Below are positions 1 to 64,000 of a DNA stretch of 64,000 nucleotides, one piece after another. The translations under genes and the position numbers were made by a program. Origin of the DNA: Beijerinckia sp. 28-YEA-48 (lineage in GTDB: Bacteria > Pseudomonadota > Alphaproteobacteria > Rhizobiales > Beijerinckiaceae); contig NZ_FNSI01000001.1 in the NCBI RefSeq assembly GCF_900104955.1, positions 592,001 to 656,000 on the forward strand, given 5' to 3'. Under the pieces are notes generated by a model. That model searched no databases, was not told the origin of the DNA, and was given only the letters and a program-made list of their open reading frames with translations. How positions within the stretch are numbered: the first letter of the stretch is position 1; each line of letters opens with the position of its first letter.

Positions 1-2
1 GG

Positions 3-1343
3 ATATTTCAGTCGATGGGGGTGGCCGACGCCTTGGCGCCCCATGTTCACATTTCGAAAGGCATCAAATATTTCAACACCGAGGGGCAGTTGCTCCTGGA
101 GCGCAAGCCAGCGCATGAGATCGGCCTGCATGGTTGGGCCAACAATTTTCTTTTCCATCAGCCGGATCTGGAGCGCATTCTGCGCGCGGGCGTTGCTCGT
201 TTTCCTTCTGTTCGCGCCTATCTCAATCACGATGTCTTGCAGGTCGTCGACAGGGAAACCCATGTCGAGTTGCGGACGCAAGAGACGGTCAGCGGGACGA
301 CGTCCACTCACTTGGCCCGTTGGGTGGTCGGTTGCGACGGCGGCCGGTCGATGGTCCGGCAAGCGATTGGCCCTGACTTCGAGGATTTCGGCCTGCATCA
401 GCTCTGGCTGGTCGTCGATGTTCTGTTGTCGAGAGATATCAACTTACCCGATGCGACGGTGCAGTTCTGCGATCCGGCGCGACCGATTACCTGCGTGCGG
501 GGCACGGGGCGTCGGCGCCGATGGGAGATCATGGTCATGCCCGGTGACGATCCGCAGACGATCGATCGTTCGGAAAATGTGTGGCAACTGCTGTCGCGTT
601 GGGTCACGCCTCAGGATGGCGAGCTGGTGCGTCGGGCACTCTACACTTTTCATTCCCTGATCGCCGAGAAATGGCGCGGCAACCGCTTGTTGATTGCCGG
701 CGATAGCGCTCATCAGACGCCGCCGTTCCTGGGCCAGGGATTGTGCGCGGGCATTCGCGATGCAGCGAATCTCGGCTGGAAACTGGCGCGTGTGGTGAAT
801 GGCGCCTCCGAAGGCTTACTCGACAGCTATCAAAGCGAGCGCCACGCCCATGTCCGCGCCTACATTCAGGAGGCGGTGCGGCTCGGTTCCATCATTCAGA
901 CGACCGATCCGCAGGTTGCCGCTGCCCGTGACAAGGCGCTGCTCGAAACCGGACCAGAAGAAATGGTCAACCTCTCACCACCGCTCGGGCCAGGCCTGCA
1001 TCAGGGCAAAGGTGTTGCCGGCACAATCTTGGCGCAGCCACGGTTGAGCGATGGCAGACTGATCGACGATGTCGCTGGAAAAAATTTCGCGTTGGTCGGT
1101 GAGGCAGCGATCCCGCCGCATCTGTTCAAATCCGTTGAAGACATTTGCGCGGCTGTCGGCATGGTGTCTATCGCCGATGCTGCGCTCGCCCCATGGCTTG
1201 CGCAGGCCGGAGCGCGTTGGATCGTCCTGCGGCCGGATCGATATGTTTTTGGAACGGCCAACAGTCCTGACGAACTGGATGAGCTTGTCAGGTCGCTGCC
1301 GGCGGCCCTTGAAGCACGGACGTTGCAGCACGTCTTGAACTAA
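3..1343 (+). CDS. FAD-dependent aromatic-ring monooxygenase, MhpA-like (5' end outside window)
   Basis: The frame is already open at base 3, so the N-terminal GxGxxG FAD-binding segment lies upstream of the window. About 447 residues are visible. Counting from the ATG at 15, the DG motif of PF01494 hydroxylases (CDGGRSMVR) is near residue 107 and the second FAD motif (GDSAHQTPPFLGQG) near 229. The C-terminal part (residues about 330-440) matches the thioredoxin-like tail of MhpA/PheA-type enzymes. The family hydroxylates phenolic substrates using NAD(P)H and O2. It is the first visible gene of a four-gene plus-strand run with a PhyH dioxygenase, a P450 and a ferredoxin-like protein, so a role in oxidative degradation or tailoring is inferred; the substrate is unknown. 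Confidence 0.9.
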   Translation: MFQSMGVADALAPHVHISKGIKYFNTEGQLLLERKPAHEIGLHGWANNFLFHQPDLERILRAGVARFPSVRAYLNHDVLQVVDRETHVELRTQETVSGTTSTHLARWVVGCDGGRSMVRQAIGPDFEDFGLHQLWLVVDVLLSRDINLPDATVQFCDPARPITCVRGTGRRRRWEIMVMPGDDPQTIDRSENVWQLLSRWVTPQDGELVRRALYTFHSLIAEKWRGNRLLIAGDSAHQTPPFLGQGLCAGIRDAANLGWKLARVVNGASEGLLDSYQSERHAHVRAYIQEAVRLGSIIQTTDPQVAAARDKALLETGPEEMVNLSPPLGPGLHQGKGVAGTILAQPRLSDGRLIDDVAGKNFALVGEAAIPPHLFKSVEDICAAVGMVSIADAALAPWLAQAGARWIVLRPDRYVFGTANSPDELDELVRSLPAALEARTLQHVLN

Positions 1344-1372
1344 TGGTCCGCAGATCTTGGAGGGAGAAAGCG

Positions 1373-2209
1373 ATGAACCGTAAGCCACTCAACGACATTA
1401 GCGAAAGTGATATCAAGAAATTCAACGAAGACGGCGTTATCTGTCTTCGTGGCATGTTCGATCAGGATTGGATCGAACGCATGAATACGGCGATCAACCG
1501 GACGATGGATGCGAGCCATCCCGATGCCCGGCAGCGCGAAGTCACCAAAGCCCTGGGAGGGGACAAGGGACGTTTTCACATCAATTCTTTCGTCTGGCGC
1601 TGGGACGATGATTTCCGCGCCTTCGCGCTGGACTCGCCGTGTCCGCAGATCGCGGCTCGGCTGATGGGCCTCGACAAGGTGTCGCTGTTCTACGATCAGG
1701 TTTTCGTCAAGGAACCGGAGACGGCGGAGAAGACGGACTGGCACCACGATCTGCCGTTCTGGCCTCTGCGGGGCGCCAATATCCTATCGGTCTGGGTGGC
1801 GCTGACCTCGGTCAACAGCGAGAATAGCGCGCTTGAATATATTGCGGGCTCCCATAAATGGGGCAAATTCTATCGCGCCGCGATCCCCGACAACGATCCG
1901 CATTTCAAAAGCGACTTTGAGGAATGCCCGGATTTCAGCAAGGAACGAAGCGATGGCAAACACCGCTTTCTGAGCTGGGAAATGCAGGCCGGTGATTGCC
2001 TCGTACATCATCCGCTGACCGTGCATGGCGCCGAGGGCAATTTCTCGCCAAGTCGGCGACGGGCGGCGATCTCCGTGCGCTATATGGGCGGCGATGCCGT
2101 GTGGGATCCGCGCCCGGCAACGATGCGTATCCCTGGCGATCCGCAATATCCGGCAGGGCAATTTCCTGACATCCCGGACGTGTTTCCGCAGGCCTGGCAG
2201 GCTCGCTAG
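1373..2209 (+). CDS. PhyH (phytanoyl-CoA dioxygenase) family Fe(II)/2-oxoglutarate oxygenase
   Basis: The 278-residue product has the PhyH facial triad: H124 and D126 in WHHDLPF, and a distal His in HPLTVHGAEGN, followed by an Arg-rich strand (SRRRAAISVRY) that would bind 2-oxoglutarate. The ATG at 1373 is preferred to the in-frame start at 1343 because AGGGAG lies just upstream, and 1343 would overlap the previous stop. The family hydroxylates unactivated carbons, on CoA thioesters or on free small molecules. It sits 29 bases after the flavin monooxygenase and is followed by a hairpin and a P450, which suggests a shared oxidative pathway. The exact substrate cannot be inferred. Confidence 0.9.
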   Translation: MNRKPLNDISESDIKKFNEDGVICLRGMFDQDWIERMNTAINRTMDASHPDARQREVTKALGGDKGRFHINSFVWRWDDDFRAFALDSPCPQIAARLMGLDKVSLFYDQVFVKEPETAEKTDWHHDLPFWPLRGANILSVWVALTSVNSENSALEYIAGSHKWGKFYRAAIPDNDPHFKSDFEECPDFSKERSDGKHRFLSWEMQAGDCLVHHPLTVHGAEGNFSPSRRRAAISVRYMGGDAVWDPRPATMRIPGDPQYPAGQFPDIPDVFPQAWQAR

Positions 2210-2223
2210 TCAAACATCGAAGA

Positions 2224-2247
2224 GCGGACGGGTTTGTTCCCGTCCGC
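2224..2247. terminator. Hairpin between dioxygenase and P450 genes
   Basis: A perfect 9-bp stem (GCGGACGGG / CCCGTCCGC) closes a 6-base loop 14 bases after the dioxygenase stop. There is no following T-run, so it may attenuate or stabilise the mRNA rather than terminate it. It abuts the ATG at 2251, which argues for the later P450 start at 2293. Confidence 0.5.
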
Positions 2248-2292
2248 CTCATGAACGCTGCGGCGCATCGCCGTGGCGCGGGGAGTTCTGTC

Positions 2293-3549
2293 ATGCAACC
2301 GCACACGAAATCGCACGTAGGCATTTTCGATGATCCGCGTGAAAGCTACGGGATCTTCTCGGCGGAGGCCGTGCAGAATCCCTATCCGGTCTATCAACGT
2401 TTGCGCGAAACCGAGCCGGTCCATTGGTCGGAGCGGGCACAGGCCTGGTATTTCACCCGTTACGAAGATGTCTTCGCATTGCAGACGCGTGGCGATCTCA
2501 GTGTCGATCGGCTGGAAACGCTCTATTCCTATCTGCCGCGCGCCAATTCCGAGCGGTTCAGTGCCATTGTCGAGCACTATAATCGTTGGTTGCTCTATCG
2601 TGATGATGTCTATCATGATCGCCTGAAGGCGCTGTTCATGAAGGCGATGACGCCGCGCGCGGTCGACCAATTGCGCCCGAAGATCGAGGCGCGGGTCGAT
2701 GCACTTTTTGACAGTCTGGCCGAGCAGGATGGCTTCGACGCTTATCTCGACTTTGCGGCGCGCATTCCCGTCCAGGTAATGCTCGATCTTCTCGGCCTGC
2801 CACAATCGGACGAGGCGATGGTCCGGCATTGGAGCGACCGTTGCTCGAATTTTCTGTTTCAGCCGGTCAATCCAGACTCTGAGGCACTAGCCGAGGAGCA
2901 GCGACAGATTCTCGATGCGCAGCAAGACTATTTGATGCCGATCATTGCCCAGCGGCGGCAGCGGCCGCGCGCCGACATGATCAGCGCCATGGTGCAGGCC
3001 ACCGTCGATGGCGAGAATCTGTCAGATCTCGAAGTGCTGGCGACTTGTAATATGATGCTCACGGCCGGGGGCGGAACCTCGCGGAGCGCCATTTCCATGG
3101 CGCTGTGGCGGTTGCAGCAATTTCCCGATCAGCTCGAAAAGCTAAAGGCCGATCCTTCCCTGATCAACCTCGCTGCGGAAGAGTTCTTGCGCTACGAGGC
3201 ACCGACGCAGCGGGGCATTCGTACCGCGCGAACGGGCTTTGAGGTCGATGGCCATCGCATTGAAGCGGGCCAGACCCTGCATTTGATGCTGGGCGCCGCC
3301 AATCGCGACCCGGCGCAGTTCGAGGCACCAGATGAATTGCGCGTTACGCGGAATCCCAACCGGCATGTCACGCTTGGGCATGGCGTTCACTATTGCCTCG
3401 GCGCCAGCCTGGCGCGCATGGAGCTTCGGATCGCTGTCAGCAAATTCCTGGCACGCTTTCCGAACTATCGATTGGTGTCCGACAAGGTCGTTTTCATGAA
3501 CAGAACCGCCAGCCGCCGGCTGGAGGCTTTGCCGATCATGACGCAGTGA
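2293..3549 (+). CDS. Cytochrome P450, bacterial class I type
   Basis: The 418-residue protein carries the K-helix ExxR (EFLR), the heme loop LGHGVHYCLG with the axial Cys near residue 368, and an I-helix segment LTAGGGTS. Two positions are unusual: the Phe that normally opens the heme loop is Leu, and the I-helix acid before the conserved Thr is Gly. The ATG at 2293 has GGGGAG about 8 bases upstream; the alternative at 2251 lacks a ribosome site and touches a hairpin. P450s of this class need a ferredoxin and reductase, and the next gene encodes a ferredoxin-reductase-like fusion 8 bases downstream, presumably its electron donor. Confidence 0.92.
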   Translation: MQPHTKSHVGIFDDPRESYGIFSAEAVQNPYPVYQRLRETEPVHWSERAQAWYFTRYEDVFALQTRGDLSVDRLETLYSYLPRANSERFSAIVEHYNRWLLYRDDVYHDRLKALFMKAMTPRAVDQLRPKIEARVDALFDSLAEQDGFDAYLDFAARIPVQVMLDLLGLPQSDEAMVRHWSDRCSNFLFQPVNPDSEALAEEQRQILDAQQDYLMPIIAQRRQRPRADMISAMVQATVDGENLSDLEVLATCNMMLTAGGGTSRSAISMALWRLQQFPDQLEKLKADPSLINLAAEEFLRYEAPTQRGIRTARTGFEVDGHRIEAGQTLHLMLGAANRDPAQFEAPDELRVTRNPNRHVTLGHGVHYCLGASLARMELRIAVSKFLARFPNYRLVSDKVVFMNRTASRRLEALPIMTQ

Positions 3550-3557
3550 GGAACTGT

Positions 3558-4550
3558 ATGTCGAAGCGTGTGCGGATCGAACAGTTTGACCGGGAAATCG
3601 TCGTCGAGGATGGCGATACCATCCTGCAGGCGGCGCTCGATGCCGGGCTCGACTATCCGTTCATGTGCCAGCAAGGGCAGTGCGGGGCGTGCAAGGCGCA
3701 GCTGATCAGTGGCCAGGTCGATTTGGGCACCTATTATAATCCGCTCGTGCTGACCGAGGAGGAGCGCGTCGGCGGACAGATTCTCGCTTGCCAGGCCGAA
3801 CCGCAGACTGACTGCGTCATCTCCATCGGTGTTTTGGATGGCGAGGTCAGCCATGTGCTGCGAGATCTCGATTATGAGGTCCTATCCGTTTCGCCATCGA
3901 CCGATTTTATTGCGCTTCGTTTGCGCAATCGCTCCGCCGAGCCGTTCCATTTTAGCGCTGGTCAGTTCGCGCGACTGTCGTTCGATGGTTATCCGCCGGT
4001 GGAAGCGGGTATGGTGAACCGGCCAGATGACGAGGAGTTGCTGTTTCACTTGCCCCATGTTTCCGGCGATCTGTTTTGCCAGTTCGTTGCCGGTCTGGCT
4101 GAGGGCGCGATCATTGGCGTAGAGGGGCCGTTCGGCTCGGCCTATCTGCGCGAGGAGCATTTCGGGCCGATCCTGCTGGTGGGGCTCGGTGCCGATCGCG
4201 GCAAGTTGCTCTCCATCGCCGAAACAGCTTTGAAAAGCGGCATGGCGCAGCAGATTGTTTTCTTCGGGGACGCTCGTGCAGATGCGTCGACGGCTTCCAG
4301 AGTGTCGGATTTACAAAACACGTACCGTAATTTTCAGTGGCGCGCTGTTGCCATTGATCTGGCAGCCAGCGCTTCCTCGCAAACTGGGGAAATGCGGACG
4401 TCAATTGGAAATACCTTCGATGATTTCCAAGGCTTTCATGTTTATCTGGCCGGGTCGTCAAGCTTCTGCGCTTCGATGTGCGAAAGTTTGGTCGCGCAGG
4501 GGCTCGAGCCCGGCAATTGCTATTTCGACCCGATCGAAACACATGCCTGA
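3558..4550 (+). CDS. 2Fe-2S ferredoxin fused to degenerate ferredoxin-NADP reductase-like domain
   Basis: The 330-residue product starts with a plant-type ferredoxin domain with cluster ligands C37, C42, C45 and C78. A reductase-like domain follows (about 100-325) but lacks the usual signatures: the FAD-binding RxYS is replaced by EAGMVNRPDDEE, and the GGTG-type NAD loop reads GLGADRGK. The C-terminal segment (VYLAGSSSF...YFDP) still aligns with the family. The start at 3558 follows the P450 stop by 8 bases with TGAGGAACT upstream. Family members (benzoate or naphthalene dioxygenase reductases) move electrons from NADH to an oxygenase; here the ferredoxin half probably serves the P450, while flavin reduction is doubtful. 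Confidence 0.85.
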   Translation: MSKRVRIEQFDREIVVEDGDTILQAALDAGLDYPFMCQQGQCGACKAQLISGQVDLGTYYNPLVLTEEERVGGQILACQAEPQTDCVISIGVLDGEVSHVLRDLDYEVLSVSPSTDFIALRLRNRSAEPFHFSAGQFARLSFDGYPPVEAGMVNRPDDEELLFHLPHVSGDLFCQFVAGLAEGAIIGVEGPFGSAYLREEHFGPILLVGLGADRGKLLSIAETALKSGMAQQIVFFGDARADASTASRVSDLQNTYRNFQWRAVAIDLAASASSQTGEMRTSIGNTFDDFQGFHVYLAGSSSFCASMCESLVAQGLEPGNCYFDPIETHA

Positions 4551-4596
4551 CGCAGCTGTTAGGGCGGCTTTGCGCTCGTGGGGAATTTCCGCATAA

Positions 4597-6054
4597 TTGC
4601 CAGACTCATCCGGGAAGAAACGTCTGGGGCTTGGTGTGTCGGGAATTCAGCAGGCAGTTTGCCGGCTTCTGGTTCTGGTTTGCGGGTTGTGCTGCACGCC
4701 GGCGTTCGCTGCCGAACCGCAGCTTGATGGTCGAGCCGTTGGCGTTGTCTGGGTGCTGCCTTTCGTTGGCATGCTGCTGTCTATCGCCTTGATGCCCTTG
4801 GCGCTGCCTACTTTCTGGCACCATCATTATGGCAAGGTTTCCGCCTTCTGGGCGCTGGCCTTCCTGCTGCCTGCTGCCGTCCTTTTTGGTCCGGGTCTGA
4901 CGGGGCATGAGCTGCTGCACACGCTGGCGCTGGAATATATCCCCTTCCTGATCCTCATCGGCACCCTCTATTGCGTGACGGGGCATATCCATATTCGCGG
5001 CAATCTGCATGGATCGCCGCTGTTAAACACCGGTCTGCTCGCGCTTGGTACTGGGCTGGCGAGTGTCATGGGGACGACGGGTGCCTCCATGCTGTTGATC
5101 CGACCGCTGATCCGCGCCAATGACGACCGCCGCTACAATGTGCATGTGGTCATCTTCTTCATTTTCCTGGTCGCGAATATCGGTGGATCGTTGACGCCGC
5201 TTGGCGATCCGCCGCTGTTCCTGGGGTTTCTTCAGGGCGTCCATTTTTCGTGGACCTTGGTGCATCTGTTGGCGCCCATGGCATTCACCTGCGCCATTCT
5301 GCTGGCGCTCTTTTTTGTGATCGATTTCTATCTTTATAGGAAGGAAGGCCGCACCCGGCCGGACCCGACGCCGGATAGCGCGCTGTCGATCGAGGGCACC
5401 CGCAACCTGTTGTTGATCCCAGCCGTTCTTGCAGTGGTGCTGGCGAGCGGCAGCTTGAAGCTGGGCGAACTCCATTTTCTGTCGGTGACATTGGAGGTGC
5501 AGAATGTTCTACGCGACGTACTGTTGTTGCTGATCGCCTATGTCTCCTTCGCGACCACACCGCATGGCACACGTGTGGCCAATGGCTTTGATTTTGAGCC
5601 GGTGGTCGAAGTGGCGAAGCTGTTCGCGGCGATCTTCATCACTATTGTGCCGGTGATCGCCATGTTGAAGGCCGGGCGCGAGGGCGCTTTGGCCACCGTC
5701 ATCGGGTTGGTGACCACGCCGGACGGACTGCCGATCAACGGCATGTATTTCTGGCTGACGGGTGCATTGTCGAGCTTCCTCGACAATGCACCGACCTATC
5801 TGGTGTTCTTCAACGCTGCCGGCGGCGATGCGCAACAGCTGATGGGACCTCTGGCCTCGACCCTGACAGCGATTTCCGCTGGTGCGGTGTTCATGGGCGC
5901 CAACAGCTATATCGGCAATGCGCCCAATTTTCTGGTCAAGTCCATCGCCGAGAGCCGCGGCATCCCGATGCCAAGTTTCTTTGGCTATATGCTGTGGTCT
6001 GGCTGTCTGCTGTTGCCGATCTTCGTGCTGCTGACGCTGATCTTCTTCAGCTAG
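4597..6054 (+). CDS. CitMHS/NhaD-like inner-membrane ion or carboxylate transporter
   Basis: A 485-residue polytopic membrane protein of the ion-transporter superfamily, closest by eye to the CitMHS_2/sodium-proton antiporter group: about 11-12 hydrophobic segments, a conserved NIGGSLTPLGDPPLFLGF segment in the middle, and a second re-entrant-like segment (LDNAPTYLVFFNAAGG). TTG at 4597 is the first possible start because an in-frame stop precedes it. A GTG at 4636 would leave a cleaner hydrophobic leader ending in AFAAEP. The gene lies 46 bases after the ferredoxin-like gene on the same strand, so co-transcription is possible. Whether it moves Na+/H+ or an organic acid cannot be told. Confidence 0.82.
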   Translation: MPDSSGKKRLGLGVSGIQQAVCRLLVLVCGLCCTPAFAAEPQLDGRAVGVVWVLPFVGMLLSIALMPLALPTFWHHHYGKVSAFWALAFLLPAAVLFGPGLTGHELLHTLALEYIPFLILIGTLYCVTGHIHIRGNLHGSPLLNTGLLALGTGLASVMGTTGASMLLIRPLIRANDDRRYNVHVVIFFIFLVANIGGSLTPLGDPPLFLGFLQGVHFSWTLVHLLAPMAFTCAILLALFFVIDFYLYRKEGRTRPDPTPDSALSIEGTRNLLLIPAVLAVVLASGSLKLGELHFLSVTLEVQNVLRDVLLLLIAYVSFATTPHGTRVANGFDFEPVVEVAKLFAAIFITIVPVIAMLKAGREGALATVIGLVTTPDGLPINGMYFWLTGALSSFLDNAPTYLVFFNAAGGDAQQLMGPLASTLTAISAGAVFMGANSYIGNAPNFLVKSIAESRGIPMPSFFGYMLWSGCLLLPIFVLLTLIFFS

Positions 6055-6098
6055 GCATTGGCAAGCAGTTTGGGCGAGCAGCTTGCGGCTGCTTCAGC

Positions 6099-6329
6099 TC
6101 ACTTCTTGCCCGAACGCTTGATCGATTTGATGATCCGGGGCGGCTGGCCAGATTGAGCCGCGATTTCCCGATCCTGGGCCTCGATAATGGTTTTGGCCGG
6201 GCTGTCGCCGTCGAGGCCGCCCACAGCGGACGAAGGGACGCGACGGTTCGAGCGGATGGCGCCGTCCTCATAGGTGACGTCGAACAGTACGAATTCGCTG
6301 TCGCTCGATTTTTTGTTTTTGCTTGCCAA
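6099..6329 (-). CDS. Small conserved protein with TTG start (76 aa)
   Basis: The conserved part begins at LASKNKK and contains VLFDVTYEDG, SNRRVP, GGLDGD and IEAQDREIA, and ends in a basic tail. I recognise this as a small hypothetical protein widespread in Hyphomicrobiales, without known function. The TTG at 6329 is chosen because GGAAG sits 7 bases upstream and nothing upstream looks protein-like. It runs opposite to its neighbours and is probably transcribed alone. It is highly charged, has no membrane segment, and is likely cytoplasmic. Confidence 0.7.
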   Translation of the reverse strand: MASKNKKSSDSEFVLFDVTYEDGAIRSNRRVPSSAVGGLDGDSPAKTIIEAQDREIAAQSGQPPRIIKSIKRSGKK

Positions 6330-6640
6330 GGTGGAGCTTCCAGAAAAGACGACCGCAGGAGCTGTGTCGTACAAGGATTGAAGGGAAGGCGCTCGCGCCG
6401 CCGGGGAGAGGTGTAGGCCTGTCCCGTCCGGCGAGCAAGCGGCCTGGTGTTCCGGTGTGCAGCGGGACGATATCCTCCAGCCTGCCAAGGTACAGCGATC
6501 AACCGACCAGAACATAGTCTAATGACAGTAATTTGTTTTATTTCAGTCTATTGAGCTATTTTGTGCACCGCCGTGCGCAGGGACTGAATCCGCCGGATTG
6601 GGACTTGCTGAATCGGTTCGGCAGGCGCATGTATAGGGGC

Positions 6641-6916
6641 ATGACTAATCTTCCTGAACTGAAACTGATCGAGGCGCTGAAACAGGTCGATGCGCACGGT
6701 GACGTTGCGCCTCCCCATGTTCAGGACCCGACCACGATGGTGATCCGTCAGCTCGCCGTGCAGGCCGACCTGATGCGTTGGGATGGCGACCGCGGCCGCT
6801 TCGTGCTGACCAGCACGGGCCGCAGCCGCATCAGCAAGCGCGCCAGTTCGACCGGAACCGTTCTGCGCTTCCGAAGCCGGGAAAAAGACGGCTCGTCGGC
6901 CCGCCAGAAGGTCTGA
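6641..6916 (+). CDS. Small hypothetical protein, possible winged-helix-like
   Basis: The 91-residue product (start MTNLPELKL) has a helical N-terminus, then a segment (VIRQLAVQADLMRWDGDRGRFVLTS) resembling the recognition helix and wing of a small winged-helix domain, then a basic low-complexity tail. Longer starts at 6533 and 6629 are open; 6641 is chosen because AGGGG is close upstream and the 6533 extension lacks protein character. The function is unknown. It stands alone between a minus-strand small gene and the extradiol dioxygenase. Confidence 0.5.
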   Translation: MTNLPELKLIEALKQVDAHGDVAPPHVQDPTTMVIRQLAVQADLMRWDGDRGRFVLTSTGRSRISKRASSTGTVLRFRSREKDGSSARQKV

Positions 6917-7067
6917 TCCGGCTCGTTACGCTCGGCCATTGTGCTCGATCGTCGCCCGTGGCTGGCTCGCCTTGAGGCGTCCGCCAGTCTCCCAAGTTTG
7001 CTCGTGAATTGCCAGCAGGCGTGCCGCTCTGCATAGTGCTGTCGATGCGCATGGAGGGTGGGCGTCG

Positions 7068-7919
7068 ATGGGTGAGATTGTTCTCGCGGCGAAGATCACA
7101 CACGTACCTTCGATCCTGATTTCGGAACGCCCGGGGCCACTGTTTGGGCAGCGTGCGGAGGCCATCCATTCTTTGCGCGAACTGGGCACACGGGCCCGCG
7201 CCCGCACGGCCGATACCTTCCTCATTTTCGATGTGCATTGGATCTCGAATTTCGGCTGTCACATGAACGCCAATGCCCGGCATGTCGGCACATACACCTC
7301 ACATGAGGCGCCGCACATGATTCAGGACATGGCCTATGATTATCCCGGCAATCCTGAGTTGGGGGAAGCGATCGCGGCGGAAGCCAAGAAGGATGGGCTT
7401 GACGTCATGGCCCATCATGTGCCGACCCTGCCGCTGGAATATGGCACGATCGTTCCGATGCACTACATGAACCAGGACGGGCACTTTAAAGTGATTGCCG
7501 TCGCGGCGCCGATCTTCTCCACATGGCAGGAAAATCGAAAGTTCGGCATGGCGGTGCGGCGGGCGGTCGAAGCCTCGTCCCATCGGGTGGCGGTGCTTGC
7601 CAGTGGCTCCCTTTCACACAAGCTCGTCAGCAACGAGCAGGTGGGCGACGGCCAATGGGATGTGGTCGGCAGCGAATTCAACCGGCAGGTTGATCTGCGC
7701 GTCCTCGATCTGTGGCGCGAGCGCCGTTACGCCGAGTTCTGTCGGATGCTCCCGGACTATTCGACCAAGTGCAACGGCGAGGGCCTGATGGTCGACACGC
7801 ATATGCTGTTTGGTGTGTTGGGTTGGGATAAATATGCCGGGCGAGCTGAAGAGCTGTGCCCGTATTTTCCCTCAAGCGGCAGCGGCCAGATCACCGTCGA
7901 ATTTCATCTCGACGCATAA
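7068..7919 (+). CDS. Class III extradiol ring-cleavage dioxygenase (LigB/HpaD superfamily)
   Basis: The 283-residue protein has the LigB-superfamily metal ligands in the expected places: H12 (ITHVP), H57 (FDVHWIS) and a Glu in NGEGLMVDTHML; a catalytic-type His lies in SGSLSHKL. The overall pattern is closest to 3,4-dihydroxyphenylacetate 2,3-dioxygenase (HpaD type) and related catechol meta-cleavage enzymes, which use non-heme Fe(II) and O2 in the cytoplasm. GGAGGGTGG lies upstream of ATG 7068. No further hpa or meta-pathway gene is adjacent, so the substrate (homoprotocatechuate or another catechol) is unproven. Confidence 0.9.
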   Translation: MGEIVLAAKITHVPSILISERPGPLFGQRAEAIHSLRELGTRARARTADTFLIFDVHWISNFGCHMNANARHVGTYTSHEAPHMIQDMAYDYPGNPELGEAIAAEAKKDGLDVMAHHVPTLPLEYGTIVPMHYMNQDGHFKVIAVAAPIFSTWQENRKFGMAVRRAVEASSHRVAVLASGSLSHKLVSNEQVGDGQWDVVGSEFNRQVDLRVLDLWRERRYAEFCRMLPDYSTKCNGEGLMVDTHMLFGVLGWDKYAGRAEELCPYFPSSGSGQITVEFHLDA

Positions 7920-7949
7920 TTCCAGTGCGGTTTTCAAACGCAATTTGCT

Positions 7950-9488
7950 TTAGGCGGCGACGATCGTGCCGAAACCGCGGGCTTGCCGAGTGGCGATGCA
8001 GTTGCGGCCGGCATTCTTGGCTTCGTAGAGGCTGAGGTCGGCGGCTTCGAGCAGTTTGCGCGCATCCCAATTGGTGTCGGCTTTGTCGACTGTCGCCACG
8101 CCGATGCTCAGCGTCAGCATGCCGGTGACGCCATGGCTATGCTGGATCTGCTGTTGGGCGAGGGCATCGCGAATGCGCTCGGCCACCGCACAGGCGCCAT
8201 CGGCATCGGTGTCGGGCAGGATCAAGGCGAATTCCTCGCCGCCATAGCGGGCCGCGACATCGATCTGGCGGCGTGCTTCGGTTTCGATGATACGCGCGAC
8301 GCGGGAGAGCGTGCCGTCGCCAGCGGGATGGCCGTAGTGATCGTTATAGGCTTTGAAATGATCGATATCGATCAACAGGAGCGAGAAGGGCGTGCGCTCG
8401 CGGTGGTGGCGCGCCCATTCCCGTTCGAAGGCGAGGTCGAAACTGCGCCGGTTGGCGAGACCAGTGAGGCTGTCCGTCAGCGACAGATGTTCGAGCTGGC
8501 GAGCGGCTTTCTGCAACGCCAGTTCTGCCTCCCGGCGCCGGTCAAGTTCACTGGAGAAGCGCAACAGCAGAATCGCGGCAAGGGTGAGGAGCAGCACCAT
8601 CGCCAGCACGATGATCATGGCGCGCCATTTCCAATCGGCCAGAATCTCTGACTTGGATTCTGAAATGGCCAGAACGATGGGCAGTTTATCCAGCCGGGCA
8701 TAGGCATAGAGGCGATCTTCGACGGGTGATTTGACTTCGAAGACGCCGCGGCTTTCGCGGGCGACGATTTGCAACAGATCTTTGGCGGGAAGGCTGATCG
8801 TGGTGTCGGCGATGTTCGGCGAGCGCACTAGCAAAGTGCCGTCGGTGCGCAGCAGCAAGACGCTGCCGCGCCGTCCGAGATCAAGCCGGTTCAAGAGGTC
8901 TTGCAGGTAGGACACCTTGAGGGCGCCAGCAACAACCCCGCCAAAGCCACCATCGGCGGCAGTGACGCGCTGGGAGAACATGATGACCCATTCTCCCGTC
9001 GTGCGACGCTGGAACGGCTCGCTGACATAGAGTCCAACATCGTCTCGCTTGGCGTGAACCTCGAAGAAATTTCGATCCTGCAATGTTGCTGTGGCCAATT
9101 CTCCTTCGCCCAGGCCCAAGGCTTCGTTGCGCGAATTCATGATCACGCGCCCGTGCGCGTCGAGGATGGTGATCCCACCGAATTGCGGCGCCAGTGCCGA
9201 CCGATCGAATAGAATCGCGCGCTGAACGGCTGGCGGATAACTGGTGATGTCGAACTTCTCCAGCCCAAAGACGACAGCGTCGAGCGAGAGTTCGAAGGAG
9301 TGAATGAGGCTATCCAGGCTGGTCTCAGCGGTCGAGCGCAGATTGCTCAAATGCAGCTTGGCGCGGTCGACAGCATCGGACCGTTCCTGAATCAGGATGA
9401 GGCCGATCAAGCCGACGAAGCTCGCGAACAGCAAAATCACCGCTATGATAAGCAGTGCTGTTTTACGTAGCTTTGTGAGACGTTCCAT
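7950..9488 (-). CDS. Membrane diguanylate cyclase with periplasmic sensor domain (GGDEF)
   Basis: The 512-residue protein has an N-terminal membrane segment (about 9-33), a periplasmic PDC/Cache-like region (about 35-280), a second membrane segment (about 285-310), a short coiled linker and a GGDEF domain (about 345-500). The active loop reads RYGGEEF, so it should make c-di-GMP from two GTP. The product-inhibition I-site RxxD is present (RQID, five residues before GGEEF). No EAL domain is fused. It is convergent with the extradiol dioxygenase gene and unrelated to it by context; c-di-GMP output could bear on the polysaccharide locus further on, which is only inference. Confidence 0.93.
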   Translation of the reverse strand: MERLTKLRKTALLIIAVILLFASFVGLIGLILIQERSDAVDRAKLHLSNLRSTAETSLDSLIHSFELSLDAVVFGLEKFDITSYPPAVQRAILFDRSALAPQFGGITILDAHGRVIMNSRNEALGLGEGELATATLQDRNFFEVHAKRDDVGLYVSEPFQRRTTGEWVIMFSQRVTAADGGFGGVVAGALKVSYLQDLLNRLDLGRRGSVLLLRTDGTLLVRSPNIADTTISLPAKDLLQIVARESRGVFEVKSPVEDRLYAYARLDKLPIVLAISESKSEILADWKWRAMIIVLAMVLLLTLAAILLLRFSSELDRRREAELALQKAARQLEHLSLTDSLTGLANRRSFDLAFEREWARHHRERTPFSLLLIDIDHFKAYNDHYGHPAGDGTLSRVARIIETEARRQIDVAARYGGEEFALILPDTDADGACAVAERIRDALAQQQIQHSHGVTGMLTLSIGVATVDKADTNWDARKLLEAADLSLYEAKNAGRNCIATRQARGFGTIVAA

Positions 9489-9594
9489 CGGCAGACCTCA
9501 GAACCGTCAACTTAAAGCAATCGCCGCTTGTATAGGTTAAAGGAAATCAACTACGTAAGAACATCGAAAATGAACTGTTACCGCAATGGCCACA

Positions 9595-10191
9595 CTATGC
9601 GGGCTGGCCTGTGCCCGGCAGGGTCAGCGCGGAGGGGTGCTCAAGCAATTCCTTGATGGCTGAAACGAAATCCGTCCGGTCGGCTTCCGATAGCGGACTC
9701 AGCCCATGCATTTCAAGTCCACGCAGGCCCTCGACGGCTAGCCAAGCGAGCAGGACCGCCTGGGGGTTCTCCGCGTCAGCCATGAGCTGGCCGTAGGATT
9801 CCTCAATGGTGTGACGGACGGGAGACAAAAGTTCGCGCCTTTCGGCCGAGGCCGCCAGAATTCCCAGGGCCAGATCTTCGGTTTCCGGCTCCTGCAGCTC
9901 CAAAAGCACGGTCGTCACCACGCGCGCTTCAAGATTTGGCCCAGATTTCAACGTACTGCGCAGATGGTTCTTGCGCGCGCAGACTTCGTCGACGATTCGC
10001 TGGATCATGCCCTGGAGCAGGGCATCCTTGGAGGGGAAATTATATAAGAGTCCGCCTTTGCTGACTCCCGCGCGCTGGGCCACAGCGTCGAGGGTGAGCC
10101 GGCCCGCGCCAACCTCCCGGATGATCTGGGCGGCGGCGTCGAGTATTTTTGTGCGCGAGTTGATACGCTTAGCGGTGGGAAAAGGTGGCAT
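9595..10191 (-). CDS. TetR-family transcriptional repressor of the adjacent RND pump
   Basis: The 198-residue protein has the N-terminal TetR helix-turn-helix (TLDAVAQRAGVSKGGLLYNFPSK split over residues about 33-56), followed by an all-helical ligand domain. AAGGGA precedes the ATG at 10191. It is divergent from an RND adaptor-pump pair, the standard arrangement for a local repressor (AcrR/NalC type). A 16-base palindrome at 10208-10223, between the two genes and inside a plausible promoter for the pump, is the likely operator and would also allow autoregulation. Confidence 0.92.
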   Translation of the reverse strand: MPPFPTAKRINSRTKILDAAAQIIREVGAGRLTLDAVAQRAGVSKGGLLYNFPSKDALLQGMIQRIVDEVCARKNHLRSTLKSGPNLEARVVTTVLLELQEPETEDLALGILAASAERRELLSPVRHTIEESYGQLMADAENPQAVLLAWLAVEGLRGLEMHGLSPLSEADRTDFVSAIKELLEHPSALTLPGTGQPA

Positions 10192-10198
10192 CGGTCCC

Positions 10199-10227
10199 TT
10201 GTGGCTTTACCGTCCGGTCGGTATAGG
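10199..10227 (+). promoter_or_regulatory. Candidate promoter of the RND pump operon
   Basis: A -35-like TTGTGG (10199-10204) and -10-like TATAGG (10222-10227) are separated by 17 bases. The spacer is almost filled by the palindrome at 10208-10223, so a bound TetR protein would block RNA polymerase. The match to consensus is moderate. Confidence 0.45.
10208..10223. promoter_or_regulatory. Candidate TetR operator palindrome
   Basis: TACCGtCCGGtCGGTA is symmetric at 14 of 16 positions. It lies 17 bases upstream of the tetR start and about 77 bases upstream of the adaptor gene. Its length, symmetry and position suit a TetR dimer site. Confidence 0.6.
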
Positions 10228-10299
10228 AACCGCTCTGTGCTCGGTCAATAACGTTCCTGTCCAATCAAATTCAACGTTACCTCTGGAGTTGCGACGGCT

Positions 10300-11433
10300 A
10301 TGAAGCGGCGTCTTGTTGTATCCGCGGTTTTCCTCCTTGTAGCGCTGACCTGCGGCGGGCTGATCTGGTTCAACTTCTTCAAAGCGAAGATGATCGCCCA
10401 ATTCTTCGCCAATATGCAGCCGCCGGCCCAGGTGGTGGCGACGGCTAAAGTCGACCGGAGTGCCTGGAATCCGGTCATTCCGGCCATTGGTACGGGCCGC
10501 GCGTGGAACGGCGTCGATCTGGCGGTACAGGTCCCCGGCGTTCTCAAGAAAATCAACTTCAAACCGAACCAGCGCTATAATCAGGGCGATCTGCTGCTCC
10601 AGGTTGACGACACGGTCGATCAGGCAGACTTGGCCAATGCGCTGGCGTCCGTGAAGCTCTATGAAGCCAATTACGAGCGTTCCAAGACCCTGTCTAATCG
10701 CGGTTTCGCTTCGGATGCGACCCTCGATCAGGTGGCTTCGCAACTGGCGACGGCCCGTGCTCAAGAAGCGCGCGCTCGCGCCGTTATCGATCTGAAGGCT
10801 CTGAAGGCGCCGTTCCCCGGCGTGATCGGCATTTCGCGCGTCGATGAAGGGCAATATCTGCAGGCTGGCACCAGCGTCGCGACCTTCCAGAATCTTGATT
10901 CGATGAGGATCGACTTTACCGTTCCGGAACAATCGGCGGAGCAAGTGAAGCTCGGGCAGCAGGTTCGCGTCGGCACCAAGGAAGGCGATCTTCCCTATAT
11001 GTCCAAGGTCATTGGTATCGATCCGAAAGTCGATCCGAAGACGCGGCTCGTCTCCGTGCAGTCGCTGATCGAGGACAATCGCAAGATCGGCATTCTGCCG
11101 GGCCAGTTCTTGCAGGTTGAAGTGGTGTTGCCGGAGCAACCCAATGTTCTGACGGCGCCGCAGACAGCGGTCGTGACCTCGCTCTATGGCGACTACGTCT
11201 TTGCTGTCGTCGAAGAAGATAAGAACGGCCAGAAACAGCTGACAGCGCGTCAGATGTTCGTGAAGACCGGACGTCGGCAGCGTGGATCGATCGAAATCAT
11301 TTCGGGAATCGAGCCCGGACAGCAGGTGGTTGCGGCCGGTCAGAACAAGATCCAGTCGGGAGCGCCGATCAAGATCGACAACTCCGTCGACGTGACCAAG
11401 TTCAATCCTGACTCCTTGCAGTCAGCAAAGTAG
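10300..11433 (+). CDS. RND efflux periplasmic adaptor (MFP/HlyD family)
   Basis: The 377-residue protein has an N-terminal membrane anchor or signal (VVSAVFLLVALTCGGLIWF), a biotinyl-lipoyl split domain (VPGVLKKINFKPNQ ... LKAPFPGVIG), a short alpha-hairpin (about 120-160) and beta-barrel domains. It bridges an inner-membrane RND pump to an outer-membrane channel. The pump gene starts 8 bases after its stop, so the pair is one operon. No TolC/OprM-type channel is encoded here; an unlinked one is needed. Repression by the divergent TetR is inferred. Confidence 0.93.
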   Translation: MKRRLVVSAVFLLVALTCGGLIWFNFFKAKMIAQFFANMQPPAQVVATAKVDRSAWNPVIPAIGTGRAWNGVDLAVQVPGVLKKINFKPNQRYNQGDLLLQVDDTVDQADLANALASVKLYEANYERSKTLSNRGFASDATLDQVASQLATARAQEARARAVIDLKALKAPFPGVIGISRVDEGQYLQAGTSVATFQNLDSMRIDFTVPEQSAEQVKLGQQVRVGTKEGDLPYMSKVIGIDPKVDPKTRLVSVQSLIEDNRKIGILPGQFLQVEVVLPEQPNVLTAPQTAVVTSLYGDYVFAVVEEDKNGQKQLTARQMFVKTGRRQRGSIEIISGIEPGQQVVAAGQNKIQSGAPIKIDNSVDVTKFNPDSLQSAK

Positions 11434-11440
11434 GCCCAGC

Positions 11441-14400
11441 ATGAGCCCGATCGAACTTTTTATTCGCCGTCCGGTTCTGGCGACGGTCGTCAGCCTTCTC
11501 ATCCTGCTGCTGGGCGCACAGGGGTTGAAGAGCGTTCAGATTCGCCAATATCCCGAAATCAAGGAAACGACGGTCACGATCACCACGGCTTACGTGGGCG
11601 CGAGCGCCGACCTGATGCAGGGCTTCATCAGTAATCCGATCGCCAAAGCGGTATCGAGCGCGGAAGGCGTCGACTATGTGACGTCGTTGAGCCGGCTTGG
11701 TACCAGCACGGTGTCGGTGCGTATGCGCCTCAACACCGATCCCAATGCGGCGCTGACGGAGGTGATCGCCAAGGTTCAGCAGGTGCGGGCCTTGTTGCCG
11801 CCCGACGCACTCGATCCCGTGGTGGTGAAGGGCACCGGCCAGACCTTCGCGCTGATGTATCTGACCTTCGCCTCGACGGAGATGAATCCCGAAGAAGTGT
11901 CGGAATATCTGACGCGCGTCGTGCAGCCACGCTTCGCGACGCTGCAGGGCGTTGGCTCCGCCGACATCCTTGGCGGCCGCGACTTCTCCATGCGCGTTTG
12001 GCTTGATCCCGTGCGTCTGGCTTCGCTGGGCGTCACCGCCACCGACGCGGTCTCGGCGATCAACACGAGCAATTTCCTCGCCGCGCCGGGCAAGACCCAG
12101 AACGAATATGTCGCCTATGCGCTGCAAATGCAGTCGACCTTCCAGACACCGGAAGCCTTTGGCGCGCTCCCGGTTCGCTCCGATGGCGACAAGGTGATCC
12201 GTCTGCGTGATGTGGCTGACATCAGCCTCGGGCCGCGCAGCATCGATGTGCGCGTCGCCTTCAACGGCAAAGAAGGCACGTTCATCGGCATCGTGCCGTC
12301 GCCGTCAGCCAACCCGCTCGACGTGGCGAAGGAAGTCACGCGCTCGATCAACGAAATTAAGAGCACCTTGCCGAAAGGCATGTCGGTCGAAATCGTCTAT
12401 GATGCTTCAAGCTTCATTTCGGCATCAATCTATGAAGTGTTCAAGACCATTGGCGAAGCGGCGCTCATCGTCGTTTTCGTCATTCTCTTGTTCCTGGGAT
12501 CGTTTCGATCGGTTCTGATCCCGATCGTGACCATCCCGCTGTCGCTGGTCGGCGTCTGTTTCGTCCTTTTCTTATTGGGATATTCGATCAATCTGCTCAC
12601 CCTTCTGGCCATGGTGCTGGCGATCGGCCTTGTCGTCGACGACTCGATCGTCGTCGTCGAGAATATCCATCGCCATATCGAGGAAGGCTTGACGCCGGTT
12701 GACGCGGCGATCGTCGGTATGAAGGAAATTTTCGTACCAATCGTTTCGATGACGATCACGCTGGCGGCGGTCTACGCGCCGATCGGCTTCGTGCAAGGCC
12801 TGACCGGTTCGCTCTTCCGAGAGTTTGCCTTCACGCTGGCCGGCGCCGTGATCATATCTGGCATCATCGCCGTTACTTTGTCGCCGATGATGTCGTCGCG
12901 CTTGCTGAAGGCGCATAGCGCTGGCGTTCAGACCGGCTTTGCTGGGACAGTGGATCGTTATTTCACCAAGCTGGAAAGCTGGTATGCGCGCCGCCTCGCG
13001 GGCTCGCTGGTCTACCGCTGGGTGACATTGGCGATGGTCGGCATCCTCTTGGGGACGACCGCTTTCTTGTTCATGAAGACGCCATCCGAGTTGGCGCCGG
13101 AGGAAGATCAAGGCGCCTATTTCGGTCTTGCTCTCACCCCGCCTTACGCGACGGTCAATTACACGGCTGCTTTCGCGGAAAGCCTGCTGCGGCCGTTCGA
13201 GCGTATTCCGGAGGTAGATGCGACCTTCTTGATCTCGGGTATCAATGGCGATGGCAGTGGCTTCATCGGCTACAAGCTGAAGGAATGGAGCCAGCGCACG
13301 CGTAAAGGTCCGGCGATCAAGCAGGACATCCAGACCATGTTGAACGAGAACCCCGGTATCCAGGCGTTCGTGTTCGCACCGCCGTCGTTGCCTGGCTCGA
13401 GCGGTGGTCTGCCGATCCAATATGTGCTGCGCACCACCAACGATCCGTCGCAGGCCTATGAAGTGGCCGAGCAGGTTCGCCTGAAGGCGATGGCCACCGG
13501 CAAGTTCATCGTCGTGCAGAACTCGGTGACCTATCAGACGCCACGGGCGCGTATCATCGTCGATCGCGACCGTGCTGCGGCACTCGGCGTGCAGGTGCGC
13601 GAAATCGGCAATACGCTCAACGCCCTGGTCGGCAACGTGTTGACGGCGCGCTTCGACCGCGATAACCGCAGCTACGACGTGGTGACCCAGGTCGAGCAGA
13701 TCGATCGTCTCAATCCGGAGCAACTCGGGACTTATTATGTCCGGTCCGCGAGTGGCACGATGGTGCCTCTGTCGGCGCTCATCACCGTGCGGACGGATGC
13801 TTCCCCGGCGGCGATCGAGCAGTTCAACCAGCTCAACTCGGCGACGCTCTCGGCCTTGCCTTTGCCTGGCTTGACGACTTCCGAAGGTCTGGCGACGTTG
13901 CAGCAGATCGCTCGCGAAATCATGCCGACCGGCTTCTACGAGGATTATGCTGGCCAGTCCCGTCTGGAGGTGCAGGAAGGCAGTTCGCTGCTGATCACCT
14001 TCGCGCTGGCCATCATCATCATCTACCTGGTGCTGGCGGCGCAGTTCGAGAGCTTCCGCGATCCTTTCATCATCATGATGTCGGTGCCGCTGTCGGTGTT
14101 CGGGGCGATGGTCTTCCTCAATTTGGGGCTTGCCACGTTGAACATCTACACGCAGGTGGGTCTCATCACCCTCGTCGGGCTGATCACCAAGCACGGTATT
14201 CTACTGGTGGAGTTCGCGAACGAGTTCAAGCATAAGCACCGCGTCTCGAACATGCAGGCGATCCAGGAAGCGGCACGTGTCCGTCTCCGGCCGATCCTGA
14301 TGACGACGGCGGCCATGGTGCTTGGCGTCGCGCCGCTCATCTATGCCTCGGGGGCGGGCGCGGCGGCGCGCTTCTCCATGGGCCTGGTGATCGCGTCGGG

Positions 14401-14524
14401 CATGTCCATCGGCACGATCTTCACGCTATTCGTGGTGCCGATGTTCTACACCTTCATCGCCCGCGAATTGCCGGCGGAGGAATTGCGCAAGGGGCCGTTG
14501 GCCGATCCGGCCCCGGCGCATTGA
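11441..14524 (+). CDS. RND multidrug efflux pump, HAE1 family (AcrB/MexB-like)
   Basis: The 1027-residue size, 12 predicted membrane segments and two large periplasmic loops are typical of AcrB-type proton/drug antiporters. The proton-relay acid pair is present in TM4 (GLVVDDSIVVVENIHRH). The N-terminus (SPIELFIRRPVLATVVS) and C-terminal GLITKHGILLVEFANE segment are standard. It acts with the upstream adaptor. A hairpin at 14531-14565 separates it from the convergent PPK2 gene. The natural substrates are unknown. Confidence 0.96.
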   Translation: MSPIELFIRRPVLATVVSLLILLLGAQGLKSVQIRQYPEIKETTVTITTAYVGASADLMQGFISNPIAKAVSSAEGVDYVTSLSRLGTSTVSVRMRLNTDPNAALTEVIAKVQQVRALLPPDALDPVVVKGTGQTFALMYLTFASTEMNPEEVSEYLTRVVQPRFATLQGVGSADILGGRDFSMRVWLDPVRLASLGVTATDAVSAINTSNFLAAPGKTQNEYVAYALQMQSTFQTPEAFGALPVRSDGDKVIRLRDVADISLGPRSIDVRVAFNGKEGTFIGIVPSPSANPLDVAKEVTRSINEIKSTLPKGMSVEIVYDASSFISASIYEVFKTIGEAALIVVFVILLFLGSFRSVLIPIVTIPLSLVGVCFVLFLLGYSINLLTLLAMVLAIGLVVDDSIVVVENIHRHIEEGLTPVDAAIVGMKEIFVPIVSMTITLAAVYAPIGFVQGLTGSLFREFAFTLAGAVIISGIIAVTLSPMMSSRLLKAHSAGVQTGFAGTVDRYFTKLESWYARRLAGSLVYRWVTLAMVGILLGTTAFLFMKTPSELAPEEDQGAYFGLALTPPYATVNYTAAFAESLLRPFERIPEVDATFLISGINGDGSGFIGYKLKEWSQRTRKGPAIKQDIQTMLNENPGIQAFVFAPPSLPGSSGGLPIQYVLRTTNDPSQAYEVAEQVRLKAMATGKFIVVQNSVTYQTPRARIIVDRDRAAALGVQVREIGNTLNALVGNVLTARFDRDNRSYDVVTQVEQIDRLNPEQLGTYYVRSASGTMVPLSALITVRTDASPAAIEQFNQLNSATLSALPLPGLTTSEGLATLQQIAREIMPTGFYEDYAGQSRLEVQEGSSLLITFALAIIIIYLVLAAQFESFRDPFIIMMSVPLSVFGAMVFLNLGLATLNIYTQVGLITLVGLITKHGILLVEFANEFKHKHRVSNMQAIQEAARVRLRPILMTTAAMVLGVAPLIYASGAGAAARFSMGLVIASGMSIGTIFTLFVVPMFYTFIARELPAEELRKGPLADPAPAH

Positions 14525-14532
14525 GATAAGGG

Positions 14533-14563
14533 AGCCGTCAGTCGATCTTAAAGTCTGACGGCT
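14533..14563. terminator. Shared terminator hairpin between RND pump and PPK2
   Basis: AGCCGTCAG and CTGACGGCT form a perfect 9-bp stem around a 13-base loop. It lies directly after the pump stop and covers the last codons and stop of the convergent PPK2 gene, so it could terminate both. Confidence 0.55.
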
Positions 14564-15362
14564 TCCACGGCATTTTGGGATATTTCAGACCCATATTTTC
14601 CAGCGTATCGCGGACGATAGCGGCGATGATCACGTTGCGCGCCCATTTGCGGTCGGCTGGTACGACATACCAGGGTGCGTGCTTGGTCGAGCAGCGCGCC
14701 AGCGCCACTTCATAGGCAGCCTGATAATCGTCCCACAATCCACGGTCTTCGAGATCGGCTGGATTGAATTTCCAATTCTTGGTCGGATCGTCGAGGCGGT
14801 CCCGCAGGCGTTCGCCTTGTTCCTTCTTGGAAATATGCAGCATGAATTTCAGCACCGTGGTGCCGCTTTCAACCAGCAGTTTCTCAAACGCATTGATCTG
14901 ATCGTAGCGCTGCTCGATGATCTCCTTCGGCGCCAGCTTGCGGACTTTCCCGATCAGCACGTCTTCATAGTGAGAGCGGTTGAAAATGCCGATCGAGCCG
15001 CGACGCGGGCACGCCGCATGCACGCGCCACAGGAAGTCATGCGACAACTCAAGATCGTTCGGCTTCTTGAAGCCGTTGACCGACATGCCGAGCGGGCTTG
15101 TCTTCGAGAATACGGCGCGGATCGTTCCGTCCTTGCCGCTTGTGTCCGTCCCCTGGAGGATGACGAGGAGCGACTTGCTGCCGTCCGAGAACATATGGTC
15201 CTGCAGCGCGTCGATCGCGACAACATCCTCATCGAAACGCGCTCGGGCGTCCTTTTCGGGCCCAAGAAAATCGACATCGCGCTGGTCGATTTTCTTTAGA
15301 GCCGGCTTGGTGCCGGGTTTGACACGTATCTGCTCGGTGATCTTGTCGGCGAACTTTGACAT
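14538..15362 (-). CDS. Polyphosphate kinase 2 family protein (PPK2)
   Basis: The 274-residue protein is a single-domain PPK2. It has the Walker A-like GTDTSGKDGT near residue 73, the RSHYEDVLIGKV segment, and the lid/Walker B region (KFMLHISKKEQGERL). The family transfers phosphate between polyphosphate and nucleotides, usually NDP or NMP phosphorylation in this clade. The ATG at 15362 has GAGGAGG just upstream; the longer start at 15395 would overlap the end of maeB. It follows maeB by 17 bases on the same strand, so co-transcription is likely and would couple carbon and phosphate energy metabolism. Confidence 0.92.
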   Translation of the reverse strand: MSKFADKITEQIRVKPGTKPALKKIDQRDVDFLGPEKDARARFDEDVVAIDALQDHMFSDGSKSLLVILQGTDTSGKDGTIRAVFSKTSPLGMSVNGFKKPNDLELSHDFLWRVHAACPRRGSIGIFNRSHYEDVLIGKVRKLAPKEIIEQRYDQINAFEKLLVESGTTVLKFMLHISKKEQGERLRDRLDDPTKNWKFNPADLEDRGLWDDYQAAYEVALARCSTKHAPWYVVPADRKWARNVIIAAIVRDTLENMGLKYPKMPWKPSDFKID

Positions 15363-15379
15363 AACAGCCTCCTCGTCGA

Positions 15380-17677
15380 TCAAGCGGGGTCCCAACGGTC
15401 TTGTGCCTGAGCTTCGCCGACGGCGATGGCCGTCATATTGACGATGCCCCGCACGGTGACCGAGGGCGTCAGGATATGAGCGGGCTTGGCCGTGCCCATC
15501 AGGATCGGGCCGACGGGCAGGGCGTCAGCCAGCACCTTGACCAGCTGAAAGCCGATGTTGGCTGCTTCAAGCGAAGGGAAGAGTAGAACATTGGCTTCGC
15601 CCTTGAGGCGCGAGTTCGGCAGCACATGGTCGCGGATGGCCTGCGACAAAGCACTGTCCGCCTGCATTTCGCCGTCGACTTCGAGTTCGGGCGTCGCGTG
15701 GCGGATCATGCCGAGGGCCTCGCGCATTTTCAGCGCGCCGGGTGAGTTGAGCCCGCCGAAATCGCTGTCGGCGAGCAGGGCCATTTTTGGCTTCAGGCCA
15801 AAGCGCTTCACATGTTCGGCCACTTGGAGCGCCATCGCCGCGATCTCGTTGGCGGAGGGATTAGCCGTCACATGGGTGTCGGCGAAGAAGAAATGGCCGC
15901 GCGACGTGATCAGGAGAGAGAGTGCTGCCATGGCGCGGGCGCCCGGCGCCAGGCCGATGATATCGCGGATGAGGCGCAAGCGCGTATCGAACCGGCCTTC
16001 GAGGCCACACAGCATGGCGTCGGCATCGCCGCGCTGCACGGCCAGCGCGCCGATGACGGTCATGTTGGTGCGCACCATATTGCGCGCCGCATCGGGCGTG
16101 ATGCCTTTACGTCCGGCGATCTGCTGCAAGGTTTGCACATAGTCGCGGTAGCGATGGTCATCCTCTGGATTGATGACTTCGAAGTCGCGACCGGCAACGA
16201 TGGACAGGCCGAACCGTTTGATGCGGCTTTCGATCACCTGCGGGCGGCCGACCAGGATTGGCACCGCCATGCGCTCTTCGAGAACCGCCTGGGTGGCGCG
16301 CAACACGCGCTCATCCTCGCCATCGCAATAGATGACGCGGCGGGGATCTTCCTTCGCCTGGGCGAAGATCGGCTTCATGATGAAGCCGGAGCGGAAGACG
16401 AAGCGGTTGAGGCTGTCCTCGTAGGCGTTGAAATCGGTGATCGGCTTGCGGGCGACGCCGCTGGCCATGGCCGCCTTGGCGACGGCAGGCGCGATGCGCA
16501 GGATGAGACGCGGGTCGAACGGCGAGGGGATCAGCGAGGCCGAACCGAAGAGCGGCGCGGAGCCGCCATAGGCCTTGGCGACGACGTCGGAGGGGGCTTC
16601 ACGGGCGAGCTGGGCGATGGCCTCGACCGCTGCGAGCTTCATTTCCTCGTTGATCGCCGAGGCCGACACGTCGAGTGCGCCACGGAAGATGTAGGGGAAA
16701 CACAGGACGTTGTTGACCTGGTTGGGATAGTCAGAGCGGCCGGTGCAGATCATCGCATCGGGGCGCGCTTCCTTGGCGACTTCCGGCATGATCTCGGGTG
16801 TCGGATTGGCGAGCGCCATGATCAGCGGCTTCTCGGCCATGGCCTTCAACATCTCTGGCTTCAACACGCCAGCGGCAGAGAGGCCCAAAAATACGTCGGC
16901 GCCAGGAATGACATCGGCGAGGGTGCGCGCCTTGGTGTCTTGCGCATAGACCTCTTTCCAGCGGTCCATCAGGGTGTTGCGGCCCTTGTAGACGACGCCG
17001 TCGATGTCGCTGACGAAAATATTGCTGCGCGTGGCGCCAAGGGCAACGAGAAGATTGAGGCAGGCGAGCGCTGCAGCGCCAGCGCCAGAGCAGACAATCT
17101 TCACATCGCCGATTTTCTTGCCGGCCAGTTCCAGCGCATTGCGGACGGCGGCGGCGACGATGATGGCGGTGCCGTGCTGGTCGTCATGGAAGACGGGGAT
17201 CGCCATGCGCGCGCGCAGCTTTTCCTCGACCTCGAAACATTCCGGGCCCTTGATATCTTCAAGGTTGATGCCGCCAAAGGTCGGCTCAAGGGCTGCGATC
17301 ACATCGACCAGGCGGTCGACGTTCTTTTCCGCCACTTCGATGTCGAACACATCGATGCCAGCGAATTTCTTGAACAGAACCGCCTTGCCTTCCATGACGG
17401 GCTTGGAGGCGAGGGGGCCGATATCGCCCAGGCCAAGCACGGCCGTGCCATTGGTGATCACGGCGACGAGATTCTGGCGGATGGTGAGGTTGGCGGCCTC
17501 GGCTTCGTCGGCAACGATCGCCTCGCAGGCGACGGCGACGCCAGGGGAATAGGCCAGTGCCAAGTCGCGCTGGTTGCCCAGGGGCTTGGTGGCTTGGACC
17601 TCGAGTTTTCCAGGTTTCGGTAAGCGGTGATAGACGAGCGCGCCGGTGCGCAGGTCGTCGGAAATGTTGTTCGCCAT
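15380..17677 (-). CDS. maeB: NADP-dependent malic enzyme with phosphotransacetylase-like C-terminus
   Basis: The 765-residue product has the MaeB architecture: N-terminal malic domain (YSPGVA, about 1-160), NAD(P)-binding domain ([11 protein letters not shown], about 165-420) and a C-terminal phosphate acetyl/butyryltransferase domain (about 430-765) that in characterised MaeB proteins is regulatory (acetyl-CoA sensing) rather than catalytic. It decarboxylates malate to pyruvate with NADP+. It heads a short minus-strand unit with PPK2. The upstream 220 bases hold two palindromic elements of a type common in Hyphomicrobiales intergenic regions. Confidence 0.96.
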
Positions 17678-17699
17678 GGTCTCCTCATGCGCCGCTTTT

Positions 17700-17719
17700 G
17701 ATCGCGGTAAAACGCGATC
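17700..17719. repeat. Short palindrome upstream of maeB
   Basis: GATCGCG and CGCGATC pair perfectly around a 6-base loop (GTAAAA), 22 bases upstream of the maeB start. The AAACGCGAT core is shared with the larger palindromes at 26852 and 52483, so it may be a related or decayed copy. Confidence 0.45.
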
Positions 17720-17731
17720 GATTCCATCGTG

Positions 17732-17783
17732 TAGAGCGGGATTTTCCGCGAAGAATCGGTACCCGCTTTTCGCATCCCGCCCT
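17732..17783. repeat. Nested palindromic intergenic element (Hyphomicrobiales-type)
   Basis: An outer stem GCGGGAT/ATCCCGC (17736-17742 with 17774-17780) encloses an inner GCGAA/TTCGC pairing around an AATCGGTACCCGC centre. The design (TAGAGC...CGGT...CGC) resembles the dispersed intergenic palindromes known from Rhizobiales. It lies in the maeB upstream region. Confidence 0.45.
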
Positions 17784-17897
17784 GGCGGCTGCGGGCGCAG
17801 TTAAGGCGAGGTGGGCCGGAGGTACAAGGCCTCTTTTCAAACGCGGGTTTGAGGTGGCCGAAGGGAGGATTCTCGGAAGGTTATATAAAACAGCTGT

Positions 17898-18359
17898 TTA
17901 GCTTGGCTGAGAGGTCTTGCGCCAAGTCCAGAGCCAGTAGAGCGCCGCACTGGCCGCGACAATAAGGATATTGGGCGGCCATTTGCCTGGATTGAACGAA
18001 CTGAGGGAGGGCATGTGCAGCACATAATAGGCAAGTGCGACGGCGATCGCCAAAGCGATAAAAGTAAGAAAGCGCGAGATATCGAGAACGCGAGCGAAAA
18101 ACCAAATCACGATCAGAAATGCGACCGTCGCCCAGATGCTCGCCAACGATCCGAGTGCGAAAATGTAGAAAACCTCTCGCAGCACGAGTTCGCCGTCAGC
18201 GATTTGCCTGAACAGCATTGTCAGAAGTGAGATCGGCATCACTCCAACGGCGATCAGAACAATGGGTGTCAGAACGATCTGCGCAAGGCTCGCGGCCAAC
18301 AGGGCCGCGAAGGACAGAGGGACACCACGGTTCTGCGTTGCATCGACAAAGGGCCACAT
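17898..18359 (-). CDS. Unknown four-helix inner-membrane protein (153 aa)
   Basis: The product has four hydrophobic segments (about 15-45, 68-92, 95-112 and 128-145) and a short basic C-terminus (TWRKTSQPS). No family was recognised. It begins 6 bases after the stop of the next upstream gene (18366-19115), so the two form a pair. Its length and spacing suggest a small integral partner of that single-pass protein. Function unknown. Confidence 0.65.
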   Translation of the reverse strand: MWPFVDATQNRGVPLSFAALLAASLAQIVLTPIVLIAVGVMPISLLTMLFRQIADGELVLREVFYIFALGSLASIWATVAFLIVIWFFARVLDISRFLTFIALAIAVALAYYVLHMPSLSSFNPGKWPPNILIVAASAALYWLWTWRKTSQPS

Positions 18360-18365
18360 CGCATT

Positions 18366-19115
18366 TCACCCGCACTTGCGCGTTTTGGGTTGCTGAGCGT
18401 CGCGAAGAGCTTGCTTCACCTGCGGTCCAGAATTCGGGCCAAAATCGGCGGCCGACAGATAGCCTGTCTCGATCAAGTTTTTTAGATTTTCGAAGGCTTC
18501 TACGTCCTCGGGGCCATCCCAATTGGGGTGAAGGTCTGCAAAGAAAGGCTGATCGGCAGCCAAATTCCGGGCCTTAGTATGCTCGTAAAATGCATAGAAG
18601 TTGACGAGGTCGGCACGTTGGGCTGCGTCGCACAATCTTTCGACCTTTTTCGCTGCGTGGCAGTTGAGAAAGGCTACGACGTCTTTGTGACGGCCGCTGA
18701 CAAAGCCCGATTGAATACTGTTTTCGGACGCTCGAGGTCTTTCTTCTTCATTTTTATTTTTGGCGCTGATCACTTCGGAGGTGCAGTACTGCATCATTTC
18801 TGCTTGCGGGCTGCCGAGCATCATGCGTCCGCCAAAGGTCGCCATCGCGAATTTGGGGTCGCCCCCCGAGCGATGAAATTGCGCGGCCGACTTCGCGATA
18901 GAGTCCCAGACCCTTTCAGTGTCAAGGTTTCTGGCCCTATTGGCATCTTCCGTTTTCGGGCTTGGGGGGCCGAATTTGGATTCGACGTCTGAAAATTTAG
19001 ATTGAACGGTTGGAAATGAAGCCGAGGAAGCAAGCAGCCAGCTCGTGATCACGTAGCCGACGATCACTAGAGCCACAAACTGCATGAAGACGACTTTGAA
19101 TGCGCTACCGGACAT
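18366..19115 (-). CDS. Unknown N-terminally anchored protein (249 aa)
   Basis: One N-terminal membrane segment (VVFMQFVALVIVGYVITSWLL, split around residues 8-28) is followed by a soluble, mostly helical domain with several Cys residues (CTSE, LNCHAAKK, LCDAAQ, CG at the end), which would be periplasmic. The ATG at 19115 is used because GAGGAAG lies just upstream; the TTG at 19133 has no ribosome site. No family was recognised. It pairs with the four-helix protein downstream. Confidence 0.65.
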   Translation of the reverse strand: MSGSAFKVVFMQFVALVIVGYVITSWLLASSASFPTVQSKFSDVESKFGPPSPKTEDANRARNLDTERVWDSIAKSAAQFHRSGGDPKFAMATFGGRMMLGSPQAEMMQYCTSEVISAKNKNEEERPRASENSIQSGFVSGRHKDVVAFLNCHAAKKVERLCDAAQRADLVNFYAFYEHTKARNLAADQPFFADLHPNWDGPEDVEAFENLKNLIETGYLSAADFGPNSGPQVKQALRDAQQPKTRKCG

Positions 19116-19188
19116 TTGCTTCCTCGGAGCCAATGTCTGGGCAGCTTAGAGGTTGGGCCGTTAATAGGTCGCCAATCGACTTCCTTAA

Positions 19189-19206
19189 CAAAGCGCAATC
19201 GCTTTG
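19189..19206. terminator. Small hairpin in the MATE/hypothetical intergenic region
   Basis: CAAAGCG and CGCTTTG pair around CAAT. It lies between the start of the 249-aa protein gene and the end of the MATE gene and could terminate MATE transcription; it also resembles the short AAAGCG-type intergenic palindromes of this genome. Confidence 0.35.
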
Positions 19207-19258
19207 CTTCTGCTTTGATGTTTTCGGGTGAATGGCGTCGCTTTGTCTGAGCGCGCAA

Positions 19259-20656
19259 TCAGACCGGCGCGGGCTTAAACCACGCCCCCAGGCGAATGGC
19301 TGTCAAAAGGGACAGGCCATGGACGACGAAGCCGATGGCGATCGCGACAAACAGCCACGTCAGCGAGCCTGTCAGGCGCAGCGCGATCCAGCCGCCGAGT
19401 ACGGCGATGGCGAGGCGGAAAAAGCCTGTGGCGAGCGGCCAGAGCAGCCGGCCCGCACCCTGCGAGGCGAAATAGAGTCCCATGGCCAAGCCGAAAAAAC
19501 CATAGGCCGGGCCGACGATGCGCAGATAGGTCGCGCCGGTCTCAATGACATGGGGGTCTTGGCTGAATTGTGACATCCACGCTTCCGGCCAGATCGCCGC
19601 CGACAGGCCGACGATTTCCGTGGCCACGAAGGTGATGGCGCCGCCGATATAGGCGATGCGCAGCGCGCGTTCCTTTTGGCCCGCGCCCATATTGACGCCG
19701 ACCATCGCCACCAGCGGCGCGCCAAGGCCGAAGGAGAGCGGGACCAGCAGATATTCAAGCCGTGCGCCGGTGCCATATCCCGCTGCTGCCGCGGCGCCCG
19801 CCGTGCTGGCAGCCAAAGCCGTCGTCAGCGCGATGATGACATTGGTTTGCAACGACGTGATCGAGGCCACGGCGCCGACCGACAGAATAGCCTTGAGCAT
19901 CGGCCAGCGCAGGCGTGTCCAGCGAAACCGCGCCGGATTGCGGCCCGACAGGACATACCAGCCCAGCGCGATGACAGCGCCGACGTAATACAGGGTGAAT
20001 GCCAATCCACCACCGGCGACACCGAAGGCGGGGATCGGTCCGAAGCCGAAAATCAGCACTGGCGACAGGGGCACGAGAACGATCACGCCGAAGCCCGTCA
20101 CCATGGCGGGGACCACCATGTTGCCGGTGCCGCGGATGACGCTGGCGAGGCCATTGGTCAGCCAGAGCAGAATATTGCCGGCGAAGATGACGTTGGAATA
20201 GGCGAGCGCCGCATCGAGTTCAGCTCCAGAACCGCCGAGCAGACGATAGATGTCGCGGCCAAAGAGCAGCATGGTCACGGTGAAAAACAGGCCGATGGCG
20301 GCATTGATGAACAGGGCGTGCAGGACGAGCGCGTCGGCATCGTCATGGCGGCCGGCGCCCAGGGCCCGGGCGATGGCGGAGGAGATGCCGCCACCCATGG
20401 CGCCGCCCGAGATCATCTGGGTCAGCATGACGCCGGGAAAGACCAGGGCCATGCCGGCCAGGGCGTCAGTGCCGAGTTTGGCGATAAACCAGGTCTCGAT
20501 CAGGCCGGTGGCGGCCTGGGCGATCATGACCACCAGATTGGGGGCAGCCATCATCAGCAGGGTCGGCAGAATCGGGCCGTGCAGCAGCCGTTGGGTGCGG
20601 GCGTCCATGGTCCGCGCGGCTGGAGCGGCGGCGATTTCGCGGGGGTGAACGGTCAT
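19259..20656 (-). CDS. MATE-family multidrug/toxin exporter
   Basis: The 465-residue protein has 12 predicted membrane segments in two six-helix halves, with MATE signatures (APNLVVMIAQAATGLIETWF early; GLGAPLVAMVGVNMGAGQ in the second half). MATE proteins export cationic drugs or metabolites in exchange for Na+ or H+. Its start overlaps the stop of the HxlR-type regulator by 4 bases (ATGA), so the regulator and exporter are translationally coupled, which suggests local control by that regulator. Confidence 0.93.
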   Translation of the reverse strand: MTVHPREIAAAPAARTMDARTQRLLHGPILPTLLMMAAPNLVVMIAQAATGLIETWFIAKLGTDALAGMALVFPGVMLTQMISGGAMGGGISSAIARALGAGRHDDADALVLHALFINAAIGLFFTVTMLLFGRDIYRLLGGSGAELDAALAYSNVIFAGNILLWLTNGLASVIRGTGNMVVPAMVTGFGVIVLVPLSPVLIFGFGPIPAFGVAGGGLAFTLYYVGAVIALGWYVLSGRNPARFRWTRLRWPMLKAILSVGAVASITSLQTNVIIALTTALAASTAGAAAAAGYGTGARLEYLLVPLSFGLGAPLVAMVGVNMGAGQKERALRIAYIGGAITFVATEIVGLSAAIWPEAWMSQFSQDPHVIETGATYLRIVGPAYGFFGLAMGLYFASQGAGRLLWPLATGFFRLAIAVLGGWIALRLTGSLTWLFVAIAIGFVVHGLSLLTAIRLGAWFKPAPV

Positions 20657-21129
20657 GCCGGACCTGCGGAACGCGACTTTGTCTCGCCGGTGGACAAGTT
20701 TTTGACGAGATAATGAGGCGCCTGGATCGGCTCGCGGGTCGCCGGATCGACGAAGATGGGCTCAACCGGCTTGCCGGTACGGGTGTCGATGACGGTCACT
20801 CTGGGGCCTTCAGGTGCGAAATGGCGGTTGCCCCAGGACATCAGGGCGAGCAGGACGGGGCGGAAATCGCGACCACGCTGGGTCGGCGCATATTCGTGGC
20901 GCAGGGGTCGCTCGCTATAGGGCCGACGTTCCAGCAGGCCGGCCTCGACGAGGGCATTGAGCCGACGCGTCAGCATGTTGGGGGCAATCCCGAGGCTGGA
21001 CTGGAATTCGTCGAAGCGGCGCAAGCCGTTGAGGGCATCGCGCATAATCAGCATGCTCCACCATTCGCCGACGTGTTCCAGGCCACGGGCGATCGGGCAC
21101 GACATATTGGCGAAGCTTTTGTGTTGCAT
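20653..21129 (-). CDS. HxlR-family transcriptional regulator
   Basis: The HxlR winged-helix pattern is clear: CPIARGLEHVGEWWSMLIMRDAL, FDEFQSSLGIAPNMLTRRL and the wing RPLRHEYAPTQRGR. HxlR proteins respond to electrophiles or ligands and often control adjacent detoxification genes. The start at 21129 (MQHKSFANM) is preferred because family members begin there; GTG 21168 and ATG 21159/21156 are also open. It is divergent from the MaoC gene (21183) across about 50 bases, where its operator should lie, and is coupled to the MATE exporter downstream. Confidence 0.88.
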   Translation of the reverse strand: MQHKSFANMSCPIARGLEHVGEWWSMLIMRDALNGLRRFDEFQSSLGIAPNMLTRRLNALVEAGLLERRPYSERPLRHEYAPTQRGRDFRPVLLALMSWGNRHFAPEGPRVTVIDTRTGKPVEPIFVDPATREPIQAPHYLVKNLSTGETKSRSAGPA

Positions 21130-21182
21130 GAAGCCTGGTACGCCACTAACTAGCATCATGCAAGTCACGAAGGGGTGAGACC

Positions 21183-21665
21183 ATGTCTCAGGCTAAGTTG
21201 GAGCCTATGTCGGGTATTCGCGCGCCGTATTATCTGGACGATTTCCAGGTCGGCCAGCGTTTCGTCACCGAGAGCCATGCGCTCGATGCAGCGCAGATCA
21301 AGGCTTTCGCGGGTGAGTTCGACCCGCAGCCTTTCCACCTCGACGAGGAGGCGGCGAAGAACACTCTGTTTGGCGGCTTGGCGGCGAGTGGCTGGCACAC
21401 GATGGGCATCACCATGAAGCTGCTGGTTGGGTCTGGCGCGCCGATCGCTGGTGGCATTATCGGCGCCGGGGCGGAAGTCGCCTGGCCGCGTCCGACACGC
21501 CCAGGCGACGTGCTGACCGTGGAAAGCCACGTTATGGAGGTCACCCCGTCGAAGTCGCGCCCCGATCGCGGCATGGTGTTGATGCGCAACGAGACGAAGA
21601 ATCAGAAGGGCGAGATCGTTCAGGTGATGACGGCGAAGCTCGTCGTGCCAAGACGGTCGCAATAA
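21183..21665 (+). CDS. MaoC-like hot-dog dehydratase
   Basis: The 160-residue single hot-dog protein contains the R-specific hydratase motif (AGEFDPQPFH with the Asp-His pair) followed by a GGLAASGWHTM segment. The family hydrates or dehydrates enoyl-CoA-type substrates. AAGGGGTGAG precedes the ATG. It is the first gene rightwards from the HxlR regulator; the next plus-strand gene, a zinc dehydrogenase, has its own promoter-like sequence, so the MaoC gene may be a separate unit. Confidence 0.88.
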   Translation: MSQAKLEPMSGIRAPYYLDDFQVGQRFVTESHALDAAQIKAFAGEFDPQPFHLDEEAAKNTLFGGLAASGWHTMGITMKLLVGSGAPIAGGIIGAGAEVAWPRPTRPGDVLTVESHVMEVTPSKSRPDRGMVLMRNETKNQKGEIVQVMTAKLVVPRRSQ

Positions 21666-21698
21666 AGGCGGCAGGAATAACGGACATATAGTTCACCC

Positions 21699-21726
21699 TT
21701 GACCGCTGCGGTACGTGTCCTAGAAC
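21699..21726 (+). promoter_or_regulatory. Candidate promoter of the ADH/PanB-like/hydrolase unit
   Basis: TTGACC (21699-21704) and TAGAAC (21721-21726) are separated by 16 bases, about 50 bases before the dehydrogenase start. The leader contains a short CGCCAGC/GCTGGTG hairpin. Confidence 0.35.
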
Positions 21727-21774
21727 GGCGCCAGCAAAGCTGGTGTCGCGAAACAAGAATTGGAGGAATACGCC

Positions 21775-22890
21775 GTGGTGGAGAAGGTTCTCGCAGCTGT
21801 CAGAACTGCGCCAAGCAAGACCGAGATTCTTGAATATCCTATGCCCGACGTGCCCGTCGACGGCGCCTTGATGAAGATGGAAGTGGCTGGCATCTGCGGC
21901 ACGGACGTGAAGCTCTATGCGCATCCGCCGACCAAATCGCCGGTGATCATGGGCCATGAGAACATCGGCTACATCGCCAAGGCTGGGCGCGAGTTCACCA
22001 GGCGCAAGGGTTTTAAGGAAGGCGATCTCGTCTTCGTCGAGCATTATGTCATGTGCGGCAAGTGCGAATGGTGCCATCGCGGCGAATATCGTCATTGCGA
22101 GAACACCGATTGGCGCAACAATCCCGACAGCATTCGCTATGGCTATACCTCGGCCGAAAAGGCGCCGCATCTGTGGGGCGGTTTCGCGCAATATGTCTAT
22201 CTGCCGTGGAATTCGGTGGTTCACCATGTGCCCAAGGGCGTCTCGCCGGAACTCGCTGGCCTGGTAACGCCCATGGCGAACGGCATTGAATGGTCACTGT
22301 TTGAGGGCGGCGTCGGCTATAATTCGACGGTGCTGATCCAGGGGCCTGGCCAGCAGGGCTTGTCGCAGACGGTGATCTGCAAGCAGGCGGGCGCCAAGAA
22401 CATCATCATCACCGGCACGTCGAAGGACGGCGCGCGTCTTGAAGTGGCCAAGAAGCTCGGCGCCGATCATACGATCGACGTGCAGAAGGAAGATCCGCTC
22501 GAAAAGATCATGCAATACACTGAAGGCAAGGGCGTTGATGTCGTGCTTGATTGCACGGCGGGCGCGGGCACCGTGCCGATCCTGCTTGGCATCGAAGCGT
22601 TGAAGCGCAAGGCCGGCGTCATGGTCGTGCAGGGGGAAATGCCGGAGTTTCCGAACTTCCCGATCGGCAAGATGACGACGAAATACATCACTTTGCGCAG
22701 CGCCCGTGGCCACAGCTACCGGGCTTGCGAACTGGCGCTGGAGCAGCTTGCTTCGAAGCGCTTCCCGCTGGAACTGGTGACGACCCATAAGTTCGGCCTG
22801 AAGGATGTCGATCTAGCCATCCGGTCCGTCGGCAACAAGGACGGCGCCGTGAAGGATGTGATCCATGCTTCGCTGATGCCGTGGATGTGA
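21775..22890 (+). CDS. Zinc-containing medium-chain alcohol dehydrogenase
   Basis: The 371-residue protein has the catalytic zinc region (GICGTD, GHENIG), the structural zinc cysteines (CGKCEWCHRGEYRHC) and a nucleotide-binding GPGQQG loop. GTG at 21775 is selected because GGAGGAA lies 7-8 bases upstream; the TTG at 21760 sits inside that site. The reaction is NAD(P)-dependent oxidation of an alcohol or diol. It is followed by a strong hairpin and then the PanB-like gene, so expression of the downstream genes may be tuned by that structure. Confidence 0.93.
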   Translation: MVEKVLAAVRTAPSKTEILEYPMPDVPVDGALMKMEVAGICGTDVKLYAHPPTKSPVIMGHENIGYIAKAGREFTRRKGFKEGDLVFVEHYVMCGKCEWCHRGEYRHCENTDWRNNPDSIRYGYTSAEKAPHLWGGFAQYVYLPWNSVVHHVPKGVSPELAGLVTPMANGIEWSLFEGGVGYNSTVLIQGPGQQGLSQTVICKQAGAKNIIITGTSKDGARLEVAKKLGADHTIDVQKEDPLEKIMQYTEGKGVDVVLDCTAGAGTVPILLGIEALKRKAGVMVVQGEMPEFPNFPIGKMTTKYITLRSARGHSYRACELALEQLASKRFPLELVTTHKFGLKDVDLAIRSVGNKDGAVKDVIHASLMPWM

Positions 22891-22910
22891 TCGACTGAAT
22901 TTATCCAACT

Positions 22911-22943
22911 GGCTCGAACCACCGTTCACAGGTGGTTCGAGCC
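22911..22943. terminator. Strong hairpin between ADH and PanB-like genes
   Basis: GGCTCGAACCACC and its exact complement form a 13-bp perfect stem with a 7-base loop, 21 bases after the dehydrogenase stop. The downstream bases are T-rich but with no clean T-run. It may be an intrinsic terminator or a processing/stability element. Confidence 0.7.
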
Positions 22944-22974
22944 TATCTTGATATCTGTTTGGTTGAGGAAACCC

Positions 22975-23784
22975 ATGTCCGAACCCGTCACCATTCCGAT
23001 GCTGCAGCAGATGAAGCGCGACGGCAAAAAGAGCATCGGCGTTGTCGCCTGGGATTATCCGACGACACGTTTCGCTGAACGGGCCGGGGTCGATTTTATC
23101 TCGATTGGCGATTCCGTCGGCGCCAATCTGTGGGGCCACAGCAATCCACTGCAGGTGACGCTCGATGAAATTCTCGTCTGCTGCAAGGCGGTGCGGCGCG
23201 CTGCGACCCGCGTGCTCGTGTCCTGCGACATGCCCTATGGGCCGCTGCAGGAGGGGGTCGACAGTGCCCTGAAGGCGGCGGTGCGCATCGTCAAGGAAGG
23301 CGGTGCCGATATGATCAAGCTCGACGGCGCGGCCGATTATCCGGAGGCGGTCGACGCGTTGACGCGGGCTGGGATTCCGGTGTTCGCGCAGTTCGGCCTG
23401 ACGCCGCAGACGGCGCTGAAACTTGGTATTCCCTACAGTGCGCAGAATTCCGCTGATGCACAGGCGAGCGCCGAAGCGGCGACGCGTCTGGTCAAGGAGG
23501 CGAAAATGCTCGAAGAGGCCGGCGCAGCCCTTCTTGACTTCACCAATTCCGGCCCGATGGCCGGCAAGGCCGTGGTGGACGCGGTGAAGATCCCGGTGAT
23601 CGGTGGTTTCGGCGGCGGGCCGTGGCTCGATGGTCGTGTGCGTTTGGCACAGACCGTTCTCGGCTATGGCGAGAAATGGCTGACCTCGAAGACCGATACC
23701 TATTTCAACACGGCACAAGGCACGGTCGATGCCTTCGCGGCACTGGTTGCCGACGCTCGGGCGGGCAAGCAGATCAAGGGTTGA
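22975..23784 (+). CDS. PanB-like (ketopantoate hydroxymethyltransferase fold) protein with altered active site
   Basis: The 269-residue protein follows PanB in length and order of motifs: IGDSVG (D46, S47), CDMPYG (D85), MIKLDG (K115, D117) and FGLTPQ. Against E. coli PanB, the Lys and first Asp ligands are kept, but Glu114 is Asp, His136 is Gln (FAQFGLTPQ), and the Glu181 position has no Glu (LLDFTNSGP). The start at 22975 has GAGGA upstream. The changes and the catabolic context make pantothenate synthesis unlikely; another aldol or C-C lyase reaction of the same fold is a reasonable inference. It is followed 17 bases later by an alpha/beta hydrolase. Confidence 0.8.
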   Translation: MSEPVTIPMLQQMKRDGKKSIGVVAWDYPTTRFAERAGVDFISIGDSVGANLWGHSNPLQVTLDEILVCCKAVRRAATRVLVSCDMPYGPLQEGVDSALKAAVRIVKEGGADMIKLDGAADYPEAVDALTRAGIPVFAQFGLTPQTALKLGIPYSAQNSADAQASAEAATRLVKEAKMLEEAGAALLDFTNSGPMAGKAVVDAVKIPVIGGFGGGPWLDGRVRLAQTVLGYGEKWLTSKTDTYFNTAQGTVDAFAALVADARAGKQIKG

Positions 23785-23801
23785 AGGCAGGGGTTGAATG
23801 A

Positions 23802-24653
23802 ATGCATACCGTACTCATTGACGGCATCGCGACGCGTTATCAGGTTATCGGTTCCGGAGATCCCCTGCTGATGTATGCGCCCGGTGGCTTCGATGCCACC
23901 TTGGAAAAATGGTCGACGCAGGGTGTCTATGCGAAGATCAAGCCGGTCGATCATCTGTCACGCCACTATTCCTGCATCATCTTCGATCGCCGCGAATGCG
24001 GCCAGTCGGGCGGGCGGGTCGAGAAGGTCGGCCTCGCGAGTTACGTCAAACAAGGCTTGGGCCTGCTCGATCATCTCAAGATCGACAAGGCGCATCTAAT
24101 GGGCGGCTGCATGGGCTGCTGTCCGGTGGCGGCTTTCGGTGTCATGCATCCTGAACGCGTGCGCAGCATGGTGCTGTTCTGGCCCGTCGGTGGCGCGAAA
24201 TATCGTCTGTCGAGCCAGCAGCGCTTCGCCGATCATCTGGCTTTCGTGCGTGCCAACGGTCTGCAAGCTGTGGTCGATCTGGTGAAAGCCGACGGCAAGG
24301 CCTTCAATGCCGATTCACGTGGCGGCCCTTGGGCTTCCGTACTCAAGCACGATGCGAAATTCGCTGCCGACTATGTGCAGCAGGATGTCGGTCGCTATGC
24401 ACTGATCGTCGAAGCTTTCGGCCGCACCATGTTTGATCGCGATACCGCGCCCAGCGCTGAGCCGGAAGAGCTGTTGGCCTGCCAGGTGCCGGCGCTGGTC
24501 GTGCCGGGTCATGATGCCGCCCACGCGACATCGGCCGCATGGTATCTGCACGAATGTCTGCCGAAGTCGGAATTCTGGAACGTGCCGGTGTCCGAGCAGA
24601 CCGAAGAGGCGACCAATCCGGTTCTGCTCGACTTTCTGAAGAAAGCCGCTTGA
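23802..24653 (+). CDS. Alpha/beta hydrolase with cysteine at the nucleophile position
   Basis: The 283-residue protein shows the alpha/beta hydrolase pattern: FDRRECGQSGGR after strand 4, and a nucleophile elbow GGCMG placing C103 where Ser usually stands. A late His/Asp region (VVPGHDAAH) could supply the rest of the triad. Cysteine nucleophiles occur in dienelactone hydrolases. It follows the PanB-like gene closely. A perfect 26-base palindrome starts right after its stop. The substrate may be a lactone or ester from the same pathway. Confidence 0.85.
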   Translation: MHTVLIDGIATRYQVIGSGDPLLMYAPGGFDATLEKWSTQGVYAKIKPVDHLSRHYSCIIFDRRECGQSGGRVEKVGLASYVKQGLGLLDHLKIDKAHLMGGCMGCCPVAAFGVMHPERVRSMVLFWPVGGAKYRLSSQQRFADHLAFVRANGLQAVVDLVKADGKAFNADSRGGPWASVLKHDAKFAADYVQQDVGRYALIVEAFGRTMFDRDTAPSAEPEELLACQVPALVVPGHDAAHATSAAWYLHECLPKSEFWNVPVSEQTEEATNPVLLDFLKKAA

Positions 24654-24679
24654 GAGACGAAGGCTTAAGCCTTCGTCTC
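24654..24679. terminator. Bidirectional terminator: perfect 26-base palindrome
   Basis: GAGACGAAGGCTT is followed directly by its exact reverse complement. It begins immediately after the hydrolase stop and contains the stop codon of the convergent GlcG-like gene (24665), so it can end transcripts from both sides. Confidence 0.75.
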
Positions 24680-25090
24680 CGGTAGTCCCAGAGCCGCGAG
24701 CGCCGCCTGGGCGACGATCACGTCTTCTTCCGGCTTGGCGCCACCGGCGCCGATGCCACCGATCACCTGGCCGTTGACAACTATCGGAAAGCCGCCGGGC
24801 ATATTGGTGAAATCGCCATCCATGCGAATCTGCATGCTGAGCACCTGATCTGGTGGCGCATAGCCGCTCGGTAGGCGCTGTGACGCCGCCGTCATGGCTT
24901 TTTTGGTGGTGGTCCGGGCGGCGAAGAACCGCGCGCCATCCATCACCAGATAGCCGAGAAGCTGGCAGCTTTGATCGCAGACCGCGAGGGCGATCTTGAC
25001 GCCGATCTCGTCGGCCTTGGCGACACCGGCGGCGAGCATTTTCATGGTCGCCTCATGGGTGAGGCGATGGGTGGGGACGATATCTGGCAT
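24665..25090 (-). CDS. GlcG/HbpS-family (heme-binding-like) protein
   Basis: The 141-residue protein has the GlcG/HbpS pattern: LTHEATMKMLAAGVAKADEIG, then VVDxxG-like AVCDQSCQLLGYLVMDGA, then GGFPIVVNGQVIGGIGAGGAKPEEDV. Members of this family are found beside glycolate, diol and aromatic degradation genes; a few bind heme, most are uncharacterised. Its ATG overlaps the stop of the upstream gene by one base (TAATG), so the two products are made together and may act together. Confidence 0.88.
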   Translation of the reverse strand: MPDIVPTHRLTHEATMKMLAAGVAKADEIGVKIALAVCDQSCQLLGYLVMDGARFFAARTTTKKAMTAASQRLPSGYAPPDQVLSMQIRMDGDFTNMPGGFPIVVNGQVIGGIGAGGAKPEEDVIVAQAALAALGLPETKA

Positions 25091-26034
25091 TATCCGACAA
25101 GCCCGGTGGTGCCCTTGGCGAACAGGTCTTCGGCTTTGACCTTCTGCTTGATGATGCCTTGCGTCAGTGCATGGTCGATGAGGGTTTCGATGACCTTGCG
25201 GTTCGGCTCGAGGCCATAGGGCAGGGGCTCGCCGGTGATGTCGAGGACGCGTTTGTGGACCTCATCGACCTCGGTCATTTTCTCGATCTGCCCAGCTTTC
25301 AGTTTCTCGACATAGAGCCGCTTCGACTCAGCAAAAGCGTTGAACACGTCGGTCGCGAGTTCCGGATGTTGTTCCAGCAGTTCGTCCTTGATGACGACAA
25401 GATGGTTGATGGGATAGTGACCGCGCTCGCGCAGGGCCTTCAGGCCCGCTTCCAAGGCATTGGGAATAAGCGGTTGGACATCGGGATGTTTGACATCGAC
25501 GCCGATCGCAGCAGTGAGTTCGCCCGAGATCAGCATGTCTTCCATTTTCTTGCCGGCTTCGATCGGCACCACATTGGCTGGCGCCACATATTCAGCCACA
25601 TGCTCGTCGCCGGAGAGAACCCAGGTGATCTTCGACAGATCGACGCCATGCTCTTCCTGCAGGATGGCGCGGGCCCACACGCCGGTGGTCACCGTATAAC
25701 CGCGATTGACGCCGACCTTTTTGCCTTCGAGATCTTTCGGCGTTTTGATGCCGGCCTTGTTGTTGACCAGGATGGCGCCGTGATGGAAGGCGCGCACCAG
25801 CGGTGTTGCCACCGCGGTCATCTTTTTCCCGTGCGCCTTGGCGCAGATATAAGTGGTGATCGCCATCTCGCAGATGTCGAATTCCGAGGCGCGGACCATG
25901 CGGCGGAAGCCGGCAATCAGCGGTTCCACTTCGACAAAGTCGAATTCAAAGGTCTGCGGCCTCACCGTGCCGTTTTTGACGGCGGCATTGTTGCCTTGGA
26001 GGCGGGTGACGGTTTTGAGTTTAGGGCCGGTCAT
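25090..26034 (-). CDS. 4,5-dihydroxyphthalate decarboxylase-like protein (periplasmic-binding fold, no signal peptide)
   Basis: The 314-residue product has the pattern of the 4,5-dihydroxyphthalate decarboxylase family, which has a solute-binding (NMT1-like) fold: FRRMVRASEFDICEMAITTY, an AFHHGAILVNNKAGIKTPKDLEGK stretch (given here as its start AFHHGAILVNN), VGVNRGYTVTTGVWARAIL. The ATG at 26034 has GGAGAG upstream. There is no signal peptide and no permease or ATPase nearby, which supports a cytoplasmic enzyme rather than an ABC binding protein. It is translationally coupled to the GlcG/HbpS gene. Substrate unknown; an aromatic or unsaturated carboxylate is plausible. Confidence 0.75.
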   Translation of the reverse strand: MTGPKLKTVTRLQGNNAAVKNGTVRPQTFEFDFVEVEPLIAGFRRMVRASEFDICEMAITTYICAKAHGKKMTAVATPLVRAFHHGAILVNNKAGIKTPKDLEGKKVGVNRGYTVTTGVWARAILQEEHGVDLSKITWVLSGDEHVAEYVAPANVVPIEAGKKMEDMLISGELTAAIGVDVKHPDVQPLIPNALEAGLKALRERGHYPINHLVVIKDELLEQHPELATDVFNAFAESKRLYVEKLKAGQIEKMTEVDEVHKRVLDITGEPLPYGLEPNRKVIETLIDHALTQGIIKQKVKAEDLFAKGTTGLVG

Positions 26035-26182
26035 CGGGCGTTTCTCTCCATTTGTCTGTTTTTTGCTGTGTGGCCGGTGTTTTATGTCAAACATGGCCAT
26101 GGGGAAAGGGGTTCCGGCGGCGGTTTTGCCTGGATAGCAGTTCATGCTAGGAGGCGCGCACCCCTGATTTTATGGAATCCCG

Positions 26183-26434
26183 ATGTCTGAAGAACTTCCC
26201 GACCACCTGTCCACCAATCCGCAGAGCCCGTTCTATAATGAGGCCGTTTTGTCGCGCGACGTGGGAATTCGCTTCAACGGTGTCGAGAAGAACAACGTTG
26301 AAGAATATTGCATTAGCGAGGGCTGGATCCGCGTCTCCGCCGGCAAGGCCAGAGATCGCTACGGCAATCCGATGACCATTAAGCTGACCGGGACTGTCGT
26401 GGCCTATTATCGCGAAGCAAAGTCCGAGAGCTAA
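26183..26434 (+). CDS. DUF3297 family small protein
   Basis: The 83-residue protein matches DUF3297 in order and length: LPDHLSTNPQSPFYNE, GVGIRFNGVEK-like VGIRFNGVEKNNVEEYC, GWIRVSAGKARDRYGNP. The family is a small proteobacterial domain of unknown function. It is divergent from the decarboxylase-like gene and convergent with the Cys-rich small protein; it is probably monocistronic. Confidence 0.85.
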   Translation: MSEELPDHLSTNPQSPFYNEAVLSRDVGIRFNGVEKNNVEEYCISEGWIRVSAGKARDRYGNPMTIKLTGTVVAYYREAKSES

Positions 26435-26440
26435 GGCTCG

Positions 26441-26737
26441 TTAACAGCAATCGCAGCCGAAACTGTCGTGGATGATGAGCGCCTTCTTCATCCAGCGCGG
26501 CGGTAAGTCGTCCTCGGTCACGTCGAGCGCTGGTTTGAAAATCTTGATGTGATGGCGGTCGGCGCCGTCGTTCGTCCAGAAAGCGATGACGGTTTCAAGC
26601 GGTGGGCAGCCGGGCTGGGCGCAGGCGAGTTCGGCGACGACGATGGTTTCGTCTTCGCCGAGCTGGAAGCGCTCGCGGGTCCATTGTTTGATGTGCCGCA
26701 AAGCGGAACGCTGCGCCGGGTTCTTGCGCAAAGACAT
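26441..26737 (-). CDS. Small conserved Cys-containing protein (98 aa)
   Basis: The conserved part starts at MSLRKNPAQRSAL and contains ELACAQPGCPPLE, HHIKIFKP and a Cys-rich end FGCDCC. I know this as a small Hyphomicrobiales protein often labelled nitrate reductase in databases without evidence; metal binding by the Cys residues is possible. The longer open frame back to 26932 runs through two hairpins and lacks protein character, so the start at 26737 is used, although its ribosome site is weak. Function unknown. Confidence 0.65.
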   Translation of the reverse strand: MSLRKNPAQRSALRHIKQWTRERFQLGEDETIVVAELACAQPGCPPLETVIAFWTNDGADRHHIKIFKPALDVTEDDLPPRWMKKALIIHDSFGCDCC

Positions 26738-26851
26738 GCCGCCGCCGTGGCCGGTCGGGTCAAAGCCTTGCCACAGCGCCAGTTTCTCTCTGTCCTTGCT
26801 TCTGTCCTCGACCAGATCGTCCAACTTCTTTCTCCGACGAAAAGCTACAGC

Positions 26852-26879
26852 AAATCGCGTTTCGGTAGAAACGCGATTT
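26852..26879. repeat. Dispersed palindromic repeat, copy 1
   Basis: AAATCGCGTTTC, loop GGTA, then GAAACGCGATTT: a 12-bp perfect stem. The same two arms occur at 52483-52510 with a different loop, so this is a repeat family rather than a chance hairpin. It lies between the LLM gene end and the Cys-rich small gene. Confidence 0.7.
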
Positions 26880-26906
26880 TGCTTCGAATCTCCATTTCGA
26901 CGCGTC

Positions 26907-26940
26907 TTCGTGGCGTTTGATGCTTCCATCAAACCACGAA
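26907..26940 (-). terminator. Hairpin downstream of LLM oxidoreductase
   Basis: TTCGTGG-(CG)-TTTGATG pairs with CATCAAACCACGAA, a 14-bp stem with a 2-base bulge and a CTTC loop, ending 3 bases before the LLM stop codon. Its position fits termination of that gene. Confidence 0.55.
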
Positions 26941-26943
26941 ACG

Positions 26944-28281
26944 CTATGCCTGCTTTTCGTCGAAAAAGCGATTTGACGGGCGCGGCAAGTCGAGATTTTC
27001 GCGCAAGGTCTTGCCTTCATATTCCTTGCGGAAAATGCCACGCCGCTGCAGTTCCGGGACGACCGTGGTGACGAAGTCTTCCAGGCCGCCCGGCAGATAG
27101 GGGAACTGCACGGTAAAGCCGTCGGAACCTTCGGTGACCAGCCATTCTTCCATGGCATCGGCGATCGTCTTGGGCGTGCCGATAAACTGCAGGCCGGTGT
27201 GGCCACCGAGCCGTTGGGCGAGTTGGCGCACGGTCAGGTTCTCGCGGCGGGCGAGTTCGATGGTGCGCTCGCGGCCGCTCTTGCTGGCATTGGTGTCTGG
27301 AATGTCCGGCAGGGGGCCATCGAGGTCAAAGCCAGAGGCGTCATGGCCGAGCGCGATCGACAGCGAGGCAAGGCCGCTGTCGTCATGCACCAGGCTGTCG
27401 AGCAGGGCGCGTTTGCGCTTGGCCTCGTCGACCGTCTCGCCGACGACGACGAAGGCAGCGGGCAAGATTTTCATGTGATCGGGTGAGCGACCGAATTTGG
27501 CCATGCGGCCCTTCACGTCCTTGTAAAAAGCCTGGCCGACCGCGAGGCTTGATTGCGCCGTGAACACCGCTTCGGCGGTTTCAGCGGCGAGCTGGCGGCC
27601 GGGTTCCGAAGAGCCGGCCTGGACGATGACCGGCCAGCCCTGGATCGGCCGGGCGATGTTAAGAGGCCCGCGCACCGAGAGAAACTCACCCTTGTGGTCG
27701 AGCACATGCATTTTGTCGGGATCGAAGAAGACGCCGTTTTCGACATCGCGTACGAAAGCGTCGTCAGCCCAGCTGTCCCACAGGCCAGTGACGACGTCGA
27801 TGAATTCACGGGCGCGGCGATAGCGGGCGCCGTGTTCCATGTGTTCGTCCATGCCGAAATTCAGCGCCGCATCGGGATTGGACGTAGTGACGACATTCCA
27901 GGCCGTCCGCCCGCCGCTGATATGGTCGAGCGAGGCGAAGCGCCGGGCGATGTGATAGGGCGCGTCAAAGGTGGTGGATGCGGTCGCCGCGAGGCCTAGC
28001 CGTTCGGTCGCCTGCGACAGGGCTGAGAGCAGGGTGAACGGCTCGAACGAGGTCGACGTATGGCTGCGCTTCAGGGCCTTCGTCGGCATGTTGAGGACGG
28101 CCATGTGGTCGGCCATGAAAAAAGCGTCGAACTTGGCCTGTTCCAGCCTTTGCGCCATCTGCTTGATCTTGGCGAAATTGAAATTCGCATCGGGCCAGCC
28201 GCCGGGATAGCGCCATGCACCGGTATGGATGCTTGCTGGGCGCATGAAGGCGCCGAGGCGCAGCATTTTCTTATCAGTCAT
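26944..28281 (-). CDS. LLM-class flavin-dependent monooxygenase (NtaA/SnaA/DszA type)
   Basis: The 445-residue length and motifs (LGAFMRPASIHTGAWR, FMADH, GRTAWNVVTT, WPVIVQAGSSEPG) match two-component FMNH2-dependent monooxygenases such as nitrilotriacetate monooxygenase component A, dibenzothiophene-sulfone and alkanesulfonate monooxygenases. They need a separate NAD(P)H:FMN reductase, none of which is adjacent. It is divergent from a complete Liv-type ABC transporter, so the transporter may import its substrate; this is inference from context. Confidence 0.93.
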   Translation of the reverse strand: MTDKKMLRLGAFMRPASIHTGAWRYPGGWPDANFNFAKIKQMAQRLEQAKFDAFFMADHMAVLNMPTKALKRSHTSTSFEPFTLLSALSQATERLGLAATASTTFDAPYHIARRFASLDHISGGRTAWNVVTTSNPDAALNFGMDEHMEHGARYRRAREFIDVVTGLWDSWADDAFVRDVENGVFFDPDKMHVLDHKGEFLSVRGPLNIARPIQGWPVIVQAGSSEPGRQLAAETAEAVFTAQSSLAVGQAFYKDVKGRMAKFGRSPDHMKILPAAFVVVGETVDEAKRKRALLDSLVHDDSGLASLSIALGHDASGFDLDGPLPDIPDTNASKSGRERTIELARRENLTVRQLAQRLGGHTGLQFIGTPKTIADAMEEWLVTEGSDGFTVQFPYLPGGLEDFVTTVVPELQRRGIFRKEYEGKTLRENLDLPRPSNRFFDEKQA

Positions 28282-28652
28282 AAGATTTCACCGTAAGAAT
28301 CTGGAGGTTTGATCGTTAGCCAAGCTCCACACGGTGAAGCTGTCAATGCGTGCGTAAGCGCCATGACGGCCGGTGGTGCGTGAGGATGATATTCAAGGCC
28401 GATCAAATCATGTTGAAGGCGCGCCTTCATCAGCTGTCCCGCAGTGTGGGCATGGTGTTAGGCAGGACTTGCCGCGTTGATTGGTCGTTCGAGGGCGTCA
28501 CTTTCCGCTTTGCGGACCGTCGCCAAATTCCGCCTTGCGGCTCATCCCGGAAAAGTGCCAGCATGCCCGAGAGGGCAGGCTGCGCGAGCGGCCTGAGAGG
28601 GAGGGCGCTGGGAAACCGTCATCTGCACGGGGCGTCCTTAAGGGAGAAGGAC
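28282..28652. other. 371-base intergenic region, LLM gene / ABC transporter
   Basis: This divergent region should hold both promoters. It contains a perfect 16-base palindrome (28414-28429) and several small GC-rich hairpins nearer the transporter gene (around 28530-28580). No convincing gene was seen; the open frame reaching back to 28350 has no protein-like features before the signal peptide at 28653. Confidence 0.6.
28414..28429. promoter_or_regulatory. Perfect 16-base palindrome, candidate operator
   Basis: TGAAGGCGCGCCTTCA is completely symmetric and lies near the centre of the divergent intergenic region, 133 bases from the LLM start and 224 from the transporter start. It may bind a dimeric regulator, but no regulator gene is adjacent. 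Confidence 0.4.
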
Positions 28653-29858
28653 ATGCTTCCAGTAAAATTGTCATCGGGAAAATTGCTATTTGCCCTGGCG
28701 TCGGTGGCGACGCTCGGATCCGCGACCGTTGCCTCGGCGCAAACCATCAAGATCGGCTGGGTCAACAGCTATTCAGGCTTTCTCGCCCAGGCCGGCGATC
28801 AGATGGAAAAAGGCCTGAACCTTTATGTGAAATTGCATAGCAAGGATTTACCGCCGGGTGTCAAGGTCGAGTTCGTCCGCCGCGACGACACCGGTGCGCC
28901 GGAGGTCGGCAAGCGCGTCGCGCAGGAACTGATCACGCGCGAACGGGTGCAAATGCTCATGGGGGTTGTCGCCTCGCCGGTGGCGGCGGCGATCGCGCCA
29001 TTGACGGCCGAAGCCAAGATCCCATTCGTCATCACCAATGCGGGCGGCGTCTCGATCCCGCGGATTTCGCCTTACGTGGTGCGCTTCTCCTTCACGCTCT
29101 GGCACACCGCTTTGCCGATCGGGACATGGTCGGTGAAGCAGGGGTGGAAGCGCGGTTTCTCAGCCGTGGCAGACTTTATTCCCGGGCACGATGCGGAAGG
29201 CGCCTTCATCAAGGGCTTCACCGATGCCGGCGGCCAAATGCTCGGCTCGATCCGCTTCCCGCCCGCTTCCGCCGACTATGCGCCCTTCATGCAGCGCATC
29301 AAGGATGCAAAGCCGGATGTGGCCTTCGTTTGGGTGCCGGCGGGACCGGCCGCGACTGCCATTATGAAAGCGATTAAGGACCTTGGTCTGCGTGAGGCGG
29401 GGATCAACATCGTCTCGGCCCACGATCTTCTGCCGGACGAGGAACTGCCGAATATCGGTGCTTTCGGCGCTGATATCGTGACGGCGGGTAATTATTCGAC
29501 GACGGGCGTTCGCCCTGCCAACGCAGCTTTCCTGAAAGCCTGGGACGAGGAATATAAGGGCAAGGCTATTCCCAACTTCACGTCGGTTGCCGCCTGGGAT
29601 GCCGCGCACGCCGTTTTTGAGATGATCAAGACGACGAAGGGCAAGTTTACTGGTGATGAAGCGATGAAATTCTTCAGCACCTGGAAGGATCCCGATAGTC
29701 CGCGTGGTCCGATCGCCATCGATCCAGCGACGCGCGACATCATCCAGGACATCTATATCCGACGCAGCGAAATGAAGAACGGCAAGCTGGTGAACACGGA
29801 TATCGAGACCATCAAGGCGGTCAAGGATCCGTGGAAGGAACTCAATCCACCGAAATAA
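28653..29858 (+). CDS. ABC transporter substrate-binding protein, Liv family (system 1)
   Basis: The 401-residue protein has a signal peptide ending in TVASAQ (about residue 29) and then the PF13458 type I binding fold (TIKIGWVNSYSGFLAQAG, FVRRDDTGAPEVGKRVAQEL). The ATG at 28653 has AGGGAGAAGG upstream. It binds the solute in the periplasm for the permeases and ATPases encoded directly downstream. This clade commonly transports carboxylates, aromatic acids or amides rather than branched-chain amino acids; the divergent LLM monooxygenase is a hint to the substrate type. Confidence 0.93.
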   Translation: MLPVKLSSGKLLFALASVATLGSATVASAQTIKIGWVNSYSGFLAQAGDQMEKGLNLYVKLHSKDLPPGVKVEFVRRDDTGAPEVGKRVAQELITRERVQMLMGVVASPVAAAIAPLTAEAKIPFVITNAGGVSIPRISPYVVRFSFTLWHTALPIGTWSVKQGWKRGFSAVADFIPGHDAEGAFIKGFTDAGGQMLGSIRFPPASADYAPFMQRIKDAKPDVAFVWVPAGPAATAIMKAIKDLGLREAGINIVSAHDLLPDEELPNIGAFGADIVTAGNYSTTGVRPANAAFLKAWDEEYKGKAIPNFTSVAAWDAAHAVFEMIKTTKGKFTGDEAMKFFSTWKDPDSPRGPIAIDPATRDIIQDIYIRRSEMKNGKLVNTDIETIKAVKDPWKELNPPK

Positions 29859-29947
29859 TTGCTGCCGAAATAATTGCCCTGCGGCTGGCGGATCCATTGC
29901 GAACCGCCAGTTTGCCACCTGCTTGGCCGGTTGAGAACATCCATCGA

Positions 29948-30820
29948 ATGGCTGATCTTGTTTCTTCGATTGTCAGCGTCGGCTTCCACGGCCTTGCCCT
30001 GGCCATGGTGCTCTATCTGATCTCTGTCGGCTTGTCGGTGACGATGGGGCTGATGGGCTTCATTAACCTTGCCCATGGCGCCTTCGCCATGCTCGGCGGC
30101 TATCTGATGACCTGGCTGATGAGCCGCTACAATGTGCCGTTCGCTCTGGCGCTCGTCTGCGCAGTCATCGGCGTGGTGCTGATCAGCATCATTCTCGAGC
30201 GTCTGTTGTATCGGCGCTTTTACGGTGGCGAGGAGCTCGATCAAGTGCTTCTCACCATGGGCCTGATCTTCATCTCCATCGCCTCGGTCACGTACATCTG
30301 GGGGCCGGTGACGCAGCCGATGCAGCCGCCGGCGGCGCTCAGTGGGCAGATCGATCTCGGCTTTCGCACCTTTCCAACCTATCGCAGTTTCCTGATTGTC
30401 TGCGGCGCCGTGCTTGTCACTCTGTTGTGGCTGGCCTTGGAGCGCACTCGCTTTGGCGCGCAGGTGCGGGCTGCCGTGGACAATCTGCGCATGGCGCAGA
30501 CCATTGGCATCAATACGTCGCGGCTGTTCGCCAGCACGTTTGCGCTGGGCAGTGGTCTTGCCGCACTTGGTGGCGGGCTGGGCGCGGAAATCCTGCCGAT
30601 CACCACCTTCTACGCGCTCGATAATCTCGTCTATTTCCTGATCGTCGTTGCCGTTGGCGGTCTTGGCAGTATTCGCGGGCCGTTCGTCGCGGCGCTTTTG
30701 GTCGGCATGTCCGACACCGCCTTCAAATACATCGCGCCCGAATTCGGGGCTTTCTTCATCTACGCGCTGACCATGGCGATCCTGCTGTGGTTTCCACGCG
30801 GTTTGTTTGGTCGCACCTGA
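29948..30820 (+). CDS. ABC transporter permease, LivH type (system 1)
   Basis: A 290-residue membrane protein with about 8 hydrophobic segments and LivH signatures (VTMGLMGFINLAHGAFAMLGG; ILERLLYRRFYGG). The start at 29948 (MADLVSSIV) is preferred; upstream codons look non-coding and the ribosome site is weak. Its stop overlaps the next start by one base (TGATG). It forms the membrane channel with the LivM-type partner. Confidence 0.93.
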   Translation: MADLVSSIVSVGFHGLALAMVLYLISVGLSVTMGLMGFINLAHGAFAMLGGYLMTWLMSRYNVPFALALVCAVIGVVLISIILERLLYRRFYGGEELDQVLLTMGLIFISIASVTYIWGPVTQPMQPPAALSGQIDLGFRTFPTYRSFLIVCGAVLVTLLWLALERTRFGAQVRAAVDNLRMAQTIGINTSRLFASTFALGSGLAALGGGLGAEILPITTFYALDNLVYFLIVVAVGGLGSIRGPFVAALLVGMSDTAFKYIAPEFGAFFIYALTMAILLWFPRGLFGRT

Positions 30821-31818
30821 TGTCGCATGTCACGCCTTCCGCCGCTCAGCGCGCGGCCGATATCGCTGCCTTCTCGACGCGGCACCGCTTCCATTGGTTC
30901 GAGGCGCTGCCCTGGCTCGTCGCCATCGCCGCCTATTTCATCTTTCCCAACTATCTGGCGCTGGGATCGCAGATTCTGGCGATCATTCTGTTCGCGCTCT
31001 CGGTCGATCTGGTTCTGGGTTACGCCGGCATCGTCACGCTTGGCCATGCCGCCTTCTTTGGCGTTGGGGCTTACAGCGCCGGCCTGCTGGCGGCGAATGG
31101 CTGGGGCGAACCGCTGACGGGCCTGCTGGCTGCGGCGATCGTTGCGGCCTGTATCGGCTTGGCCTCGGGCTGGATCGTTTTGCGCACCACGGGTTTGACC
31201 TTGCTGATGCAGACCCTCGTGGTCGCGGCCATGCTCTATGAATTGGCCAACAAGGCCTATCGCTTCACGGGCGGTGCGGACGGTTTGCAGATGTCGGTCT
31301 GGCCGATTTTTGGCACGTTCCGCTTCGATATGTTCGGCAACACCGCTTATTTCTATTGCCTGATCGTGCTGTTTCTTTGCTGGCTTGTGATGCGCAACAC
31401 GGTCAATTCGTCGTTTGGGCGATCCTTGACGGGTATCCGCGAGAACGTTGGGCGTATGCATGCTATCGGCGCGCCGGTCGGCCAGCGCCGACTGATCGTC
31501 TACGCGTTGTCGGCGGCTATGGCTGGCGTTGCCGGCGCGCTGACGGCGCAGACGGCGCAATTCGTCGGGCTGAACGTGCTCAATCTTGAGCGCTCCGGCA
31601 CCATACTTGTGATGCTCATTATCGGTGGCGTTGGTCGACTTTACGGCGCGTTCATCGGCGTGCCGCTCTATATGATCGCGCAGGATCGGTTCGCCGAGGC
31701 CGATCCGACCTATTGGTATTTCTGGATTGGCCTCGCCATGGTGTTCATCGTCGTATTTCTGCGCGGCGGGATTTTCGGCGTTGTCGAGCGGCTCTTGGCG
31801 CGGAGCCGCAAGCGATGA
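30820..31818 (+). CDS. ABC transporter permease, LivM type (system 1)
   Basis: A 332-residue membrane protein with the LivM core (DLVLGYAGIVTLGHAAFFGVG; RSLTGIRENVGRMHAIG, the conserved EAA-like loop that contacts the ATPases). It begins within the stop codon of the LivH-type gene and overlaps the next gene (ATGA), so translation is coupled along the operon. Confidence 0.93.
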   Translation: MSHVTPSAAQRAADIAAFSTRHRFHWFEALPWLVAIAAYFIFPNYLALGSQILAIILFALSVDLVLGYAGIVTLGHAAFFGVGAYSAGLLAANGWGEPLTGLLAAAIVAACIGLASGWIVLRTTGLTLLMQTLVVAAMLYELANKAYRFTGGADGLQMSVWPIFGTFRFDMFGNTAYFYCLIVLFLCWLVMRNTVNSSFGRSLTGIRENVGRMHAIGAPVGQRRLIVYALSAAMAGVAGALTAQTAQFVGLNVLNLERSGTILVMLIIGGVGRLYGAFIGVPLYMIAQDRFAEADPTYWYFWIGLAMVFIVVFLRGGIFGVVERLLARSRKR

Positions 31819-32567
31819 GCGGAAGCGGCCTTCAGACGATCGCGCTGTGCAAGAATTTCGGCGCTCTTACGGTCTCGAACAATGTGGATTTTCGTCTCGA
31901 AGCGGGCGCGCGCCATGCGCTGATTGGCCCCAATGGCGCGGGCAAGACGACATTCGTCAATCTCGTGACCGGCGTACTGCGGCCGACCTCCGGCCAGCTT
32001 CTGCTCGATGGTGCTGATATTACGACACTGCCGCAGGCGCAGCGCGTCAAGCGCGGGCTGGTGCGCACGTTCCAGATCACGGCTTTGTTTCGCAAGCTCT
32101 GCGTTCTTGAAAACGTCGTGCTCGCGATTTCCGAGCGCGAAGGTATCGGTGGCGATTTCCTGCGGCCCGCTGGCCGGCACCGCGCCATTATCGAAGAGGC
32201 CTATGACGTTCTGGAGAAGATGGGGTTGGCGGGGGATGCCATGCGGCCGATCACCGAATTGGCCTATGGTCGCCAACGCATGGTCGAGATCGCGCTGGCA
32301 CTGGCGCTAAAACCGTCCGTGTTGTTGCTGGATGAACCGGCCGCTGGCGTGCCGGAAGGCGAGAGCGTAACGATCATCGAGGCGATCGAACGGCTGCCGG
32401 AGCGGATCGCCGTTCTATTCATTGAACATGACATGGAGCTGGTCTTCCGGGTGGCACAACGCATCACCGTTTTGGTGCAGGGCGCGGTGCTCGTCGAAGG
32501 CACGCCGGCCGAAATCGCCGCCGATCCGCGTGTGCGGGAAGTCTATCTTGGGGAGGGGCGGCATTGA
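31815..32567 (+). CDS. ABC transporter ATP-binding protein, LivG type (system 1)
   Basis: The 250-residue ATPase has Walker A GPNGAGKTT, the LivG-type signature LAYGRQRMVEIA in place of LSGGQ (normal for this subfamily) and Walker B LLLDEPAAG. ATGA overlap with the LivM-type gene fixes the start at 31815. It powers import together with the LivF-type ATPase. Confidence 0.94.
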   Translation: MSGSGLQTIALCKNFGALTVSNNVDFRLEAGARHALIGPNGAGKTTFVNLVTGVLRPTSGQLLLDGADITTLPQAQRVKRGLVRTFQITALFRKLCVLENVVLAISEREGIGGDFLRPAGRHRAIIEEAYDVLEKMGLAGDAMRPITELAYGRQRMVEIALALALKPSVLLLDEPAAGVPEGESVTIIEAIERLPERIAVLFIEHDMELVFRVAQRITVLVQGAVLVEGTPAEIAADPRVREVYLGEGRH

Positions 32568-33298
32568 CGGACGCAGCTCCCAATCGCGGTCTGAGCCTCC
32601 GCGGCGTCAAAGCCGGCTATGGCGAGACGGTGGTGATCGACGATATCGATTTCAGCCTGCAACCAGGCGCTACGCTCGCTGTGCTGGGCCGCAATGGTGT
32701 CGGCAAGACCACTTTGCTGGCGACGATCATGGGGCAGACGGCGCGCCATGGCGGCCAGATCCACTTCAATGGTGCCGATATCTCCACTTATCCGATCTAC
32801 CGCCGCTCGGCCGCTGGCCTTGCGCTGGTGCCGCAGGAGCGCGAGATTTTCCGGTCGTTGACGGTTGAGGAAAACCTCATTGTCGCGGCGCGGCCAGGAC
32901 GCTGGACCTTGGCGCGCGTCTACGAGTTTTTTCCATCGTTGGCCTCGCGCCGGCGCAATGGTGGCGATCAGTTGTCCGGTGGCGAGCAGCAGATGCTGGC
33001 GATCGGTCGCGCGCTGATGGGCAATCCTACATGTCTGTTGATGGACGAGCCGATGGAAGGGCTGGCGCCGGTGATCGTCGATGCGGTTTTGGCGGGTCTC
33101 GATCGGCTGAAGCGCGAAGATGACATGGCGATGATTTTAGTCGAACAGCATGCGCGGTTGGCGCTTGAGTTTGCGCAGGAGTGCATTGCGTTGGATCGTG
33201 GCCGTATTGTTCATCGCGGGCCGAGCCGGGCTTTGCTTGACGATCCGCAATTGCTCGCTGAGCTGGTCGGCGTCGGTGGCGGTGATCGCAAGCCTTGA
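32564..33298 (+). CDS. ABC transporter ATP-binding protein, LivF type (system 1)
   Basis: The 244-residue ATPase has Walker A GRNGVGKTT, signature LSGGEQQMLAIGRAL and Walker B LLMDEPMEGL. The start is TTG at 32564, overlapping the LivG stop as TTGA, with a strong GGGAGGGG site upstream, so the rare start codon is real. A short tandem duplication covers its stop codon, and a terminator hairpin follows at 33328. Confidence 0.93.
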   Translation: MTDAAPNRGLSLRGVKAGYGETVVIDDIDFSLQPGATLAVLGRNGVGKTTLLATIMGQTARHGGQIHFNGADISTYPIYRRSAAGLALVPQEREIFRSLTVEENLIVAARPGRWTLARVYEFFPSLASRRRNGGDQLSGGEQQMLAIGRALMGNPTCLLMDEPMEGLAPVIVDAVLAGLDRLKREDDMAMILVEQHARLALEFAQECIALDRGRIVHRGPSRALLDDPQLLAELVGVGGGDRKP

Positions 33299-33322
33299 CG
33301 TGTTGCAAGCCTTGAACGTGTT
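33288..33322. repeat. Tandem 17/18-base duplication at the LivF stop
   Basis: GCAAGCCTTGACGTGTT is directly followed by GCAAGCCTTGAACGTGTT. The first copy contains the last codons and TGA stop; the second repeats them out of use with one inserted A. It looks like a recent local duplication. Confidence 0.6.
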
Positions 33323-33327
33323 GTTAG

Positions 33328-33351
33328 ACCCGGCGGCTTGCGCCGCCGGGT
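33328..33351. terminator. Intrinsic terminator between LivF and ThDP enzyme genes
   Basis: ACCCGGCGGC and GCCGCCGGGT form a 10-bp stem with a TTGC loop, followed by GTTTA. It lies between convergent genes 30 bases after the LivF stop and can serve both strands. Confidence 0.75.
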
Positions 33352-33361
33352 GTTTAATCGC

Positions 33362-34999
33362 TCAGTTATAGCGAGAGAAGTCGTAACCTTCCTTGGCAGC
33401 GATTTCGAGCAGGAAGGGTTTGCCCTTCTGCGTCTCTGCGATGGCTTCCTTGATCTTCGGTGCGATCTCGGACGGCTTTTCGACGCGATAGGACGCAACG
33501 TTCAGGGATTCCGCCAGCTTCATGTAATTGCCGCCGATATCGAGCGCGTCATATTTGGCGGCTGACTTCGGCAGCGATACCCGTTCGCAAGCCATCATGG
33601 CATTGTTGAACACGACCGTCAGGATGCCGATGTTGTTGCGGGCGGCGGTTTCGATATCCATGCCGCTCATGCCGAAGGAGGCATCGCCCATCACGTTGAT
33701 GCAGAGCTTTTCAGGCGCCGCCAGCTTGGCGCCCATGGCGAGGCCTAGGCCATAACCAAGCTGCGTGGTCTTGCCCCAGCCGAGATAGCCGAAGGGTTTG
33801 GTTGATTCCCACATCGGCAGCAATTGCTCACGCGGGCTGCCGGCTTCGTGGGTGATGACGACATTGTCGCGATCGGCAGCCTTCATCATCTCGTTGATGA
33901 CGCGATACTGATTGATCGGCGTTTCATCGGAGTTGAGCTGCTTTTCCCAATCGGCGCGCCATTCCTTTTTGGAGGCGGCGATCGTCGCTTTCAGATTTTC
34001 CAACCGCGTCGCATCCGGCTTGGCGCGCAGGCGGCCGATTTCTTCGATCAGCGCCGCGATGATGAGCGCGGCATCGCCGACGAGGCCGAGATCGGCGCGG
34101 ATGTCCTTGTTGATATCGCCGGCATCGTTGGTGGCGTGGATGATCGTCTTGCCGACCGGCAGCGCCGGGCCGAAGGGCGTGCGTGTCAGGCTCGAGCCGA
34201 TGGCAAAGACAAGATCGGCGGCGTTCATGCAGTCGGCATACATTTTCGGCCGCGATGCGGTCGACGCGCCAAGCGCCAATGGATGGCTTTCAGCGATGGC
34301 GCTCTTGCCGGGATTGGTTGCCGCGACCGGCGCGGGGATGAGCTCCGCCAGTTGCGTCAACAATTCACCGGCTTCCGCATAGTGGATGCCCTGGCCGGCC
34401 CAGATCAGCGGCGACTTGGCGGCGAGCAGCATGCGCGCGGCAGCTTTCACCGCGTCGGGATCGGGCGCCGAGCGCAGAACGGGAACCGGCTGATAGTCGA
34501 TCGCACCGGTGAATTCGGCGGCGAACACTTCGTTGGGAATTTCGAGCAGAACGGGACCGGGCTTGCCAGAGCGCATGGCTTGGAAAGCGCGGCGCATCAG
34601 ATCGGGCAATTCTCTGACATCATGAGCGAGCGCTGACCATTTGCTGACCGGTGCGAACACATCGGCGGCGCGGAACGTTGGGCGGGTATATTGCCGCTCG
34701 AGGCTCGACGCGGCGGGGATCACCAGCACTGGCACGTTTTCGGAAAAGGCCTGTGCCATGCCCGGAAATGCATTCTCGATGCCGGGGCCATGTTGGGCGG
34801 CGAAAACGCCGTTCTGGCGGCCACGACGCACACGGCTATAACCGTCCGCCATGGCGACGCCCATCCGCTCCTGACGGCACAGGATCGGACGAATGTTGAT
34901 GTCAGCGCAGGCTTCGATCAGCGGATTGCGTGGATAGCAGGCGAGGAAATCTGTTCCTTCGCGCTTGAGGATTTCGGCAACGACATCTGCACCGTTCAT
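33362..34999 (-). CDS. Thiamine-diphosphate-dependent enzyme (acetolactate synthase/decarboxylase superfamily)
   Basis: The 545-residue protein has the three-domain ThDP layout: N-terminal PYR domain with catalytic Glu (E44 in CRQERMG), central domain (about 190-320, LIWAGQGIHYAEAGEL) and C-terminal PP domain with GDASFGMSG and NN in VVFNNAMM (metal/ThDP motif). It resembles benzoylformate/oxalyl-CoA decarboxylase-like and acetolactate-synthase-like proteins without a clear subgroup. It follows the AceE-type gene on the same strand but a 12-bp-stem hairpin separates them. A 2-oxoacid is the likely substrate. Confidence 0.9.
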   Translation of the reverse strand: MNGADVVAEILKREGTDFLACYPRNPLIEACADINIRPILCRQERMGVAMADGYSRVRRGRQNGVFAAQHGPGIENAFPGMAQAFSENVPVLVIPAASSLERQYTRPTFRAADVFAPVSKWSALAHDVRELPDLMRRAFQAMRSGKPGPVLLEIPNEVFAAEFTGAIDYQPVPVLRSAPDPDAVKAAARMLLAAKSPLIWAGQGIHYAEAGELLTQLAELIPAPVAATNPGKSAIAESHPLALGASTASRPKMYADCMNAADLVFAIGSSLTRTPFGPALPVGKTIIHATNDAGDINKDIRADLGLVGDAALIIAALIEEIGRLRAKPDATRLENLKATIAASKKEWRADWEKQLNSDETPINQYRVINEMMKAADRDNVVITHEAGSPREQLLPMWESTKPFGYLGWGKTTQLGYGLGLAMGAKLAAPEKLCINVMGDASFGMSGMDIETAARNNIGILTVVFNNAMMACERVSLPKSAAKYDALDIGGNYMKLAESLNVASYRVEKPSEIAPKIKEAIAETQKGKPFLLEIAAKEGYDFSRYN

Positions 35000-35062
35000 G
35001 TGGGCTTCCTACCAGCTATTTGAATTATGCTGGCAAGGGCGCGGATGAAGCACAGGTTGTCA

Positions 35063-35098
35063 AGCCGGATATTCTGGGGGCATGGCGAATATCCGGCT
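35063..35098 (-). terminator. Hairpin downstream of the AceE-type gene
   Basis: AGCCGGATATTC and GAATATCCGGCT form a 12-bp perfect stem around a 12-base loop, 21 bases after the AceE-type stop and before the ThDP gene, which suggests separate transcripts. Confidence 0.65.
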
Positions 35099-35118
35099 GT
35101 TTGCAAAAATGGCAAACC

Positions 35119-37527
35119 TTAGCTGGCCAACAGATAGCGAATGGGCCGACCGATGGTCATAGCTTGAGCAGCGGCGATGATGCCGTGGGTATCGATGCCA
35201 AAATAGCGATAGAGTTGCGCGATCGATCCCGTCTGTCCAAATCTGTCGACGCCGAGCGCGCGCGTGCGATGGCCTCTGACCGCGCCCAACCAGGCCAAAG
35301 TGGCGGGATGCCCATCATGGACGGTGACTATGGCGCAGTGGGACGGTACACGGGCCAGCAGCTGTTCGATATGCGAGGTGGCGGCCATGTCGCCGTCCTC
35401 GCGTGCCTTGGCCGCCTCGGTCCAGCCCGCGTTCAGGCGGCACGGCGAGGTGACGGCGAGGAGCCCGACGTCGCGGCGATCCTCGGCGAGCCTACCGACG
35501 GCGGCGATGGCTTCCGGCGCCACGGTGCCGCAATAGGCGATGACGATTTCAGCATTGGGGCCAGGCTCGCGCATCCAATAAGCCCCGTCGATGATATCGG
35601 CGGTTTTTTGTGCATCGAGCTTACGCGTCGGCTGTTCCAAGGTGCGTGTCGACAGACGCAGATAGAGGGCGCCGCCCTTGTCGTTGTGCATCCATGAGGG
35701 GCGCGCACTGTCGCGCTGCTCGGGCGTCAATGCTTCCCATTGCAGATAGTGGAAACCAAATCGCATGATGGCGGCGAGTTCATCGACAAAGGCGGGCTCG
35801 TAGCTGGCTAATCCGTCCTGCGCCATGCCGATGAGCGGCGTCGACATTGATTGATGGGCGCCACCTTCACCGGCGAGCGTGATGCCCGAAGGGGTTGCCA
35901 CCACCATGAAGCGGGCATCCTGGTAACAGGCATAGTTCAGCGCATCGAGACCGCGTTGAATGAACGGATCGTAGAGCGTGCCGATCGGCATCAGGCGTTC
36001 GCCGAACAGGGAATGCGCCAGACCGAAGGCTGAAAGCGCGAGGAATAGATTCATCTCGGCGATGCCGAGTTCCAGATGTTGGCCTTTCTCAGAGAAATGC
36101 CAGTTGAAGGTCGAGGGAATGCGCTCGGTGCGGAACGTGTCGGCCATCTCCCGGTGGGCGAATAGGCCGCGCCGGTTCACCCAGGGGCCGAGATTGGTGG
36201 AGACCGTCACGTCGGGCGATGTAGTCACGATCCGTGCTGCAAGCGGGTCGCTGCCTCGTGCAAGTTCGTTAAGCAAAAGGCCGAAGCCTTGCTGGGTCGA
36301 CAGTTCAGCCTGGGAGAGCGGGGCCAGTGCATCGGGGATAGTGATGGCGGGCGCGGCATGCCGCCGACTTTTGCCGGCGTTGAACGGCACATCTTTGAGG
36401 AAGCGCGTCAGCGCCTTGTGATCGATATCGAGACCTTCGAACTTCTCCCACTCATGGCCTTCGCGGATGCCGGCTTCCGTTCTAAAACCTGCCATCTGTG
36501 TCGGAGTCAGCATGCCGGCGTGATTGTCCTTGTGGCCGGCGAGCGGCAGGCCAAAGCCCTTGATCGTATAGGCGATGAAGACGGTAGGGCGGTCATGGTC
36601 GATCCGCTCGAAGGCCTCGACCAGGCTCGGCAGGTCGTGGCCGCCGAGGTTGGTCATCAGGCGCGCGAGTTCCTCGTCGCTCCGCTTTTCGATCAAATGG
36701 CTGACGTCGCCCTGATCGCCGATTTCGTCGGTGAGGCGCTTCCGCCAGGCCGCGCCCCCCTGAAAGGTGAGCGCGGAATAGAGTTGATTGGGCGCATTCT
36801 CGATCCAGGTTCGCAGCTTGTCGCCACCCGGCTCGGCAAAAGCGGCTTGCTGCAAAGCGCCATGGCGCAGGACAACGACATCCCAACCGAAGGCGCGGAA
36901 AATGTCTTCGAAGCGGGAGAACAGACCCTCGTGGATGACAGCATCGAGACTCTGGCGATTGTAGTCGATTACCCACCAGACATTGCGGACATCATGTTTC
37001 CAGCCTTCGAGCAAGGCTTCGAAAATGTTGCCTTCGTCCATCTCGGCATCGCCGAGCAAAGCGACCATGCGACCAGGAGGCGTGGCCGCCGCACCATGGC
37101 TGCGCACATAGTCCTGGGCCAGGCTGGCAAAGATCGTCTGGGCGACGCCGAGGCCGACGGAGCCGGTGGAGAAGTCGACATCGTCCGTATCCTTGGTGCG
37201 TGACGGATAGGACTGGGCGCCCCCAAAGCCGCGAAAGTTTTCCAGCTTGTCGCGCTCGATCAGGCCGAACTGATAATTCAGCGCATGGAAGGCTGGGCTG
37301 GCGTGGGGTTTGACGGCGACGCGATCTTGCGGGCGCAGCACTGCGCCATAAAGCGCCGTGAGGATCGCCGCCGAGGAGGCCGAAGAGGCCTGATGACCGC
37401 CGACCTTCAGACCGTCGTCGTTCGCTCGCAGATGATTGGCGTTGTGAATCATCCAGGTCGACAGCCACAGGGTCTTGCGGGCGATGGCGTCGAGGAAGGG
37501 CAGGCGGTTGTCGAATTTGGTTGGCAC
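35119..37527 (-). CDS. AceE-type 2-oxoacid dehydrogenase E1 / transketolase-family protein
   Basis: The 802-residue product is of the homodimeric AceE kind (about 85 residues shorter than E. coli AceE). It shows GGHQASSASSAAILTALYG, the ThDP motif GDAEMDEGNIFEALLEG...VWWVIDYNRQ, and a C-terminal transketolase domain. GTG at 37527 is chosen because GAGGAGAG lies upstream; the ATG at 37554 precedes it. No E2 or E3 gene is linked. It is divergent from an Lrp/AsnC regulator. In Pseudomonas putida an AceE homologue of this kind (MdeB) beside an Lrp homologue (MdeR) handles 2-oxobutyrate from methionine; a comparable role is inferred, not shown. Confidence 0.87.
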   Translation of the reverse strand: MPTKFDNRLPFLDAIARKTLWLSTWMIHNANHLRANDDGLKVGGHQASSASSAAILTALYGAVLRPQDRVAVKPHASPAFHALNYQFGLIERDKLENFRGFGGAQSYPSRTKDTDDVDFSTGSVGLGVAQTIFASLAQDYVRSHGAAATPPGRMVALLGDAEMDEGNIFEALLEGWKHDVRNVWWVIDYNRQSLDAVIHEGLFSRFEDIFRAFGWDVVVLRHGALQQAAFAEPGGDKLRTWIENAPNQLYSALTFQGGAAWRKRLTDEIGDQGDVSHLIEKRSDEELARLMTNLGGHDLPSLVEAFERIDHDRPTVFIAYTIKGFGLPLAGHKDNHAGMLTPTQMAGFRTEAGIREGHEWEKFEGLDIDHKALTRFLKDVPFNAGKSRRHAAPAITIPDALAPLSQAELSTQQGFGLLLNELARGSDPLAARIVTTSPDVTVSTNLGPWVNRRGLFAHREMADTFRTERIPSTFNWHFSEKGQHLELGIAEMNLFLALSAFGLAHSLFGERLMPIGTLYDPFIQRGLDALNYACYQDARFMVVATPSGITLAGEGGAHQSMSTPLIGMAQDGLASYEPAFVDELAAIMRFGFHYLQWEALTPEQRDSARPSWMHNDKGGALYLRLSTRTLEQPTRKLDAQKTADIIDGAYWMREPGPNAEIVIAYCGTVAPEAIAAVGRLAEDRRDVGLLAVTSPCRLNAGWTEAAKAREDGDMAATSHIEQLLARVPSHCAIVTVHDGHPATLAWLGAVRGHRTRALGVDRFGQTGSIAQLYRYFGIDTHGIIAAAQAMTIGRPIRYLLAS

Positions 37528-37626
37528 GGGCGCTCTCCTCGGTATGGCTGCCATAAAATGCCAAAAAGAGCGGCGATACTTGCTAAACTGAGCCTTATTT
37601 CTCCTTTCTTTGGCTATTTATTTCGT

Positions 37627-37634
37627 ATTATAAT
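37627..37634. promoter_or_regulatory. Symmetric ATTATAAT, candidate -10 region for divergent genes
   Basis: TATAAT reads on both strands within ATTATAAT in the 113-base gap between the AceE-type and Lrp genes. For the Lrp gene (ATG 37641) it would start transcription almost at the start codon, implying a leaderless or very short leader; no well-spaced -35 was found. A TGGCATTTTATGGCA-like segment near 37546-37562 could be a regulator site. Confidence 0.35.
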
Positions 37635-37640
37635 CAGGAA

Positions 37641-38120
37641 ATGGCAGAAAATACCAAAAAGCGGCTGGATGAAATCGATCGCAAGATTCTGGCGAATCTG
37701 CAGCGCGACGGGCGGCTCACTGTGCAGGATCTGGCGGCGCGTGTTGGACTGACCATTTCGCCCTGTCTGCGACGGGTGCGGATGTTGGAGGAGGCTGGCG
37801 TCATCCGCGGCTATTCCGCTGTGGTCGACCAGGCCAGTATCGGCCTGCCGATCAGCGTTTTTGTTCAGGTTAAGCTAGAGCGCCAGCGCGAGGAGGAACT
37901 GCAGCGTTTCGACCGGGCGCTGGGACGCTTTCCCGAAGTGGTCGAAGCCTATCTGATGACCGGCGTGTGCGATTACCTATTACGCGTGGTCGTGGCCGAT
38001 CTGCCTGCCTATGAAGCTTTTCTGCGCGACAAGCTTACGCGTGTCGAAGGCGTGCGATCGATTGAATCGAGCTTTGCGCTGAAACAAGCCAAAAGCACCC
38101 TGGCGTTGCCGATGGGATGA
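37641..38120 (+). CDS. Lrp/AsnC-family transcriptional regulator
   Basis: The 159-residue protein has the standard Lrp layout: N-terminal helix-turn-helix (LDEIDRKILANLQRDGRLTVQDLAARVG given in part: IDRKILANLQRDGR, LAARVGLTISPCLRRV) and a C-terminal RAM amino-acid-sensing domain (about 70-150). It is divergent from the AceE-type gene, its probable target, and would respond to an amino acid such as one whose 2-oxoacid the E1 uses. It is convergent with the polysaccharide-locus protein at 38125. Confidence 0.93.
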   Translation: MAENTKKRLDEIDRKILANLQRDGRLTVQDLAARVGLTISPCLRRVRMLEEAGVIRGYSAVVDQASIGLPISVFVQVKLERQREEELQRFDRALGRFPEVVEAYLMTGVCDYLLRVVVADLPAYEAFLRDKLTRVEGVRSIESSFALKQAKSTLALPMG

Positions 38121-38124
38121 CCTG

Positions 38125-39198
38125 TCAGTGCGACGCATGCGTGAGGCTTAGGTTTTCGCGGGCTCCCCTGGCTTCTGCGCGCTTGACCTTCACGCCCAAC
38201 AGAAGCAGTTCACCTTCGATCGCGCCCTTCAGCAGTTGCATGCGAAACTCCAGCGGGGCGTGTGTTCGCGTGACTTCGAAGGAGACGTCGATGGCGTAGG
38301 TGCCGCGACGAGGCAGGCGCAAGGAAACGGCCCCTAGGATCTCGCCGTCGAATACATCCACCATGGCCATCGTATCGGTCCGGCAATCGTTGAGTTCGAT
38401 CTGGATTTCGCAATCCCAGCGGCCTGGCGGCAGGTGTGCGTGTGGGCCAAAAAAGAGTATGCGGGCAGGGCCGTTAAGAGTTTTAGGGCCCGTCAATTGA
38501 CGATCTGACGCGTCGCCATCCTGGAAGCAGCGACGCGTCCAGTTCACCGCCTCCATGGGGTGTCTTTTCGTCAACGGGTCATAACCTTTGGCAACGCTCT
38601 CCAGGGCGAGCCGGTCCTCGTCGGAGAGTGTTTCTATGAAGCCGGCGGTCGACTGCCATTGTGGAAATTCTGCGGCGATGAAATCGCGGAGTGTTTTGCT
38701 TTTGTCATTCCCCAATCGGGTCTGAAGCCTTTCCCATTGTTGGGCGTCTTGCCGAATGTTGAAGAAACGCATGATCTCTTCAGCAAGCTCTGTGATCGGG
38801 GCATCATAGCGGTCGGGGCCTATGAAGAAATTCCTGGCATGTATGAGCTGTGACCACTGCACCACAGTGTACGTCGCTAGCCGCAAGGCAATCATAAATT
38901 CCTTGCTGCCATTGAGCATGTCGAAAGCAAATATTTCTTCGAAATTGTCGTTGCTGAGGACGATGGGAATATCTGAATCAATCAGTAATTTAATCATCGA
39001 TGCTTGCGGTGCATCACTATATAAAAGCATAGATGTGCGTTTTTCTTGGGGTATATTTTTCCATGCGTCTCTGAGCTGTCCTACTTCGACGGCATGGATA
39101 TGCTCGGGCACGCCGATCGTTTCTTCGGCGATGATGGAAACAAGCCGTCTTGTCGCTATTGAAATCGGCGACAGAGTGCCGCAAACACTCAAAAGCAT
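38125..39198 (-). CDS. Unknown protein at the edge of the polysaccharide locus (357 aa)
   Basis: No family was recognised with confidence. The N-terminal part (about 1-110) has an alternating strand-helix pattern (LLSVCGTLSPIS, IPIVLSNDNFEE) like a nucleotide-binding or sulfotransferase-like fold but with no P-loop. The C-terminal 100 residues (ARILFFGPHAHLPPGRWDCE onward) look like a beta-sandwich, similar in style to the C-terminal domain of the glycosyltransferase at 45961. The upstream 355 bases are AT-richer than the surroundings. A role in surface polysaccharide synthesis or modification is inferred only from location. Confidence 0.65.
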   Translation of the reverse strand: MLLSVCGTLSPISIATRRLVSIIAEETIGVPEHIHAVEVGQLRDAWKNIPQEKRTSMLLYSDAPQASMIKLLIDSDIPIVLSNDNFEEIFAFDMLNGSKEFMIALRLATYTVVQWSQLIHARNFFIGPDRYDAPITELAEEIMRFFNIRQDAQQWERLQTRLGNDKSKTLRDFIAAEFPQWQSTAGFIETLSDEDRLALESVAKGYDPLTKRHPMEAVNWTRRCFQDGDASDRQLTGPKTLNGPARILFFGPHAHLPPGRWDCEIQIELNDCRTDTMAMVDVFDGEILGAVSLRLPRRGTYAIDVSFEVTRTHAPLEFRMQLLKGAIEGELLLLGVKVKRAEARGARENLSLTHASH

Positions 39199-39553
39199 AG
39201 GAATATTATCCTTGTATTCCGCGAATCGCGCGAATGAGGTGGTGTCGAATTATGGGCGATTCAGGCACGGACAGGTGCCATATTCCAAATTGCCAGCGAT
39301 TGCCGACGCTTTCACACGATAGTGTGTCTGAAGTTGGTTTCCATAATTTGGCGCAAAGCCTCAATATTTGGCCTTAGAAACGAGGTTTTACCCCCTCCGG
39401 AGCCTTAGATGGAATTTTGCCCTAATTGGGGGTAAAAGAAAGGGTATCAAAACCTTGCGACAATCATTTTGGAACAATAGCTGTTTGGCGGCGCGATATG
39501 GTTGCCAAAAGTTGCAGGCTGCCGTTCGCATGCCTCCAAAGGAAGCCGACTGA
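39199..39553. other. 355-base divergent intergenic region of the polysaccharide locus
   Basis: This AT-rich stretch separates the unknown protein from the export operon and should contain both promoters. Its one clear structure is an inverted repeat at 39386-39437. An open frame at 39368-39553 shows no protein-like features. No JUMPstart/ops element was seen. Confidence 0.6.
39386..39437. promoter_or_regulatory. Inverted repeat upstream of the capsule export operon
   Basis: TTTTACCCCC and GGGGGTAAAA pair perfectly over 10 bases with a 32-base spacing, about 117 bases before the first export gene. It may be a long-loop hairpin in the leader or a two-site operator. Confidence 0.45.
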
Positions 39554-40750
39554 ATGAGCCTGAATTTGCCAGATGTGGTTGCCGGCTTTTCGAGGCCAAA
39601 GGCGCTCCTCGCGCCTGGTTCCGTCAATCAGATTCTGAATAAAGCGGAACGTCGGGCCCGACTCATCAAGAAGCTCATTCTGGCGGTCATGTTCGTCCCG
39701 CCGATCTTCGCCGTTTTCTACTACGGGCTCTTCGCGGCGGATCGGTATGTCTCGGAGACGAACATCATCGTCCGAAGCGTCTCCAGCAAGAAAGCGGCTG
39801 GCGGCTTGGATATGGTGCTTCAGACGTTCGGTATTTCACGAGCTGTCGACGATACCAACGCCGTTCAGAACTTCATGCTGTCGCGCGACGCGGTGCGCGC
39901 GCTCGAAAGCCGGATCCCGCTGCGCGAAATTTTTTCCAATTCCAATGCCGATATTTTCACGCGGTTTCCGCGCTTCTGGCTATGGAAGAACGATAGCTTC
40001 GAGCGGCTTTACGAATATTACCTCGATCGGGTGACGGTCGTCCAAGATGCTTCGAAGGGTATCACGACGGTTAAGGCTGTTGCTTTCCGGCCCGAAGATT
40101 CTCTGCTCATCATTCAAGGGCTGCTGAAAATTTCCGAAGAGCTGGTCAACCGCATGAACGTGCGGGCGCAGTCGGACACTGTTAAATCGGCCCAGATCTC
40201 GGTTGATGAGGCGGGCAACCGATTGATCGAGGCGCAGAAGGAGCTGACCCGGTATCGCAATCGCGAATTGATTGTCGATCCGGCAAAGTCGTCCCAGTCA
40301 CTGCTCGAAACGATTACAGCGCTTGCGACCGAATATGCGCAGACGCAAGCGCAGGTTCAGGAAATGACCCGGTTGGCGCCCAACAATCCGGCTATTGCCT
40401 CGCGTCAGGCACGGGCGGACGCGCTGCGGGGGCGCATCGCAGACGAGCGGAATAAGCTTGCCGGCGGCGATGCAGCCTTGGCCAAGAAGATCGAGGGCTA
40501 TGAGCAATTGTCGGCTCGGCGCGACATCGCGGAGAAAGCTCTCGCGAACGCCAGCAGCTCTCTGGAAACGGCACGTCAGGAAGCGCGTCGCCAACAAATT
40601 TACATCGAACAGATCGTTTCGCCGAATCTGCCCGATCAATCGACGGAACCAGAGCGGTTGCGAATGATCCTGACCTATCTTGTCGTTTCGTTCATGCTGG
40701 GCGCCATCTTCTGGTTGCTGAATGCCGGTACGCAGGAGCACGCAGGCTGA
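39554..40750 (+). CDS. Polysaccharide co-polymerase/export protein, KpsE/CtrB/BexC type (paralogue 1)
   Basis: The 398-residue protein has an N-terminal membrane segment (about 40-62), a long periplasmic coiled-coil region (about 190-350), a proline-containing PNLPDQSTEPERL before the C-terminal membrane segment (about 372-392): the PCP-3/KpsE layout. It spans the periplasm in ABC-dependent capsule export. GGAAG precedes the ATG, and its stop overlaps the KpsM-type start (TGATG). A second paralogue lies two genes on, which is unusual. Confidence 0.9.
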   Translation: MSLNLPDVVAGFSRPKALLAPGSVNQILNKAERRARLIKKLILAVMFVPPIFAVFYYGLFAADRYVSETNIIVRSVSSKKAAGGLDMVLQTFGISRAVDDTNAVQNFMLSRDAVRALESRIPLREIFSNSNADIFTRFPRFWLWKNDSFERLYEYYLDRVTVVQDASKGITTVKAVAFRPEDSLLIIQGLLKISEELVNRMNVRAQSDTVKSAQISVDEAGNRLIEAQKELTRYRNRELIVDPAKSSQSLLETITALATEYAQTQAQVQEMTRLAPNNPAIASRQARADALRGRIADERNKLAGGDAALAKKIEGYEQLSARRDIAEKALANASSSLETARQEARRQQIYIEQIVSPNLPDQSTEPERLRMILTYLVVSFMLGAIFWLLNAGTQEHAG

Positions 40751-41571
40751 TGTTTTCGGATGTGCTCTCTGCTTTCGATAAGCGTTCTCGTAAGGCCTCT
40801 CTCTTCGTCGGTGCCAAGGTGCAGGCGCGGATTATTTCGGCCTTGATGATCCGTGAGGCCATGGGGCGCTACGGGCACGACAATCTCGGCTTCTTCTGGG
40901 TTATCGGTGAGCCGCTGCTGTTGACGTCGGGCGTCATGGTGTTGTGGAGCCTTACCCACGTGTCCCATGATGCGTCGGTCGGTGTCGTGCCCTTCGCTCT
41001 GACGGGCTATTCCATGTTGACGTTGTGGCGCATGATCGTCTTCCGCTCGCTGCATGGCATGCGGTATGGAGCGGCGCTGACGTTCCATGCCAACGTCAAA
41101 TATCTCGACATTCTGTTGGCGCGTTCACTCCTGGAAACCGTAGGCATCATATCGGCATTCACGGTCGCTTATGTACCCTTGTATCTTCTGGGCGCTTTGC
41201 CACCGATCAACGATCCGCTCCTGCTTTACGGCGGGTGGCTCTTGACAGCCTGGTTTTTTACCGGCTTTGGACTGATCATCGCCGCCCTGACAGAACTCAG
41301 CGACATCCTGGAGCGGTTCATCCATCCGGTCATGTATCTGACGCTGCCGATTACAGGCACGTTCTATATGGTCGATTGGATGCCGCTGAAGCTCCAAAAG
41401 TATCTTTTGATGTCTCCTTTGGTGCACGGAATTGAAATGTTTCGAGCAGGTGTGTTTCCGCCAAGCGTTGTCACCCACTATGACCCGTTGTTCCTGGCGC
41501 TGTGTGCCCTGATTTCGACGGGGATTGGCTTTCCGTTGATGCTGTATGCTCAGCGTCATGTCGAGCTTTGA
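40750..41571 (+). CDS. kpsM: Capsule polysaccharide ABC exporter permease, KpsM/ABC-2 type
   Basis: The 273-residue membrane protein has six hydrophobic segments and the ABC-2 polysaccharide-exporter pattern (REAMGRYGHDNLGFFWVIGEP; MYLTLPITGTFYMVDWMP). It forms the transmembrane channel with the KpsT-type ATPase at 42782. Start and stop overlap or nearly touch both flanking PCP genes, so it is in the centre of a four-gene operon. Confidence 0.92.
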   Translation: MFSDVLSAFDKRSRKASLFVGAKVQARIISALMIREAMGRYGHDNLGFFWVIGEPLLLTSGVMVLWSLTHVSHDASVGVVPFALTGYSMLTLWRMIVFRSLHGMRYGAALTFHANVKYLDILLARSLLETVGIISAFTVAYVPLYLLGALPPINDPLLLYGGWLLTAWFFTGFGLIIAALTELSDILERFIHPVMYLTLPITGTFYMVDWMPLKLQKYLLMSPLVHGIEMFRAGVFPPSVVTHYDPLFLALCALISTGIGFPLMLYAQRHVEL

Positions 41572-41576
41572 CCTTT

Positions 41577-42785
41577 ATGACTGATACCAAAACTGATACC
41601 CCTCTCGTCGTCCGTCAGATCGAATTGCGACCGTTGGAGTCGCGGGGCTATCTCACGCCTATCGATGAGATTTGGGTCGAACCTAAGCCGCAATCGTTCT
41701 TCCGCCGCCATGCGCTTTTCCTGCTGACGGTGGTCGTGCCGGTTTTCCTTGCTTTTGTGTATTTGTTCTTCATTGCGTCCGATCGCTATGTTTCCGAGGC
41801 GCGCTTTATCGTGCGTACATCGTCCGGCGGTTCGGGATTGGAAGGATTGGCGTCGCTTGTCTCGACACAGGGCATGTCCCGCGCCAATGATGAAACCTTC
41901 GCCGTCAATGAATACATCATGTCTCGTGATGCGGCTGACCTCTTGATCGCTCGCAACGGGTTGCGCGATGTTTTGAGCCGGCCGGAAGCCGATATCTTCA
42001 ACCGCTTTCCGAATTTCTTCACGCGCGACAGTAAAACCAAGCTGTACAAGCAATATGAGAACATGGTGACGGCCGAGATCGAAGGATCGACCGGTATCAG
42101 CACCCTGGAGGTTACGGCCTTTCGGCCGGAGGATGCGCAAGTCCTGGCGCAGGCTCTGCTGAAATACGCTGAAGAGCTGATCAATCGCCTGAACGAGCGC
42201 GCTCATCGCGATGCGCTGCGCTATGCCAAGAGCATCGTGGACGATTCCAAGTCGGACTTTGTGCAGCTTGAGCGCCGTATCTCAGAATGGCGCAATCAGT
42301 CCGGCACTGTCGATCCAGGTAAAGAATCCATCGCGGGCTTGGAACAGATCGGTAAAATGAGTATGGAGCTGGCGACGATGGAAGCCAGCCTGGCTCAAAC
42401 GATTGCTGTAACGCCGGCCAATCCTTCCATTCCGGCTATGCGCGAAAAGGTGACGTCGTACCGAAACACAATCGATAAGCTCCGTCAGAGCATTGTTGGC
42501 AACGACGCTTCGGTTGCCAACAAGTTGGCCGCTTACGAGCAATTCACCGTTGAGAAGGAAATCGCTGGCAAGGCCATGGCTGCAGCGGAGCTGAATTATC
42601 TGAAGGCCCGCCAGGATGCGGAACGGCAGCAGCTTTATCTGCAGACGATTGTCGAGCCCAATTTACCCGATCAGCATACCTATCCGCGCCGGTTCCTCTA
42701 TTTACTCGGGGTGATCGGTATCTTTGGTCTCATCTATATGATCATACGTTCGCTCACTCAGATCGCGATGGAGCACTCGGCGTGA
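41577..42785 (+). CDS. Polysaccharide co-polymerase/export protein, KpsE/CtrB/BexC type (paralogue 2)
   Basis: The 402-residue protein repeats the architecture of the gene at 39554: membrane segment (about 48-70), RYVSEARFIVR strand, coiled coil (about 205-360), PNLPDQHTYPRRF, then a C-terminal membrane segment (about 372-392). Its ATG lies 5 bases after the KpsM stop, and its stop overlaps the KpsT start (GTGA). Sequence similarity to paralogue 1 is clear but moderate, so the duplication is not recent. Confidence 0.9.
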   Translation: MTDTKTDTPLVVRQIELRPLESRGYLTPIDEIWVEPKPQSFFRRHALFLLTVVVPVFLAFVYLFFIASDRYVSEARFIVRTSSGGSGLEGLASLVSTQGMSRANDETFAVNEYIMSRDAADLLIARNGLRDVLSRPEADIFNRFPNFFTRDSKTKLYKQYENMVTAEIEGSTGISTLEVTAFRPEDAQVLAQALLKYAEELINRLNERAHRDALRYAKSIVDDSKSDFVQLERRISEWRNQSGTVDPGKESIAGLEQIGKMSMELATMEASLAQTIAVTPANPSIPAMREKVTSYRNTIDKLRQSIVGNDASVANKLAAYEQFTVEKEIAGKAMAAAELNYLKARQDAERQQLYLQTIVEPNLPDQHTYPRRFLYLLGVIGIFGLIYMIIRSLTQIAMEHSA

Positions 42786-43588
42786 GCATGATCGGACGCG
42801 TTCGCGATCGGCTGATGCCGCAGGCCATTCGGGGCGGGCGACGGATGTACGAGTGGGCGGAAAACGAGATCGAAGCGGCCGGCTTTGCGATGCGTCAGCG
42901 CCGCGAGGAGCGGGCGGCGGTTGTAAAACCGCGAGATCGCGCGATCCGGTTAACCAATATTGTCAAGGAATATCATACCCCGATTGGTCTTCGCAGGGTG
43001 CTCGACGACGTCAACTTCGAAGTCAATCCGGGCGAGAAGGTTGCCGTTCTAGGTCGCAACGGCGCTGGTAAATCGACCTTGGTCAAGTTGATCGGCGGCG
43101 TCGAGCCCCCGACTTCTGGCGATATTTACAAGGGCCTTTTTATGTCTTGGCCGCTGGCGTTCAGCGGCGGCCTCGAAGGTCAGATGACGGGGATCGACAA
43201 CATTCGCTTTATCGCGCGTGTCTATGATCGGCCGGTCCAGGATGTGGTCGCGTTCGTCGATAATTTCGCCGAGTTGGGCAAGCAGCTGTTCGTGCCGGTT
43301 AGAAACTATTCGTCGGGCATGAATATGCGTTTGGCGTTCGGGCTTACGTTGGCGATCGACTTCGAGTGTTTTTTGATCGACGAGGTGTTGTCCGTCGGCG
43401 ATCAGCGCTTCCACCAGAAGTGTTACGATGAACTGTTCGTCAAACGCGCTGATACGGCGATGATCCTCGTCAGCCACGACGTCGCCATTCTGAAGAAGTT
43501 TTGCGATCGTGCCGTGATCCTAAAAGGCGGCCGCAGCCGCGTCTTCGACGACGTCGATTTCGCGCTGAGCATCTATCACACCTTATGA
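42782..43588 (+). CDS. kpsT: Capsule polysaccharide ABC exporter ATPase, KpsT type
   Basis: The 268-residue ATPase has Walker A GRNGAGKSTLVK, signature YSSGMNMRLAFG and Walker B CFLIDEV. It starts at GTG 42782 overlapping the previous stop. It has an N-terminal extension of about 45 basic residues before the ABC domain and no C-terminal carbohydrate-binding domain, as in group 2 capsule exporters rather than Wzt O-antigen exporters. No outer-membrane KpsD/Wza-type gene lies in the window. Confidence 0.93.
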   Translation: MSMIGRVRDRLMPQAIRGGRRMYEWAENEIEAAGFAMRQRREERAAVVKPRDRAIRLTNIVKEYHTPIGLRRVLDDVNFEVNPGEKVAVLGRNGAGKSTLVKLIGGVEPPTSGDIYKGLFMSWPLAFSGGLEGQMTGIDNIRFIARVYDRPVQDVVAFVDNFAELGKQLFVPVRNYSSGMNMRLAFGLTLAIDFECFLIDEVLSVGDQRFHQKCYDELFVKRADTAMILVSHDVAILKKFCDRAVILKGGRSRVFDDVDFALSIYHTL

Positions 43589-43595
43589 AGTGGGG

Positions 43596-44579
43596 TTAGA
43601 GGGCCTCGGTATCGCGCCAGGAAGCGAGAAGATTCTCGAGTGTCTGACGTAGCGGAATTACCGGTTTCCATCCGGTTCTCTCGCGCAGCCTGCGGGACGT
43701 TCCACTTGCCTTTGGAATGTCGGAGGGGCGCAGGCGTGCCGGGTCTATCTGGATTTGGAGCGAAGCGTGGGCGGCGCTTCTGAGGAGGGCCAAAGCCTCT
43801 TCGATAGCTAGCGGCGCTTCGGAGGAGATATTGAGGATATCGCCGGTGGGGAAGGCTGCGGGATTGGCGAGGATCGCGATATAGGCCTCCACCACATCGC
43901 GAACATCAAGAAACTCCCGCACTGCCGAGAGATTGCCGACTTTGAGGATCGGCGGCTGCCGGCCCTGTTCGATTGCCGCGATCTGAGCGGCAAAGGCTGG
44001 CAGGACGAAGCGCTGATCCTGTCCAGGGCCAGTGTGATTGAACGGGCGTACCGTGATCAGTTTCGTCGCTGGCGGTAAAATGTCGGCGAGAGCCATTTCC
44101 GCGGCAAATTTTGAGCGGCTGTAAGCGCTCATCGGGCGCGGTGGCGTATCCTCCGATGCTGGTCCATCACGAAAGCTGGCGCCGTAGACTTCGGACGTGC
44201 TGACATTCAGGAAGACGGCGTTCGGCACGTGCCGTGCGCTGGCCATGGCAAGGTTGATGGAGCCGCCGAGATTGGCATCCCAAGTCAGGGCGGATTGTTC
44301 GAAAGAGGATCCGACCGAAGCCTGGGCAGCAAGATGTATGATGAGGTCGGGGCGCGTTTGGGCCACGGCCTCGTCAAGACTATCTCGATCACCGAGATCG
44401 CTGATGATGGGCGTCCAACCGTCTCGTTCCACCTTGTCGGCGGACCGGCGCAACAGAAACAGTTGCGCCTTGGGCCATTGCTGCGCGAGACGGGGCGTTA
44501 ACCAGCCGCCAACGAAGCCGGTTCCTCCGGTCAGAAGGATGCGTTGATAGCTGCCACCCGACGATGCGTCCGCCGACAT
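43596..44579 (-). CDS. rmd: GDP-4-dehydro-6-deoxy-D-mannose reductase-like SDR
   Basis: The 327-residue extended SDR has TGGTGFVGG near the N-terminus, the catalytic YSRSK and the FNHTGPGQ motif typical of Rmd. It reduces GDP-4-keto-6-deoxymannose to GDP-D-rhamnose (or the talose epimer). AGGACA precedes the ATG. It follows gmd by 4 bases on the same strand, so the pair makes an activated 6-deoxyhexose for the neighbouring glycosyltransferases. It converges on the kpsT gene. Confidence 0.88.
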   Translation of the reverse strand: MSADASSGGSYQRILLTGGTGFVGGWLTPRLAQQWPKAQLFLLRRSADKVERDGWTPIISDLGDRDSLDEAVAQTRPDLIIHLAAQASVGSSFEQSALTWDANLGGSINLAMASARHVPNAVFLNVSTSEVYGASFRDGPASEDTPPRPMSAYSRSKFAAEMALADILPPATKLITVRPFNHTGPGQDQRFVLPAFAAQIAAIEQGRQPPILKVGNLSAVREFLDVRDVVEAYIAILANPAAFPTGDILNISSEAPLAIEEALALLRSAAHASLQIQIDPARLRPSDIPKASGTSRRLRERTGWKPVIPLRQTLENLLASWRDTEAL

Positions 44580-44583
44580 TGTC

Positions 44584-45585
<1,002 letters not shown>

Positions 45586-45657
45586 TTAGACGGTTAGACA
45601 GCAAAGAAACGAGACGCCGAGGCTTGGCCTCTCAGGCGGGAGAGATATATCGGTCTG

Positions 45658-45666
45658 TGATATAAT
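45658..45666 (+). promoter_or_regulatory. Extended -10 promoter element for glycosyltransferase genes
   Basis: TGATATAAT matches the extended -10 form TGnTATAAT exactly. No good -35 is present 17 bases upstream, which extended -10 promoters can tolerate. It would give a leader of almost 300 bases. Confidence 0.35.
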
Positions 45667-45717
45667 CTGGCACTTGCCGCGTAATATCGATTTTTCAACC
45701 CTGAGCGCCACTGAATG

Positions 45718-45752
45718 ATGCCCGGCTTCCTCAATAATCTGCCAGCGGTGCC
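45718..45752. repeat. Imperfect repeat, left copy (flanks glycosyltransferase pair)
   Basis: GGCTTCCTCAATAATCTGCC aligns with GGTTCTTCAACAACCTGCT at 49866-49884. Differences are mostly transitions. On the minus strand it reads like the TTGTTGAAGAACC-type ends of some insertion elements. Confidence 0.4.
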
Positions 45753-45960
45753 CCGGTTGGCGCGGACCTGCAGATTTTCAAGAGTCCCTTCGGACATGGC
45801 ATGATCGGCCTCGATCGCATCTGATCCGAAATCTGCCTTATTTTCTGGCACCATTAGCCCGCAATCTTCTCCTATAGGAACCTGACGGGAAGCGCGCCAA
45901 GTCAGGGCGTTGGTAGACCATGAGGTCATTTTTGTCTATTTCTGAGCTTCACGATTTTAG

Positions 45961-48177
45961 GTGATTTGGGTGCCCTTTCAGATGTTTGATGCCTATGATT
46001 CTTGGCGAAATGCATTGTTTCGGCTAGGGATCGGCCGGCACGCTGATTTTCGCCGGCAGGCGGAGGCGTTTTGGCGGGCCAAACAGTTCGGCAAGGCTGC
46101 GACTTGCTACCGCTTGCATCTGTCCCATCATCCAGAGGATTTTACCTCCTGGTTGGATCTCGGCTTCTGCGAGGCGTATAGCGGACGACGAGACCGTGCA
46201 GAGCAGGCTTATGCCGCCGCCCGATCGGCCGCCCCGCAGTCAGTGACCGGGATTTTATCGGTGGCGCGTGAGCGGGCCATCAGCGAACGTCCTTTGAGTG
46301 CCTTTGCCTATTATCGACAGGCGGTCCTCGCAGATCCGCAGCGTGAGATGGGAACCGAGGATCGGCCCTTTGTCGGCGAGGGCTTTCTGCCAGAAGCGCT
46401 GTCTGATCGTTCTCTCGTCGGTCGCCGCATGTTGCTGGATGTCACCGATCTCTTGCGGTACCTGCGATACAATCCGCACGGAACCGGAATCCAGCGCGTT
46501 CTGCTGTCGATGATTGCGGCTTGGTTTCGAAAATTTCGCTATCAAGATGTGGTCTTCGTCTTCTGCCGCGAAGGTCGAAGTGAGGTTTTCGAGATTGCTG
46601 AACAGGAGCTAGCTGCTCTGGTCGACGCGACCGAAGACCCCGCCACTACGGTCAAAATCTATCAGCCTTACATTGACAAAATTTATGCGGAATCGCCGCG
46701 CGTCGAATTTAGGCCCGGTGATGCCTTTGTGGTGATGGGGGCATTCTGGAGCTCCATCGATTATCTTCGAACTCTTGTCGACCTGCGTGCGCGTGGTGTG
46801 CTGGTAGGAGCCTACATCTACGATCTCATTTCGATCACGCATCCCGAGTTCATCAACAAATCTGATTTGAATAGCGTTCTTGATCGCTTTGGCGACCTTC
46901 TTTCCGAGGTCGATTTCGTCTGCGCCATTTCCGAATTCGTGGCGGAAGAGGTGCGGGATGTATTACGTGATCGGCTGGGACGTTCCGTCCCTGTGGTTGC
47001 AGTGCCTTTGGCGCACGATCCGCCGCGCAGCGGAGACGGGCAAATCGAAAGCACGTTTCTGAAAACTCTTCCGGCCGAATATGTGCTGTGCATCTGTACG
47101 ATCGAGGGACGCAAGAATCATCTTCTGTTGTTCGAAGTCTGGCAACAGCTTCTGGCGAAATATGGCGATGCAACGCCGCCATTGATTGTCGTTGGACGAT
47201 GGGGATGGCGCGGCGAAGCGTTCAAAAAGCGACTCGAAGAGACGCAATCGTTGTCGGGTAAAATCATTGTTCTCGGCAATCTTTCGGACGCGAAGATCGA
47301 TTATTTGTATCGTCATTGTCTGTTCACGGTTTTTCCGAGTTTCGTCGAAGGCTGGGGTTTGCCGGTCGGCGAAAGCCTGGCGTGCGGCACGCCCTGTATC
47401 GCCTCAAATGCGACTTCGATCCCTGAGGTCGGTGGCGATCTTGTTCGCTACATCGACCCGTACGATGCCCAAAGTGCATTCGCTGTTATCGAAAAGCCGT
47501 TGATAGATCGGCAGAATCTTGCGGAGTGGCGCTCGAAAGTGGCGTCAACGTTCCAGCCGAGAACCTGGATTGATGTCGTCGACAATTTCCTAGTGCAAGT
47601 GGAGTACTGTGCTCGGTCGGTGAAGCCGCAGCAGGCGACCGAGGTCGTACCTTTGATTGCGGGGCGTACTTACCATTTCAGCACAGATACAAACGATTCT
47701 TTGGCGAACTGGCGCGATCGTGCGCATAAATTTATATTTTTGGACGGTTGGCATGGCATCGAAAGCTGGGGCATATGGTCTTCGAAGCCAATTGCGCAAT
47801 TGTCCATTTTAACGGAGCTGGCTTCTGAATCTCGGGTGCGTGTCCGTTTTTTGATCCGAGGCGCCCCTCCCAAGCGCGAAGCTCGGATCGGTCTCAGAGA
47901 TTTGCTCGGAGGCGCGATGAAGTGCATCACCGTTCCAACCGATAAGGCTGTGTGGGTAGAGACAACAGCGGTTGTCGATGAAACGCATAAGCTCCTGTTG
48001 AACCTTGAACGGATTGACGGCGATTATGCTCAGGCAGAGCTCGAACGTGATCTCTATCTGGGGTTATGTGCCATGGTTTACGATGCCGAGCAGACGACAA
48101 ACACCCCTGTCTTGTTGAGTTCAAATGATCTTGAGCGAGCGGCGCAGCCGATTAGTGGTGGGGCCTCCTCGTCATGA
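45961..48177 (+). CDS. GT4-family glycosyltransferase with helical N-terminus and extra C-terminal domain
   Basis: The 738-residue protein has an N-terminal TPR-like helical part (about 15-120), a GT4 GT-B core (LLLDVTDLLRYLR-like MLLDVTDLLRYLR at about 158; CTIEGRKNH; SFVEGWGLPVGESLACG with the EX7E pair) and a C-terminal beta-rich domain (about 565-720, FLDGWHGIESWGIWS). It would add a sugar to the surface polysaccharide in the cytoplasm, plausibly from GDP-rhamnose made by gmd/rmd. The GTG at 45961 is the longest start; ATG 45982 is also possible. It overlaps the next glycosyltransferase by 4 bases and is its paralogue. Confidence 0.88.
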   Translation: MIWVPFQMFDAYDSWRNALFRLGIGRHADFRRQAEAFWRAKQFGKAATCYRLHLSHHPEDFTSWLDLGFCEAYSGRRDRAEQAYAAARSAAPQSVTGILSVARERAISERPLSAFAYYRQAVLADPQREMGTEDRPFVGEGFLPEALSDRSLVGRRMLLDVTDLLRYLRYNPHGTGIQRVLLSMIAAWFRKFRYQDVVFVFCREGRSEVFEIAEQELAALVDATEDPATTVKIYQPYIDKIYAESPRVEFRPGDAFVVMGAFWSSIDYLRTLVDLRARGVLVGAYIYDLISITHPEFINKSDLNSVLDRFGDLLSEVDFVCAISEFVAEEVRDVLRDRLGRSVPVVAVPLAHDPPRSGDGQIESTFLKTLPAEYVLCICTIEGRKNHLLLFEVWQQLLAKYGDATPPLIVVGRWGWRGEAFKKRLEETQSLSGKIIVLGNLSDAKIDYLYRHCLFTVFPSFVEGWGLPVGESLACGTPCIASNATSIPEVGGDLVRYIDPYDAQSAFAVIEKPLIDRQNLAEWRSKVASTFQPRTWIDVVDNFLVQVEYCARSVKPQQATEVVPLIAGRTYHFSTDTNDSLANWRDRAHKFIFLDGWHGIESWGIWSSKPIAQLSILTELASESRVRVRFLIRGAPPKREARIGLRDLLGGAMKCITVPTDKAVWVETTAVVDETHKLLLNLERIDGDYAQAELERDLYLGLCAMVYDAEQTTNTPVLLSSNDLERAAQPISGGASSS

Positions 48178-49823
48178 AAATCTCTCTCATGGTGCCTCTA
48201 CGAGCAGTCCGTAGACAAATCGTGCATCAAGCGCTCAGACTTTCGGGAGAAGGTGTCGAGCGTGGTGATAAGCGCTACCAGGCCGGCGATTGGCGGCGTG
48301 CGTATCGCGCCTATCGGACACATCTGGTCGATCGTCCGCAGGATGGCAAAGTTTGGGCGAAAGCGGCCGATTGCGCCAGGCGCGCGGGTGATTTTTCCGG
48401 CGAGTTCTACAGTCTGCGACAGGCACTCCTTTTGGAGCCGAATGACGTTGCCATTCTCGTTGACGCTGCCCGTCAATACAAAGATCGAGGTTATCTACTG
48501 ACCGCGCGCGCCTGCCTTGCATCTGCGCGGCGCGTAGATCCGATGCTTCCGTTTGAGGCCTTTGAACGTGCGGTCGCGCCTTTGTCGGTAGAGAGCGGAC
48601 ATCGATTGTTGCTTGATGTGACCGATATGTTTGCCTTCTTTCGCTTGAACGTGCGCAAGACTGGCATGCAGCGCGTGCAGGCGCAGGTCATGACCTCTCT
48701 CCTCGAGCGTCATGTCGGCGGTGATATTATTTTCACTTTTTATAATGAATTACTCCGCGAGTATAAAATCGCATCAACTCTTCTGGCTTGCGAACTCGTT
48801 GATGCATCAAATGCGGATGAGGTAACGGTTGAGCAGCTTGCCGTCATTCTCAATCAGATTTTCATCGATGCTGAACCGCTAAAGTGCAGGAAAGGTGATT
48901 TCTATCTTGTGTTGGGGGCATTCTGGTTCGGTAACGACTATCTGGCGCGCCTCGAGGATTTGAGAAAAGACGGCGCTACGGTTGGGATTAATTTTTTTGA
49001 CCTCATCCCGTATACGCATCCAGAATATGTCGACGTGGCAACCCAGCGCGACTTCACGGGTAAGCTTGAAGAGGCTCTCGCCAGTATCGACTATGCTTGT
49101 ACCAATTCGGCCTTTGTCGCCGACGAGTTGCGGAGACTTCTGGCATCTCTAGGGCGCGAGAATGTTCCTGTTGGGCCAGTTCCATTGGCGCATGATATTA
49201 CCGCTTCGGATAGCGAACAGGTTGTATCTGACACTTTCAAACAATCCGTTCCGAAGGACTATGTCCTTTGTGTCGGCACGATAGAGCGCCGCAAGAATCA
49301 TGCGCTTCTTCTTGAGATTTGGAAGCGCCTGTATGCCCAGCATGGAGATAAGACGCCTTCGCTCGTCATTGTCGGGAAGTGGGGGTGGCGTATCGAGGAA
49401 TTTCGCGAGGAACTCGCCGCGTCCAAGAATGTCCATGGGAAGATCATGATAAGAGAAGGGCTTGCCGACAGCGAGCTCGAATATCTTTATCGCAATTGCC
49501 TTTTTACCGTCTTTCCGAGCTTCACCGAAGGCTGGGGCTTGCCGGTTGGCGAAAGCCTTTATTTTGGCAAGCCGTGCATTGCTTCGAATTCAAGCTCGAT
49601 CCCAGAGGTCGGCGGCGACCTTGTCCGTTATTTCGATCCCATGAACACCAACGAAGCCTATCGGGTCATTGACGCGGCTTTGTCGGATCGTTCCGATCTT
49701 GCGGTCTGGACCGAGCAGGTTCGCAACCATTTCAAGCCGCGTTCATGGGATCAGGTGACCGACGACCTCATGCAACAGATTTTTAAACTGTCAGCGATTG
49801 CTAAAAGTCTTCCCATGGTCTGA
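48174..49823 (+). CDS. GT4-family glycosyltransferase, paralogue of the preceding gene
   Basis: The 549-residue protein repeats the same plan: helical N-terminus (about 25-115), LLLDVTDMFAFFRLN, CVGTIERRKNH, SFTEGWGLPVGESLYFG with the EX7E pair, SSSIPEVGGDLVRYF. It lacks the C-terminal beta domain of its neighbour. ATGA overlap fixes the start. The pair probably makes alternating linkages of one polymer, as D-rhamnan-type transferases do; this is inference from gmd/rmd. Confidence 0.9.
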   Translation: MKISLMVPLRAVRRQIVHQALRLSGEGVERGDKRYQAGDWRRAYRAYRTHLVDRPQDGKVWAKAADCARRAGDFSGEFYSLRQALLLEPNDVAILVDAARQYKDRGYLLTARACLASARRVDPMLPFEAFERAVAPLSVESGHRLLLDVTDMFAFFRLNVRKTGMQRVQAQVMTSLLERHVGGDIIFTFYNELLREYKIASTLLACELVDASNADEVTVEQLAVILNQIFIDAEPLKCRKGDFYLVLGAFWFGNDYLARLEDLRKDGATVGINFFDLIPYTHPEYVDVATQRDFTGKLEEALASIDYACTNSAFVADELRRLLASLGRENVPVGPVPLAHDITASDSEQVVSDTFKQSVPKDYVLCVGTIERRKNHALLLEIWKRLYAQHGDKTPSLVIVGKWGWRIEEFREELAASKNVHGKIMIREGLADSELEYLYRNCLFTVFPSFTEGWGLPVGESLYFGKPCIASNSSSIPEVGGDLVRYFDPMNTNEAYRVIDAALSDRSDLAVWTEQVRNHFKPRSWDQVTDDLMQQIFKLSAIAKSLPMV

Positions 49824-49855
49824 AGACGAGTATGCCGGCTGCGCAGCTGTCGGGG

Positions 49856-49890
49856 ATGAGGCCTAGGTTCTTCAACAACCTGCTAGGCGG
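49856..49890. repeat. Imperfect repeat, right copy (flanks glycosyltransferase pair)
   Basis: This segment resembles 45718-45752 in the same orientation. It starts 33 bases after the second glycosyltransferase stop. Together the two copies bracket the two-gene module. Confidence 0.4.
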
Positions 49891-49965
49891 ACTTCCGCTC
49901 TCTCGATAATGTTGGTTTACCTGCGACGACCGATCTCGTCGCAAAGGCCAAATCGGAGAGGGCGG

Positions 49966-50979
49966 ATGCAGGGTGGGGCAGCATTGGACGAGGAACGTCT
50001 GCGATCCTATCTGGAAGTGGCCATCGCACTGCGCGGGCCGCTGCAGCTTCAGCCGATCGCCGGCGGACAGTCCAACCCGACCTATTTTGTCACGGGTCCC
50101 GAGCGCTCCATTGTTTTGCGCAAACAACCAGACGGGCCTCTGCTGCCATCGGCGCATGCGATTGACCGGGAATATCGCGTGCAGCGGGCGCTCGCGGAGG
50201 CCGGTTTTACAGTGCCGCGCATGCTGCATTTCTGCACCGATCCAGCGGTCATAGGCACGCCGTTTTATGTGATGGAGCGGCTCGACGGCCGCGTACTCCA
50301 TGATTGCCGCTTGCTTGACGTCGCTCCGGATCAGCGCCGGGCGATGTATCGATCGGCGGCAGAAACCTTGGCGCGGCTGCACGCGATTGACTGGCGGGCG
50401 ATAGGCCTTGGTGATTTTGGCCGACCGGAAGGCTATTTCGAGCGGCAGGTGGCGCGTTGGTCGAAGCAATGGCAGCTCTCACGCACACGCGAAATTCCTG
50501 AGATTGATTTTCTGCAGCAATGGCTCCCCCAGCATATGCCTGCGGCCGGCCTGGCGACGATTGCCCATGGCGACTATCGCATCGGCAATCTGATGTTCCA
50601 CCGGGAGGAGCCGAAGGTGATCGCGGTTCTCGATTGGGAACTGGCGACGCTGGGAGACTCAGCTGCCGATATCGCGCACTTTGGGATGATCTGGTACAGC
50701 GCGCCGGAAGAATATGGTGGCCTGCTGGGCGAAGATCTGGACGATCTTCGTCTGCCCGACTTTCAGGAGTTTCTCGCGACCTACGAGGAAGCGGCACAGC
50801 GGAGCGTCGGCTTCGTGCCTTTCCATATGGTGTTCGCGCTGTTCCGCTTCGCCGTGATCTTCGAGGGCGTGGCGGCGCGCGCTAAGGCTGGCAATGCCGC
50901 AGGCGAGAATGCCGCCGCTGTGGCGCATCTGGCGATCAACTTCGCCAGGCGCGCAGCGGCACTCGCGCGGCAGAGCTAG
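49966..50979 (+). CDS. Aminoglycoside-phosphotransferase-fold protein (ACAD10/11-like phosphotransferase)
   Basis: The 337-residue protein has the APH fold: GGQSNPTYFV nucleotide loop, ILRKQ-like IVLRKQPDGPLLPSAHA, the catalytic HGDYRIGNLMFH and metal-binding LDWE. Members close to this type phosphorylate 4-hydroxy acids or their CoA esters and are found beside acyl-CoA dehydrogenases. The ATG at 49966 has GGAGAGGG upstream. It is convergent with the VOC gene and close to a crotonase and two SDRs, consistent with acyl-CoA metabolism. Confidence 0.9.
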   Translation: MQGGAALDEERLRSYLEVAIALRGPLQLQPIAGGQSNPTYFVTGPERSIVLRKQPDGPLLPSAHAIDREYRVQRALAEAGFTVPRMLHFCTDPAVIGTPFYVMERLDGRVLHDCRLLDVAPDQRRAMYRSAAETLARLHAIDWRAIGLGDFGRPEGYFERQVARWSKQWQLSRTREIPEIDFLQQWLPQHMPAAGLATIAHGDYRIGNLMFHREEPKVIAVLDWELATLGDSAADIAHFGMIWYSAPEEYGGLLGEDLDDLRLPDFQEFLATYEEAAQRSVGFVPFHMVFALFRFAVIFEGVAARAKAGNAAGENAAAVAHLAINFARRAAALARQS

Positions 50980-51007
50980 TTGTGGGCTGGGATGGGCCGC
51001 TGTCCGC

Positions 51008-51568
51008 CTATTTGGCTCGGGCGGCGGCGATCCGATCGGCGATTTTTTTCTGGTAGTCGGCGATGGGCATATAGCCTTCACAGGAGCGGCAGAACTGCTC
51101 CGATTCAGCTCGAATGTCTGCCGCCGGCTTGGACAGATCGAGATCGTCGATCCGCGGCTGCGGGATGTACCATTCAGAATCGGCGAAAACCTCGACCCGA
51201 TTGCCCTCCGGGTCGAAGAAATAGGTCGACCAGGCATTGCCGTGATTGGTGGCATAGATGCGGCCTACGCCAGGCGCATCCTTGGCGCGCCGCCACGCTG
51301 CCTGCACATCTTCCAGCGCCGGGACGCGGAAAGAAATCTGATTGATCTGCGAGAAGGAGTCTTTCGGCCGCCCGCCGACCAGGACGAGCTGGTGATGTTC
51401 GCGTGGGTCGCCACTCAGGAAGACGAGGGGATTGCCGCGGGCTTCGCCCCGGTCGGTCACGATGAAACCGAGCATCCGGGTGTAAAACTCTTCCATCATG
51501 GGCAGGTCGGTGACGTAGATGCCGAGGTGGCTGAAGCTCATACGGCCGGTTGCATCTTGCTGGGCCAC
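51008..51568 (-). CDS. VOC-superfamily (glyoxalase/extradiol dioxygenase-like) protein
   Basis: The 186-residue protein has a single VOC unit: HLGIYVTDLPMMEEFYTRMLGF, then HHQLVLVGG, NQISFRV and YFFDPEGNRVEVF, giving His/His/Glu-type metal ligands. GTG at 51568 is used because GGAGG is 6 bases upstream. VOC proteins include lactoylglutathione lyases, isomerases and ring-cleavage dioxygenases; the extra 50-residue C-terminus ending in a basic helix is not diagnostic. It is divergent from the crotonase gene. Confidence 0.85.
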   Translation of the reverse strand: MAQQDATGRMSFSHLGIYVTDLPMMEEFYTRMLGFIVTDRGEARGNPLVFLSGDPREHHQLVLVGGRPKDSFSQINQISFRVPALEDVQAAWRRAKDAPGVGRIYATNHGNAWSTYFFDPEGNRVEVFADSEWYIPQPRIDDLDLSKPAADIRAESEQFCRSCEGYMPIADYQKKIADRIAAARAK

Positions 51569-51744
51569 TGTATCCTCCGTCTTTACCGGGTCTGACTGTC
51601 CCAATAGGCAAGCGGTAGCGTGGGCGCCGGGACAAGGCAATATCCGACAATTGACAGCGCCGCGGTCGTTGGCGCAAGAGCCTGTCTGGGCGGCTCGATC
51701 TTGGATCAAACCAAGCGAGCCTAAGCGAATGGCGAGGAAACACG

Positions 51745-52479
51745 ATGGCGGAAGGCATTATCGTCAAGAAATCGGACGATCTCCTGGAAATCACGCTCAA
51801 TAATCCGGAGCGGGGCAATGGCCTCTCCGATGAGCAGATTGTTTTTCTAGGCGATACGTTCATCAATGAGCACGACAAGGTGCGCCTGATCGTTCTGCGC
51901 GCCAATGGCGATGATTTCTGCATCGGCCGCGCCGGAATGGGGACCCGACCGCAGACGCGGCCCGAGGCGCTGGCTCTGCGCAAGATGAGCGATATCGTGT
52001 TTCGCTGCTACGGCGCGGTGCGGGCATCCAAGGCGCCGGTCCTGACCATGATACAGGGCAGGGCGCTGGGCTTTGGCTGCGCGCTCGCCTGCGTGTCTGA
52101 CATAACGATTGCGGCGGAGAATGCCTCCTTCGCCATTCCAGAATTCAGCCATAACATCATGCCGACAATGGTGATGTCGTCGCTGGTCGATCGGGTGCCG
52201 CTGAAGTCGCTGATGTATCTGGTCTGGACCAGCAAGGTGATTTCGGCTCACGAGGCCCAGCGGATCGGCGCGGTGAGCGACGTGGTGCCGCGGGCCGATC
52301 TTGAAAAGACGACCCAGGCGCTGATCGACAGGCTGATGAAAGCGCCGCGTCCGGCGGTTCTGGCGGTCAAGGAATATGCCCATGGCTCCATGACCATCGA
52401 CACCGCGAAGGCGATCGACTTTGCCCGCAACATCCACAGTCTGATCAATTCATCCAGCGAGATGGACGTCAAGAAGTAG
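51745..52479 (+). CDS. Enoyl-CoA hydratase/isomerase family (crotonase-fold) protein
   Basis: The 244-residue protein has the crotonase core (LNNPERGNGLS, DDFCIGRAG, the oxyanion-hole segment GRALGFGCALACVSD). One catalytic Glu position is kept (IPEFSHNIMP) but the second (usually in a segment like AMEMVLTG) reads SLMYLVWTS without Glu, so the reaction may not be simple hydration. GAGGAAACACG precedes the ATG. A palindromic repeat separates it from the convergent SDR. Confidence 0.87.
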   Translation: MAEGIIVKKSDDLLEITLNNPERGNGLSDEQIVFLGDTFINEHDKVRLIVLRANGDDFCIGRAGMGTRPQTRPEALALRKMSDIVFRCYGAVRASKAPVLTMIQGRALGFGCALACVSDITIAAENASFAIPEFSHNIMPTMVMSSLVDRVPLKSLMYLVWTSKVISAHEAQRIGAVSDVVPRADLEKTTQALIDRLMKAPRPAVLAVKEYAHGSMTIDTAKAIDFARNIHSLINSSSEMDVKK

Positions 52480-52482
52480 GCA

Positions 52483-52510
52483 AAATCGCGTTTCTCTCGA
52501 AACGCGATTT
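52483..52510. repeat. Dispersed palindromic repeat, copy 2
   Basis: AAATCGCGTTTC, loop TCTC, then GAAACGCGATTT. The arms are identical to those at 26852-26879. It fills the gap between two convergent genes and can act as a shared terminator. Confidence 0.75.
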
Positions 52511-52513
52511 GCT

Positions 52514-53302
52514 CTAGCGCGCGGTGGCTCCACCATCGATGGGAATGACCTGTCCGGTGATGAAGCTGCCGGCGCCCGATGCCAGGAGCAGTGCCAGCCC
52601 CTTGATCTCGGAGGGGTCGGCCATGCGCTTCAAGGGCACGGAATCGCCCATGGCCTTGGCGCGCTCGGGCTCGCGAAACAGGCGGCCGCCGGCGATATTG
52701 GTCATGAATGGTCCTGGCGCGACGCCGTTCACGTAGACATTGAACGGCGCGAGTTCGAGCGCCGCCAGGTGAACCAGATGGATTACGGCGGCCTTGGTGA
52801 CGGTATAGGGATAGCCTGAGACTTCCGACGTTCGCAGGCCCGAGATTGATGCGGTGACGATGATCCGGCCGCTGCGTTGCTGCTTCATGATCGTAGCGGC
52901 TGCCTGCAATGTGGCGAAGACACCGGTCTGGTTGATCTTCACCACGTTGTTCCAGACATCGAGATCAATGTTTTCAATATAGCCGGCTTCTTCGCTGATC
53001 GGGGCGCCGCCGGTGATCCCGGCATTGGCGACGACGATGTCGAGCTTGCCATAGTGATTGGCGGCATTCTTCACGGCTGTGCGGATCGCGGTCGGTTCGC
53101 GAACGTCGAGTTCGATCGCGGTGGCCTGGTGTCCGGCGGCGTTGAATTTGGCTAGGGCCTTGTCTAGGCCGGCGCGATCGGCATCGGCCAAAGTGACGAG
53201 GGCGCCATGCTCAGCGAAGCCCTCGGCCATCGCATAGCCGAGGCCGCTCGCGGCTCCGGTCACGAAGGCGGTCTTGCCGGTGAGATCAAACAGTTTGCTC
53301 AT
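52514..53302 (-). CDS. Short-chain dehydrogenase/reductase
   Basis: The 262-residue classical SDR has TGAASGLGYA, NAGITGG, the catalytic Ser in TASISGLR and YPYTVTK (YxxxK). The start at 53302 (MSKLFDLTG) has AGGAAA upstream. It oxidises or reduces a hydroxyl/keto group with NAD(P). It lies 41 bases after another SDR on the same strand, likely in one transcript. Confidence 0.93.
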   Translation of the reverse strand: MSKLFDLTGKTAFVTGAASGLGYAMAEGFAEHGALVTLADADRAGLDKALAKFNAAGHQATAIELDVREPTAIRTAVKNAANHYGKLDIVVANAGITGGAPISEEAGYIENIDLDVWNNVVKINQTGVFATLQAAATIMKQQRSGRIIVTASISGLRTSEVSGYPYTVTKAAVIHLVHLAALELAPFNVYVNGVAPGPFMTNIAGGRLFREPERAKAMGDSVPLKRMADPSEIKGLALLLASGAGSFITGQVIPIDGGATAR

Positions 53303-53343
53303 AAATATTTCCTGGGATTCTTTTGCGAGGTCTGACAATTCAA

Positions 53344-54102
53344 TTAGTGCATCACGCTGCCGCCATCGACGACGAGGGTTTGCCCGGTCATGAAATCGCT
53401 ATCCGGGGAGCAGAGAAATACCAGCGTTCCAGTTAGATCTTCCGGTTGCTGCTCTCGCTTGAAGGCGCGGCTGTTCACGGTGGCGTTGAAGCCTCCGCTG
53501 TTCATGTCGGGATTAGCCAGCACGCCCTCGCTCATGGTGAAGCCGGGTGCAATAGCATTGACGTTGATGTTGTAGTCGCCGAGTTCGCGCGCGACACAAC
53601 GGGTCAGGGCAACAATGGCACCCTTTGACGCGACATAATGGGTGATGCCGGTCTGTCCTTTGAAAACCGTGCCCGAGGCGATGTTGACGATCTTGCCGGA
53701 CTTCTGGCGCATCATGATCGGCGCCACGGCTTTGCATAGCAGGAACGGGCCGCGAACGTTCACGGCCATCACATCATCCCATTCTTTCTCGTCGATCTCG
53801 AAAAACTTCTGCCGCTTCAGATTGGCGAAAATAGCGGCATTATTGACTACGGCGTCGATGCGGCCGTGGCGTTTGACAACTTCTTCCACGAGGTCCGTGG
53901 TGGATTTCGCCGAGGCGACGTCACAGGCGATGAAAGTGGCGCGTCCGCCGGCGGTTTCGATCTCCTGCACCGTGCCGATGCCGTCGCGCACGTCGGAAAC
54001 GATGACGATGGCGCCCTCGGCTGCGATCGTTTTGCAGAAGGCCGCGCCGATCCCGCGCGCGCCACCTGTCACAATGATGATTTTGTCTTGCAGGCGTCCC
54101 AT
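53344..54102 (-). CDS. Short-chain dehydrogenase/reductase
   Basis: The 252-residue SDR has TGGARGIGAA, NNAAIF, the catalytic Ser in NIASGTVF and HYVASK (YxxxK). AGGAAACGGTC precedes the ATG. It is the first gene of a two-SDR unit, divergent from the M24-fold gene across 216 bases. Its substrate is unknown. Confidence 0.93.
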   Translation of the reverse strand: MGRLQDKIIIVTGGARGIGAAFCKTIAAEGAIVIVSDVRDGIGTVQEIETAGGRATFIACDVASAKSTTDLVEEVVKRHGRIDAVVNNAAIFANLKRQKFFEIDEKEWDDVMAVNVRGPFLLCKAVAPIMMRQKSGKIVNIASGTVFKGQTGITHYVASKGAIVALTRCVARELGDYNINVNAIAPGFTMSEGVLANPDMNSGGFNATVNSRAFKREQQPEDLTGTLVFLCSPDSDFMTGQTLVVDGGSVMH

Positions 54103-54318
54103 GACCGTTTCCTCATTTGTTCTTTGACCGAAGCCGGCGCCAACTTATGTGGATGTCCAGCTGAATTCAATGTCTTCGGCCGGGCATTGACAGTGGATGT
54201 TCCACCTGGTGGGCCGCTAGACGGTCCCGCGAGCGCATGGCAAGAACCGCTTATAGGCGTCGATCAAGAACGGAATGAGGAGGGCTTGATCGACGGGGCC
54301 GTCATAAAGGGGGAGGTT
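54103..54318. promoter_or_regulatory. 216-base divergent region, SDR / M24-fold gene
   Basis: It should hold both promoters. TTGACA occurs at 54187-54192 but no -10 lies at a suitable distance. No clear palindrome or other element was found. Confidence 0.3.
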
Positions 54319-55515
54319 ATGAACGCAATCGCCGAACGGATCGTCGCGCCAATTTCGACGGGCGAGCTGGAAAGACGCTGGAAGCTCGTGCGCGGGGCGA
54401 TGAAGGCGCGCAACATTGATGTTCTGATCATGCAGAACAACAATGATTTCATGGGCGGCTATGTCAAATATTTCACCGATATTCCCGCGACAAACGGCTA
54501 TCCGCTGACCGTGATTTTTCCGCGTGACGATGAGATGACCGTGATTATTCAGGGTCCCTTCGGCATGGATACTCCTGTTGCAGCTGGCGATCCATTGTAT
54601 CGCGGTGTCAAACGCCTCATGGGCGTGCCCGGTTATGCCAGCGCATCCTATTGCAAGCACTATGACGCGGAACTGGCGGAGAAGGCGCTGTCTGCCCACA
54701 CGCGCGCCACGATTGGGCTCGTGGGCACGTCATCCATGCCCTATGCCTTCGTCGACTATCTGCAGCGCGGCAAGCTGTCGAATTCGGTCTTCGTCGATGC
54801 AGCCGATCTGGTCGATGAAATCCGCGCCATCAAAAGCACCGAGGAAATCGCCGTAATGCGGGCGACCTGCGCCATGCAGGACATGCAGATGGAGGCGGCG
54901 TTCAAAGCCGTCGGGCCAGGCAAGAGGGACATCGAGGTGATGTCGGCGGCCCGCCACGCGGGCACATGCGTGGGCAGCGAACAAGGCTGGTATATGAGCG
55001 CGTCGGGCCCGGTGGGGACGGCTGCGGTGATGTCGCCACCGCATTTGCAGAACCGCATCATCAGGGCCGGCGATCAATATACGATCCTGATCGAAAACAA
55101 TGGTGCCGGCGGTTATTACACCGAACTGGGCCGGACTTGCGTGCTTGGTAAAGCCTCTCAGGAGATGAAGGACGAATTTGCCTTCGTCCTGGAGGCGCGC
55201 CAGCACACGTTGAACCTGCTGAAGCCAGGCGCCTCCTGCAAGGACATCTGGGAGGCGCACAACGCCTTCATGAAGAAGAATGGCCGGCCGCCGGAAGAGC
55301 GGCTTTACTGTCACAGCCAGGGCTATGACATGGTCGAGCGGCCGCTGGTACGCTTTGATGAGACCATGACCATCGAAGCCAATATGATCGTGTCGGTGCA
55401 TCCTACCTATGTGACGTCGACGACCTACAGCTGGGCTTGCGACAACTTCCTTGTCACCGACAAGGGCACTGAGCGTCTGCATAAATCCCCGGAGAAGATC
55501 ACCGAGCTCGGCTGA
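54319..55515 (+). CDS. M24-fold (Xaa-Pro peptidase/creatinase-like) protein with altered metal ligands
   Basis: The 398-residue protein has the two-domain creatinase/prolidase layout: N-terminal domain (about 1-150, MQNNNDFMGGYVKYFTD) and pita-bread domain (about 160-395, VDEIRAIKSTEEIAVMR). The usual Asp-Asp-His-Glu-Glu metal set is changed: the first Asp positions read LIENNGAGGYYTELGR, the His region CHSQGYD is kept, and the last two acids read VSVHP and CDNFLV. GGGAGG precedes ATG 54319. Such changes occur in creatinase-like non-peptidases, so a C-N hydrolase or lyase role is more likely than dipeptide cleavage. A terminator hairpin overlaps its end. Confidence 0.82.
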   Translation: MNAIAERIVAPISTGELERRWKLVRGAMKARNIDVLIMQNNNDFMGGYVKYFTDIPATNGYPLTVIFPRDDEMTVIIQGPFGMDTPVAAGDPLYRGVKRLMGVPGYASASYCKHYDAELAEKALSAHTRATIGLVGTSSMPYAFVDYLQRGKLSNSVFVDAADLVDEIRAIKSTEEIAVMRATCAMQDMQMEAAFKAVGPGKRDIEVMSAARHAGTCVGSEQGWYMSASGPVGTAAVMSPPHLQNRIIRAGDQYTILIENNGAGGYYTELGRTCVLGKASQEMKDEFAFVLEARQHTLNLLKPGASCKDIWEAHNAFMKKNGRPPEERLYCHSQGYDMVERPLVRFDETMTIEANMIVSVHPTYVTSTTYSWACDNFLVTDKGTERLHKSPEKITELG

Positions 55516-55522
55516 GCTCGGT
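55501..55522. terminator. Terminator hairpin between M24-fold gene and IclR gene
   Basis: ACCGAGCTC and GAGCTCGGT pair perfectly around GGCT and are followed by GGGATTATTT. The stem covers the last codons and stop of the M24-fold gene, and the IclR gene ends 5 bases beyond it. Confidence 0.7.
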
Positions 55523-55526
55523 GGGA

Positions 55527-56315
55527 TTATTTAACGAGCAGCTTTTTCATGCGTTCGCGGAAGTTCAGCAGCGCCTGTTCAAGGACAGGCCGCTGCTGGG
55601 CAAAACGCTGTTCCGGGACCGGGATTGAAATGGCGACTGGGCGACCGAAACTGTCGAGCAGAGCGGTGCCGACGGCGTTGATGCCTTCGCCATGCTCGCC
55701 GAGGTCATAGGCGAGATGGCTTTTACGCGCGCGATCAAGTTCGCGTAGCAACCCCTTGCGATCTGTAAGGGCGTAGTTTGTATGTTCGGCGACGCTGCGA
55801 TCGATCAGGTCGTTCATGTCTTCGCCAGCGAAACAAGACAGAATCGCCTTGCCATTCGACGTGCAATGCAGGGGGAAGCGTTCGCCCACAGCTGAGAGGG
55901 CGACAAGCCTCTGCTTGCCTTGCACCTGATCGACGAACATCGCCGATGCACCTGACAGAACCGAAAGATCGACGGTCTCGCCGACCTCATCGCCCAACGC
56001 GCGCAGATGCGGCGCGATGATCTCGGTTGTCGTGGAGCCTGCTGTCGCCGCCAGGCGAACGAGACCGGGGCCGATGCGGACACCTGAACCAGTGCTGCTT
56101 GTTGAAACGAAACCTTCCGCGGCGAGAGCGCCGACGATGCGCTGTACCGTGGAGCGGGCCAGGCTGACACGCTTGGCGATCTGTCCGAGGCTCAGGCCAT
56201 CGGGCTTGTCTTCGAGCGTGCGCAGCACGTTCGCCGCGCGGGCGATAACCTGAATGCCACCATGCGAGCGTCGCGCGGTCGCCGGGCTTGTTCGGCCAAA
56301 AGACACAGTGGGCAT
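55527..56315 (-). CDS. IclR-family transcriptional regulator
   Basis: The 262-residue protein has the IclR winged helix (LSLGQIAKRVSLARSTVQRI, about 38-60) and the C-terminal GAF-like effector domain (about 90-255, with LHCTSNGKAILS). GAGGAACGG precedes the ATG. IclR proteins control aromatic and carboxylic-acid catabolic operons. It is divergent from the cyclase-cupin-SDR-HCDH-transporter operon across 191 bases that hold two palindromes over a plausible promoter, so it is the likely local regulator. Confidence 0.93.
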   Translation of the reverse strand: MPTVSFGRTSPATARRSHGGIQVIARAANVLRTLEDKPDGLSLGQIAKRVSLARSTVQRIVGALAAEGFVSTSSTGSGVRIGPGLVRLAATAGSTTTEIIAPHLRALGDEVGETVDLSVLSGASAMFVDQVQGKQRLVALSAVGERFPLHCTSNGKAILSCFAGEDMNDLIDRSVAEHTNYALTDRKGLLRELDRARKSHLAYDLGEHGEGINAVGTALLDSFGRPVAISIPVPEQRFAQQRPVLEQALLNFRERMKKLLVK

Positions 56316-56390
56316 TCCGTTCCTCAGTCATGTCGCGTTGTTGAGTTCATGTACCGCATAGCGAGCGGCAAAATCTGCATGAACCGCTTC

Positions 56391-56405
56391 GTGGTCATTG
56401 ACCAC
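56391..56405. promoter_or_regulatory. Palindrome over the -35 region, candidate IclR site 1
   Basis: GTGGTCA-T-TGACCAC is a perfect 7+1+7 palindrome. It contains the TTGACC that can serve as the -35 of the rightward operon. Confidence 0.55.
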
Positions 56406-56426
56406 TATATGATACACTTGTATCGT
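56398..56426 (+). promoter_or_regulatory. Candidate promoter of the cyclase operon
   Basis: TTGACC (56398-56403) and TATCGT (56421-56426) are 17 bases apart, with a leader of about 75 bases to the cyclase ATG. Both hexamers are covered by palindromes. Confidence 0.4.
56409..56426. promoter_or_regulatory. Palindrome over the -10 region, candidate IclR site 2
   Basis: ATGATAC-ACTT-GTATCGT is an inverted repeat with one mismatch (GATAC/GTATC core). Its centre is about 19-20 bases from that of site 1, about two helical turns, so two dimers could bind on one face. Confidence 0.5.
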
Positions 56427-56506
56427 ATTATGAAAATCGGCTAAACGCCAACTGCATTTTTCAACTCGCGCCAAGAGGGCGCCGTGCAGAGAGGGAGGAC
56501 TGATCG

Positions 56507-57349
56507 ATGTCGATCACGGTTCGCGGCATTAAGTTCGACAGCAATCTCGACAATCCGATGGGCTTGAAGTTTTACAACCTGTCTCATCGCTTCGGATATC
56601 AGTCGCCGAACTGGCCGTATTTCGAAGACGTGAAGATCGAGCGCATCCATTACATGGCGAAGTCGGGCGTGCTGTCGCAGCGCATTACCACCAGCATGCA
56701 CAATACCACTCACATCGACGCCCCGGCGCATGTGGTGGCGGGCACGCCCTTTATCGATGAAGTGCCGTTGCCGCATTTCTTCGGCTCGGGCATCGTCATC
56801 TCGCTGCCGAAGAAGCAATGGGAATCGATCACCTATGACGATCTCGAAAAGGCAGCTGGCAAGATTGTCCGTCCCGGCGATGTGGTGATCGTCAACACCG
56901 GTTGGCACCACATTTACGAGGACAACGAAGATTATTTCGCGCGTGCGCCGGGCTTCGTTTCGTCGGCCGGACATTGGTTCGTCGAGAAGAAGGTGAAGGT
57001 TGTCGGCCATGACACCCAGGCCAACGATCATCCGTTGGCCACCGCCATCGGCCCGCACCGCAATGGTCCGCTGCTGCCGCACCTGGCTGAGGAATACAAG
57101 CAATGGTCCGGCGGTCGCGACTGGAAGGATGACTTCCCGGAATGGGAGCCGGTGCATCGCATTCTGTTCAAGAATGGCATCCTCGGCATTGAGAACGTCG
57201 GTGGCGATCTCGACGCGGTGACCGGCAAACGCGTCACCTTCGCGTTCTTCCCGTGGAATTGGGATCGCGGTGACGGCTGCATCATCCGTCTCGTCGCCAT
57301 CACCGACCCGGGCCAGGCTTATCGGATCGAGAAGGGGGAGGCCTTCTAA
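56507..57349 (+). CDS. Cyclase-family metal-dependent hydrolase (KynB/isatin hydrolase-like)
   Basis: The 280-residue protein belongs to PF04199. The metal-binding signature appears as HNTTHIDAPAHVVAG (family form HxGTHxDxPxH; the Gly is Asn-Thr here), with GDVVIVNTGWHHIYE and GHDTQANDHP later. Members hydrolyse formamides or cyclic amides (kynurenine formamidase, isatin hydrolase). AGAGGGAGG precedes the ATG. It opens the IclR-associated operon and overlaps the cupin gene as TAATG. A ring-opening or amide-hydrolysis step is a fair inference. Confidence 0.9.
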   Translation: MSITVRGIKFDSNLDNPMGLKFYNLSHRFGYQSPNWPYFEDVKIERIHYMAKSGVLSQRITTSMHNTTHIDAPAHVVAGTPFIDEVPLPHFFGSGIVISLPKKQWESITYDDLEKAAGKIVRPGDVVIVNTGWHHIYEDNEDYFARAPGFVSSAGHWFVEKKVKVVGHDTQANDHPLATAIGPHRNGPLLPHLAEEYKQWSGGRDWKDDFPEWEPVHRILFKNGILGIENVGGDLDAVTGKRVTFAFFPWNWDRGDGCIIRLVAITDPGQAYRIEKGEAF

Positions 57350-57702
57350 TGCTGGTCAAGCGCTATCAGGACGCCAAGCCCTATGAGGCGGCCAATCACC
57401 GTGAGGTGAAAGGCCTACGCCTGCAAGGATTCGAGAAAGGCGGGCCGACCAATCAATGGGTCGGCCTCTCCCACTTCCTTCCTGGTGGCGGCGCCGGGCC
57501 AGATTCGACGCCGTTCGAGAAGATCTATGTGGTCGTCGAAGGCGAGATGACGGTGATCATCGGCGGGCAGGAGACCGTGCTGAAGAAGTTCGACTCTTGC
57601 ACGATCGCACCCAACGAAGTGCGCGAGATCATCAATCGCACGAACCATGTCTGCGTGATGATGGTCGTCATTCCCTATCCGCCGGGGTACAAGCATGAGT
57701 GA
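57349..57702 (+). CDS. Small cupin-domain protein
   Basis: The 117-residue single cupin has a glycine-rich GGGAGPDSTPFEKIYVVVEGE first motif and a DSCTIAPNEVREIIN second motif. In the first motif the usual HxH is replaced (GPDSTPFEK), with only part of the metal set left, so it may bind metal weakly or act as a non-metal isomerase or binding protein. TAATG coupling to the cyclase and an 8-base overlap with the SDR gene show it is a tight operon member. Confidence 0.85.
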   Translation: MLVKRYQDAKPYEAANHREVKGLRLQGFEKGGPTNQWVGLSHFLPGGGAGPDSTPFEKIYVVVEGEMTVIIGGQETVLKKFDSCTIAPNEVREIINRTNHVCVMMVVIPYPPGYKHE

Positions 57703-58495
57703 TTATCTCAAGAATCCGCTGTCGCTCTTTGACGTGAAGGGCAAAGTTGCCGTCATCACCGGGGCGTCGGGCGCCTTCGGTGCGTTGGCGGCGCAGATTT
57801 TGGCGGGAGCAGGCTGCAAACTAGTGCTCACCGCCGGCAAGAAAGCCGATCTCGACGCAGTAACGAAAGGCTGCGTCGAAGCCGGTGCCGAAGTCGAGGC
57901 GCTCAACGTGCGTCCCTCGACCGAAGCGGCCTGCGACGGCATTATTGCCGCGGCGGTCAAGCGTTTCGGTCGGGTTGATATTCTTGTCGTCGCTTCTGGC
58001 AAGAATGACGTGGCGAAGATCGTCGATATGGCGCCCGAGCGTTTTCTCGACGTCATGGATGCCAATGTCACGCAATCCTGGCTGATGGCGAAAGCCTGTT
58101 CCAAGCAGATGCTGGCGCAAGGGCAGGGCGGCAAGATCGTGCTGATGTCTTCAGCCCGTGGTCTGCTCGGCCATCCGGCTGGCTATACGGCCTATTGCGC
58201 GTCCAAATCGGCGGTCGATGGCATGACCAAGGCGCTCGGCTGCGAATTGGGGCCAACGGGAATCACTGTCAACGCTATTGCGCCGACGGTGTTCCGCTCG
58301 CCGCTGACGGCGTGGATGTTCGAAGACAACGACAACGCCAAGGCGGTGCGCAGTGGCTTCCTGTCGCGTGTGCCGAAGGGACGTCTGGGCGAGCCGGAAG
58401 ATCTCGCCGGTCCGCTGTTGTTCCTAGCGTCGAAGGCTTCGGATTTTTACACCGGGCACATCCTTTACGCTGATGGCGGCTATACGGCGGGGTAG
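57695..58495 (+). CDS. Short-chain dehydrogenase/reductase
   Basis: The 266-residue SDR has TGASGAFGALAA, the catalytic Ser in LMSSARGLLG and YTAYCASK (YxxxK). It starts 8 bases before the cupin stop and is followed by the 3-hydroxyacyl-CoA dehydrogenase-like gene after 3 bases. It is one redox step of the operon; the substrate is unknown. Confidence 0.93.
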   Translation: MSDYLKNPLSLFDVKGKVAVITGASGAFGALAAQILAGAGCKLVLTAGKKADLDAVTKGCVEAGAEVEALNVRPSTEAACDGIIAAAVKRFGRVDILVVASGKNDVAKIVDMAPERFLDVMDANVTQSWLMAKACSKQMLAQGQGGKIVLMSSARGLLGHPAGYTAYCASKSAVDGMTKALGCELGPTGITVNAIAPTVFRSPLTAWMFEDNDNAKAVRSGFLSRVPKGRLGEPEDLAGPLLFLASKASDFYTGHILYADGGYTAG

Positions 58496-58498
58496 GTC

Positions 58499-59425
58499 AT
58501 GGCAGCCAAGCAAAAGATCGCGGTGATCGGTGCTGGTCTTATGGGCCATGGCATCGCGCAGGTATTCGCCGTCGCCGGCCATCAGGTTGCCATTACCGAT
58601 CCGGTGCCGGCGGCCTTGCAGCTGGCGCCGGAGAAGATCGTCCGCAATCTGAAGGATATGAAGCTTGATCCGTCGGCGGTGGAGCGTATCTCGCTGCATA
58701 CTGCATTAGCGGATGCGGTTGCGGGCGCTGATGTGGTTTTCGAGGCGGCGCTCGAAAACATGGAGTTGAAGCAGAAGCTCTTTGCCGAAATCGAAGCGGC
58801 CGCGCCGCCGGATGCGATCCTGGCGTCGAACACGTCGGTGATGCCGATCACGCAGATCATGGCGAATATTCGCAATAAGTCGCGGGCGCTCGGCACCCAT
58901 TGGTGGAACCCGCCTTATCTGGTGCCGCTGGTCGAAGTGGTGCGCACCGTCGATGTGTCGGACAAAGTGGTGGCGGAGATGATGGCGCTGCTCGCTTCGG
59001 TCGGCAAAACGCCAGTCGAAGTGAAGAAGGATGTGCCAGGCTTCGTCGGTAACAGGTTGCAGCATGCGCTCTGGCGCGAAGCTATTGCCATTATCGAGGA
59101 AGGCATCTGCGATGCCGCCATGGTCGACCAGGTGGTGAAAGCCAGTTTCGGTCGCCGCCTGCCGGTGTTGGGTCCGATCGAGAATGCCGACATGGTTGGC
59201 ACCGATCTGACCTTGGCGATCCACCAGCAAGTGCTGCCCTATATCGACAGCCGGCCGGCGCCATCGCCGCTCCTGGAAGAGAAAGTCAAGAATGGTCAGC
59301 TTGGTTTCAAGAGCGGGGAGGGATTCCGCTCATGGACCGAAGCCGAACAGAATGCGCTGCGCAAAAAAGTGCTGGACCATCTGATGGAGATGGACGCGAA
59401 GGAGCGCACCGTCAAGGAAGAGTAA
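58499..59425 (+). CDS. 3-hydroxyacyl-CoA dehydrogenase-family protein
   Basis: The 308-residue protein has the NAD fold GAGLMGHGIAQ, SNTSVMP and the HCDH domain. The catalytic segment reads GTHWWNPPYLVPLVEV, closer to the lambda-crystallin/L-gulonate dehydrogenase branch (HPxNPPYxxPLVE) than to FadB/PaaH (HFFNPPPVM), so it may act on a free 3-hydroxy acid rather than a CoA ester. It is the fourth enzyme gene before the transporter. Confidence 0.92.
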   Translation: MAAKQKIAVIGAGLMGHGIAQVFAVAGHQVAITDPVPAALQLAPEKIVRNLKDMKLDPSAVERISLHTALADAVAGADVVFEAALENMELKQKLFAEIEAAAPPDAILASNTSVMPITQIMANIRNKSRALGTHWWNPPYLVPLVEVVRTVDVSDKVVAEMMALLASVGKTPVEVKKDVPGFVGNRLQHALWREAIAIIEEGICDAAMVDQVVKASFGRRLPVLGPIENADMVGTDLTLAIHQQVLPYIDSRPAPSPLLEEKVKNGQLGFKSGEGFRSWTEAEQNALRKKVLDHLMEMDAKERTVKEE

Positions 59426-59471
59426 CGCTAAGCAAGCATAACACTGGTGGCGCTGTCACAAGGAGGGTGGG

Positions 59472-60767
59472 ATGAGGGAGAACGATAAGACGAATACGAC
59501 GGGCGGCGCGACGCGGCGTCAGGTTGTCCGTGCCGGAGCCGCGGTTCTGGCGGCGCCCGCGATCTTGCGGGCGATTCCAGCCAACGCGCAGAGCCGAACC
59601 CTGAAGATCGGTTTCGTCAGTCCGCGCAGCGGGCCACTCGCTGGTTTTGCCGAAGCGGATGAATTCATTCTGGCGCAGGTGCGCCAGATGATCGGCCAGG
59701 GCATTACCAACAATGGTGTGCGCTATCCCGTCGAGATCATCGTCAAGGATAGTCAATCTAACCCCAATCGCGCCGCTGAAGTCGCAGCCGAACTGATCAA
59801 TGGCGACAAAGTCGATATCATCACCGCCATTGCCGCGCCGGAGACGACCAATCCTGTTGCCGACCAGGCGGAAGCCAACGAGATTCCCTGCATCACGACG
59901 AACTGCCCATGGCAGCCGTATTTCTTCGGCCGTAACGGCGATCCGAAGAAGGGCTTTGATTGGACCTATCATTTCTTCTGGGGGCTGGAAGACGTGATCG
60001 CGGCTTTCCTGAGCATGTGGGATGAACTGCCGACCAACAAGGTTGTCGGCGGCATCTTTCCCAACGATGCGGATGGTAATGCTTGGGGCGATCCCAAGAT
60101 CGGTCTGCCGCCAGCTTTGGCCAAGGCTGGCTATAAGCTGATCGACACCGGCCGCTATACGCCGATGTCGAACGATTTCACCGCGCAAATCTCGGCCTAT
60201 AAGCAGGCCGGCTGTGAGATCGTGACCGGCAATATGATTCCGCCGGACTTTGCAACGTTCTGGGCGCAATGCGCCCAGCAGGGCTTCAAGCCGAAGATTG
60301 TCACCATCGGCAAGGCGCTGCTGTTCCCCTCTGTCGTCAACAATCTTGGCGACCGTGGCGATGGCTTGTCTTCGGAAATCTGGTGGGGGCCGACGCATCC
60401 GTTCAAGTCGAGCCTCACCGGGCAATCGGCCAAGGACCTGACGGATGCCTATATGGCTGCCACCAAGCGGCCGTGGACGCAGCCGATCGGCTTCACCCAT
60501 TCGCTTTTCGAGGTGACGCTCGACGTGCTCAAGCGTGCCAAGGATCTGAAGAGCCCCAAGTCGATCCTCGCCGCGATCACCGAAACGAATGTGAACACGA
60601 TTGTTGGCCCGATCAAATGGGGCAATGGTCCGGTGAAGAATGTCACCAAGACGGAGTTGGTCGCCGGCCAGTGGGTCAAGGGGCCGAATGGCTTTGATCT
60701 GGTGATCACCACCAATAAGCCGGCGCCGGATATTCCGGTTGGCGGCAAGTTGAAACCGCTGGCCTGA
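59472..60767 (+). CDS. ABC transporter substrate-binding protein, Liv family (system 2)
   Basis: The 431-residue protein starts with a Tat-like leader (TRRQVVRAGAAVLAAPAIL, cleavage after ANAQS region, about residue 38) and continues as a type I binding protein (LKIGFVSPRSGPLAGFAEAD, GDKVDIITAIAAPETTNPVAD). AAGGAGGG precedes the ATG. It differs clearly from the binding protein at 28653, so the two transporters take up different compounds. Likely ligands are the substrates of the upstream enzymes. Confidence 0.92.
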   Translation: MRENDKTNTTGGATRRQVVRAGAAVLAAPAILRAIPANAQSRTLKIGFVSPRSGPLAGFAEADEFILAQVRQMIGQGITNNGVRYPVEIIVKDSQSNPNRAAEVAAELINGDKVDIITAIAAPETTNPVADQAEANEIPCITTNCPWQPYFFGRNGDPKKGFDWTYHFFWGLEDVIAAFLSMWDELPTNKVVGGIFPNDADGNAWGDPKIGLPPALAKAGYKLIDTGRYTPMSNDFTAQISAYKQAGCEIVTGNMIPPDFATFWAQCAQQGFKPKIVTIGKALLFPSVVNNLGDRGDGLSSEIWWGPTHPFKSSLTGQSAKDLTDAYMAATKRPWTQPIGFTHSLFEVTLDVLKRAKDLKSPKSILAAITETNVNTIVGPIKWGNGPVKNVTKTELVAGQWVKGPNGFDLVITTNKPAPDIPVGGKLKPLA

Positions 60768-60804
60768 CGAACTTGCCGGACGAACAGGAAACGGTGGCGT
60801 CGCC

Positions 60805-61533
60805 ATGACTGCTATTCTCACGCTCGAAAAGCTGAGCAAGCGCTTTGGCGCCGTCACCGTGGCGGACGCTCTTGATCTGACCTTGGCTCCGGGCGAGGCG
60901 CTCGGGATCATTGGGCCGAACGGGGCCGGCAAGACCTCTTTGTTCAATATGATTGCCGGCGCGATCAAGCCGAACAGCGGCCGTGTTCTGTTCGAGGAAC
61001 GGGATATCACGGCGCTATCGCCAGCGCAGCGCTGTCGCATAGGTATCGGCCGTTCATTCCAGATCCCGCAACCGTTTTCGGGCCTGACGGTGTTCGAGAA
61101 TCTTTGCGTGTCCGGCTTCTTCGGCAATACGCGCTCGAACATCGATGTGACCCAGCGCTGTGTCGAGGTTTTGGAACTGACCGGTCTTCTACCAAAAGCC
61201 AATGTGGTGGCCGCTTCGCTCTCCTTGCTGGAGCGCAAGCGGCTCGAACTGGCGCGGGCGTTGGCCGGCAACCCGAAGCTCCTTCTGCTCGATGAAATCG
61301 CCGGTGGCCTGACGCCGCATGAATGCGAGGAATTGGTGATCGCCATTTTGAAAGTGCGTGAGACCGGTGTCGCCATCATCTGGATCGAACATGTGGTGCA
61401 TGCGCTGTTGGCGACCATCGACCGGTTGATGGTCCTAAACCAGGGGCGCAAGCTGATGGACGGCGATCCTAAGATGGTCATGGGCAGCCGCGAAGTGCGC
61501 GAAATCTATCTCGGGGTCGAGGCCGATGCCTGA
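60805..61533 (+). CDS. ABC transporter ATP-binding protein, LivG type (system 2)
   Basis: The 242-residue ATPase has Walker A GPNGAGKTS, the signature region LSLLERKRLELARAL (a variant found in one LivG subgroup) and Walker B LLLLDEIAGGL. It begins 37 bases after the binding protein and overlaps the LivF-type gene by 8 bases. Confidence 0.93.
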   Translation: MTAILTLEKLSKRFGAVTVADALDLTLAPGEALGIIGPNGAGKTSLFNMIAGAIKPNSGRVLFEERDITALSPAQRCRIGIGRSFQIPQPFSGLTVFENLCVSGFFGNTRSNIDVTQRCVEVLELTGLLPKANVVAASLSLLERKRLELARALAGNPKLLLLDEIAGGLTPHECEELVIAILKVRETGVAIIWIEHVVHALLATIDRLMVLNQGRKLMDGDPKMVMGSREVREIYLGVEADA

Positions 61534-62233
61534 GACTAAATTGCTCGAAGTCAGAAACCTCGATGCGTTTTACGGGGCATTTCAGGCGCTGTTTGGCATC
61601 AGCCTGTATGCGGCGCGTGGTGAAACATTGGCGATCATCGGCGCCAACAGCGCCGGCAAGTCGACCCTGATGAAGGCGATCGTTGGTCTCGTGACGACCC
61701 GCAATGCGGAAATCTGTTTTGGCGGGGGGGAACTCGCCGGCCGGCCGACACAGCAGATCGTGCGTCAGGGCATTGCCCTGGTGCCGGAAGGGCGTCGTTT
61801 GTTTCGCTCGCTCTCGGTGGAGGAGAACCTGCTCGTTGGCGGACATCTGCATCGCCCCGGGCCGTGGTCGCTGGCTGCGATTTATGATCTCTTTCCAGTG
61901 CTTGGAGAGAAGCGTCATCAACCATCAACGTCGCTCTCCGGTGGCCAGCAGCAGATGGTCGCCATCGGTCGGGCGTTGATGGCCAATCCGGATCTGGTGT
62001 TGATCGACGAATTGAGCCTTGGTCTCGCGCCGATCGTCATCCGCGATATCTATGCGGCTCTGCCGCGCGTCACGGCGGCGGGAACCTCCGCCATTATTGT
62101 TGAACAGGATACGTCGCAGGCGCTGGCGGTGGCCAATCGCGTCTATTGCTTGCGCGGCGGACGGATCACGCTGGAGGGCACGCCAGCTTCCTTGACGCGC
62201 GATGCCATTTCTGCAGCCTATTTCGGGGTGTGA
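61526..62233 (+). CDS. ABC transporter ATP-binding protein, LivF type (system 2)
   Basis: The 235-residue ATPase has Walker [10 protein letters not shown], signature [15 protein letters not shown] and Walker [11 protein letters not shown]. It overlaps both neighbours (8 bases upstream, 1 base downstream), so translation is coupled. Confidence 0.93.
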
Positions 62234-63102
62234 TGATGGAATGGGCTAATGTGATCTTGCAGGGCATTCTGGTAGGCGGGCTCTACGCGCTGTTTGCCAC
62301 CGGCCTGTCGCTGATCTTCGGCGTCATGCGGCTGGTCAATATTGCCCATGGCGATTTGATTGTTCTGGCTGCTTATGTGGCGATGCTGTGTGTGACGCAG
62401 ACCTCGATCCACCCGCTGGTGGCGATCTTTCTGGTGGCGCCGGTGATGGCGGTCGCCGGTTATGGCTTGCAGCGAATCTTGTTCAATCGGACGCTCGGCG
62501 CCGACCTGCTGCCGCCGCTACTGGTCAGTTTCGGTCTGTCGGTGATCATTCAGAACGTTCTGTTGCAGGTCTTCACCGCCGATAGCCGCAAGCTGAACGC
62601 CGGCGCCATCGAAACCGCCACTCTGCCGCTCGTCAATGGTCTGTCGGTGGGGGTTCTGCCATTGTTGATGTTCGTCGCTGCGGTTGTGATCATCGCCGCT
62701 TTGCAGTTCATGTTCTATTCGCTGCCGATTGGGCGGGCGCTGCGCGCCACGTCGGATGATCCGGAGGTGGCGCGGTTGATGGGCTATGACAATCGCCATC
62801 TCTTCGCAGTGGCGATGGCGCTGTCGCTTGCTGTCGTCGCTGTGGCCGGTGTCTTTCTAGCTGTGCGCTCCAATTTCGATCCGGCGCTCGGACCGTCACG
62901 ATTGATCTATGGATTCGAGGCGGTGATCATCGGTGGTCTCGGCAATCTGTGGGGCACTTTGGCGGGTGGCGTTATCCTCGGTGTTGCCCAGGCCATCGGC
63001 GCCAAGATTGATCCGGGCTGGCAATTGCTGGCGGGCCATTTGGTTTTTCTCGCTGTCCTGGCATTTCGGCCGGAAGGGCTATTTCCGAAGGTGGAAGGAT
63101 GA
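62233..63102 (+). CDS. ABC transporter permease, LivH type (system 2)
   Basis: A 289-residue membrane protein with about 8 hydrophobic segments and LivH signatures (FGVMRLVNIAHGDLIVLAAY; GRALRATSDDPEVARLMGYD, the ATPase-contact loop). The ATG at 62233 overlaps the LivF stop (TGATG); the longer frame back to 62146 is an out-of-frame shadow of the ATPase. It ends as ATGA with the LivM-type gene. Confidence 0.93.
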   Translation: MMEWANVILQGILVGGLYALFATGLSLIFGVMRLVNIAHGDLIVLAAYVAMLCVTQTSIHPLVAIFLVAPVMAVAGYGLQRILFNRTLGADLLPPLLVSFGLSVIIQNVLLQVFTADSRKLNAGAIETATLPLVNGLSVGVLPLLMFVAAVVIIAALQFMFYSLPIGRALRATSDDPEVARLMGYDNRHLFAVAMALSLAVVAVAGVFLAVRSNFDPALGPSRLIYGFEAVIIGGLGNLWGTLAGGVILGVAQAIGAKIDPGWQLLAGHLVFLAVLAFRPEGLFPKVEG

Positions 63103-64000
63103 GCGCGCCGTCCTTTCGTATTTCCCGTTCGACGCCGGAAAGCCGTGTCGCGCTGGTGCTCGGTATCCTCGCGCTTGTGGCGCTGATTGCGGGTCCTTAT
63201 TGGATCGACCGCAATGGCATGCGCATCGTCGGCGAGTTTCTGATCTATCTCAGCCTCGCCAGCATGTGGAATCTGCTCGCCGGTTATGCCGGGCTCGTCT
63301 CCGTTGGGCAGCAAGCTTATGTCGGTTTCGGCGGCTATTTTCTTTTCGCCTGGGCGATCTTGCTCGGATGGCCGCCGCTGCTCGCCATTCCTTTCGCCGG
63401 CATTGCCGGTGCGATTGTCGCGCTGCCGGTGTCGCTGCTCGTCTTCCGGCTGAAGGGGGCTTACTTTGCCATCGGCACCTGGGTGGTGGCGGAAGTCTTT
63501 CTGCTGCTGGCGGCGCAGATTTCTGTGCTGGGCGGCGGCTCGGGCATCAGCCTGCCGATCGCGGTGGTGCGTTCCATCGCCGAGAGCCGCGATGGCCGCG
63601 ACATGGCGATTTATTGGTCGACCCTTGGGGTTGCGGTCGTGATCCTGATCGGCACCTACCTCCTGCTGCGTTCGCGTTGGGGATTGGCGTTGCAGGCGAT
63701 CCGCGATGGTGAACTGGCGGCGGCGACGTCCGGCGTCAGCGTCGCGGCGGCGAAACGACTGCTCTATGTGGTCGCTGGCGCTGGTGGCGCGATGATCGGC
63801 ACGCTGATTTTTCTCGCTAAGCTGCGCATTTCGCCGTCGGCTGCTTTCAGCGTCAACGATTGGACGGCCTTTGTTATCTTCATCACCGTGATCGGGGGGA
63901 TCGGGCGCATCGAGGGGCCTATTGTGGGAACCTTCGTCTATTTCCTGTTGCGCGGTGTGCTGTCCGATCTCGGCCCGACCTATCTCATCATTCTTGGCGC
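63099..64000 (+). CDS. ABC transporter permease, LivM type (system 2), 3' end outside window
   Basis: Reading from ATG 63099 (overlapping the LivH stop as ATGA) the frame stays open to the window end, about 300 residues. It starts MSAPSFRISRSTPESRV and has LivM features: LLAGYAGLVSVGQQAYVGFG, LKGAYFAIGTWVVAEV, ALQAIRDGELAAATSGV and IGGIGRIEGPIVG. It pairs with the LivH-type permease. The gene order here (binding protein, G, F, H, M) differs from system 1 (binding protein, H, M, G, F). Confidence 0.9.
   Translation, partial: MSAPSFRISRSTPESRVALVLGILALVALIAGPYWIDRNGMRIVGEFLIYLSLASMWNLLAGYAGLVSVGQQAYVGFGGYFLFAWAILLGWPPLLAIPFAGIAGAIVALPVSLLVFRLKGAYFAIGTWVVAEVFLLLAAQISVLGGGSGISLPIAVVRSIAESRDGRDMAIYWSTLGVAVVILIGTYLLLRSRWGLALQAIRDGELAAATSGVSVAAAKRLLYVVAGAGGAMIGTLIFLAKLRISPSAAFSVNDWTAFVIFITVIGGIGRIEGPIVGTFVYFLLRGVLSDLGPTYLIILG

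Follow-up and report, generated by a model that had tools for sequence, protein, structure and literature searches.

A reductase-like protein without flavin and nicotinamide motifs, a candidate 2Fe-2S carrier for the adjacent cytochrome P450 in Beijerinckia

We have analysed a 64,000-nucleotide stretch of the Beijerinckia sp. 28-YEA-48 genome, referred to here as the window, in which a forward-strand gene with an ATG start (3558..4550) encodes a degenerate three-domain reductase-like protein of 330 residues composed of a 2Fe-2S (Fer2), an FAD-like and an NAD-like domain. Judged from its sequence, the protein is a degenerate relative of the BenC/GcoB family of oxygenase reductases and not a member of it. 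We consider it reasonably probable that the protein acts as a 2Fe-2S carrier for the adjacent cytochrome P450, that it is reduced in trans and that the former reductase module is kept as a cofactor-free fold; two members are known. The ancestor would have been an oxygenase reductase of the BenC/GcoB type, from which the FAD and NAD(P)H sites were then lost. The 2Fe-2S domain would pass single electrons to the adjacent P450 and, as hydride from NADH could no longer be used, would regain them from a different flavin reductase in the cell. The FNR-like half would have a role in folding or docking that requires no cofactor.

Cofactor motifs retained and lost

The plant-type Fer2 domain (residues 1-92; 3558..3833, forward strand; Pfam Fer2, E 7e-16) contains Cys37, Cys42, Cys45 and Cys78 in the plant-type CX4CX2C...C pattern. 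Solely 2Fe-2S domain models of Pfam match the 3558-4550 protein. FAD_binding_6 and NAD_binding_1 gave no match at E<=0.1 in this protein or in L027, its homologue from genome G168, and both models matched the control reductase L028. A whole-genome profile search with PF00970 returned eight matches in the window's genome, none at the 3558-4550 gene, and five in G168, none at its reductase-like gene.

Alignment with 23 comparators (from 13 family-sample genomes and 5 phylum-sample genomes, together with L002-L005 and L028) located the losses in both domains of the reductase half. The FAD-binding-like domain (residues 100-204; 3855..4169, forward strand), for which Pfam reports no FAD_binding_6, is without RxYS (148-151) and GGxxS/T (171-174). 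R148, Y150 and S151 are R, Y and S in all 23 comparators and V, A/T and G in the two degenerate proteins, the site reading VEAG in the window protein and VETG in L027. Similarly, G171 is invariant in the comparators (23/23) and replaced by D/N, the Ser or Thr that 22 of 23 comparators have at residue 174 has become Cys in both degenerate proteins, and the FAD-phosphate region reads SGDLFC in the window protein and ADNASC in L027. The NAD-binding-like domain (residues 205-330; 4170..4547, forward strand) has lost three features, namely the loop GGTGxxP at 209-216, the proline of CGPP at 301 and the C-terminal Phe at 326. At loop position 210, 21 of 23 comparators have G and the degenerate pair has L/F; at 213, all 23 have G and the pair has D/E. 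Both glycines are present in 21/23 comparators, L002 and L004 having SGTG in place of GGTG, and the GGxG loop is absent from both cluster proteins. P216, present in 22 of 23, is K/R in the pair, and the GGSGLAP loop has become GLGADRG-type (GLGADRGK) in the window protein and GFGAECG-type in L027. Among comparators with a letter at the position, P301 is conserved in 21 of 22 and F326 in 20 of 20; the degenerate pair has S/L at the former, CGPP being replaced by AGSS (window protein) and GGAL (L027), and Ile/Ala (window/L027) at the latter. G211, a loop glycine, remains, as does G299. The roles given to most of these motifs are those usual in the family; the roles of RxYS and GGXGXXP are described in PMC3771892.

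These results bear out the preliminary description, which had stated that all four 2Fe-2S cysteines are kept and that RxYS and a GGTG-type loop are missing from a protein of preserved length; alignment with the 23 comparators and Pfam agree, and the alignment rules out misread motifs. The losses go beyond the two motifs named there, to GGxxS/T, CGPP and the C-terminal Phe. When near-invariant columns of the reductase half are defined by agreement in at least 20 of the 23 comparators, 39 such columns are obtained; both degenerate proteins keep 18 of them and both lack 17, and the other 4 are lost in one protein. All 18 near-invariant positions of the ferredoxin half are kept in both. Twelve of the 17 doubly lost positions lie in or beside cofactor motifs (R148, Y150, S151, A153, G171, A209, G210, G213, A215, P216, P301 and F326) and five lie away from them (R166, D184, Y236, Y244 and P263). 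Retained reductase-half positions include F132, G135, Q136, G190-P191-G193, L197-R198, Y296 and G299, which look like structural positions of the fold.

Three cysteines of the emptied half, Cys174, Cys304 and Cys321, are common to the window protein and L027, with Cys174 at the FAD-phosphate Ser/Thr position. Cys is found in none of the 23 comparators at 174, in none at 304 (two being gapped there) and in three at 321. That these residues form a metal site is speculation. Together with the predicted retention of the fold, the shared cysteines are what favours altered flavin binding (FAD or FMN) or another cofactor in the cleft; we regard this as quite improbable, as RxYS, GGxxS/T and the C-terminal Phe have been lost together and the sharing of three cysteines out of four is about what a background identity of 47-62% would lead one to expect.

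The gene cluster and its counterpart in a related genome

The reductase-like gene starts 8 bases past the stop codon of the gene for a cytochrome P450 (2251..3549, forward strand; Pfam p450), the presumed electron acceptor. Upstream in the same cluster and on the same strand are genes for a PhyH-family oxygenase (1343..2209) and an MhpA-like FAD monooxygenase (15..1343, with its start upstream of the window). The genes for the MhpA-like monooxygenase, PhyH, the P450 and the reductase-like protein form the same block of four in the same order, preceded by an IclR-type regulator, in L027, located on contig MKVW01000004.1 of the metagenome-assembled genome 'Rhizobiales bacterium 62-17' (G168), which belongs to the same genus-level group as the window's genome. 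The regulator heads the cluster in both genomes (identified by Pfam in the window's genome and by similarity in L027), and identities between the two loci are 90% for the P450, 93% for PhyH and 81% over 440 aligned residues for the MhpA-like protein. A divergent gene set common to both loci was read by eye as a TRAP transporter and includes a Glyoxalase-superfamily protein (Pfam), perhaps an extradiol dioxygenase. A Pfam scan confined to the cluster proteins other than those of the transporter revealed no second Fe-S domain. The P450 is the cluster enzyme that needs a one-electron donor. Since the 3558-4550 gene stands where the donor of the P450 would be expected, a carrier role for its product seems likely.

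The P450 retains the heme-Cys motif and the I-helix Thr. In both this protein and the L027 P450 the I-helix reads AGGGTS, Gly replacing the acid of the acid-alcohol pair, a position occupied by Glu in three solved P450s aligned and by Gly in one (L055) of the four other P450s compared. The substitution could indicate a P450 that no longer needs electrons, leaving the reductase free to decay. We consider this highly improbable given the same Gly in L055 and the retained heme-Cys motif and Thr, and because it would leave the strong conservation of the ferredoxin half unexplained. Searches for further P450 relatives gave the own genome alone among 385 class-sampled genomes at E<=1e-90, and one further match (38%) among 397 order-sampled genomes at E<=1e-80, samples which are incomplete as neither gave a match in G168 despite its 90% identical P450. 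Plasmid relatives (14 records) are below 60% identity. A 35% identical Ruegeria P450 (L054) immediately follows a TRAP transporter, and the 3 kb displayed to each side of it contain no annotated ferredoxin.

L027 has the same motif losses as the window protein and is the sole close relative found. Close homologues occur in 2 of 51 genus genomes, own genome included, and a scan of genome contigs matched L027 and L028 alone. The next family matches at E<=1e-40, in 13 further genomes among 397 sampled, are the three-domain 2Fe-2S reductases L014-L026; these resemble the window protein at 33-37% identity but have RxYS and the loop intact. Phylum matches at the same threshold number five among 398 sampled genomes (36-42% identical). 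Plasmid matches comprise 20 records of 32-37% identity, the motif comparison covering the 23 comparators instead, and six matches in viral contigs all fall inside query residues 2-102, the Fer2 part. The surroundings were read for few of L014-L026. Several of the nearest intact relatives (L039, L040, L048 and L052) adjoin genes for copper-type or heavy-metal P-ATPases, those of L048 and L052 identified by eye, and cueR is present in L039 and in L040, the latter on the same contig as L018 with its copper-type ATPase nearby. The L052 reductase reading frame (G1103) diverges abruptly from the family at its C-terminal end, as if frameshifted, and the Nesterenkonia BenC-like reductase at L028:9953-11503 carries a C-terminal extension of ~180 residues that by eye resembles a GntR-type ligand-binding regulator domain.

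The open frame and the losses shared by two genomes rule out sequencing error or a pseudogene. The degenerate proteins share 16 derived residues, which points to one loss before the split of the window protein and L027; most simply, the FAD and NAD(P)H sites would have been lost once, before the two known carriers separated. The two proteins (L001 and L027) are grouped with support 1.0 in the full-length and FNR trees. The Fer2-only tree pairs L003 with L027 at a support of 0.24, a placement probably caused by long branches.

Constraint and predicted fold of the emptied half

Nei-Gojobori comparison of the window's genome with that of L027 gave dN/dS values of 0.053 for the ferredoxin, 0.150 for the FAD-like and 0.310 for the NAD-like domain, ratios which are rough because dS approaches saturation (pS ~0.65-0.70; 251, 510 and 115 of 2000 bootstraps undefined). 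A second alignment with slightly different limits gave 0.149 and 0.343 for the FAD-like and NAD-like domains, respectively, and the neighbouring PhyH, P450 and MhpA-like genes gave 0.055, 0.068 and 0.108. pS exceeds pN in every domain, with z of 9.38 (ferredoxin), 7.51 (FAD-like) and 5.05 (NAD-like). Relative to the Fer2 domain, dN in the degenerate pair is 3.71 for the FAD-like and 5.73 for the NAD-like domain. The corresponding medians in 66 non-independent intact pairs are 1.05 (FAD) and 1.19 (NAD) with maxima of 2.91 and 3.54, the highest ratios coming from L022-L024, two close relatives (85% identical). When the intact pairs are restricted to the 29 with 55-75% identity, the ratios reach at most 1.95 and 1.79. 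Part of this contrast between domains stems from an unusually conserved ferredoxin half. Third-codon-position GC also differs within the gene, 0.63 in the emptied half (3834-4547) vs 0.77 in the ferredoxin half (3558-3833).

The same values can be read as those of a protein in which the ferredoxin half alone works and the remainder is a decaying tail without a role. Substitution at 3.7-5.7 times the dN of the ferredoxin half, 12 gapped columns in the emptied half of the degenerate-pair alignment and a tree distance between the degenerate proteins of 0.94 in the FNR half vs 0.16 in the Fer2 half would be expected of such a tail, and the rates also fit its slow decay. Nevertheless, dN/dS of 0.15 and 0.31 with pS exceeding pN at the z values given above, a frame that stays open as far as the usual stop in both genomes and the retention of 18 near-invariant positions by both proteins after a shared loss make this explanation distinctly unlikely. 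The emptied half thus appears to be under relaxed yet continuing constraint. If the sites were already lost in both lineages at their separation, as the shared residues suggest, this constraint would have acted on a cofactor-free module.

An AlphaFold2 model of the full-length protein, built from an alignment of 3 sequences, is of poor quality, its mean pLDDT being 61.7 with blocks of about 26-57 in residues 1-100, and a model of residues 99-330 alone has a mean of 75.4. The NAD-like alpha/beta half is predicted at pLDDT of about 70-90, except for the last 10-15 residues. Superposition of the predicted models on GcoB (5ogx) gave Z 16.5 and rmsd 5.0 over 227 aligned residues, and Z 15.6 and rmsd 5.1 over 218. 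GcoB tops both lists of re-aligned chains, in a tie with several further FNR-family entries that score within 1 Z unit of it. The FNR two-domain fold seems, as modelled, to be kept.

The preliminary description had suggested a carrier with a scaffold domain that accepts electrons from another reductase and passes them to the P450. This stands in part: the motif loss and the idea of an electron carrier fit, and the ferredoxin half is constrained as strongly as the P450. The scaffold domain finds support solely in that an FNR fold is predicted to be retained, the outcome of the structure prediction proposed there for the second domain, and that dN/dS is below 1 in the emptied half.

Electron supply and relation to known systems

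If the motifs mean what they do in relatives, the protein cannot use NADH and its reductase must act in trans. There is no PF00970 or PF14759 match inside the window; 8 and 2 are found elsewhere in the genome. The eight comprise L002-L005, which are BenC-like reductases with RxYS, and four further FAD_binding_6 proteins; the two are Reductase_C (PF14759) matches. The genome's own reductases include those at G000:C1:4239158, 3512016, 2449847, 4337316 and 3475569. Redox partners genomically separated from their P450s are mentioned in the abstract of PMC11889516.

Among solved structures, the best sequence relatives are GcoB (5ogx) and BenC, the benzoate dioxygenase reductase (1krh). GcoB, described in PMC6021390 as the reductase of the P450 GcoA, resembles the 3558-4550 protein in domain order, length and P450 partner, and is its best PDB sequence match and the top, though tied, entry of the fold lists; it differs as an FAD-binding protein that is reactive towards NADH and in which Phe330 is stacked on the flavin (PMC6021390), the matching motifs being absent from the 3558-4550 protein. 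The BenC profile NF040810 matches residues 12-324 with E 2e-35, but the score of 122.4 bits is below the cut-off of 430, and RxYS and GGTG are absent. A stand-alone 2Fe-2S ferredoxin differs in being a single domain of ~100 residues vs 330 residues here.

The nearest published case among the literature searched is ThnY, the regulator of tetralin degradation, compared here by its published description. According to PMC3771892 and PMC4814904, ThnY is BenC-like, is encoded in a catabolic operon, has lost the GGXGXXP loop, is not reduced by NAD(P)H but by a ferredoxin, and is needed for transcription. The main functional rival to the carrier reading is a role of this kind, in which the 3558-4550 protein would sense the redox state of the pathway and act on the IclR-type regulator of the cluster, present in both genomes, rather than feed the P450. 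Results in PMC3771892 indicate that regulation tolerates the loss of RxYS residues, Y139L working as wild type and R137L being partly active, so that flavin-motif loss alone is no argument against a regulator. Deletion of the whole NAD domain left ThnY non-functional, a result reported without data shown in the same paper; combined with the RxYS variants, this indicates that an emptied FNR half can matter and that a flavin-poor regulator is possible. We nevertheless judge the regulatory role unlikely. ThnY retains RxYS (R137/Y139) and FAD, acts with a LysR activator and accompanies an oxygenase with a separate reductase and ferredoxin (PMC3771892 and PMC4814904), whereas the 3558-4550 protein has lost the flavin motifs too and, were it a regulator, the P450 would be without a local donor, no other Fe-S domain being present among the cluster proteins scanned. 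In addition, ThnY with one cluster cysteine changed (C35S) still worked (PMC3771892), a result that would not lead one to expect a ferredoxin half as strongly conserved as the one seen here.

A further reading, put forward tentatively as doubtful though conceivable, is that of a dedicated P450 'pseudo-reductase' in which the emptied FNR module gained a new constrained job, for example gating or docking between a reductase in trans, the 2Fe-2S domain and either the P450 or the IclR regulator. The cleft, with its three shared cysteines, might then bind a new ligand. Among the literature matches listed, searched as titles and beginnings of abstracts with most subscription papers outside the search, no protein with both sites lost was described. 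If true, the carrier reading would take the 3558-4550 protein a step beyond ThnY, to an oxygenase reductase without flavin and nicotinamide motifs in which the ferredoxin head and the fold are retained. Such a protein would be mistaken for a P450 reductase if annotated from its Fer2 domain and its place among the genes, and it would provide a natural test system for the role of the FNR module in docking apart from catalysis.
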